Of a stretch of 36,166 nt of DNA, positions 1 to 36,166 are shown in pieces. Both the position numbers and the translations under genes were made by a program. The notes under the pieces were generated by a model. The model saw only the letters and a list, made by a program, of their open reading frames with translations, did not search any database and was not told the origin of the DNA. Positions within the stretch are counted from its first letter, which is position 1. Each line of letters opens with the position of its first letter. Origin of the DNA: an uncultured SAR86 cluster bacterium (lineage in GTDB: Bacteria > Pseudomonadota > Gammaproteobacteria > Magnimaribacterales > AG-339-G14); contig CACMKG010000006.1 of NCBI GenBank assembly GCA_902614235.1, forward strand, positions 1 through 36,166, written 5' to 3'.

Positions 1-1185
1 TTTTTAACTTTAATTCAAAAGGATGGAAAAATTATTTATTCTGAAGTTTTAGGGTATAACGATGTAAAAAATAAAACATCTTTAAAGAGAGATTCGTTAT
101 TTAGAATTTATTCAATGACAAAGCCAGTTACAGGAGTAGCTCTTATGATTGCTGTGGATAAAGGTCTTTTGAAACTCTCTGATCCCGTATCTAAATTTAT
201 CCCTGAATTTAAAAATACGAAAGTGCTGTTGAGAAATAATAAAACTGAAAATCTTGAGAGAGAAATAACGCTCTTAGATTTAGCAACTCACACATCAGGA
301 CTTGCTTATACTTTTAGCGTAAAAGGAAAATTACAAGATATTTATCTCGAGGAGAAAATTTATCCTTACTTTGCACTCGATTCTCTCAATAACGATTTAA
401 AGCCCGACAAAATTTACAAAAATATTTGCAGTTTTAGTAAAAAGGTTGCTTCGGTGCCCTTGGCACATCAGCCTGGAGAAAAATGGACCTATTCTATTGG
501 AATGGATATTTTAGGCTGCGTCATTGAGAAAGCTTCGAATAAAAGTTTTGGCGATTTTTTAAAAGCTAATATATTTAAGCCTCTTGATATGGAAGATACA
601 TTTTTTAGGGTTCCTGAAGACAAAAGAGAAAGAATGACAAATTTATATGCACACCATAATGCTTTCAGAGTATTCAATGTTGATAAACCAAAGGATTTAA
701 AGGGTAAAAAACCAAAAATGTACTTGGTAGATTCTCCTGAAAACAGTCTCTTTTATAAGGAGGTAAAAGTTGAAGATGGCGGTTCTGGGCTGGTTTCAAC
801 TGCAGATGACTATCTAAATTTTGCTGAAATGCTTCTTAACAAAGGTGTTTATAAAGATAAAAGAATACTATCAGCCAATTCTTTTAATACTTTAATAAGT
901 AACCAGTTGGATGAAAATAACTCTATCTTTCCTGGATTAGGTCAGGGTATTACTTTGGGTGTTGTTTTAGATAGTAAAAAAATTCGTCTTAATAGAGGAG
1001 ATAATTCTTTTTTTTGGGGAGGAGCAGCTAAAACTAAATTTTGGGTTGATCCAAAGAATAACCTAACAGTTGTTCATATGACTCAATTGATTGGAACTCC
1101 AAGAGATCTAACTAATCAAATTGACAAAAGAATCTACAGAGAAATTAATAGATTTGAAAAACTTAATAAAAAATCAGGATATTAG
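1..1185 (+). CDS. Serine beta-lactamase-family hydrolase (class C/esterase type), 5' truncated by window edge
   Basis: The frame is open from base 1, so the gene starts outside the window; the ATG at 115 cannot be the start because it lies inside the catalytic motif. The SxxK motif reads S-M-T-K at 112-123, giving the acylating Ser and general-base Lys. The second motif is Y-S-I near 490 instead of the usual Tyr-x-Asn. A W-G-G triplet at 1015-1023 occupies the place of the KTG/HGG motif, followed by the F-W-V-D-P segment typical of this family. Family members hydrolyse esters, amides or beta-lactams, often in the periplasm; the substrate cannot be read here and the signal peptide region is missing. 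The 3' end overlaps the likely start of recX in another frame. Confidence 0.85.
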   Translation, partial: FLTLIQKDGKIIYSEVLGYNDVKNKTSLKRDSLFRIYSMTKPVTGVALMIAVDKGLLKLSDPVSKFIPEFKNTKVLLRNNKTENLEREITLLDLATHTSGLAYTFSVKGKLQDIYLEEKIYPYFALDSLNNDLKPDKIYKNICSFSKKVASVPLAHQPGEKWTYSIGMDILGCVIEKASNKSFGDFLKANIFKPLDMEDTFFRVPEDKRERMTNLYAHHNAFRVFNVDKPKDLKGKKPKMYLVDSPENSLFYKEVKVEDGGSGLVSTADDYLNFAEMLLNKGVYKDKRILSANSFNTLISNQLDENNSIFPGLGQGITLGVVLDSKKIRLNRGDNSFFWGGAAKTKFWVDPKNNLTVVHMTQLIGTPRDLTNQIDKRIYREINRFEKLNKKSGY

Positions 1186-1600
1186 AAAAAAACTATTAGA
1201 TCTTCTTTCTAGAAGAGAACATTCTAAATACGAACTTCTGACTAAATTAAAACTTAAAGTCGAATCTCAGAGTTCTTTAGAAGAAGAAATCAATAAATTA
1301 AGCACAGAAAACTTACAAAGCGATCTCAGGTTTTCAGAATCATATATACGATCAAGGTATAATTCAGGTTTTGGTCCGACAAGAATAAAATATGACTTAT
1401 CAGTTCGTAGAGTTAAAGAATCAGTTGTTTTAAATGCTTTCAATGAAATTGATTTGGATTGGGTAGAAAAATTAAAAAAAGAAAAAATAAAAAAATATGG
1501 CAATTCTTCATCGGAAAATATGCAAGAATTATCTAAGAGAATAAAATTTTTCATTCAGAGAGGCTTTGAAAAAGAAATGATTAACAAAGTTATAAATTGA
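1121..1600 (+). CDS. recX: RecX, regulator of RecA
   Basis: RecX modulates RecA filaments in recombination and the SOS response. The protein has the three-repeat helical RecX layout: an L-x-x-R-x-H-S-x-x-E-L segment near the N-terminus, then D-L-R-F-S-E-S-Y-I with R-x-x-x-G-F-G-P-x-R-I, and a C-terminal K-Y-G and F-I-Q-R-G-F segment. Length (up to 159 aa) fits the family. No ATG is available. TTG at 1121 or TTG at 1154 are the candidate starts, and both lie inside the 3' end of the upstream hydrolase gene. Its stop overlaps the TTG start of dnaX (TTGA), which implies translational coupling. In many gammaproteobacteria recX follows recA; here it does not. Confidence 0.85.
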   Translation: MTKESTEKLIDLKNLIKNQDIRKKLLDLLSRREHSKYELLTKLKLKVESQSSLEEEINKLSTENLQSDLRFSESYIRSRYNSGFGPTRIKYDLSVRRVKESVVLNAFNEIDLDWVEKLKKEKIKKYGNSSSENMQELSKRIKFFIQRGFEKEMINKVIN

Positions 1601-3069
1601 GCTATCAAGTATTAGCACGGAAATGGAGACCTAAGCTTTTTAGTGAGGTAGTAGGACAGGATCATGTTGTTCAAGCTTTAAAAAACTCGATACTCGACGA
1701 AAAAGTAAATCAAGCTTACATATTTAACGGCACTAGAGGTGTAGGAAAAACCTCCATTGCACGAATTTTAACCAAAGCTCTTAATTGTGAAAAACATATA
1801 AAAGGTGAACCCTGTGACAAATGCGATCATTGTCTTGCTTTGAACGAAAATTCTTTAATAGATTTCCAAGAAATAGATGCTGCCTCTAGACGGTCTAGAG
1901 AAGAAACAATGAATTTATTAGAAACAGTTCCTTATTTGCCTGCTTCCTCTAAATATAAAGTGTATTTAATAGATGAGGTTCACATGCTTACTAAAGAAAG
2001 TTTTAACGCTCTTTTAAAAACTTTGGAGGAACCTCCGCCTCATGTTATTTTTATGTTTGCCACCACAGAAATAGATAAAGTTCCAGCTACGATATTATCT
2101 AGGTGTTTGCAGTTAAATTTAAGACTTTTGTCTGAAGAAGAGATCACCAAACAATTATCCAAAATATTCAAAGAAGAAAAAATTTCTTTTGATGATGAAT
2201 CATTGAAGATAATTTCTAAATCTGCATCTGGAAGCATGAGAGATGCTTTAACAATTTCAGAAAAAGTTGTTTCTTATTGCAGTGGTAAATTAAAAAAAGA
2301 AGATGTGCAAATGCTTCTAGGGATTCCTAGCGAAGAAAAAGTTTTTACATTACTAAATATCCTTAAAGACAAAGATTCGAAAGGTCTTTATGAGTTTTTT
2401 GAGAATTTTGATGAAAATGACTCTTGTCAAAATTTATTAGAATCTTTAATGAAATCAATACAAGAAATTTCTTTGATGCAATTTAGCCCTGACAAAGAAT
2501 CAAATTTATCTAATTATGCAGAGATGACTCCTGAATACTTGCAATTGATTTATCAAATAGGATTATCCAATAAAATTTATTTTGAAACCTCTAGTGATCC
2601 TAAAGGATTATTATCTATGACTCTGATAAAGATGATTGCTTTTTGTCCTGAAGAAAAAAAAAATTTTAAACTAGGCTATTTAAATTCTATAAAAGATGAA
2701 AGTCCTTTTGATTGGGATAATGTTTTAAAAGAAATTGATTTATCGACTCTACTTAATCAGGTTTTATCTTTTTCGTCTGCAAAAAAAGATAAAAAAAGTT
2801 TAATAATTTCTTTGCCGAAGGAAAAAATTGAAAGAATAAATGATGAATATAAAAAAGAAATAGCATCAAGTTTAAATATTTATTTCAATGAAATTTTAGA
2901 AATATCCTACGATTCAAATGTAGATTTAAACAAAACTCCAGCATTCATTAAAGAAAAATTAGATTTAAAAAATTCAAATGAGGCAGTTGAGATGATCTCT
3001 AATGATGAAGGTTTTAAAAAAATAAGTTCCGAATTCAAGACTGATATAAAAAATATTAGTAAAAAATGA
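1597..3069 (+). CDS. dnaX: DNA polymerase III subunit tau/gamma (DnaX)
   Basis: AAA+ clamp-loader motor of the replicase. The N-terminus S-Y-Q-V-L-A-R-K-W-R-P fixes the TTG start. Walker A is GTRGVGKT at residues 45-52, zinc-binding Cys are 64, 73, 76 and 79, Walker B is L-I-D-E at 124-127, and the S-R-C arginine finger is at 168-170. Domain III ends near the A-F-C-P motif (residues 347-350). The long Pro/Ala-rich linker (domain IV) of E. coli tau (643 aa) is missing. Residues from about 368 resemble tau domain V, the polymerase-binding part (F-D-W-D, then S-T-L-L-N-Q-V-L), so this looks like a compact tau of 490 aa. It overlaps recX by 4 nt and recR by 4 nt. An A10 run lies exactly after domain III (see separate entry). 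Confidence 0.95.
   Translation: MSYQVLARKWRPKLFSEVVGQDHVVQALKNSILDEKVNQAYIFNGTRGVGKTSIARILTKALNCEKHIKGEPCDKCDHCLALNENSLIDFQEIDAASRRSREETMNLLETVPYLPASSKYKVYLIDEVHMLTKESFNALLKTLEEPPPHVIFMFATTEIDKVPATILSRCLQLNLRLLSEEEITKQLSKIFKEEKISFDDESLKIISKSASGSMRDALTISEKVVSYCSGKLKKEDVQMLLGIPSEEKVFTLLNILKDKDSKGLYEFFENFDENDSCQNLLESLMKSIQEISLMQFSPDKESNLSNYAEMTPEYLQLIYQIGLSNKIYFETSSDPKGLLSMTLIKMIAFCPEEKKNFKLGYLNSIKDESPFDWDNVLKEIDLSTLLNQVLSFSSAKKDKKSLIISLPKEKIERINDEYKKEIASSLNIYFNEILEISYDSNVDLNKTPAFIKEKLDLKNSNEAVEMISNDEGFKKISSEFKTDIKNISKK
2654..2663 (+). other. A10 homopolymer in dnaX at the gamma/tau boundary; candidate slippage site
   Basis: Ten consecutive A residues follow GAAG inside dnaX codons 353-356. Reading -1 after the run gives Lys-Phe then TAA at 2667; reading +1 gives Ile-Leu-Asn then TAG at 2672. 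Both alternative frames therefore stop within a few codons, which would yield a protein of about 357 residues consisting of DnaX domains I-III, that is, a gamma form. Known family background: E. coli makes gamma by ribosomal frameshifting, and Thermus by transcriptional slippage on an A9 run. Use here is inferred from position only; A runs and stops are also common by chance in AT-rich DNA. Confidence 0.45.
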
Positions 3070-3674
3070 AAATAAGTGAAAACATAGAAGCATTGATAGA
3101 TGCTTTAAAAATATTACCCGGCGTAGGACCTAAAACAGCAAAAAGGATGGCGTTGAATCTATTGAGCACAAACAAACAAGGAGCTGAATTGATTTCAAAT
3201 TCAATAAATATTGCATTGGATACAATACGACCCTGTCAATGTTGTGGAGTTATAAATGATTTAGAAATATGTAATATTTGTTCCAGCGAGACAAGAGATA
3301 ATGATTTACTATGCATAGTAGAATCAACTTCGGATTTATTCTCAATCGAAGAAACGAGAGAGTTTTCTGGAAAATATTTTGTTTTAAACGGCTTGCTATC
3401 TCCAATCGAAAATATTGGACCTGATGATTTAAGAATTTCTAAATTAATTGAGATCTGCGAAGAAAGAAATGTAAAGGAAGTTATAATTGCTTTAAATTCA
3501 ACATTGGAAGGTGAAGCAACTAGTTATTACTTATTGGATAAATTAGAAAAAACAGATATTAAAATTTCAAAACTTGCTCAAGGAGTACCCGCAGGAGGAG
3601 ACTTGAATTATGTTGATAATAATACTCTCAAACAAGCCTTTTCTTGGAGAAGAGAATTAGAAAAAAATAAATAA
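3066..3674 (+). CDS. recR: Recombination mediator RecR
   Basis: RecR works with RecO/RecF to load RecA on gapped DNA. All landmarks are present in 202 aa: the helix-hairpin-helix L-P-G-V-G-P-K-T-A near residues 17-25, a C4 zinc finger (Cys57/60 and Cys69/72), and a Toprim domain beginning L-L-C-I-V-E-S near residue 81 with L-E-G-E-A-T-S further on. ATG overlaps the dnaX stop (ATGA), implying coupled translation. The small ybaB gene that usually separates dnaX and recR is absent. Confidence 0.95.
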
Positions 3675-3679
3675 TTTAT

Positions 3680-4252
3680 ATGGCTATAAAATCAGATAAA
3701 TGGATAAAAGAAATGTGCAAAGAAAATCAAATGATTTCTCCTTTCGTAGAGTCTCAAATAAAGTTAGACAAAGAAGCAGACAGAAAATTGATTTCATTCG
3801 GTTTATCCAGTTATGGTTATGATGTTAGATGCTCAAGAAAATTTAAAATTTTTACTAATATCAACTCTGCTACGGTGGATCCAAAAAATTTTGATCCAGA
3901 TAGCTTTGTTGATTTTGAAGGTGATGAATGTATCATTCCGCCTAACTCTTTTGCACTAGCAAGCACAATAGAATTTTTTAAAATTCCTAGGAATGTTTTA
4001 ACTATTTGTCTTGGCAAATCTACATATGCACGGTGTGGAATCATAGTAAATGTTACGCCTCTAGAACCTGAATGGGAGGGCCACGTAACTCTAGAATTCT
4101 CTAATACAACTAGTTTGCCTGCAAAAATTTATGCCGAAGAAGGAGTTGCGCAAATGTTATTTTTTCAGTCAGATGAAGATTGTGAAGTAAGTTATAAAGA
4201 TAGAGGTGGGAAATATCAGGGTCAAAAAGGAGTTACTCTTCCAAAAGCTTAG
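3680..4252 (+). CDS. dcd: dCTP deaminase
   Basis: Deaminates dCTP to dUTP, feeding dTMP synthesis. Family signatures are S-S-Y-G-Y-D-V-R at residues 43-50, G-K-S-T-Y-A-R at 112-118, and W-E-G-H-V-T-L-E-F, where Glu139 is the equivalent of the catalytic Glu138 of E. coli Dcd. Length (190 aa) is normal. It starts 5 nt after recR, so it probably belongs to the same transcript. Its last 20 nt overlap the 3' end of the convergent DUF3108 gene, leaving no room for a terminator. Confidence 0.95.
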
Positions 4253-4943
4253 ATTGAAGATTCCAAGTTAAGTCTTGAGAACCAAAATCTTGATAAATCT
4301 TATAGGTTGTATAATTTATTAGCGGATCAAACCAAAGAGTAAATCCTTTATCATCATCACGAATTTCACTAAATTTTATTTTATTCGCATCCGTACCTCG
4401 GTCAGTATCTATACTGTTTTCTATTTGAAATACTTTTTCTTTGATTTTTCCTTTATCTAAATAATTGAATTTTATATCTAACGGTAATTCTTTGTTTGTT
4501 AGTGATAATTTAGATTGGATTTGCAGAGTTAGATTGTCGAAGAATCTGCAATCAGAATAATTTTCACAATTAAAAGGTATCGTTCCTTTTTCTTTGTTGT
4601 ATTCATAGGCGATTTCACTTTTATCATAATTAATTACAAAAGATTGTTTTTCTTTTCTAAACCCTCCGAAAGCTCTAGTTTTTCTGAAAGCATTCAATAA
4701 AAAAACTTTATTATCTTCAATTTTAAAGGTAGCTTCCTGAGTGACTTGAAAGATAGAATGTTCTATTTTTGAAGACATCTTCCACACATTGTTTTCAATA
4801 TTTTTTAATGATTCTTCAGCAGAATTTTTTCCTGAATTATAAAATGTTGAATATTCTTGCAAGTTGAATGCACTTATATTGCAAGAAGAAACAAGAAGAA
4901 AACTAAAAAATAATTTCTTTGCTTTTTTGATTCGATTGTCCAT
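4233..4943 (-). CDS. DUF3108-family exported protein
   Basis: Not matched to a characterised enzyme. The N-terminus is a signal sequence: K-K-A-K-K followed by a hydrophobic stretch and V-S-S-C, which fits a lipobox with Cys21, although cleavage after I-S-A is also possible. The mature part is mostly beta-strand-like with alternating hydrophobic residues, containing the F-x-x-x-x-E-A-T-F and F-x-I-N-Y-D segments expected of the DUF3108 fold. A DUF3108 gene next to purN-purM is a recurring arrangement in Pseudomonas-type genomes, and this neighbourhood supports the assignment more than the sequence does. The start overlaps the end of purN by 41 nt in another frame. Confidence 0.65.
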
Positions 4944-5547
4944 TTATTAAAATATCTTCCTTACCTAAAATTATTTTTTTTGTTGCTATTAGACTACAAA
5001 TTTGAGGCAAAAGTTTGTGTTCAATTTCATGAGTCTTAGCTAATAATGAATCGTAATTATCATAACTTTCAACCTTAAATCTTGAAAATCCTATTATTTT
5101 ACCGGTATCTAGGCCTTCATCCACCATATGAACGGTGGCTCCATGAAATTTATCTTTATTTTCTATAACTTTCTCATGTGTATTTAACCCTGGATATTTA
5201 GGTAAAAGTGAAGGGTGTAAATTAATGATTTTATTTTCATATTTCTTAATAAATTCTCTACCCAAAATTCTCATAAAACCAGCAAGAACAATTAAATCAA
5301 AATCTATTTTTTTTAAAATGTTACTCAAAGTTGAATCAAATTCCTTTCTGGTTTTGAAGTTTTTGTGATCCAAAGTAAAAGTAGGAATATTGTTTTGCGA
5401 AGCTCTTTTTAAAGCATAGACATCTGGATTATTGGAAAATACAAGCTTTATCTCATATGGACAGTTTAAATTCTTACTAACATCTATCAAGGCTTGTAAG
5501 TTAGAACCATTTCCCGAAACAAAGACAGCTATCTTAAATTTCTTCAT
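4903..5547 (-). CDS. purN: Phosphoribosylglycinamide formyltransferase PurN
   Basis: Transfers the formyl group of 10-formyl-THF to GAR in purine synthesis. Substrate loop S-G-N-G-S-N-L is at residues 11-17, the catalytic Asn109 and His111 lie in I-N-L-H-P-S-L-L-P, and the catalytic Asp is in H-M-V-D-E-G-L-D-T-G (140-149). Length is 214 aa. It starts 9 nt after purM, so the two form an operon. FolD, encoded near the other end of the window, makes its cofactor. Confidence 0.95.
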   Translation of the reverse strand: MKKFKIAVFVSGNGSNLQALIDVSKNLNCPYEIKLVFSNNPDVYALKRASQNNIPTFTLDHKNFKTRKEFDSTLSNILKKIDFDLIVLAGFMRILGREFIKKYENKIINLHPSLLPKYPGLNTHEKVIENKDKFHGATVHMVDEGLDTGKIIGFSRFKVESYDNYDSLLAKTHEIEHKLLPQICSLIATKKIILGKEDILINGQSNQKSKEIIF

Positions 5548-5556
5548 TTTTAAAAT

Positions 5557-6600
5557 TCAATTAATATTTACTGAAGAATTTCCTTTTTTTAAATTAGAGC
5601 AAGCGCCAATAATTTTATAACCGATTTTTAATTTGATAAGTAATTTTTTTGTTTTTTCTAATTCATTTTCACTAATGACGATGACCATGCCATTACCACA
5701 ATTAAATGTATTTAACATTTCTTCATCAGACAAATTAGATGCCTCTTGTATGAGTAAAAATAATTTTTTATTGAAATTAAATAAGGAATTCTTAAAAAGA
5801 TTAATTTCAATTTTCTCAGGGATTATTCTTTTTAAATTACCAATAAGTCCTCCACCAGTAATATGAGCTATTGCTTTTAAATTTATATTTTTTTGCAATT
5901 CAAGAATCTCTTTCACATATATTTTTGTTGGATGAAGTAATATTTCACCTAAATTTTTACTTCCAATTTTTGCTTTTAAATTTAATTTTTTTCTTTTAAT
6001 TAACTCCCTTATAAGAGAAAAACCGTTTGAATGAAGTCCTGAGGATTTTAGTGAAATTAGTAAATCACCATTTTTTAATTTGTTTTTCCTTAAAATATTT
6101 TTTTTCTCAACTACTCCAACACTAAATCCAGCAAGATCGTATTTTTCTTTAGGGAATGCATTAGGATGCTCAGCAGTTTCTCCACCTATTAAAGAACAGT
6201 TTGCAATTTCACAACCTTTAGCTATGCCTTTGATTATTTCTTTAGTCTTTAACAGATTAATTTTTTCTGTTACAAGATAATCTAGAAAAAATAGTGGCTC
6301 TGCTCCACAGGTAATAAGATCGTTTACACACATAGCAACTAAATCTTCACCAATTGTAGAATGATTTTTCATGAGTTCTGCTATTTCAATTTTTGTTCCT
6401 ACTCCGTCAGTAGCACTAACAATCAATGGGTCTTTATATCTTTTTGGTATCGAGGTAATTGCTGAAAATCCACCAATACTTTCCATGATTTCTGTTCTGT
6501 TAGTTTTTTTAGCAAAAGGCTTAATTAGATTAATTAAAGCGTCACCTTTCTTAACATCAACACCAGAAGTTTTGTAAGATATTTTATTTTTTTTGGACAA
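5557..6600 (-). CDS. purM: Phosphoribosylformylglycinamidine cyclo-ligase PurM
   Basis: AIR synthetase of purine biosynthesis. Matches E. coli PurM along its length (347 vs 345 aa), with the start-proximal S-Y-K-x-x-G-V-D segment, the G-T-D-G-V-G-T-K type loop (A-T-D-G-V-G-T-K, residues 63-70), M-C-V-N-D-L and A-E-P-L-F-F-L-D-Y. The start is TTG (CAA on the + strand), with TAGG six bases upstream; the N-terminal match to the family supports it over internal codons. First gene of the minus-strand purM-purN-DUF3108 operon, divergent from the DUF2066 gene across 62 bp. Confidence 0.95.
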   Translation of the reverse strand: MSKKNKISYKTSGVDVKKGDALINLIKPFAKKTNRTEIMESIGGFSAITSIPKRYKDPLIVSATDGVGTKIEIAELMKNHSTIGEDLVAMCVNDLITCGAEPLFFLDYLVTEKINLLKTKEIIKGIAKGCEIANCSLIGGETAEHPNAFPKEKYDLAGFSVGVVEKKNILRKNKLKNGDLLISLKSSGLHSNGFSLIRELIKRKKLNLKAKIGSKNLGEILLHPTKIYVKEILELQKNINLKAIAHITGGGLIGNLKRIIPEKIEINLFKNSLFNFNKKLFLLIQEASNLSDEEMLNTFNCGNGMVIVISENELEKTKKLLIKLKIGYKIIGACSNLKKGNSSVNIN

Positions 6601-6645
6601 GATAAACCTATTGACGGAATTTTAAGAAAATTATCTGAATAACAT

Positions 6646-6651
6646 TATAAT
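6646..6651 (+). promoter_or_regulatory. Consensus -10 box (TATAAT) upstream of the DUF2066 gene
   Basis: A perfect TATAAT sits 11 nt before the ATG at 6663, in the 62-bp divergent gap with purM. No convincing -35 lies at 16-18 nt. If used, the transcript would begin about 5 nt before the start codon, giving a nearly leaderless mRNA. Confidence 0.35.
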
Positions 6652-6662
6652 TCAATATTAGT

Positions 6663-7658
6663 ATGAAACCGTTAATAAAAAATCTTTATCTATTTATTTT
6701 TTTGAGTCTTTTTTCAACTCATATTCTAAGTTCTTTTCCAAATGAGCATGTAATTATTTTGGATGACGAAAAATCAAATACAAATAATTCTCTCAGAAAG
6801 GCTATAAACATATCTTCTATCAGAATTTTGGGAAGCAGAAGCGAATTCGACCAGCAAATAAATTTAATAAGAAATTTACTTCCACAAACTTATATTAAGT
6901 CTTATGAATTTATCAATCCAAACAAAATAAAAATTATAGTAAATGCAAAACTTTTGAGAAAAAAGTTTTTAGACAGCAATCTTTCAATTTCTCTTGAAGA
7001 AAGATCGTCTATAGCTGCTTGGATTTTATGTAAAACAGATCTAAATTCTAAAAATGAATATGATTTGTTGAATAATAAATGTAAAAAATTCAAGAAGGAT
7101 TTATTAAAATTATCAAATGAACGAGATATAAAATTAATATTTCCAATCTTAGACTCAAATGACCTTAATTTTTTAGGGATAAAGCAAAAACAGGAAAGGG
7201 AGAATAGCTCTTATATTAATAATAGATATTTAAGCGATGAATCTTTTTATTGTGAAGTAACTCTAATAGAAGAAAATTGTTATAAGACATATTCTTCAAA
7301 AAGTAAAAAAATAGATTTCTCAAAGAAATACTCATCACAAAGTATCTTCGATCTAACTGCAGATTCTCTCCAAAAAAAGAAAAAAGTTTATCTCAATAAA
7401 AAAGCTTTTAAACCCGTTTTTATTCGTATTTCAAATATAAAATCAATTGAAGAATACGATTTAGTTTCCCAAGAGTTAGAAAATATAATTTTTTTTGATG
7501 ATCTTCTTCTTAACAAACTTAATAACAATGATGTTATTTTTTCTTCTAATCTTTTAGGTAAGACAAGTGATATTGAAAAACTTTTTAAAAATAATTCATT
7601 GTTCAGTATTAATTCTATTAACTACGCAGAGATCTTTTTAGAATTTAATCCAATATAA
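6663..7658 (+). CDS. DUF2066-family exported protein
   Basis: Unknown function. The protein (331 aa) begins with a Sec-type signal peptide (a K-N-L-Y-L-F-I-F-L-S-L-F core, then S-S-F). The N-terminal part has R-K-A-I-N-x-S-S-I-R-I-L-G, resembling the DUF2066 segment that normally reads as 'R-A-L-x-x-V-L-V-K-L-S-G'. A later I-K-I-I-V-N-A-x-L-L-R-K segment corresponds to the DUF2066 strand before the conserved linker. Placement beside purM, a CDP-alcohol phosphatidyltransferase and hda matches the usual DUF2066 neighbourhood in Pseudomonas-like genomes. Sequence similarity alone is weak. Confidence 0.6.
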   Translation: MKPLIKNLYLFIFLSLFSTHILSSFPNEHVIILDDEKSNTNNSLRKAINISSIRILGSRSEFDQQINLIRNLLPQTYIKSYEFINPNKIKIIVNAKLLRKKFLDSNLSISLEERSSIAAWILCKTDLNSKNEYDLLNNKCKKFKKDLLKLSNERDIKLIFPILDSNDLNFLGIKQKQERENSSYINNRYLSDESFYCEVTLIEENCYKTYSSKSKKIDFSKKYSSQSIFDLTADSLQKKKKVYLNKKAFKPVFIRISNIKSIEEYDLVSQELENIIFFDDLLLNKLNNNDVIFSSNLLGKTSDIEKLFKNNSLFSINSINYAEIFLEFNPI

Positions 7659-7659
7659 A

Positions 7660-8205
7660 ATGTTTAGAGTATTACCCAATTTACTGACAATTTTCAGATT
7701 TTTCTTGGTTTACCCAATTGTCTTATTCATTCTAGATAATAATTTCTTGTGGGCGATTCTTTTATATATTTTGGCTGCAATTACAGATTTTTTTGATGGA
7801 TTGATAGCTAGAAAATATGATCTTGTAAGCGAATTTGGCAAAATCGCTGACCCAATTTCAGATAAAACATTGATATTAGGAGCCCTGATATCTTTATCTT
7901 TAATTGGAGAGATAGATTCAATCATGGCCTTTATAATTTTAGGAAGAGATGTTTTTGTAATAGTTGGTTTTATTTTAGCTTCTCTTTTAGTGAAAGATTA
8001 TGAAGTTAGACCTCACTTTTCAGGAAAACTAAATGCACTATTTTTAATGGTCTACTTAGGGTTAATAATTATTAATGCCTCAGGATATTTTATATTAAAA
8101 GAAATAATTACTTTTCTAGAAATTCTTTTAATAGTTACCATTATTTTAAGTATTTATAATTATCTAAAATATCCTGGAAGAGCAGTTTTTAAGCAAATTT
8201 TTTAA
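7660..8205 (+). CDS. pgsA: CDP-alcohol phosphatidyltransferase (PgsA-type)
   Basis: Membrane enzyme that moves a phosphatidyl group from CDP-diacylglycerol, most likely to glycerol-3-phosphate for phosphatidylglycerol synthesis. The complete family signature D-x2-D-G-x2-A-R-x8-G-x3-D-x3-D is present with D43, D46, G47, A50, R51, G60, D64 and D68. The N-terminal N-L-L-T-I-F-R matches PgsA, and about six hydrophobic helices span the 181 aa. It begins 1 nt after the DUF2066 stop and 4 nt before hda. The acceptor alcohol is inferred; some genomes carry a second paralogue. Confidence 0.85.
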   Translation: MFRVLPNLLTIFRFFLVYPIVLFILDNNFLWAILLYILAAITDFFDGLIARKYDLVSEFGKIADPISDKTLILGALISLSLIGEIDSIMAFIILGRDVFVIVGFILASLLVKDYEVRPHFSGKLNALFLMVYLGLIIINASGYFILKEIITFLEILLIVTIILSIYNYLKYPGRAVFKQIF

Positions 8206-8209
8206 ACTT

Positions 8210-8875
8210 ATGATTCAAACAACTCTTGATTTAAGTCTCAGCTATAAAATTCATTTCGATGATATTAAAAGTTTGAGTTTTTGCGAAGAAGTAAGAAATA
8301 AATCCAATGACTTTTTGTCAACTGATAATCACTGTTTAATTTTTAAGGGAGATGAGCTTATAAATTCCTATATTTTTCAGGCTTTATACAATGATTTAGA
8401 AAAAAATTCTAAATGCATATTTATTTCTATGAGAGATAATAAAAGTGAAGTCTTAAAAAATTTAGATAATTTTAGTCATATTTTTATTGATTCATATAAT
8501 GAATGTTTTGAAAATAAAATTTCTGAAATTAATTTGTTCAATCTCTACAATTCATCAAAAATTAATAACTCTAGATTAATAATGAGAGAAAATTCATTAA
8601 TTCAGAAAAATATTCTTTTACCTGATTTAAAATCTAGAATAAATTCAAATATAGAACTAGTGATACCCAGATTAACTGATAAAGACAAGAAACATATAAT
8701 AGAAATTGAATTAATAAAAAGAGGATTGTCTATTAAAGAAAAAAACTTAGACTTTATTATGAATCACAGTTCAAGAAATCTAGAAACATTGCAAATACTA
8801 GTAAATAAACTCGACAAACTTACTATGGAAAGAAAACAAAATATTTCGATTCCTCTTATAAAAGAGCTTATTTAA
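8210..8875 (+). CDS. hda: Hda-like AAA+ protein (DnaA-inactivation regulator), degenerate P-loop
   Basis: Hda bound to the sliding clamp stimulates ATP hydrolysis by DnaA after initiation. Similarity to E. coli Hda is clear in the C-terminal half: L-P-D-L-K-S-R with the arginine-finger Arg, then L-T-D-K-D-K, then a sensor-2 region R-N-L-E-T-L and I-S-I-P-L-I-K-E-L. The N-terminus Q-T-T-L-D-L-S-L is a loose version of the clamp-binding Q-L-S-L-P-L. The Walker A position reads G-D-E-L-I-N-S, so the Gly-Lys of a P-loop is missing. Walker B keeps only I-F-I-D. It overlaps convergent sppA by 8 nt. The gene is intact (221 aa), so this looks like divergence and not decay. Confidence 0.75.
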   Translation: MIQTTLDLSLSYKIHFDDIKSLSFCEEVRNKSNDFLSTDNHCLIFKGDELINSYIFQALYNDLEKNSKCIFISMRDNKSEVLKNLDNFSHIFIDSYNECFENKISEINLFNLYNSSKINNSRLIMRENSLIQKNILLPDLKSRINSNIELVIPRLTDKDKKHIIEIELIKRGLSIKEKNLDFIMNHSSRNLETLQILVNKLDKLTMERKQNISIPLIKELI

Positions 8876-10622
8876 TTGAGCAATTTATGCAGTCTAATCT
8901 TAAGTCTATGATATTTTTTTCCAAAAAATAGAATTCTTCAAATAAGAAATCTTTCAAGCTTAATTCTTTAGAAAAAAGGTTTAAAAAGGACTTAAAATTA
9001 AAAATATTACTTCTTACAAAATCTAAAAAAGTTTGTTCAAAATTTAAATATTCAACTTCAATTTCTTCAATTCCGATTATTTCTTTTAATCGATTTAATG
9101 CTTCTGATTGAGTTCCTAGGTTATCAACAAGCCCATTATTCAATGCTTGTGTTCCAGTCCATACCTTTCCGTTTGAAATTTCTTTAACTGAATCCGTATC
9201 AATTTCCCTGCCGTCAGAAACAAGTTCAATAAAATCTAGATAAGCTCTGTCTACATAATTCTGAATATAATTTTTAAGATTTGAATCTGGATTTGAAATA
9301 AGTGAAGGATTAAATTCTGTTGTGCTTATTCCATCGTATTCAATACCATAATTTGATAAAGCATCTTCGATTGAAGGTAGTAAAGCAAAAACCCCTATAG
9401 AACCAGTCACAGATAAAGGAGTAGCCCAAATCTCATTAGCATTTGCAGATATCCAATAACCTCCAGAGGCAGCTACATCTGAAATAGACACAATAAAAGG
9501 TATTCCAAGTTTTTTTAAATTAAGAAGCTCTTGTCTGATTACTTCTGAGGCAAAGCCACTACCACCAGGAGAATTAACTCTCAAAAGCAAACCTTTTATT
9601 TCAGGATCATTAGAAATTTCTCTAATTTTTCTTGCAAAGAATTCACTAGCAATTTGATTCTCTTGAAAAGAGCCATCAATTATTTCTCCATATGCATTGA
9701 GTATTACGATTTTCTCGCTCATTGATTCAGATGGTTTTTTTGACTGAAAATAGGACTCAAGGCTTAGAATTTTTGGATCGGCACTTTCATTGTTTTGATC
9801 GAGGCTGTTTAAATCTAAAAAATAATTACGTAGTTCAACTCTATTCAATATTTTATCAACCAAACCATATTTTTTTGCTTTTTCAGCGGCAGTTAAATTT
9901 ATATCCAAGTCATTAAAATTATTTATAAAATAATTAATGTCGATGTTTAGATTTTTTCTGTTTTTATTTATTTCCAAAAGCCAGTTATTCCATAGATCGG
10001 TTAAAAAAATTTTTGACTGTTGTTTGTCTTCGAGAGACATTTCAGAATTAGTAAAAATCTCAGTGGCTGATTTGTAATCACCAGCAACAAAAGTATTCAC
10101 ATTTATTTTGTTATTAATTAAAAATTCCTTTAAATAAATCTGATATTTCTTAAATCCTTCTAAATAAACCATACCAAAAGGATTCAGTATTATTTCATTA
10201 GCATATGAAGCTAATAAATATTGTGACTGTGTTAAAAAATCTCCATAAGCGATAACTTTTTTTCCTTTTTCTTTAAGAAGATTTATTGATTTACCAACTT
10301 CATAAGCTGAAACAGAAGAAATGTTAAGATAAGAGATATCAATAAAAATAATTTCAACATCATCATCTTCAGATGCAATTTCAAAAGCCTTTACAACTTC
10401 ATATATTGTTAAATTACTTTGAGGATTTAAATATGAGGAATTTTTATCCGATATATCATTAGTTTTAAGACTTAATATATGACCTTTAACGTCTACATTA
10501 TCATCTGAAAAAAAAGGAAATATAAATAGACCTATAAGAAAGATTGTTAAAAAAATAACAAAAAAGAAATTTATAATTATTTTTCTTAAGAAATCTAATC
10601 TGTCTATTATTTTCGTGAACAT
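8868..10622 (-). CDS. sppA: Signal peptide peptidase SppA, long (67K) form
   Basis: Inner-membrane protease that degrades signal peptides after cleavage. 584 aa against 618 in E. coli, with an N-terminal membrane anchor at about residues 14-38. Two tandem SppA domains carry the Ser/Lys dyad: Lys184 in G-D-Y-K-S-A-T-E in the first, and Ser386 in V-A-A-S-G-G-Y-W in the second, with N-S-P-G-G-S-G at 350-356. ATG start. Divergent from the thioredoxin-like gene across 38 bp. Confidence 0.95.
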   Translation of the reverse strand: MFTKIIDRLDFLRKIIINFFFVIFLTIFLIGLFIFPFFSDDNVDVKGHILSLKTNDISDKNSSYLNPQSNLTIYEVVKAFEIASEDDDVEIIFIDISYLNISSVSAYEVGKSINLLKEKGKKVIAYGDFLTQSQYLLASYANEIILNPFGMVYLEGFKKYQIYLKEFLINNKINVNTFVAGDYKSATEIFTNSEMSLEDKQQSKIFLTDLWNNWLLEINKNRKNLNIDINYFINNFNDLDINLTAAEKAKKYGLVDKILNRVELRNYFLDLNSLDQNNESADPKILSLESYFQSKKPSESMSEKIVILNAYGEIIDGSFQENQIASEFFARKIREISNDPEIKGLLLRVNSPGGSGFASEVIRQELLNLKKLGIPFIVSISDVAASGGYWISANANEIWATPLSVTGSIGVFALLPSIEDALSNYGIEYDGISTTEFNPSLISNPDSNLKNYIQNYVDRAYLDFIELVSDGREIDTDSVKEISNGKVWTGTQALNNGLVDNLGTQSEALNRLKEIIGIEEIEVEYLNFEQTFLDFVRSNIFNFKSFLNLFSKELSLKDFLFEEFYFLEKNIIDLRLDCINCSIK

Positions 10623-10660
10623 TAAATGGATGATATCTGAAGTTAATAGAGTTTGAAATT

Positions 10661-11104
10661 ATGAAATTAAAAAAAATATCAGTTTATATATTTATCTTCT
10701 TACTAGTTGGTTGCGCTAAACCTGATTTAATGACGAGCGATAATAAAAAAATATTTTTAGATGATTTAAAAGGTAAATGGGTAGTCATCAATTACTGGGC
10801 AGATTGGTGCCCACCTTGCATAAAGGAAATTCCAGAATTGAATAAACTAAATGCTAAATATAGTAATGAATTAAATGTTTTCTTATTTAATTTTGATAGG
10901 TTAGAGGGCGAGGAATTAAAAACTCAATTAAAAAAAATTAATGCTGAAGTTCCTTCATTAATAACCGATCCTCAAAATATTTATAGCTACACGGTTCCAG
11001 AATCTTTGCCTGTTACTTTTGTTATTAATAAAAAAGGTGAATTAAGCAGTATTCTTCAAGGCCCTCAAACTCTTGAACAAATGGAAAAGGTCCTTAATCT
11101 TTAG
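10661..11104 (+). CDS. TlpA-like thioredoxin-fold lipoprotein
   Basis: Predicted envelope thiol-disulfide protein. The signal peptide ends in the lipobox L-V-G-C (Cys18), so it is probably lipid-anchored facing the periplasm. The redox motif W-C-P-P-C is at Cys50/Cys53 after N-Y-W-A-D, and the cis-proline loop is L-P-V-T-F-V-I (Pro117). The 147 aa correspond to one thioredoxin domain. Partners cannot be read; TlpA/ResA relatives reduce cytochrome c or other envelope thiols. Its end overlaps the convergent M23 gene by 11 nt. Confidence 0.88.
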   Translation: MKLKKISVYIFIFLLVGCAKPDLMTSDNKKIFLDDLKGKWVVINYWADWCPPCIKEIPELNKLNAKYSNELNVFLFNFDRLEGEELKTQLKKINAEVPSLITDPQNIYSYTVPESLPVTFVINKKGELSSILQGPQTLEQMEKVLNL

Positions 11105-11888
11105 TTAGAAAAACTTCTGGATTTAACTTTTCTCCTATAAAAATTACTTCAAAATGCAAATGTGGACCGGTTACTCTTCCAGTTGCGCCCATAAATCCAA
11201 TTAATTCTCCTCTTTTAACCAGATCCCCCTCATTGACAAGAATTTCTGCAAGATGTGAATAAGAAGTTTTAAAATCAAAACCATGATCAATTAAAATATT
11301 ATTTCCTCTATAAAAGAAATCTCTAGCTAAAACGATTAATCCTGATTCAGCGGCATAAATTGGTGTACCATTTGAGCCTGCTATGTCTAATCCCAAGTGT
11401 GGATTTCTAGGAATATTATTTATAAAGCGTTTTACTCCATATTCGCTTGAAATTATTCCAGAAGCAGGAGGGTGAAGAGGAAAATTTATATTTTCGGAAT
11501 AAAATTTAGATAGAATCTTTTTCCTTAAAATTTCGGATTCAATTTTTATTCTTTGTAAATCTTCTTTAGAAATATTATTAAATTTCCTTCCTTTAATAAC
11601 AATTTTTGATTCTCTAAACATTCTATTATTAAGTTCGACTCCATCGTTGATATAAATCGTGCTGTCAGAAAAAAAAGAAATAGGTGAAATTATTTTTTTT
11701 ACGGCTCCTTCGTAGCAAGAGATATTTTTTTTAAAAATATTCCTTTCTTTCTGAATAGAATTAAAAGTATTTTTAATTAATCCTCCTTTTTCCATAACAG
11801 AGGCAGGAAAATTACACTGAGGAGAATATGAAACCTTACTAGCGCAGCTAAGAAGGCTGAGAATTAATATAAGTAAAACCTTAATCAA
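11094..11888 (-). CDS. M23-family metallopeptidase (LytM domain), predicted lipoprotein
   Basis: Likely acts on peptidoglycan in the periplasm or regulates amidases. The lipobox L-L-S-C gives Cys15. The C-terminal LytM domain (about residues 137-262) has the zinc ligands His164 and Asp168 (H-L-G-L-D) and His245 (H-L-H-F-E), and the catalytic His212 and His243 are present, so it looks active, unlike degenerate EnvC/NlpD types. Directly downstream of xseA with an 8-nt overlap, as in Pseudomonas, where an M23 gene also neighbours xseA. Confidence 0.9.
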   Translation of the reverse strand: MIKVLLILILSLLSCASKVSYSPQCNFPASVMEKGGLIKNTFNSIQKERNIFKKNISCYEGAVKKIISPISFFSDSTIYINDGVELNNRMFRESKIVIKGRKFNNISKEDLQRIKIESEILRKKILSKFYSENINFPLHPPASGIISSEYGVKRFINNIPRNPHLGLDIAGSNGTPIYAAESGLIVLARDFFYRGNNILIDHGFDFKTSYSHLAEILVNEGDLVKRGELIGFMGATGRVTGPHLHFEVIFIGEKLNPEVFLTKD

Positions 11889-13236
11889 TTTTAGTGATCT
11901 TCGACTCTATTTCTGAATCGGCAACAACAGAAGAAATTATGTCTCCAATTTTTAAATTTTTTGAATCTCTGATTATTCTCTGCGATGATTTAAGTTTAGT
12001 AATTGAATATCCTCGAGCTAATATTTCTAAGGGACTGAGAGCTTCAAGCTCCTTGACTATTCCTTTAAAAGTCTCTTTTTTAATATTCACTATATTTTTT
12101 GAAAGAACTTTTAAACTTTTTTCTAGCGCAGAAATTTGATGATTTACAGTATTAATATAATTCTTAGGATTTAGTTTTTTAATGGTAAGAACATTCCGTT
12201 CAATAAGATATTTTTTTTCAGTAACAAATGAGTTCAATAAATATTTTAGTCTATTACTTAATTCGTCAGTTTTTAAAGAATCTTCATTTAATTTTGTTTG
12301 CGGATTTATTAAACTTTTTGAAGTTATTTCTAAAGAGTTACTCAAAATTAAAAGTTTAGAATTAAGCTCTTTTTTTAATTGGCTTTTATACAAAGTTATT
12401 GAATCTATTATGTTCACAAAAAACTCACTCAAGATTTCTGCTGCCGATGAAGGAGTGGGCGCTCTCAAATCACTTACAAAATCACAAATTGTAAAATCTG
12501 TTTCATGACCAATAGCACTAATCACAGGAATTTCGAATTCATGAATTTTTCTCGCAAGGTTTTCGGAATTGAAACTCCATAAGTCTTCTAAAGAACCTCC
12601 GCCTCTTGCAATTACCACCACATCTATTTTTTCTTTTTTATGTAATTTAAGAATTTTTTCAAATGAATCAATAAGGTTAATTTCTGATCCTTCGCCTTGG
12701 ACTAGACTTGGTATTAAGTAAACTTTCATTAGGGGAGCTCTTCTCGAAAGGACATTTTTGATATCCTGAATAACAGCTCCATTTGGAGAAGTTATAACAG
12801 CGATATTTTTAATTAATTTTGGAATTATTTTTTTGTGCTCTGCATCAAAAATACCTTCTTCTGTTAATCTTTTTTTTAAATCTTCAAAGTTCTTTAGCAA
12901 AACTCCTTCACCAGCATATTCAATTTGATCTACTTGAAATTGGTAAGATCCTCTAGCAACGTACATGGACACGTTTCCTTTAAGAATTAAGTTGTCACCA
13001 TCTAAAGGCTTTTTATTTATTGAGCTATTTCTAAATTTAAACATTACGCATTGAATTTCAGAGTTTTTATCTTTAATTTTGAAATACCAATGGCCAGAAT
13101 CATATGATCTAAAATTTGATACTTCTCCTGTTACCCAAACAGAAGATAAATCATTCTCTAATAATTTTTTTGCTGAGGTATTGAGTTCAGTAACAGAGAT
13201 AATATTTGTATTTTTCTTTTGAACAAACTCTGACAT
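11881..13236 (-). CDS. xseA: Exodeoxyribonuclease VII large subunit
   Basis: Nuclease subunit for single-stranded DNA. An N-terminal OB-fold (about residues 12-105, with W-V-T-G-E-V-S-N-F) precedes the catalytic domain, which shows I-T-S-P-x-G-A-V-I-x-D-I, A-R-G-G-G-S-L-E-D-L-W-S-F-N and A-I-G-H-E-T-D. The C-terminal half is rich in Lys/Glu/Leu coiled-coil sequence and ends with the A-R-G-Y-S-I-T segment. 451 aa is normal. The xseB partner is not in the window. TATACT lies six bases before the ATG on this strand, a possible -10 for a leaderless transcript. Confidence 0.95.
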   Translation of the reverse strand: MSEFVQKKNTNIISVTELNTSAKKLLENDLSSVWVTGEVSNFRSYDSGHWYFKIKDKNSEIQCVMFKFRNSSINKKPLDGDNLILKGNVSMYVARGSYQFQVDQIEYAGEGVLLKNFEDLKKRLTEEGIFDAEHKKIIPKLIKNIAVITSPNGAVIQDIKNVLSRRAPLMKVYLIPSLVQGEGSEINLIDSFEKILKLHKKEKIDVVVIARGGGSLEDLWSFNSENLARKIHEFEIPVISAIGHETDFTICDFVSDLRAPTPSSAAEILSEFFVNIIDSITLYKSQLKKELNSKLLILSNSLEITSKSLINPQTKLNEDSLKTDELSNRLKYLLNSFVTEKKYLIERNVLTIKKLNPKNYINTVNHQISALEKSLKVLSKNIVNIKKETFKGIVKELEALSPLEILARGYSITKLKSSQRIIRDSKNLKIGDIISSVVADSEIESKITKID

Positions 13237-13266
13237 TAATGCAGTATAGCGAATCTATTTAAAAAT

Positions 13267-14160
13267 ATGGCTACTAGAAAGTTAAATATTATTCCCATTA
13301 TCTTAACCTGTATTGGAGGCTGTTTAATTGGCTTAGCTCCGATCTTTGTAAGATTTAGTGAAATAGGACCCTCTTTCACAGGTTTTTACAGGTTCTTATT
13401 TGCAACAATTTTAATTTTTTTCTATGGAATTTTTACAAATAAAATTAAAGTTTTAACCTTAAAAGAGTTATTAGTCATAAGTATTCCAGGATTATGCTTT
13501 GGCACAGATATTGCTTTGTGGCACTCATCGATAGTTTATACTTCAATTGCTCATGCAACATTATTTGTTAATACGGCTCCTCTTTATGTTTGCATATTTG
13601 GGTTTCTAATATTTAAGGATAAATTAAACAACCTTTTTTTAATTTCCTTATTCATAAGTTTGATGGGTGTTTATGTTTTGGTAAGTAACAACCCAAGTTA
13701 TAGTGGATCATATTTTTCTTTTGGTGATTTGTTAGCTTTATTAGCTGCATTTTTTTATGCAGGTTATTTATTATCAGTAAATAAGCTTTCAAACAGATTC
13801 AACACATTTAATTTAATATTTTATTCTTCACTTTTTGCGTGCATTCCTTTCGGAATAGCATCACTTTATGAGCTTGATAATCCAATTCCTTATTCAGTAT
13901 TTGGTTGGTTTAATTTCTTAGGTCAAGCTATTTTTGTTCAGATTTTAGGACAAGGATTAGTGATTTATGGTTTATCAAAAATTAGACCGCAACTTTCATC
14001 ATTATTACTATTATTTCAACCTATTACAGCAACTATTCTGGGAGCTTATTTTTTTTCAGAGATGTTATTATTTGGACAACTCATAGGTGTTATTATTCTG
14101 TTAATTGGTATTTACTTTGCCGGTTTGAGTGAGAGATTGAGAGAGATTAATGAAAAGTGA
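13267..14160 (+). CDS. EamA-family (DMT) transporter
   Basis: Integral membrane exporter/importer of the drug/metabolite superfamily. 297 aa with about ten hydrophobic helices in two EamA repeats (roughly residues 12-140 and 155-290); the first repeat has P-I-F-V-R-F and the second L-F-Q-P-I-T-A-T-I-L-G. Substrate unknown. The last 11 nt overlap atuA, placing it first in the acyl-CoA operon, so it may move a substrate or product of that pathway; this is inferred from context only. Confidence 0.85.
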   Translation: MATRKLNIIPIILTCIGGCLIGLAPIFVRFSEIGPSFTGFYRFLFATILIFFYGIFTNKIKVLTLKELLVISIPGLCFGTDIALWHSSIVYTSIAHATLFVNTAPLYVCIFGFLIFKDKLNNLFLISLFISLMGVYVLVSNNPSYSGSYFSFGDLLALLAAFFYAGYLLSVNKLSNRFNTFNLIFYSSLFACIPFGIASLYELDNPIPYSVFGWFNFLGQAIFVQILGQGLVIYGLSKIRPQLSSLLLLFQPITATILGAYFFSEMLLFGQLIGVIILLIGIYFAGLSERLREINEK

Positions 14161-15922
14161 TTCAATAAGAATAGCAAATTGCAGTGGATTTTATGGAGAT
14201 AAATTATCTGTTGCTAGAGATATGATTGAAGGGGGGCCTATTGATGTTTTAACTGGTGATTATTTAGCAGAACTAACGATGACCATTCTATATAATCAAA
14301 GGCTTAAAAGGGGAGAACAACATGGTTATGTAGGTACTTTTTTAAAACAATTTAGAGATATAGCAAAATTAGCTCAAGAAAAAAATATAAAAATTGTCAC
14401 AAATGCAGGGGGCCTAAACCCTTCATCTATGGCTGAATCGGTTAAAAAAATTATTGACGAATTGAATTTAGATTTGAAAGTAGCTCACATTGAGGGCGAT
14501 GACTTAATGCCAAGAATCGATGAACTATATCAAGGCGGCGAAAATTTAACGAACATTGATAAATCATTAGATTTACAAGAATATGAAAAAAAACCAATTA
14601 CTGCCAATGCCTATCTAGGGGCATGGGGAATAAAAGAAGCTTTAGATAATGGAGCAGATGTAGTTATCTGTCCAAGAGTTACAGACGCTGCTGTCGTCAT
14701 AGGTCCAGCAGCGTGGAAATATAATTGGTCACGTGATCAATATGATGAACTTGCTGGTGCACTTGCTGCAGGGCATATAATTGAATGTGGAGCTCAAGCT
14801 ACCGGAGGTAATTATTCTTTTTTTCAAGAGGTTCCTACCTTTGATAATATTGGATATCCAATTGCAGAGATATATGAAGATGGTAGTTTTGTAATCACAA
14901 AACATGAAAATACTGGTGGACTAGTTTCAGTAGGAACAGTTACAGCTCAGTTACTTTATGAGATAGGTTCACCGGCCTATTTAAATCCAGACGTGATTAG
15001 TCATTTTGACACTTTAGAAATTACTCAAGAATCAAAAGATAGAGTTTTAGTTACCAATAATAGAGGAAGTAGTCCTACCAAAACTCATAAAGTTTGCATT
15101 AACTTAGTAGGAGGTTTTAGAAATGGGGTTGAATTGCTTCTCACAGGTTTAGATATCGAAGAGAAATCTAAATTAATAGTTGACCAAATATTTAAATCTG
15201 TTGGTGGCCAAGATCAATTTGATAAAGTTGATATTCAATTACACAGAACTGATAAAGAAAATCCAATTTCAAATGAGGAAGCTCAAGCTTTTTTAAGAAT
15301 AGATGTGATGTCTTCAAATCCAGATCTCGTTGGAAGGTTGTTTAATGCAAAAATTGTTGAATTAGCATTAGCAAATTTTCCTGGATGGACTGGAAGAAGT
15401 GGAGTCGTGCCTAATGGAGCTTATATTGAATATTGGCCTGCATTAGTAGACAGTAAATTCATAAAAGAGCACATACATGTTGATGGAAAGATCATAGATG
15501 TCATTCCAACCAGTCAGTTAAATCTTGAAGAAAAATATTATCAAAAAATTCCATATGAAAATCCAAAAATTAGTATCGATAATTTAAAGGAAGATTATTT
15601 TGGAAAGATTTTTGGAACTAGATCTGGCGATAAAGGGGGTTGCGCAAATTTAGGGGTATGGGCTAAATCGCAAGAGGCATATTCTTTTTTATTTGATTTC
15701 TTAACTGTAAAAAAACTTAAAGAACTTTTACCAGATTTGGAGAAATTTGAGATAGATAGATTTGAATTACCTAATATTTATTCCTTAAATTTTTATGTTC
15801 ACGGCATACTTCAAGATGGTGTATCTTCATCAACTAGAATGGATGGACAAGCAAAATCATTGGGAGAATACTTAAGAGCAAAAAAGATAAATTTCCCTGA
15901 ACAATTATTAAAACAAATATGA
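14150..15922 (+). CDS. atuA: AtuA-family protein (acyclic terpene utilisation; DUF1446)
   Basis: 590 aa, the same size as Pseudomonas AtuA (about 590). The N-terminal DUF1446 domain covers roughly residues 5-450, with I-A-N-C-S-G-F-Y-G-D, L-T-G-D-Y-L-A-E, T-N-A-G-G-L-N-P and C-P-R-V-T-D-A-A. A smaller C-terminal domain follows from about 480, with G-T-R-S-G-D-K-G-G-C-A-N-L-G. AtuA is genetically required for citronellol/geraniol use in Pseudomonas, but its reaction is unknown. Here it sits between a transporter and an enoyl-CoA hydratase, with carboxylase genes nearby, as in Atu clusters. ATGA-type overlap with the hydratase. Confidence 0.88.
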   Translation: MKSDSIRIANCSGFYGDKLSVARDMIEGGPIDVLTGDYLAELTMTILYNQRLKRGEQHGYVGTFLKQFRDIAKLAQEKNIKIVTNAGGLNPSSMAESVKKIIDELNLDLKVAHIEGDDLMPRIDELYQGGENLTNIDKSLDLQEYEKKPITANAYLGAWGIKEALDNGADVVICPRVTDAAVVIGPAAWKYNWSRDQYDELAGALAAGHIIECGAQATGGNYSFFQEVPTFDNIGYPIAEIYEDGSFVITKHENTGGLVSVGTVTAQLLYEIGSPAYLNPDVISHFDTLEITQESKDRVLVTNNRGSSPTKTHKVCINLVGGFRNGVELLLTGLDIEEKSKLIVDQIFKSVGGQDQFDKVDIQLHRTDKENPISNEEAQAFLRIDVMSSNPDLVGRLFNAKIVELALANFPGWTGRSGVVPNGAYIEYWPALVDSKFIKEHIHVDGKIIDVIPTSQLNLEEKYYQKIPYENPKISIDNLKEDYFGKIFGTRSGDKGGCANLGVWAKSQEAYSFLFDFLTVKKLKELLPDLEKFEIDRFELPNIYSLNFYVHGILQDGVSSSTRMDGQAKSLGEYLRAKKINFPEQLLKQI

Positions 15923-16710
15923 GTCAAGAAAAGTTATCTCTAAAGGGTTTGAATTTTCAAGCAACTAAAATTGAGGAGAACAAAAATATACTAACAATTA
16001 CCTTGAACCGTCCTGAGAAGAAAAATGCTCTGAACAATGTAATGGTAAATGAAATTTGTTATGCATTGGCATATGCAAAACAAGAAAGATCAGTCAGAGT
16101 AATAATTATTGCAGCAGAGGGAGATATTTTTTGTGCAGGTGCAGACCTAAGAAGAGAGGAATCTGAATCAAACGTTCCTAAAATAGAGGGAGCTGATGAT
16201 ATAAGTTTAATGTTAAGACATTTGTATAAGCCTGTAATTTGTAAAATTCAGGGTTCTGTCTTGGCGGGAGCGTTATTGATGGTAACCAATTCAACTCATG
16301 CCATTGCAATCAAAGAAGCAAAGTTTTCGGCACCAGAGATCCTTAGAGGACTTTGGCCTCATATGGTGATGGCTGGATTGTTCAGAGTAATGCCGAAGAG
16401 AGCTGGCTTGGATTTTATAATGAGAGGGCAGTCAATCGATGCATCTAAAGCCAAAGAGTGGGGTTTGATAAATGATTTTGTTGAAAAAGAACAATTAGAT
16501 GAGCATGTAAAAAATCTATCGGAAGAATTATCTAATCTAGCTCCCGGTACAATGCAATTTGGTTTAGAAGCATATGAAAAACAAGATGCAATGGCTTTTG
16601 ATGAAGCATTACCATTTTTGCAAAAACAGATAGCTAAAACTTTTGAAGGGCCAGATGCCAAAGAAGGAATAGCTGCATTTTTAGAAAAAAGAAAACCAAA
16701 TTGGGATTAA
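15919..16710 (+). CDS. Enoyl-CoA hydratase/isomerase-family protein, one catalytic Glu replaced
   Basis: Crotonase fold, 263 aa, with L-N-R-P-E-K-K-N-A-L (residues 29-38) and the oxyanion loop F-C-A-G-A-D-L (71-77). Aligning K-P-V-I-C-K-I-Q-G-S-V-L-A-G-A-L-L-M with rat crotonase puts Leu120 at the position of catalytic Glu144, while Glu140 (S-A-P-E-I) matches Glu164. The reaction may therefore be a hydratase variant, an isomerase or a lyase. AtuE-type hydratases act on isohexenylglutaconyl-CoA, and that role is suggested by neighbours only. It overlaps atuA by 4 nt and precedes the SDR by 4 nt. Confidence 0.8.
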   Translation: MSQEKLSLKGLNFQATKIEENKNILTITLNRPEKKNALNNVMVNEICYALAYAKQERSVRVIIIAAEGDIFCAGADLRREESESNVPKIEGADDISLMLRHLYKPVICKIQGSVLAGALLMVTNSTHAIAIKEAKFSAPEILRGLWPHMVMAGLFRVMPKRAGLDFIMRGQSIDASKAKEWGLINDFVEKEQLDEHVKNLSEELSNLAPGTMQFGLEAYEKQDAMAFDEALPFLQKQIAKTFEGPDAKEGIAAFLEKRKPNWD

Positions 16711-16714
16711 TTCA

Positions 16715-17731
16715 ATGTCATACACAAAACCAAATTTAAAAAGCAAACATTATGACAATTTGTTCAATTCTTTACCCTCATTAGAGGGAAAAACCATCGC
16801 AATTACAGGTACTACTTCTGGAACTGGATATGTTGCTGCGAATGCATGTGGAAAACTTGGTGCAAAGGTTTTACTTTTAAATAGACAATCTGAAAGATCT
16901 GTAAAATCGTATGAAAGTCTTAAGGCGAATACCCCAAATGGAGACTTTATAAGGATAGAATGTGATCTACAAAATTTTAATTCAGTTAAAGAATCTACTA
17001 AAAATATTGAAGAATCTGCAATAGAAGGATTAGATGTTCTTTGTAATAATGCTGGAGTAATGGCACTAGAAGATATTGCAACCGTAGATGGATATGATGT
17101 ACAAATGCAAACCAATCACCTTTCTCATTTTTTATTAGTAAAACTTTTATTTCCTTTATTAAAAAAAGCAGAATCTTTGAGAGGCGAAGCGAGAATAATT
17201 AACCATTCAAGTATTGCGAGAAAACAACCATCAAAGAATTTAAAATCTGCATATTTAGAAAAAAATGGTGGGAATTTAGGTGGTAATGGCACAAGCATAA
17301 TGGGAGGAGCTAGGTGGTTAAGATATAACCAAACCAAGCTCGCAAATGCTGCTTTTACAGCTGCTTTGCATCATAAATTAAGTGCTACGAATCTTAATAT
17401 AAAGGCAATTGTTGCTCATCCAGGATTAGCTGAAACTGATCTTCAAACCACAACAGTTAAAGATGGTGGCATGGGAAAATGGATCACTCGACAAATGATG
17501 AAGTTAGGACAATCAAGAGAAGATGGAGCCCTTGGAATTCTTAAATCTATTGCCGATTCATCTATCAATTCTGGAGACTTTGTTGGCCCTGGTATGGGCG
17601 GAATGTTTTCGGCCATAAAAGGAGAGGCAAAAGCTTATCCTCTTGAAAGTTTTTATGACAATGAAGAAGTAAGAAATCTTTTATGGTCTAAAAGTTGCCA
17701 AGCTATTGGTCAAGAATTTTCTATTAAATAA
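16715..17731 (+). CDS. Short-chain dehydrogenase/reductase (retinol-dehydrogenase-like)
   Basis: 338 aa, longer than a classical 250-aa SDR. The nucleotide-binding loop is T-G-T-T-S-G-T-G (residues 31-38), N-N-A-G-V follows, the catalytic Ser is in N-H-S-S-I-A-R, and the Tyr/Lys pair is Y-N-Q-T-K. The extra length and the insertion around the active site resemble the retinol dehydrogenase/WWOX-like branch. A hydroxyacyl-CoA or terpenoid alcohol/aldehyde step would fit the operon; AtuB and AtuG are SDRs too. It shares one base with the next gene (TAATG), implying coupled translation. Confidence 0.85.
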   Translation: MSYTKPNLKSKHYDNLFNSLPSLEGKTIAITGTTSGTGYVAANACGKLGAKVLLLNRQSERSVKSYESLKANTPNGDFIRIECDLQNFNSVKESTKNIEESAIEGLDVLCNNAGVMALEDIATVDGYDVQMQTNHLSHFLLVKLLFPLLKKAESLRGEARIINHSSIARKQPSKNLKSAYLEKNGGNLGGNGTSIMGGARWLRYNQTKLANAAFTAALHHKLSATNLNIKAIVAHPGLAETDLQTTTVKDGGMGKWITRQMMKLGQSREDGALGILKSIADSSINSGDFVGPGMGGMFSAIKGEAKAYPLESFYDNEEVRNLLWSKSCQAIGQEFSIK

Positions 17732-18876
17732 TGAAAGTTTTAGCTTTAGGTGGAAGCGGAGGAATGGGCAGATTTTCTTCCTTTGCCATTTCTAATTATC
17801 CTAATATTTCAAAAGTTACTATTGCTGATTTAAATGAGGCCAATGCTATAGAATTTTCGAATCATTTTGATGACAGGTTCACTGGAATTGGTCTAGATGT
17901 AACTAATAAAGAACACCTTGAAAAAGTAATGTCGAACCATGATGTTGTTTTGAATACAACCGGGCCATTTTTTAAATTTGGCTTACCTATTCTAAAGTCA
18001 GCAATAAAATGTAAATGTCATTACTTTGATATTTGCGATGATTGGGAACCAACAGAGGAGATGCTTAAATTAAACGATGAAGCTTTAAAAAATGATATTA
18101 CTGCTATTGTCGGCTTAGGCGCTAGTCCAGGAATTAGCAATCTGCTGGGTCTAAAAGCTATGAATGAGCTTGATGAAACTGAATCGATTATAACTGGTTG
18201 GGATGTGAGTAGCGCAAAACCTGAAGATGAGTCTTCTCAAAAGGGAACAAACGCAGCAATGGAACATGGTTTACAACAAATATCTGGTGAAATTAAAGTT
18301 TACAAAGATAAAAAATATAAGCTAACCAAACCATTGGAGAAAATTAAAATTCATTATCCTGGTCGCGGTAATCATGATGCTTTTATTTTTGGTCATCCAG
18401 AGGCAATTACTTTTCCTCATCATTTTAATGATTTAAAAGAATCAGTTAATGCTTGTCACGGGAGTAAGCAGAGTAATATTTATATTATTAAAATCTTAAG
18501 ATGGCTAGTCGATAAAAAATTAATTAGTTTTAAACAAGGAGCTTCTTTGATGGAATGGTTGGAAAGAAAAATTGGTACTCCAAGTATTGAAAAGCAGATT
18601 AAGGGATTACCGTCAATTTATGGCTTAGCTAGAGGTCTTAAAGAAAATAAAAATGCATCAGTTGCCGTTACCTTGTCAGAAGAAGAGCTTTCAAACTCAT
18701 GGGGGATGGGAGCAATCACCGGATTTCCTCTCGCTTTTGGATTAAAACTTTTATTGGAAAACAAGATTAACAAAAAAGGGGTGTTCGCGCCTGAAGGTGG
18801 AGCTATAGATCCCGATGATTTTTTTTCTTTACTAACAGATCATCCACTTTCAGTATCTAGATCTTGGGAAACTTAA
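17731..18876 (+). CDS. Saccharopine-dehydrogenase-like NAD(P)-dependent oxidoreductase
   Basis: 381 aa. The N-terminal Rossmann motif is G-G-S-G-G-M-G at residues 8-14, followed by an acidic strand end (I-A-D-L-N) and the N-T-T-G-P-F-F segment and Y-F-D-I-C-D-D-W typical of saccharopine dehydrogenase-like oxidoreductases. Relatives include lysine-pathway enzymes and lipid trans-acting enoyl reductases; nothing here indicates lysine metabolism. Its place at the end of the AtuA operon points to an acyl-CoA or lipid redox role. It is not a standard member of Pseudomonas atu or liu clusters. The stop overlaps the convergent carboxylase stop in a shared TTAA. Confidence 0.75.
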   Translation: MKVLALGGSGGMGRFSSFAISNYPNISKVTIADLNEANAIEFSNHFDDRFTGIGLDVTNKEHLEKVMSNHDVVLNTTGPFFKFGLPILKSAIKCKCHYFDICDDWEPTEEMLKLNDEALKNDITAIVGLGASPGISNLLGLKAMNELDETESIITGWDVSSAKPEDESSQKGTNAAMEHGLQQISGEIKVYKDKKYKLTKPLEKIKIHYPGRGNHDAFIFGHPEAITFPHHFNDLKESVNACHGSKQSNIYIIKILRWLVDKKLISFKQGASLMEWLERKIGTPSIEKQIKGLPSIYGLARGLKENKNASVAVTLSEEELSNSWGMGAITGFPLAFGLKLLLENKINKKGVFAPEGGAIDPDDFFSLLTDHPLSVSRSWET

Positions 18877-20792
18877 TCAAGGACAACTAAAGTCTGTCCA
18901 TTTTCTACTTGATCATTTTCTTTAATCAATACTTCTTTAATCTTTCCATTATCTGGCGCCAAAACCTTATGTTCCATTTTCATTGCTTCTAGTATTAGTA
19001 AAGTATCGCCTTTTTTAATATTTGATCCTTTCTTAATCTTTATTTCTACAACCTTTCCGGGCATAGGCGCAGTAAGCCCACCTTTTATTGCTTCTTCCTG
19101 AGTAACATTAAATTTCGGTAAAATTTTAAATAACAAATTTCCTTTATGTGTTTGAATGAGAAGCAAATCATCGTCCATGGTAATTTTAGATCGATATCTA
19201 ACATTAGATATTTCCACATCAATAAAATCTTCATGCCAATCAAACATTCTAATAATTTCGCTTTCTGCACTAACAAAATTTCCATCTTTTAATGACTTAT
19301 ATTTCATCCTGTATTCTTGATCATCAAGCGATAATTTGACTTCTTGGTAGGGGAGTCTTGCATTATTCCAACCAGATTGAATATTTTGTAAAACCATCGC
19401 TTCACTTCTGTTTTTGCCTTGCATCCACATAGCGCCAACTTTTGCGAAATTAAAAATTTCTTCTTCTGTTAAATCTACTTCAGAATTTAAATTAATCCTC
19501 TCAACAAAATCAGTAGTTGTATCTCCATCCAGGTACTCTTTTGATCTCAAAATAGAGACTAAATAATCTCTATTTGTTTTCATTCCACCAAAGTGACTAT
19601 TTTCCAAAGCAAGAGCTAGTTTGTTAGCTGCTTCCAACCTAGTTTCTCCAAAAGAAATTACTTTTGCCAACAAAGGATCAAAATTAGCAGTTATATTTGA
19701 ACCGCTTTCAATTCCAACATCCCAACGAACTAATGGATCATCACTTGGCTCAAAAGCTATCATTTTACCTGTCACTGGAAGGAAATCATTTCCAGGATCC
19801 TCCGCATAAAGTCTTACTTCTATCGACGAGCCATAAAAATCTATATCTTCTTGTTCATAACCCAACTCTTCTCCAGATGCTATTCTTAATTGTTCTTTAA
19901 CCAAATCTATTCCAGTCACCTCTTCGGTTATAGGGTGTTCAACTTGTAGTCTTGTATTTACTTCTAAAAACCAAAATTCTTTAGTTTTTTCATCAACCAA
20001 AAACTCTACCGTTCCGGCTGATTCGTATTTAAGTTTCGAAGCTAGCTTTATTGCTGCTTCTCCCATCTTTTCACGCATTTCTTCATCAACCATGGGGGAA
20101 GGTGATTCTTCTACAATTTTTTGATGACGTCTTTGAATGGAACATTCTCTTTCACCAAGATGAACAATATTTCCAAATGCATCTCCTAATATTTGTATTT
20201 CTATGTGCCTCGATCTTTTAATATATCTTTCTAGAAATACTCTTTTATCACCAAAACCACCTTCAGCTTCTCTTTCTGCAGCTTTGATAGACTCTTTCAA
20301 GTCTTTTGCCTTTTCGACGATACGCATTCCTTTCCCACCACCTCCGGCAGCAGCTTTCACAAGTATTGGATATCCAATAGAATTAGCTTTTTTAGGATCT
20401 GAAGTCATTGGTAAAGTAGGAACGTTTACTTTTATTGCAATTTCTTTTGCAGTTAATTTGTCTCCCATTTTTTTTATGGCATTTGAAGAAGGACCAACCC
20501 ATTTAATATTTAATTTTTTAACTTGATTGGCAAAAGCTGCATTTTCAGATAAAAAACCGTAGCCAGGGTGAATTGCGTCTGAATTTGATTTAAGAGCTAT
20601 ATCTAAAATTTCTTTTGAGTTCAAATAAGAATCAGAAAGTTTAAAAGCTTGATCAGCTTCTCTAACATATGGTGTGTCTTTATCAGCTTCTGTATAGATT
20701 GCAACACAACTTATGCCCATGTCATGCGCACTAGAAATAATCCTACTAGCGATTTCTCCTCTGTTGGCAATAAGGAGTTTTTTGATGGTCAT
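18873..20792 (-). CDS. Acyl-CoA carboxylase alpha subunit (biotin carboxylase + biotin carrier)
   Basis: ATP-dependent carboxylation of its own biotin for a partner carboxyltransferase. The biotin carboxylase part is residues 1-450: start K-K-L-L-I-A-N-R-G-E-I-A, ATP-grasp glycine loop A-A-G-G-G-G-K-G-M, and E-C-S-I-Q-R-R-H-Q-K. A BT-type linker follows, then the biotinyl domain with E-A-M-K-M-E-H, the biotin Lys605 lying 34 residues from the C-terminus. The 639-aa layout is that of methylcrotonyl-, geranyl- or related acyl-CoA carboxylases (LiuD, AtuF), not of AccC alone. The substrate cannot be resolved by eye. The start overlaps the carboxyltransferase stop by 4 nt. Confidence 0.92.
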   Translation of the reverse strand: MTIKKLLIANRGEIASRIISSAHDMGISCVAIYTEADKDTPYVREADQAFKLSDSYLNSKEILDIALKSNSDAIHPGYGFLSENAAFANQVKKLNIKWVGPSSNAIKKMGDKLTAKEIAIKVNVPTLPMTSDPKKANSIGYPILVKAAAGGGGKGMRIVEKAKDLKESIKAAEREAEGGFGDKRVFLERYIKRSRHIEIQILGDAFGNIVHLGERECSIQRRHQKIVEESPSPMVDEEMREKMGEAAIKLASKLKYESAGTVEFLVDEKTKEFWFLEVNTRLQVEHPITEEVTGIDLVKEQLRIASGEELGYEQEDIDFYGSSIEVRLYAEDPGNDFLPVTGKMIAFEPSDDPLVRWDVGIESGSNITANFDPLLAKVISFGETRLEAANKLALALENSHFGGMKTNRDYLVSILRSKEYLDGDTTTDFVERINLNSEVDLTEEEIFNFAKVGAMWMQGKNRSEAMVLQNIQSGWNNARLPYQEVKLSLDDQEYRMKYKSLKDGNFVSAESEIIRMFDWHEDFIDVEISNVRYRSKITMDDDLLLIQTHKGNLLFKILPKFNVTQEEAIKGGLTAPMPGKVVEIKIKKGSNIKKGDTLLILEAMKMEHKVLAPDNGKIKEVLIKENDQVENGQTLVVLD

Positions 20793-22420
20793 AATCTAAA
20801 TACTCCAAAACCCTCTGAGCCTTTTACTTCTTTATTATTTACTATCGAAAGACACATTCCTAAAATATTTCTGGTGTCTCTAGGATCGATTATCCCGTCG
20901 TCACTCAAAACACTTGTCGCTTTTAGGGCAACCGATGCCTTGTCATGTCCAATCTGCTGATTTTTTACAATCTCAGCATCAGCTTTCTCATCAAATTTAA
21001 TTCCTTTTCTCGCTGCTTGTCCTCTTCTAACTATAGACATTACTCCTGCAATTACTTCTCCGCCCATGACAGCAATTTTTGCAGTAGGCCATAAAAATGT
21101 AAAAGAATTACCAAATTCTCTTCCTGACATAGCATAGGTGCCGGCTCCATAGGAATTTCCAATAATGACAGTTAAATGCGGTACATTAGAATTTGAAACA
21201 GCATTAAGCATTTGGGCTCCTTTTTTAATTGATCCATCTTGCTCATAGTCTTTTCCAACCATGAATCCTGTTATGTTTTGCAAAAAGACAAGTGGTATAT
21301 TTCTTTTGTTACACAACTGAATAAAGTGTGCTGCTTTTTGAGAAGCATCTGGAAATAACATTCCATTATTTCCTAAAATTCCAACTGGATAACCATGAAT
21401 TGAAATGAACCCACAAATCAATGTTGGGCCAAAAAGGGGTTTAAACTCTTCAAATTGAGAGCCATCAGCTATTCGACCTATTATTTCTCTTATATCAAAT
21501 GGAGTTTTTAAACTAGGCTCCACTATTCCAAGCAAATCTTCTTGGTCATAAAGCGGGGGTTTTATAGAAAATCTCGGCTCATTACCTTCTTTAACCCAAT
21601 TTAAATGAGACATTACTTCTCTAGCAATTCGAATCCCATCCAAATCATCATCAGCCAAATATTCAGCCAGTCCAGATTTTTCAGCATGCATTTTTGCTCC
21701 ACCAATGTCTTCTCTGCTTGATATCTCACCAGTGGCCATTTGAACTAAAGGTGGTCCAGCTAAAGCGACATCTGCTTGATCCTTAACAAAAATATTATAG
21801 TCAGACATACCTGGTTGATAAGCTCCTCCAGCTGTAGCAGTTCCAAACGTTACCGTTACTGTAGGTATATTTAATTTTGAAAGCTCAGTTATTTCATAAA
21901 ATTGTCTTCCAGATTCAGCGAAGTGTCCCATAGCTCCTGCAGACATTGCTCCTCTTGGTCTTAAATCTCCCCCAGCGGATTCAACAAACTGAATAAATGG
22001 AATTCTGCAGTCTCTGGCAATGGCCATAGATCTCATCCATTTCTTTACAGAATAATAATGCATTGCTCCTGCTAAAACAGTTGGATCATTTGCAAAAATA
22101 ATACATTCAATTCCAGAACAAACACCGATGCCAGCTACTGCTCCACCACCAACAGGGTAATCAGATTTGTATCCTGCAAGACCGCTTATTTCTAAAAAGG
22201 GACTATCAGGATCTAAAAAATTAAAGATTCTTTCTCTAACTGGAAGTTTGCCTCTGGCAGCCAATCTTTTTTGGTGATCTGGTCCTCCTCCGGCTTCGGC
22301 TTCATCTAAAAGGATATCTATTTCCTCCAACATTCCGATCATAGACTCTTTATTTTTTTTGAACTCTTCGGATGTAGTTTGTAATTTAGATTTGAATATC
22401 TGAGATTCTAATTTATGCAT
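20789..22420 (-). CDS. Acyl-CoA carboxylase beta subunit (carboxyltransferase)
   Basis: Transfers the carboxyl from biotin to an acyl-CoA. 543 aa with two crotonase-like halves: N-terminal residues about 60-290 (G-G-G-P-D-H-Q-K-R-L-A-A-R-G-K-L-P, then F-G-T-A-T-A-G-G-A-Y-Q-P-G-M-S-D) and C-terminal about 300-525 (L-Q-N-I-T-G-F-M-V-G, G-N-S-Y-G-A-G-T-Y-A-M-S-G-R). The arrangement matches MccB/LiuB/AtuC. The ATG at 22420 is preceded by AGGAGAAG, a strong ribosome site. First gene of the minus carboxylase operon and divergent from tRNA-Val across 93 bp. The substrate is probably a branched 2-enoyl-CoA, judged by the neighbouring AtuA and hydratase. Confidence 0.92.
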   Translation of the reverse strand: MHKLESQIFKSKLQTTSEEFKKNKESMIGMLEEIDILLDEAEAGGGPDHQKRLAARGKLPVRERIFNFLDPDSPFLEISGLAGYKSDYPVGGGAVAGIGVCSGIECIIFANDPTVLAGAMHYYSVKKWMRSMAIARDCRIPFIQFVESAGGDLRPRGAMSAGAMGHFAESGRQFYEITELSKLNIPTVTVTFGTATAGGAYQPGMSDYNIFVKDQADVALAGPPLVQMATGEISSREDIGGAKMHAEKSGLAEYLADDDLDGIRIAREVMSHLNWVKEGNEPRFSIKPPLYDQEDLLGIVEPSLKTPFDIREIIGRIADGSQFEEFKPLFGPTLICGFISIHGYPVGILGNNGMLFPDASQKAAHFIQLCNKRNIPLVFLQNITGFMVGKDYEQDGSIKKGAQMLNAVSNSNVPHLTVIIGNSYGAGTYAMSGREFGNSFTFLWPTAKIAVMGGEVIAGVMSIVRRGQAARKGIKFDEKADAEIVKNQQIGHDKASVALKATSVLSDDGIIDPRDTRNILGMCLSIVNNKEVKGSEGFGVFRL

Positions 22421-22489
22421 TCTTCTCCTAAAATGGATAAAAAATATGCCTGATTTTTATAGATATGTCCATTTTGATTTTATCTTGTG

Positions 22490-22499
22490 TATGTATAAT
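22490..22499 (+). promoter_or_regulatory. Probable promoter -10 region of tRNA-Val
   Basis: The 10-mer TATGTATAAT contains a perfect TATAAT and ends 14 nt before the tRNA. A TTTTGA lies 16 nt upstream as a weak -35. The same 10-mer occurs at a similar distance before tRNA-Asp. Confidence 0.6.
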
Positions 22500-22513
22500 G
22501 CTTTCAATATTTT

Positions 22514-22589
22514 GGGCGATTAACTCAATTGGTAGAGTGCCACCTTTACACGGTGGAAGTTACAGGTTCAAGTCCTGTATCGCCCACCA
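22514..22589 (+). tRNA. tRNA-Val (anticodon TAC)
   Basis: 76 nt cloverleaf: acceptor GGGCGAT pairs fully with ATCGCCC, the anticodon loop is T-T-T-A-C-A-C with anticodon TAC, the T-loop is TTCAAGT, the discriminator is A and the CCA is encoded. The PhoD gene starts 62 nt downstream on the same strand. Confidence 0.97.
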
Positions 22590-22651
22590 CAATTTCCAAA
22601 TAGTTTTCCTAGAAGTCATTAAATATTTACATTTAAATGATAAGTTAAAAT

Positions 22652-24247
22652 ATGGATAAAAATAGAAGGCTATTTTTAAAAGGGTTAACCTTTTTTTCAT
22701 TGGCTCTACCGTTAAAAATTTATCCTTTGCCAAAAGAAAATAAATTTGTTTCTTTTAAGCACGGAGTGGCTAGTGGAGACCCAACTCAGTCTAATATAAT
22801 TTTGTGGACAAAATTATCAGATGTTCAGGCTAATACTGCTCTAGTAACTTGGCAAATTTCTGAATATAAAAATTTTAGTAGCCTTATTGCTCAAGGAAAA
22901 ACGAGAACTGATTCTTTTAAAGATTTCACAGTAAAGGTAGATGCAAAGATTCCGAAAAAATATAATGGATTAAAAATTTATTACCGGTTCAAAGTTGGGA
23001 ACAATATATCTGATATTGGAACAACCTCTACCTTACCTATAACAAATCCAGAAAAATTTAATATAGCCTTCTGTAGCTGTTCAAATTATCCAGCGGGATA
23101 TTTTAATGCCTATAGAGAAATAGCACTCAATAAAAAAATTGATCTTGTATTGCATCTTGGAGATTATTTATATGAATATTCTTCTGATGGGTATGCTTCT
23201 GAAAATGCACAGTCGATGGGAAGGGAAGTTTTTCCTAAAAATGAAATTTTAAGTCTGGAAGATTATAGAAAACGACATGCTACTTACAAAAAAGATAAAG
23301 ATCTTCAGTTACTTCACTCTAGCAAACCAATGATTGCTGTTTGGGATGATCACGAAATTTCTAATGATAGCTGGAAAGAAGGGGCTGAAAATCATTCTCC
23401 CGACGAGGGTTCTTTTAGCAAAAGAAAAGAATATGCTATCCAGGCTTACTTTGAATGGATGCCAATTCGAGAAAAAAATAATAAAAAGCATATATGGAGA
23501 AATTTTTCTGTCGGAAACCTTTTTAATTTGATGATGCTTGATACTCGATCAGCAATGAGAGACAAGCAATTGAATATTGAAGAATATTTTCAAGATTCAA
23601 ACTTTGATCATAAGAATTATTTAAAAGATTTAGAGAAGCCAAGAAAATTATTAGGCAAGGATCAATTTAAGTGGATTAAGAGAAAAAATAGCGACAAATT
23701 CAGATGGTCAATTTTTGGACAACAAATATTAATTGGACCCAAATATCTGCCAAAAATATTCAAAGATGTAGATAAGAATAATTTTCCAAAATATCTTCAT
23801 AAATACATATCATTAGCTGGAAAGGAAATACCTTACAATACTGATCAGTGGGACGGATATCCCAAAGAGAGAGAAAAGTTTTATAAATCAATTCAATCTT
23901 CTCAATCAAACTTAATTTTAGCTGGAGATTCTCATAATTCTTGGATTTCTAATCTATATAGCCAACAAAAAAAATTTGTTGGAATAGAAATTGGAGCTCC
24001 CTCTATATCATCTCCGAACTTTGTAGATGCTTTTGGAGATATGGTAGATCCAATTGATAAATCATTCATAGAAACAAATAAAAATTTAATTTGGACAAAT
24101 GGAAAAAATAAGGGCTATGTGGAATTAGAAATTTATCCAGAATTCGTAGAGGTAAAATTTAATTATGTATCTACAGTTAAATCCAAAAGATATAACAAAC
24201 TAGAACCAATTTCTTTTAAAGTTAATCACAACAAACCTTTGATTTAA
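22652..24247 (+). CDS. phoD: PhoD-family alkaline phosphatase/phosphodiesterase, Tat-exported
   Basis: Extracytoplasmic phosphomonoesterase/diesterase used to obtain phosphate. The N-terminus has the twin-arginine motif N-R-R-L-F-L-K-G (Arg5, Arg6) and a hydrophobic core, so it is folded with metals before export. After a fibronectin-like N-domain with H-G-V-A-S-G-D-P, the catalytic domain shows the Cys-containing A-F-C-S-C-S-N, H-L-G-D-Y-L-Y-E-Y, W-D-D-H-E-I-S-N-D and, near residue 425, L-A-G-D-S-H-N. In PhoD these bind Fe3+ (with a Cys) and Ca2+. 531 aa is normal. No Pho box was identified upstream. Confidence 0.92.
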   Translation: MDKNRRLFLKGLTFFSLALPLKIYPLPKENKFVSFKHGVASGDPTQSNIILWTKLSDVQANTALVTWQISEYKNFSSLIAQGKTRTDSFKDFTVKVDAKIPKKYNGLKIYYRFKVGNNISDIGTTSTLPITNPEKFNIAFCSCSNYPAGYFNAYREIALNKKIDLVLHLGDYLYEYSSDGYASENAQSMGREVFPKNEILSLEDYRKRHATYKKDKDLQLLHSSKPMIAVWDDHEISNDSWKEGAENHSPDEGSFSKRKEYAIQAYFEWMPIREKNNKKHIWRNFSVGNLFNLMMLDTRSAMRDKQLNIEEYFQDSNFDHKNYLKDLEKPRKLLGKDQFKWIKRKNSDKFRWSIFGQQILIGPKYLPKIFKDVDKNNFPKYLHKYISLAGKEIPYNTDQWDGYPKEREKFYKSIQSSQSNLILAGDSHNSWISNLYSQQKKFVGIEIGAPSISSPNFVDAFGDMVDPIDKSFIETNKNLIWTNGKNKGYVELEIYPEFVEVKFNYVSTVKSKRYNKLEPISFKVNHNKPLI

Positions 24248-24293
24248 ATTTTTAATTCTATTAAAGAAATAATTTAAATTTTCTTCTTTCATC

Positions 24294-24303
24294 TATGTAT
24301 AAT
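24294..24303 (+). promoter_or_regulatory. Probable promoter -10 region of tRNA-Asp
   Basis: TATGTATAAT, identical to the tRNA-Val element, ends 12 nt before the tRNA-Asp gene. No clear -35 is visible. It lies in the 68-bp gap after phoD. Confidence 0.6.
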
Positions 24304-24315
24304 CTCAATTTTTGT

Positions 24316-24394
24316 GGACCGGTAGTTCAGTTCTGGTTAGAACGCCGCCCTGTCACGGCGGAGGTCGCGGGTTCGAGCCCCGTCCGGTCCGCCA
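24316..24394 (+). tRNA. tRNA-Asp (anticodon GTC)
   Basis: Acceptor GGACCGG pairs with CCGGTCC, the anticodon loop is CTGTCAC with anticodon GTC and a CCGCC/GGCGG stem, the T-arm is GCGGG-TTCGAGC-CCCGT, the discriminator is G and the CCA is encoded. At 79 nt it is two longer than E. coli tRNA-Asp because of a larger D-loop. It is followed after 13 nt by panD, so the two are probably cotranscribed. Confidence 0.97.
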
Positions 24395-24407
24395 CTTTAA
24401 TTAGAAA

Positions 24408-24734
24408 ATGTTGATAACAGTTTTAAAAGCAAAAATTCATCGAGTGCCTGTTACGCATACAGAAATAGACTATGAAGGATCTTGTGCAATCGATCTTGAT
24501 TATCTAGAACAAACCGGAATAAAACCAAACGAACAAATACATATTTACAATTTAAATAATGGGGAAAGATTAATTACTTACGCATTCGAAGCTGAAAGAG
24601 GCTCCAAGATAATTTCTATGAACGGGGCAGCGGCTTTAAAGGCAACAGTTGGCGATCTTGTAATCATTGCAGCTTATGGTCAAATTGATGAAAATGAAGA
24701 ATATAAACCAAAAATATTAAAAATAAATTCTTAG
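24408..24734 (+). CDS. panD: Aspartate 1-decarboxylase PanD
   Basis: Makes beta-alanine for pantothenate and CoA. The self-cleavage site Gly24-Ser25 (Y-E-G-S-C) that generates the pyruvoyl group is present, as are Lys9, Arg54 and Tyr58 of the active site and N-G-A-A-A further on. 108 aa against 126 in E. coli; the missing part is the C-terminal tail only. It is preceded by tRNA-Asp and followed after 11 nt by an SDR. Confidence 0.95.
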
Positions 24735-24745
24735 GGAGAGTAGAA

Positions 24746-25549
24746 ATGAAATTAGATGAAATTTTTTCAGTCAAAGGTAAAGTGGCTTTCGTAACAGGTG
24801 GATCAAGAGGTATCGGGGAGATGATAGCTTCAGCTTATTTAGCCAACGGTGCAAAAGTATACATATCAGCACGAAAGGCAGATGCGTGTGATGCAAAGGC
24901 GATAGAACTTTCAAAAAAATATTCAGCAGAATGCATTTCTATCCCAGGCGATGGTTCAACAATGGAAGGTATAGAGAAACTTGTTGAGGAGCTTACAGCT
25001 TATGAACCAAAGCTTGATATTTTGGTAAATAATGCCGGAGCTTCATGGGGTGAACCCATCGATGAGTTTGCTGAAAAAGGCTGGGACAAAGTAATGAATA
25101 TCAATGTGAAAGGTCTTTTTTATATGACACAAAAATGTTTACCTTTATTAAGACCTGCAGGTACAAGAGAAAATCCAGCTAGAGTTATCAATATTGGTTC
25201 CATTGATGGAATAGGAACGCCAGTATACGAAAGTTATGTTTACAGCTCTTCAAAAGCTGCCGTGCATCACTTAACAAGAGTTTTGGGAGCTAGACTAGTT
25301 AAAGAAAATATACTTGTAAATGCAATTGCTCCTGGGGCTTTTCCAAGTAACATGCTTGGTTCAGCAGTTGGGCACGATTACAGTTATATTGAAAAAACCA
25401 ATCCTGTTAAAAGAATTGGAACTGCTGAAGATATAGGAGGGTTAGCGCTTTATCTTTCATCCAGAGCGGGCTGTTATACAGTAGGGGAAACCATTACTTG
25501 CGATGGCGGAGCCGTTTGTGCCTCAGGTCACGCATTAATTACTGAATAA
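24746..25549 (+). CDS. SDR-family oxidoreductase (FabG/RhlG-like)
   Basis: Classical SDR, 267 aa: cofactor loop T-G-G-S-R-G-I-G (17-24), N-N-A-G, catalytic Ser in I-N-I-G-S-I-D-G, and Y-S-S-S-K. The segment L-L-R-P-A-G-T-R-E-N-P-A-R-V-I-N-I-G-S is typical of the RhlG-like branch of ketoacyl reductases. Likely substrate is a 3-oxoacyl thioester, by family only. A good ribosome site (GGGAGAG) precedes the ATG. Last gene before the terminator. Confidence 0.85.
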   Translation: MKLDEIFSVKGKVAFVTGGSRGIGEMIASAYLANGAKVYISARKADACDAKAIELSKKYSAECISIPGDGSTMEGIEKLVEELTAYEPKLDILVNNAGASWGEPIDEFAEKGWDKVMNINVKGLFYMTQKCLPLLRPAGTRENPARVINIGSIDGIGTPVYESYVYSSSKAAVHHLTRVLGARLVKENILVNAIAPGAFPSNMLGSAVGHDYSYIEKTNPVKRIGTAEDIGGLALYLSSRAGCYTVGETITCDGGAVCASGHALITE

Positions 25550-25550
25550 A

Positions 25551-25576
25551 AAAAACCCCGCCGAAGCGGGGTTTTT
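25551..25576. terminator. Rho-independent terminator, bidirectional
   Basis: CCCCGC-CGAA-GCGGGG with flanking A and T runs, 1 nt after the SDR stop. On + the tail is T5. On - the loop becomes the very stable UUCG with a C-G closing pair and a T8 tail, so it may serve the minus-strand transcript even better. The only convincing intrinsic terminator in the window. Confidence 0.93.
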
Positions 25577-25817
25577 AAAAATACGCATCTCAGCTATATT
25601 TTTCTAATAACGGTCGAAACGGTTATTAGTCGGAATAAGGGTAAACCCTTGTCAGATGGTAACCCCTGAAATTCCTGATAAATTGTTAATATTAATTTTT
25701 GATCACCTCCTGCACAGGGTAAATTGAAAGAATGCTAAATTTAGAGACCCTGATGTTAATTCTAAAATAGCGACATTTAATAGAATTTTACTCTTACTTT
25801 CTTCAACTAACAATTGC
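25577..25817 (-). ncRNA. Candidate structured RNA or 3' UTR (longest noncoding stretch)
   Basis: No credible ORF. Read on the minus strand, downstream of the DASS transporter stop, there are: CCCTG...CAGGG (about 25670-25718) with an inner TGAT/ATCA pairing; a hairpin AAGGG-TTTA-CCCTT (25637-25650); an 8-bp hairpin CTAATAAC/GTTATTAG (25603-25629); then the UUCG terminator. It also contains AGGAGGTGATC (25701-25711), an 11-nt complement of the 16S 3' tail, with no ATG/GTG/TTG at proper spacing. Whether this is a separate small RNA or the 3' UTR of the transporter mRNA is undecided; the strand is chosen from the terminator quality. Confidence 0.4.
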
Positions 25818-27257
25818 TTAAATTAAATTTGGAATAAGAAAATAAGAGATTATAAAAACATACAAAATACTTGAGATATTGATGAATATTCCAGCTCTTA
25901 CCATCTTTTGAATTGGTATTAAATTTGACGCATAAACTATTGAGTTTGGTGGAGTAGCAACAGGCAACATAAATGCACAACTTGCTGAAATTGTTAATGG
26001 CAAAATAAGTAGAAGGGGATCAATACCCATATTTAATCCTACACTTGCAACGACGGGCAAGAATGTAATTGTAGTTGTTAAGTTGCTTGTTAGCTCAGTA
26101 AGTAAGACAACCATAACAATTATTGTTAATAAAATTATCCAAAAATAAGTTTCAGATGGAATCAAAGATGCTAACCATAAAGCTAATCCTGAATCATTTA
26201 CGACATATGCCAGAGCCATACCTCCACCAAATAAAAAAATTAGACCCCAAGGAAAGCCGCTTTGCACGTCATCCCATATAAGTAGTTTATTTTTATTATT
26301 GCTTTCATTTATAAAAAAAAGCGAGATAGCTCCGGTGATAGCAATTACTGAATCATCTAACAATGATAGGCCTGGCAAGTTATCAATCAATTGTCTAAAT
26401 ATCCAAAAAAAGGCAGTAATTAAGAAAACCACTATCACTTTTTTTTCTTCATTTGACATTGGACCAAGTTCTTTTAGCATCAAATTCAACTTTTCTTTAG
26501 ATTCTTGAGTAGCAGAAAAATTTACTGGAAATATTATCCGAGTGAGGAATATCCAAATTAACGGCCCTAAACCTAATGTGATTGGTAAGCCAATTGATAT
26601 CCAATTTGCAAAACCAATATCATAATCGTAATTATTACTAGCAAATTGAATTAACACTCCATTTGGCGAGGTACCAATTGGTGTAGCAATTCCACCAACA
26701 GAGGCCGCATAGGCTATTCCCAAAAGCAAACAGAGTTGAAAATTAAATTTTTGATTATCACTAATGTCATTCACTGTATCACTTATAACTTTGATTACTG
26801 ATATCCCAACAGGCAGCAGCATGATTGCAGTAGAAGTATTCATTACCCACATACTCAAAACAGCACTAGCCACCATAAAAGAAGCCACAATACCCCGTGA
26901 GTTCAGACCACTAAATTTAAGAATATTTAAAGCAACTCTTTTGTGAAGATTCCATTTTTGAATGGCAAGAGCAATTATAAATCCACCTGCAAAAAGAAAT
27001 TGAACCTTGTTCATGTACTCTCGACTAATTACGGCTATTTCCTCTACACTAAGTAGTGGAAATAGAATTAACGGCATTAATGCAGTTACCTGAAGTGGAA
27101 TTGCTTCAAAAGCCCACCAGATGCCCATCAATAAAAATACCGCAGCTGTAATTCTTCCTTCTGAAGACAAGCCCTCTGGATTGGGCAAATACAAAACTAG
27201 CAAAAAAGAAATAATTCCCAACCAAAACCCAATTGTTTTTAAATCTATAGATTGCAT
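25818..27257 (-). CDS. DASS/SLC13-family anion symporter
   Basis: Sodium-coupled uptake of di- or tricarboxylates or sulfate by family. 479 aa with about 11-13 membrane segments. The two substrate/sodium-site hairpins are M-N-T-S-T-A-I-M-L-L-P in the first half with G-T-S-P-N, and T-E-L-T-S-N-L-T-T-T in the second half with S-A-S-C-A-F-M-L-P-V-A-T-P-P-N, the usual signature near the C-terminus. Substrate cannot be set. Alone on the minus strand, divergent from patatin across 62 bp, with the structured region downstream. Confidence 0.9.
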   Translation of the reverse strand: MQSIDLKTIGFWLGIISFLLVLYLPNPEGLSSEGRITAAVFLLMGIWWAFEAIPLQVTALMPLILFPLLSVEEIAVISREYMNKVQFLFAGGFIIALAIQKWNLHKRVALNILKFSGLNSRGIVASFMVASAVLSMWVMNTSTAIMLLPVGISVIKVISDTVNDISDNQKFNFQLCLLLGIAYAASVGGIATPIGTSPNGVLIQFASNNYDYDIGFANWISIGLPITLGLGPLIWIFLTRIIFPVNFSATQESKEKLNLMLKELGPMSNEEKKVIVVFLITAFFWIFRQLIDNLPGLSLLDDSVIAITGAISLFFINESNNKNKLLIWDDVQSGFPWGLIFLFGGGMALAYVVNDSGLALWLASLIPSETYFWIILLTIIVMVVLLTELTSNLTTTITFLPVVASVGLNMGIDPLLLILPLTISASCAFMLPVATPPNSIVYASNLIPIQKMVRAGIFINISSILYVFIISYFLIPNLI

Positions 27258-27319
27258 TTTATGTATAAAAGAAAAAATAAATAATATCAGCTAAAATAAT
27301 AAATTAAATTAAATAATTT

Positions 27320-28192
27320 ATGACTAAGTATGTGCTTTCTTTAGATGGGGGGGGAGTTCGGGGTTTAGCATCAGCTAATTTTTTAAGAAAATTAGAATTT
27401 GAAATGCACAAGCCGCTGTTGGAAAAGTTTGATTTAGTTTGCGGTTCTTCTACAGGAGGAATTTTAGCCATAGCTCTATCAGTTTTAAAATTGAATGGAT
27501 CTCGTCTAGTAAATATTTATTCCTCAAGAAATCTAAAAAGAATTTTTAGCACTTCAATGCCAAGGGTTATAGGCCCTAAATATGGAGGAAGAAGAAAAAA
27601 TAATGTGCTTAGAGAATATTTTGGCTCTTTGACACTGGCTGAAGCTGAAACTCCGGCAATTGCTGTTTCGTATGATCTAAAAAATAGATCAACTCGACTT
27701 TTTAAAACTTTCGTCGATAAAAACTTGGAAGCCTGGAAAGTTGCATCTGCTACCTCAGCTGCCCCAACCTTTTTTCCTGCGATAAAAATTAATGATAATT
27801 GGTATATAGATGGTGCAATCTCATCAAATAATCCAGTTTTAATTGCTTATGCTGAAGCAAAGAAATTATGGCCTGAAGAAAATATAAAAATATTAAGTAT
27901 CGGTACTGGCTACGATGATAAGCCTTATAAAGGAAAGAAAACAAAAAATTGGGGCATATTTTCATGGTTAAGAGGAGGTATTATTCAGGTACTTATGGAA
28001 TCAAACAGCGAACATTTAATTGCCGAATCATTATTTAAAGATAATTATTTAAGGATCAACTCTAAATTGGATTCTGTAGACTCAGCAATAGATAATTCTT
28101 CTGATCATAATTTAGAGGAGTGTTTAAAAATGGGAGATCAGTGGTGGGATCAATTTGGTTTTGAAACTTTAGATTTTTTAATAACAAATTAA
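27320..28192 (+). CDS. Patatin-like phospholipase
   Basis: Lipid acyl hydrolase, 290 aa. The oxyanion hole is D-G-G-G-V-R-G (residues 9-15), the nucleophile is Ser44 in G-S-S-T-G, and the dyad Asp164 is in Y-I-D-G-A, followed by S-S-N-N-P. There is no signal peptide, so it is probably cytosolic or peripheral to the inner membrane. gpsA follows after 2 nt, suggesting membrane lipid turnover. Codons 10-12 form an unbroken G8 tract (27347-27354), unusual in this AT-rich DNA. No nucleotide cyclase or other defence gene is adjacent. Confidence 0.92.
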   Translation: MTKYVLSLDGGGVRGLASANFLRKLEFEMHKPLLEKFDLVCGSSTGGILAIALSVLKLNGSRLVNIYSSRNLKRIFSTSMPRVIGPKYGGRRKNNVLREYFGSLTLAEAETPAIAVSYDLKNRSTRLFKTFVDKNLEAWKVASATSAAPTFFPAIKINDNWYIDGAISSNNPVLIAYAEAKKLWPEENIKILSIGTGYDDKPYKGKKTKNWGIFSWLRGGIIQVLMESNSEHLIAESLFKDNYLRINSKLDSVDSAIDNSSDHNLEECLKMGDQWWDQFGFETLDFLITN

Positions 28193-28194
28193 CC

Positions 28195-29199
28195 ATGAAG
28201 GAATTTTCAGTTATTGGAGCAGGATCTTGGGGCACAGTTTTATCCAATTTATTAGCCTTTAATGGCCACAAAGTAAAAATTTGGACAAAAAATAATTCTA
28301 TTTATGAAGAAATACTATCAGCAAATAAAAATTCTAAATATTTGCCAAATTTACATCTTTCAGAAAATGTATCTCCCACTCTAGATTTAAAAGAATGTTT
28401 TGGTGAAGAAAAGACTGTAATTATAGCAATCCCCTCAGATGGTATAAAAATAATTTCCAAAGAAATAAAAAACTTTCACCGTGCTTCCAATCGATATATT
28501 CTCGCTTCAAAAGGAATTGATTTGAAAACTTTTGAGACCATGTCTGAAACTTTATCAAAAGAAGCAAATATAGAATCAAATAAAATTCTAGTATTATCCG
28601 GACCAAATCTGGCAGAAGAGGTTTCAGAAAACTTCTCTACAGCCTCAGTTCTGGCTGGAGAAGATTTGGAAGAAGCAAAAATTCTTTCAAATTTTTTTAA
28701 TAATAAAACTTTTAAGATCTTTTTAAGCTCAGATAAAAAAGGAGTTGAATTAGCTGGAGCATTGAAAAATATTTATGCTATTTCAGCAGGTCTTTCCGAC
28801 GGACTTGGTAGTAAATCAAATACTAAAGCAATGCTTTTAACTAGAAGCCTTTCTGAAATGACAGAACTATTCACTAAATTAAATGCTAATCCAGCAACCC
28901 TTCTTGGTTTAGCTGGTGTGGGAGATTTATTTGCTACTTCAAGCTCTTCTAAAAGTAGGAATTATTCTTTAGGTTATTATTTAGGAAAAAATATGTCTCC
29001 AAAAGAGGCTTTGTCTGAGATAGGACAGGTTGTTGAAGGCGTTAATACTCTTAAAACTGTATTCAATAAAAAAAATGAATTGAATTTAACAATGCCTATA
29101 GTTGATATTTTATACCAAATTGTTTTTTCTGAGATGGATCCAAAAGATTGCTTTGCTAATATTTTTCTTGAGAGTAATAATATAGATAGTAAATTCTAA
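28195..29199 (+). CDS. gpsA: Glycerol-3-phosphate dehydrogenase [NAD(P)+]
   Basis: Reduces DHAP to sn-glycerol-3-phosphate for phospholipid synthesis. N-terminal Rossmann motif G-A-G-S-W-G-T (residues 8-14), the S-G-P-N-L-A-E-E segment, the catalytic Lys in G-A-L-K-N-I, and the G-x-G-D-L-x-A-T-x-S-S-x-x-S-R-N sequence in the C-terminal domain are all present. 334 aa is normal. It begins 2 nt after patatin and ends 3 nt before the DUF4389 gene. Confidence 0.95.
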   Translation: MKEFSVIGAGSWGTVLSNLLAFNGHKVKIWTKNNSIYEEILSANKNSKYLPNLHLSENVSPTLDLKECFGEEKTVIIAIPSDGIKIISKEIKNFHRASNRYILASKGIDLKTFETMSETLSKEANIESNKILVLSGPNLAEEVSENFSTASVLAGEDLEEAKILSNFFNNKTFKIFLSSDKKGVELAGALKNIYAISAGLSDGLGSKSNTKAMLLTRSLSEMTELFTKLNANPATLLGLAGVGDLFATSSSSKSRNYSLGYYLGKNMSPKEALSEIGQVVEGVNTLKTVFNKKNELNLTMPIVDILYQIVFSEMDPKDCFANIFLESNNIDSKF

Positions 29200-29202
29200 A
29201 AT

Positions 29203-29526
29203 ATGACGAAAAACCAAGAAAAAAGTACTGAAAACTTATCGATTGATACAGCAGTTTTAACTGAGAATATTAAAGAACCTTCTATTTGGGTTAATTTCTT
29301 TTTAAAGATCTTCTATTTGGTTTTTCTAAACTTTATCGTTCCTTTTTTAGGTTTTATTACTTTATTACAATTGTTATTTAGTATTGGTTCAAAAAAACCT
29401 AATGAAAATCTTGTTTCTTTTTCAAAAAAAATCAGCAGTTATATTTATCAAATCATTAACTTTATAACTTATAGTTCTGACCAAAGACCATGGCCATTTA
29501 ATTCATTTCCAGAATCGTCAGATTAA
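29203..29526 (+). CDS. DUF4389-family small membrane protein
   Basis: 107 aa. A polar N-terminus is followed by a long hydrophobic region (about residues 35-63), then N-E-N-L-V-S-F-S-K-K-I-S-S-Y-I-Y-Q-I-I-N-F and a P-W-P-F-N-S-F-P end. The pattern 'N-x-N-L-x-x-F, Y-x-Y-Q-I, F-P-F' near the C-terminus is that of DUF4389 proteins. Function unknown. Same operon as gpsA by spacing. Confidence 0.75.
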   Translation: MTKNQEKSTENLSIDTAVLTENIKEPSIWVNFFLKIFYLVFLNFIVPFLGFITLLQLLFSIGSKKPNENLVSFSKKISSYIYQIINFITYSSDQRPWPFNSFPESSD

Positions 29527-29555
29527 TTGAAATCACCATACTTTAAACATATAAT
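29527..29555 (+). promoter_or_regulatory. Sigma70-type promoter of folE
   Basis: TTGAAA (29527-29532) and TATAAT (29550-29555) separated by exactly 17 nt, in the 72-bp gap before folE. Predicted start near 29562, leaving a leader of about 37 nt. The best-formed promoter seen in the window. Confidence 0.75.
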
Positions 29556-29598
29556 CCTATTTCTTTATTACTTTTAAATATAAAACTAAGATTCTGTT

Positions 29599-30174
29599 AT
29601 GACTAAACCCACAGAAGAAGAAGCACTTAAAGCAGTAAGAACTTTACTTGCATTTACTGGCGATGATCCTGATAGAGAAGGATTAATTGAAACGCCTGAC
29701 AGAGTAGTTAGAGCGTATAAAGAATTTTATGCTGGTTATGAAGTAGATCCTGAAGAAATTCTTTCTAAAACATTTGAAGAAGTTGAAGGCTATGACGAAA
29801 TGGTCATCGTAAAGAATATTAGAGTTGAATCTCATTGCGAACATCATATGGTTCCTATTTTGGGTATGGGACACATTGGATATATTCCAAACAAACGAGT
29901 TGTAGGAATAAGTAAATTAGCCAGGATTGTTGATGTTTTTGGTAAAAGATTACAAACTCAAGAAACTATGACAGCTCAAATTGCAGATACAATTAATAAA
30001 GTATTACAACCTAAAGGCGTTGGAGTGATTATTGATGCAGCACACCAGTGCATGACTACAAGAGGAATTCATAAAACAGAAACTAGTACAGTAACTAGTA
30101 GAATGTTAGGTGATTTTAGAGATCCCGCAACCAGAACAGAATTCTTAAATTTAGTACAATCCGACAAAAACTAA
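29599..30174 (+). CDS. folE: GTP cyclohydrolase I FolE
   Basis: First step of tetrahydrofolate synthesis from GTP. Zinc ligands Cys80 and His83 lie in H-C-E-H-H and Cys151 in H-Q-C-M-T-T-R-G; G-I-S-K-L-A-R and F-x-K-R-L-Q-T-Q-E complete the signature. 191 aa fits the zinc-dependent type I enzyme. Its own promoter is upstream and maf follows after 3 nt. Confidence 0.96.
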   Translation: MTKPTEEEALKAVRTLLAFTGDDPDREGLIETPDRVVRAYKEFYAGYEVDPEEILSKTFEEVEGYDEMVIVKNIRVESHCEHHMVPILGMGHIGYIPNKRVVGISKLARIVDVFGKRLQTQETMTAQIADTINKVLQPKGVGVIIDAAHQCMTTRGIHKTETSTVTSRMLGDFRDPATRTEFLNLVQSDKN

Positions 30175-30177
30175 TTT

Positions 30178-30774
30178 TTGAGTAATATTTCTTTATTAAA
30201 GCCTTTAATAATTGCTACAGAATCCGAAATCAGAAAAAAAATCTTTTCTGATTTTAATTTTAAAGTAAGTTTTATTGCTTCAGAAGTTGATGAAGATTCA
30301 ATAAAAGAAAATTTTCAATTTAAAAATTATTATGATCTAGCTATAGAATTAGCTTCCGCTAAAGCTCTCGAAATTTCAAAAAAAAATCCTGATCACTATG
30401 TTTTGGGAGTTGATCAAGTTTGTGAATTCAATAATGAAATTCTTAACAAGCCAGGAAACAAAGAAAAGTGTATTAAAACTTTACAAAAGTTATCTGGCAA
30501 TACCCATTTTCAAAATTGTGGGATGGCCATTGCCTTCAATGACAGCGTTATTTGGACCTCATATGATGTGGCAAAATTGACTATGAAAAAACTTTCTTTA
30601 AAAGATATTGAAAATTATATTTCAAAAGATGCTCCTTTCATGTGTTGTGGCAGTTACAAATACGAATTAAATGGAAAGTATTTATTTTCTAATGTTGAAG
30701 GGTCAATTTATACAATTCAAGGATTAGATATTGATTCTCTATTGATCTATTTAAGACAAAATAAATTTATTTGA
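30178..30774 (+). CDS. maf: Maf-family nucleotide pyrophosphatase, divergent
   Basis: Maf/YceF proteins hydrolyse non-canonical or modified NTPs. The fold signature is present in altered form: I-I-A-T-E-S-E-I-R-K replaces the usual A-S-x-S-P-R-R, G-V-D-Q-V-C replaces A-D-T-V-V, and N-K-P-G-N is kept, followed by C-G-S-Y-K and the V-E-G-S-I-Y-T-I-Q-G-L end. 198 aa is normal. The start is TTG at 30178, 3 nt after the folE stop; the next Met is too far in. Substrate unknown. Confidence 0.75.
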   Translation: MSNISLLKPLIIATESEIRKKIFSDFNFKVSFIASEVDEDSIKENFQFKNYYDLAIELASAKALEISKKNPDHYVLGVDQVCEFNNEILNKPGNKEKCIKTLQKLSGNTHFQNCGMAIAFNDSVIWTSYDVAKLTMKKLSLKDIENYISKDAPFMCCGSYKYELNGKYLFSNVEGSIYTIQGLDIDSLLIYLRQNKFI

Positions 30775-30808
30775 GATTTCTTTCAAAAATGAGTACTGTT
30801 TGTGATGT

Positions 30809-31711
30809 ATGAAAAATTTTCAAGATAAAGTTGCTGTAATAACTGGATCAGGTTCAGGAATGGGAAGAGAACTCGCCATTGAGTTAGCTCAAGCTGGGGC
30901 CAATATTGCGCTAGTTGAATGGAATGAAGAAACATTAAATGAAACAGCAGAATTATTAAAGTCCTATAACGTTGGAGTATCAAAACATATAGTTGATGTA
31001 AGCGATAAAGAAGCAATTTATGCGCTGCCTAATCAAGTTATAGAAGAACATGGCTCTGTAGATATGGTGTTTAATAATGCCGGAGTTGCTCTGTCTTCGA
31101 CAATTGAGGAATCAACAGATGAAGATTGGGATTGGGGCTTGGGAATTCTTCTACATGGAGTTATTAACGGAACAAGAGCTTTCTTGCCCCATCTAAAAGA
31201 AAGACCCGAGGCTGCAATCGTAAATACTTCTTCGATTTTTGGTTTACTAAGTGTACCTACTCAATCTATTTACCATGTTGGTAAATATGGAGTAAGAGCT
31301 TTTACTGAGAGTTTAGCTCTGGAAATGAAAATGGAAAATTCACCCGTCGAAGTTTATTCAGTTCATCCTGGTCATATTGGAACCAATATAGCTAACATTG
31401 CTGCTGAAAAAGGAAAAATGGAATTTGATGCAGAAGCAATGGAGAAAAGGCCAAATATTTTTGGACCAAAAGCTAAATCTATTGAAGAAGTTGGTCAATT
31501 ATTCAAAAGCAACGCACCAGTTAATGCCAACACTGCTGCAAAGATTATCCTTAACAATATAAAAAAGAAAAACAAAAGAATATTGGTTGGCGCTGATGCC
31601 CATTGGTATGATCGAATTCAAAGGCTTTTTCCAAAAAAATATATTTACCTTTTACCTTTCGTTTCACTAATAAGAGGATGGTTTCCTAAAGATAAACCTT
31701 TAGATAGATAG
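30809..31711 (+). CDS. SDR-family oxidoreductase
   Basis: 300 aa. Cofactor loop T-G-S-G-S-G-M-G (13-20), N-N-A-G-V, Ser in N-T-S-S-I-F-G and Y-H-V-G-K. The C-terminal extension carries basic and aromatic residues (R-I-Q-R-L-F-P-K-K-Y) and may touch the membrane, a trait of related lipid-acting SDRs. The stop lies 1 nt from the end of the convergent ketoacyl synthase, so no terminator fits between them. Substrate not assignable. Confidence 0.85.
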   Translation: MKNFQDKVAVITGSGSGMGRELAIELAQAGANIALVEWNEETLNETAELLKSYNVGVSKHIVDVSDKEAIYALPNQVIEEHGSVDMVFNNAGVALSSTIEESTDEDWDWGLGILLHGVINGTRAFLPHLKERPEAAIVNTSSIFGLLSVPTQSIYHVGKYGVRAFTESLALEMKMENSPVEVYSVHPGHIGTNIANIAAEKGKMEFDAEAMEKRPNIFGPKAKSIEEVGQLFKSNAPVNANTAAKIILNNIKKKNKRILVGADAHWYDRIQRLFPKKYIYLLPFVSLIRGWFPKDKPLDR

Positions 31712-31712
31712 T

Positions 31713-33365
31713 TTATAATTCAATATCTTTGTAATTAGATATAGATATTTTATCTCTCGTAATTTTTAGATCTTCTGTTGGATCAAGAATTTCTTCATTA
31801 AAACGGTAAATAAGATCATATTTTCCATTAACGCTTTCTTCGAGATAAATAGCACGCTTTTCTTCAGTTGCAGCAAGCTTTGCTTCATAATTTTTTAAAT
31901 CATTTTTATTCATTTTCGATTTAATAAAACTTGGGCTCACTACACCACAAGACCCATTGTTCCCACCAAAACCTTTTGCATTTAAATAGATTGCATCTAT
32001 TTTTTCTACATCAACTTCTTTAGATTTTAAGCAATAATCTAAATTATCGGATAGCACGTCATCAGCCAATTTTTTTGTTGTGTTTATTCCGGGAACCAAA
32101 CCATGATTCCAAATTCCAATGGCTGTCATTAATTCGTCTCCAGCTGCAGGCCCCATAGTATGACCCAACATGCCTTTTAGAGCTGTAACTTTCCAATTTT
32201 TTAATTCAAAACCTTTTGCAACTCTATTTAAAACATCAGACTCAGTACTGCGATTTTGAAAGGTGCCTGTTCCATGCGCAATAACAATACTATCTTGGAT
32301 AGAACACCCTAATTTTAATGTATTGGAAATAGATTGAGCCATAGTTACATAATTACCAATTCCAGGTGAACTAATCGATTTTTTGAATCCATCTGCATTT
32401 ATTGCAACATCTGTAAAACCACCAAGTATCTTGAGTCCGTTTGTTATGGCAAATTCTAAAGTAGTGACAGCTACAAATTGAGCAGCTTCTCCTAGAATCA
32501 TTCCAGCATTATCCCCAAATGGTCGACAAGCATTTTGATGAATCACTTCTTTGGAATTTTCATCATTATTTCTGATCTGCATTTCTAAAATCTTTTTGTC
32601 ATCTGCAATTCCTGTCGTAGCTAAAAAACCATCTGTTATTTCGGGATTAATAGGTGCTTCTGCAGATCCTACAATTGAGAAATCCAGTTCTTCATTTTTT
32701 ATTCCCTTTAGAGCCAAATCCAAGTTATATAAAAAAGTTGCACAAGCGCCCGCTACAGTACCTGTTTTCCCCAAAGAACCTAATACGTATGCGTTTATGA
32801 AATCTGCAGACATGCCAATCAAAGACATTGATAAATGTTTGGAACTTGCTCTTTTTCCAATTTTCCTTGATTGCAAAAGTCCTCCCATTCCATCATAGTC
32901 TAACTGTCCTATTGCAGGACCGGAAAAAACTCCTATTTTTTTTGGATCCAATATTGGTTTTAATTCAGTATCCCAATCTTTACCAAGATTCTTTAAACAA
33001 TCAGTAACACCAAAAATAGTCATTTGAATTCCTTTTGGATGTTGTCTCGAGTTATACATCTTAGAAAGATTAATACCTTCAGGAAGTTGACCTGCCGCAT
33101 TAACATTCATGACATCTTTCATGAGTAATTCAGGATCGAAAAGATCTGAATTTATCTTTCTTACTAACGTTTTTTTTAAAATATCTTTTTCTGATGAAAT
33201 TTCAGAGTTTGTTAAAGAATTTAAGTCTTTTAACAATAATTCTTTAGATCGTGTATCAAGGCTATCTAATACAAGTCGTTTGTATGAAAAATCAAAAGAT
33301 GACCTTCCAGCTGAGTTTATTCCCCCAACACTACATATCACAGGAAATCTCTTAAAATCTTGCAT
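31713..33365 (-). CDS. Beta-ketoacyl synthase-like thiolase-fold protein, long form
   Basis: Thiolase-fold condensing enzyme of 550 aa, clearly longer than FabF (about 412). The triad is intact: Cys208 in A-G-A-C-A-T, His364 in I-A-H-G-T-G-T, and His402 in L-K-G-M-L-G-H-T-M-G, with K-G-F-G-G-N-N-G near residue 465. The extra length is an N-terminal region of about 70 residues rich in Lys/Asp/Leu and a C-terminal tail of about 70 residues. No ACP or malonyl transferase lies nearby. Divergent from an acyl-CoA synthetase across 58 bp; a specialised lipid or polyketide-like condensation is inferred. Confidence 0.85.
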   Translation of the reverse strand: MQDFKRFPVICSVGGINSAGRSSFDFSYKRLVLDSLDTRSKELLLKDLNSLTNSEISSEKDILKKTLVRKINSDLFDPELLMKDVMNVNAAGQLPEGINLSKMYNSRQHPKGIQMTIFGVTDCLKNLGKDWDTELKPILDPKKIGVFSGPAIGQLDYDGMGGLLQSRKIGKRASSKHLSMSLIGMSADFINAYVLGSLGKTGTVAGACATFLYNLDLALKGIKNEELDFSIVGSAEAPINPEITDGFLATTGIADDKKILEMQIRNNDENSKEVIHQNACRPFGDNAGMILGEAAQFVAVTTLEFAITNGLKILGGFTDVAINADGFKKSISSPGIGNYVTMAQSISNTLKLGCSIQDSIVIAHGTGTFQNRSTESDVLNRVAKGFELKNWKVTALKGMLGHTMGPAAGDELMTAIGIWNHGLVPGINTTKKLADDVLSDNLDYCLKSKEVDVEKIDAIYLNAKGFGGNNGSCGVVSPSFIKSKMNKNDLKNYEAKLAATEEKRAIYLEESVNGKYDLIYRFNEEILDPTEDLKITRDKISISNYKDIEL

Positions 33366-33423
33366 GTATTTTTTTTTTAAATTAACTTATAAACCTAATA
33401 TTACATTATTTAAAGGAGAGGAC

Positions 33424-34965
33424 ATGCATCCAGGAATAAATGGACCTAAATATAAAGATAAACCAGCCGTTATTATGGCGGGTAGTGGAGACATAATAAC
33501 TCATCAAGAGTTGAATGAATTATCTAATCAAGGTGCCCAATTATTTAGATCTTTAGGTTTGAAACCTGGAGATAGTCTAGCTTTTATGATGGAAAATCAT
33601 AAATTATTTTTTCCCATTGCATTTGCAGCTTATCGAAGCGGTCTAAAATATACAGCTATAAGTTGGAGATTGCAGGCTAGTGAAGTTGAATATATTGTTA
33701 AAGATTGTGGTGCAAAAGTTTTCATCACAAGTAAGTTTCTTGAAGAATCTGCAAAGTCTTTAGCCAACTCTTTGGAAGGAGTTCACAAATACATGCTTGA
33801 TGGAATAACAGATGACTTCAAATCCTATGAAAAAGAAATAGATAAGATGCCACTGACACCTATAGAGGATGAGTGTCAAGGAGCTGCAATGTTATATTCG
33901 TCTGGAACAACTGGAAAGCCAAAAGGCGTCAGTCGCGAAGTAAATTTAAGTCCTCTCCCTTATAAAGCAGATGAAGATGATTTAGGCCTTACTCGAGTTG
34001 TTCAAGGATTGTATTCTGCTGATGAAGATTCGATTTATTTGTCGCCAGCTCCTCTATATCACTCAGCACCAATGGGCTTCAATACGGGATTTCTCGCTTT
34101 AGGAGCAACAAGCATCATCTTAGAGAAGTTTGATCCTGAAGCCGCGCTAGCTGCTATCGAAAAATACAAAATTACTCATAGCCAATGGGTTCCAACAATG
34201 TTTATAAGATTTCTAAAAAGCGACCATGAGATCTTAAATAAGTATGACTTATCATCACATCGAATAGCTATTCATGCTGCTGCACCATGTCCAGTAGAAG
34301 TGAAAGAAAAAATGATAGATTGGTGGGGTCCAATTATCCATGAATACTATGCAGGCACTGAATTTAATGGATTTGTGGCATGTAATTCTGAACAATGGCT
34401 TTCTCACAAAGGAACAGTTGGGCAGTCGTTACTGGGTCCAATACATATTTTAGATGACGATCAAAATGAAGTGCCTCTTGGAGATGAGGGAACAATTTAT
34501 TTTGAAGGTCCTACAGCTAATGGTTTTTCTTATCATAATGACAAGGAAAAAACTAAAGGAGCTACCTCGAAACAGGGTTATACAACACTAGGAGACATAG
34601 GATATTTAGATGAAGAAGGTTTTCTTTATTTAACAGACAGGAAGGCTTTTATGATTATTTCTGGAGGGGTTAATATTTATCCAAAAGAGACTGAGGATAC
34701 ATTAATTATGCATCCTAAAGTTGCTGATGTTGCAGTATTCGGAGTTCCAAATGAAGAAATGGGTGAAGAAGTAAAAGCGGTAGTCCAGCCTGAAGACTCG
34801 AGTTTTGCAGGAGATGATTTAGAAGCGGAACTTATGGCATATTGTCGAGAACATATTTCTCATGTGAAATGCCCAAAATCAATAGATTTTAGGGAAGAGT
34901 TGCCTAGACACCCAACTGGGAAGCTTTACAAAAGACTTTTAAAAGATGAATACTGGAAAAGTTAA
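33424..34965 (+). CDS. Acyl-CoA synthetase (AMP-binding, FadD-like)
   Basis: Activates a carboxylic acid to acyl-CoA via acyl-AMP. The ATP loop is [11 protein letters not shown], followed by [16 protein letters not shown] and [11 protein letters not shown], and the catalytic Lys lies in H-P-T-G-K-L-Y-K. The ATG at 33424 is chosen because AAGGAGAGG precedes it and M-H-P-G-I-N starts the conserved N-terminus, giving 513 aa. The frame stays open back to 33109, but that would overlap the divergent ketoacyl synthase. Chain-length preference unknown. The last 4 nt overlap convergent folD. Confidence 0.92.
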
Positions 34966-35807
34966 TTTAGGCTCAATTGATTTTCACAACTTTCTAAAGT
35001 CTGCATTATTAAGGTATTAATGGTCATTGGTCCAACACCACCTGGAACAGGAGTGTAAGCAGATGATCTTGAAATGACACCCTCAAGATCAATATCGCCA
35101 CATTTTTCAGGATGATATCCGGCATCAATAACAACGGACTCGTCTTTTATCCATTCTGATTTTATAAATTTAGGGATTCCAACAGCTCCAACCACAATAT
35201 CGGCTTTAGAAATTATTGAGGGTAAATCTTCTGTTTTTGAGTGACAAATTGTTACGGTTGCATTTGCATTGAGAAGCATCATTGCCATCGGCTTTCCCAG
35301 AATTGGACTTCTTCCTACCACAACAGCATGCTTGCCACTTAATGGTATTTTGTAGTGTTCAAGTAGTCTCATAATTCCATAAGGAGTACATGAGCCATAA
35401 GCTTTTTCTAACATTGTCATTTTGCCAAAACCTAAACTCGTTACACCATCAACGTCTTTGTTTATTTTTATTGCATCAAAACATAATCGTTCATCAATTT
35501 GAGAAGGAGTTGGATGTTGTAGAAGAATTCCTGACACTTCTTCGTTGTCATTTAAATTATTGATTGTTTTTAATAAATCACTAGTAGAAGTTTCTTGGGG
35601 TAACTCAATCTTGATCGATTTCATACCAATTCTTTCGCAGGCATTTCCTTTCATTTTTACATAGGTCTCAGATGCAGGGTCATTTCCAACTAAAATTGTT
35701 GCTAAAACAGGGACGATTCCAGAATTATTCTTTATTAAAGAAACTCTTTTTTTAAAATCTTCTTCAGCTTGAAACGCTAAATCTTTTCCACTTAGTATAA
35801 TTGTCAT
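34962..35807 (-). CDS. folD: Methylene-THF dehydrogenase/methenyl-THF cyclohydrolase FolD
   Basis: Interconverts methylene-, methenyl- and 10-formyl-THF. Active-site Tyr49 and Lys53 lie in Y-V-K-M-K, Gln97 in L-L-Q-H-P-T-P, and Asp120 in D-V-D-G; the NADP loop is [11 protein letters not shown], and [10 protein letters not shown] is near the C-terminus. 281 aa is normal. Divergent from tRNA-Pro across 42 bp. Its product is used by PurN, encoded at the other end of the window. Confidence 0.95.
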
Positions 35808-35836
35808 TTGTTGTTATGATACCACCGCTTCATTAT

Positions 35837-35842
35837 TAGAAT
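35837..35842 (+). promoter_or_regulatory. Possible -10 box (TAGAAT) of tRNA-Pro
   Basis: TAGAAT ends 7 nt before the tRNA gene. A TTATGA lies 17 nt upstream as a weak -35. A similar TAGAAT precedes tRNA-Arg at 36092-36097. Confidence 0.35.
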
Positions 35843-35849
35843 ATAGTTT

Positions 35850-35926
35850 CGGAGTGTAGCGCAGCCTGGTAGCGCGCCTGCTTTGGGAGCAGGATGTCGG
35901 GGGTTCGAATCCCTCCACTCCGACCA
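35850..35926 (+). tRNA. tRNA-Pro (anticodon TGG)
   Basis: 77 nt: acceptor CGGAGTG pairs with CACTCCG, the anticodon stem CCTGC/GCAGG encloses TTTGGGA with anticodon TGG, the T-loop is TTCGAAT, the discriminator is A and the CCA is encoded. Very close to E. coli tRNA-Pro(UGG). Confidence 0.97.
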
Positions 35927-35966
35927 CACTTTTAGAATAATGAAAAAATTGATAAAGTGGTTTTTA

Positions 35967-36005
35967 CCAAGTAGGGGGAGCAATACTCTCGGTTGCTCAA
36001 CTTGG
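35967..36005 (+). repeat. Inverted repeat competing with the tRNA-like fold
   Basis: CCAAGT (35967-35972) pairs with ACTTGG (36000-36005), and GAGCAA (35978-35983) pairs with TTGCTC (35993-35998). That is 12 base pairs around a 9-nt loop, with a 5-nt by 1-nt internal loop. The right arm is the D-arm of the tRNA-like element, and its loop contains the 5' acceptor strand, so both folds cannot form together. Confidence 0.7.
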
Positions 36006-36053
36006 AAGAGCATTTCTGTAAAGTTGCGGGTTCGATGCCCCGGCCGAGAGACC
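35986..36053 (+). pseudogene. tRNA-like element with truncated anticodon arm (tRNA remnant or tRNA mimic)
   Basis: Acceptor CTCTCGG (35986-35992) pairs perfectly with CCGAGAG (36044-36050). The D-arm GCTC-AACTTGGAA-GAGC is perfect and keeps the G-G of a D-loop, and the T-loop TTCGATG is normal. Between the D-arm and the T-stem there are only 14-15 nt where a tRNA needs about 23, so no 5-bp anticodon stem can form, although CTGTAAA resembles a Tyr(GTA) loop. The T-stem pairs only in its inner 3 bp. The 3' end reads ACCC, not ACCA, unlike the complete tRNAs here. It lies between tRNA-Pro and tRNA-Arg. Confidence 0.65.
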
Positions 36054-36091
36054 CTAATAGTTAATTACAAGACTAATCTTTTCCTTTTAGA

Positions 36092-36097
36092 TAGAAT
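36092..36097 (+). promoter_or_regulatory. Possible -10 box (TAGAAT) of tRNA-Arg
   Basis: TAGAAT ends 12 nt before the tRNA-Arg start. No good -35 at standard spacing. Confidence 0.35.
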
Positions 36098-36109
36098 ACT
36101 CTTCTGATT

Positions 36110-36166
36110 CTCCTGGTAGCTCAGCTGGATAGAGCATCTGCCTTCTAAGCAGAGGGTCGCAGGTTC
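36110..36166 (+). tRNA. tRNA-Arg (anticodon TCT), 3' end beyond window
   Basis: D-arm GCTC-AGCTGGATA-GAGC, anticodon stem TCTGC/GCAGA around CTTCTAA with anticodon TCT, and the T-stem start GCAGG-TTC are present. The window ends in the T-loop, so the acceptor pairing and hence the exact 5' base (36109 or 36110) cannot be checked. Confidence 0.9.

Follow-up and report, generated by a model that had tools for sequence, protein, structure and literature searches.

Which kind of gene lies between tRNA-Pro(UGG) and tRNA-Arg(UCU) in a SAR86 genome, where a tRNA-like element (35986-36053) has well-paired stems and no anticodon? The stretch of DNA that was analysed, hereafter the window, is 36,166 nucleotides long and belongs to the genome designated G000. 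An earlier note on this sequence had left the choice between a recent deletion in a tRNA and a retained tRNA mimic or switch. We consider that the element is probably a retained tRNA-derived noncoding RNA that arose from a duplicated tRNA gene. The parts of the element and its neighbors are as follows.

35850-35926, + strand: tRNA-Pro(TGG), the normal upstream neighbor (ARAGORN; Rfam 68.2 bits)
35950-35958, + strand: candidate extended -10 box of the element, TGATAAAGT (read by eye; weak)
35967-35985, + strand: purine-rich leader, CCAAGTAGGGGGAGCAATA (sequence reading, pairing)
35986-35993, + strand: 5' strand of the acceptor stem, CTCTCGG, with U8 (alignment, fold)
35995-36011, + strand: D arm, GCTC-AACTTGGAA-GAGC, with G18G19 in the loop (direct reading, alignment)
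36012-36026, + strand: remnant of the anticodon arm, TTT-CTGT-AAA, and linker, without anticodon (direct reading)
36027-36042, + strand: T arm, 4-bp CGGG/CCCG with loop TTCGATGC (alignment, fold)
36043-36050, + strand: 3' strand of the acceptor stem, G65 (partner of U8) and then CCGAGAG (fold)
36051-36053, + strand: 3' tail, ACC (direct reading)
36110-36166, + strand: tRNA-Arg(TCT), incomplete at the contig end and whole in relatives (Rfam 37.4 bits)

Direct reading bore out the description of the acceptor and D stems as perfect: CTCTCGG (35986-35992) and CCGAGAG (36044-36050) are paired at 7/7 positions, U35993-G36043 supplies an eighth pair, and the D stem is paired at 4/4 (GCTC 35995-35998, GAGC 36008-36011). 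The T stem has 4 bp (CGGG 36027-36030, CCCG 36039-36042) and an 8-nt loop. The anticodon arm was said to be about nine bases short, and, counted as far as the last base of the acceptor stem, the element indeed has 65 nt, versus 73 nt in the adjoining tRNA-Arg(TCT). The further claim that no anticodon stem exists holds insofar as the arm is shortened, but a stub with a 3-bp stem and a 4-nt loop remains (TTT-CTGT-AAA, 36013-36022). At the 3' end, which reads ACC-C, CC is encoded and CCA is not, as had been noted; CC occurs 0-1 nt past the stem in all nine genomes that carry the element. The suggested check with tRNA finders was run, and neither ARAGORN nor the Rfam tRNA model called the element in the window. 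A small coding gene was also considered and rejected by reading: a frame from TTG at 35993 spans the G000 element, but it stops early in G002 and is shifted by a D-loop indel in G006. The candidate extended -10 has counterparts, read by eye, in G006 (TGATAGAAT) and in G008 and G026 (TATAAT); we grade it as weak because it was read by eye and a scan for a sigma-70 promoter of the element found none. The scan for a terminator was likewise empty.

Is the reduced form peculiar to one strain? The element was found at the same place in nine genomes of two genera. Five belong to the genus of the window (g1: G000, G001, G002, G005 and G006), all with the element in the Pro-Arg spacer and with contigs that, in a pattern search, are named as uncultured SAR86. 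Four more diverged carriers (G008, G026, G011 and G014) belong to a sister genus (g2), and the G008 genome is a single contig. Relatives with a normal full-length tRNA at this position would have pointed to a recent event; the nine genomes share the reduced element instead. Identity at folD fourfold-degenerate sites is 0.28-0.45 between g1 and g2 carriers and 0.41-0.46 between G002 and the other g1 carriers, as compared with a random identity of about 0.28, and these sites are near saturation between the carrier genera. Nine carriers at the same place and near-random fourfold identity refute the recent single-strain deletion that the earlier note had offered, and nine genomes, one of them in one contig, exclude an assembly fault.

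A covariance model built from the nine copies and run on 203 genomes of the order scored those copies at 67-83 bits, followed by tRNA-Arg(TCT) itself at 50-53 bits and then by lower-scoring other places, and no further copies were found among the other genomes of the order searched with it. The element is absent from G017, in which the Pro-Arg spacer has 56 nt; G003 and G004 have other sequence in its place; and wherever a g3 or g4 spacer was read, it contained genes or other sequence. G007, G020 and G023 were uninformative, with no tRNA-Pro match at the cut-off used. Given its loss or absence in G003, G004, G017 and g3/g4, the element is therefore dispensable. The Pro-Arg spacer (L026-L050) appears prone to insertion, with varied contents among relatives: by reading of translations, a short-chain dehydrogenase-like gene in g3 and a thioesterase-like gene in several g4 spacers. 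The spacer of G003 (L040) has a lone CTCTCGG after tRNA-Pro, which might be the remnant of a lost copy, although a match of 7-8 nt is no evidence. In G005, folD lies divergently upstream, and tRNA-His and then tig-, clpP-, clpX- and lon-like ORFs (names from reading translations) lie downstream. Viral contigs did not contain the g1 pattern in its exact form, which is a weak test against an origin from phages or mobile elements.

Some copies are called as tRNAs, which raises the possibility of a functional, if extreme, tRNA still at work in translation. ARAGORN reported the G008 copy as tRNA-Arg(acg) and the G026 copy as tRNA-?(ta), and the Rfam tRNA model gave 33-40 bits to the copies of G002, G008 and G026. 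Acceptor, D and T stems with G18G19 are also present as in a tRNA, with the T-loop TTC/TTT lost in G006. However, a 7-nt anticodon loop on a 5-bp stem occurs in 0/9 copies: the lower arm is a stub in g1 and a two-storey hairpin capped by a GGA-bearing loop of 6 nt in g2, and the reported anticodons rest on forced folds. A role in decoding can hardly be credited, and the ARAGORN calls on the g2 copies (L035 1630-1712; L028 1366-1449, minus strand) are likely false annotations of the same element. A mimic recognized by ArgRS is also disfavored, with the anticodon gone and A20, which we take to be an ArgRS identity element, lost in G011 and G014.

Does selection maintain the fold? In alignment A2 of the nine copies, with a structure written by hand (195 pair cells), 91.8% of the cells were standard pairs and 8 pairs had changed on both sides. 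Neither in pairing nor in covariation score did any of 500 shuffles equal the real alignment, and slid versions of the structure reached 29-49%. The D stem is undercounted in A2, in which g1 and g2 stand one register apart; it reads GCTC/GAGC in g1, GTTTT/AAAAC in G008 and G026, and TTCT/AGAA in G011 and G014. RNAalifold, without a given structure, recovered the acceptor stem, part of the D stem and the T stem, with the top half as 8/4, and it resolved the g2 lower arm into two helices, an outer one and an inner one with the 6-nt loop at its end, with double changes of G-C/A-U, G-U/U-A and A-U/G-C. Acceptor/T pairs were kept in 108/108 cells over the nine copies. The earlier note had proposed compensation as a check on its own reading, and when this was done the acceptor and T stems were found to vary through paired changes, with every pair kept in 9/9. 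Neutral decay was simulated on the tree with calibration on folD fourfold sites (20,000 runs), and 44.5 +- 6.8 of 99 acceptor/T pairs were kept, with a maximum of 71, whereas all 99 were observed. Both genera keep the 12-bp acceptor/T helix, a D hairpin whose loop has GG, CC at the 3' end and a leader rich in purines. The element is neither an assembly fault nor a recent decay product, because it has nine carriers, near-saturated folD sites and all acceptor/T pairs intact. A tRNA-like top half that has no anticodon is under selection, and the retained tRNA mimic, the other option of the earlier note, gains from full pairing and from paired changes in the acceptor, T, D and lower arms.

The top half has also been rebuilt. 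U8 can pair with residue 65 in 9/9 copies (U-G in g1, U-A in g2), which gives an 8-bp acceptor and a 4-bp T stem in place of 7+5; this pairing is possible in 0/23 distinct ordinary tRNAs of the fetched loci. The parent-like tRNA-Arg has C65, and the element copies have G or A there. These findings bear on a slowly decaying, functionless pseudo-tRNA whose stems survive by chance or through gene conversion with tRNA-Arg. Such a pseudogene would fit an element that is tRNA-derived, without anticodon and lost in several relatives, but the neutral simulation never came near the observed pairing, and the change of C65 to a partner of U8 recurs in every copy. Gene conversion is ruled out by the acceptors, which differ from the same-genome tRNA-Arg in most carriers (g1, G011 and G014); because of these differences, tRNA-Arg has not been copying its acceptor into the element. 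We regard neutral decay as very improbable.

From which tRNA, and how long ago, was the element derived? By global alignment it is closest to tRNA-Arg(TCT), especially to the g3/g4-type acceptor, with a score for G000 of 27.4 versus 15.8 for the next tRNA type, in a comparison that covered the tRNAs of the fetched loci. G002 and G011/G014 share a stretch, AAGTTACAGG, that is mismatched where tRNA-Arg has the 49-65 pair. The parent tRNA is uncertain, because this T arm also resembles that of tRNA-Val; the shared stretch nevertheless appears to favor a single origin. At pair 4-69 of the acceptor, g1 and G008/G026 have U-A. G011/G014 have C-G at this pair, as does tRNA-Arg in G003, in G004 and in those g3/g4 genomes that were read. 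In the folD tree, carriers fall in g1 and g2 and g2 adjoins g3 (support 90/89); therefore, the element either predates the split and was lost several times or arose more than once.

The leader raises the question of a switch. A 12-bp hairpin that excludes the tRNA fold had been described, and it is present in the window as described: CCAAGT (35967-35972) pairs with ACTTGG (36000-36005), and GAGCAA (35978-35983) pairs with TTGCTC (35993-35998). The exact 12-bp pairing occurs in G000, G001 and G005; the carriers other than G000 have a GGG(A)GAG-type leader. Such a hairpin, as opposed to the tRNA-like fold, might gate transcription or processing into tRNA-Arg and tRNA-His, perhaps as far as tig-clpP-clpX-lon. 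The energies of the cloverleaf and the leader-sequestered state differ by no more than 2 kcal/mol in six of the nine copies (G000, G005, G001, G006, G026 and G008), and G002 and G006 form 16-bp leader hairpins on the same target strand by sequences unlike that of G000. However, the leaders of G011 and G014 form no competing hairpin, the cloverleaf is favored by 5.6-6.1 kcal/mol in G002 (5.6), G011 and G014, and tRNA-Arg appears to have its own promoter, with no terminator found by scan. In most species the natural leader pairs no better than shuffled leaders or nearly equally, and the chance test was only marginal; shuffled leaders pair nearly as well since the strand opposite a leader rich in purines is rich in pyrimidines, and the switch is therefore possible but unproven. 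Thus, the hairpin of the earlier note stands for the window and, loosely, for g1, and is absent in G011 and G014, which supports its switch claim only in part; we rate gating of this kind as quite unlikely. The g1 leader may still trap the acceptor 5' strand and the D arm and delay folding or processing.

What, then, would the retained parts be used for? RNase P accepts a substrate made up of no more than the acceptor stem and the T stem-loop, and these two with 3' CC are sufficient for end-processing enzymes (PMC11143913). Since it has retained its acceptor/T helix, G18G19 and the 3' CC, the element is a plausible RNase P substrate. The same parts could be explained by a processing or spacing cassette. 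It would give RNase P and the 3' enzymes one more place to act, so that tRNA-Pro and tRNA-Arg are parted and an idle RNA is released, and the position of the element inside a tRNA cluster would suit this. But TAGAAT-like boxes were read just upstream of both neighboring tRNAs, G017 manages with its short spacer, and a cassette would not account for the conserved leader or for the lower arm of g2, which was rebuilt and has paired changes of its own; we hold it to be unlikely. We favor the retained noncoding RNA. A tRNA-Arg(UCU) gene would have been duplicated in tandem in an ancestor of this SAR86 family, and one duplicate would have shed the anticodon arm, ceased to decode and been kept for its tRNA-like top half. 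Transcription may start at a weak promoter of the element or reach it by read-through. Enzymes that need no anticodon, namely those of CCA addition and 3'-end processing as well as RNase P, may recognize the top half, and the RNA, whether matured or still with its leader, may work as a small regulatory RNA.

In the most specific proposal, GGA-bearing hairpins in the leader and lower arm would bind CsrA. CsrA is encoded in 34/40 family genomes, and each of the four g2 copies has two ANGGAN hexaloop hairpins per RNA, in the leader and at the lower-arm tip (P about 0.003 for each RNA, optimistic values since the motif was picked after viewing the sequences). The G008 loop ACAAGGAAGU retains ACA, GGA and GU of the SELEX consensus, and the ANGGAN hexaloop is the form bound by RsmE/CsrA (PMC7652899). 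In g1, GGA counts are at chance level, one ANGGAN hexaloop hairpin occurs, in G002, and G000 has none; the D-loop GGA of the element is inherited from tRNA-Arg. No GacA/UvrY-type regulator was found in 40 genomes; such control is usual, not obligatory, for CsrA-binding small RNAs. The T loop of the G006 copy (L022 1644-1715) now reads CAGGATG, which we take to be identical to the E. coli CsrB repeat and which may be a coincidence. Overall, CsrA binding by the element RNA is a tentative suggestion from motifs, and the full picture, in which a tRNA duplicate dropped its anticodon, came to have an 8/4 top half, binds CsrA through hairpins with GGA loops in its lower arm and leader, and has a leader in competition with the tRNA-like fold, is somewhat more doubtful still. 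If this picture is true, streamlined ocean bacteria whose searched genomes yielded no GacA circuit of the usual kind would have a regulator of CsrA that descends from a tRNA. SAR86 bacteria are abundant, genome-reduced ocean bacteria, and the element is a candidate regulator in them. To our knowledge, a role has been established for few bacterial pseudo-tRNAs; because this one can be traced by its paired changes across near-saturating divergence, it is a clean example of the conversion of a tRNA gene into a noncoding RNA. Caution is warranted in that tRNA finders annotate some copies, such as that of G008, as tRNA-Arg.

How does the element compare with known systems? YrlA, a bacterial Y RNA (RF02553) with tRNA-like modules, gave weak Rfam matches over the cluster and was rejected, with 22-27 bits against a cut-off of 69 and matches spanning parts of two neighboring tRNAs. 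CsrA sponges of the CsrB/RsmZ type have ANGGAN hexaloop hairpins (PMC7652899), like the two per RNA in g2, but the element differs from them in its few GGA sites, its tRNA scaffold and the GacA-type regulator not found; no Csr/Rsm family appeared in Rfam scans of the loci. The tRNA-like domain of tmRNA is likewise a tRNA top half without an anticodon arm, whereas the element has no tag reading frame and no pseudoknots, and a piece of tmRNA was dismissed, a normal tmRNA gene lying elsewhere in the genome. Allo-tRNAs share the 12-bp acceptor/T branch (8/4 or 9/3), split 8+4 as in the element, but they bear an anticodon and serine identity elements (PMC7609411); the element, in its alignment and folds, has no anticodon and lacks the long variable arm of class II. 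The closest precedent is the pseudo-tRNA tRNA-Other of Bacillus cereus, which has a Trp anticodon, flanks a genomic island and was shown to be conserved within one species group (PMC3399842). The SAR86 element is of the same type in being tRNA-derived, non-decoding and kept by selection, and it stands apart from tRNA-Other in having dispensed with the anticodon and in its 8/4 top half and genus-specific lower arm.
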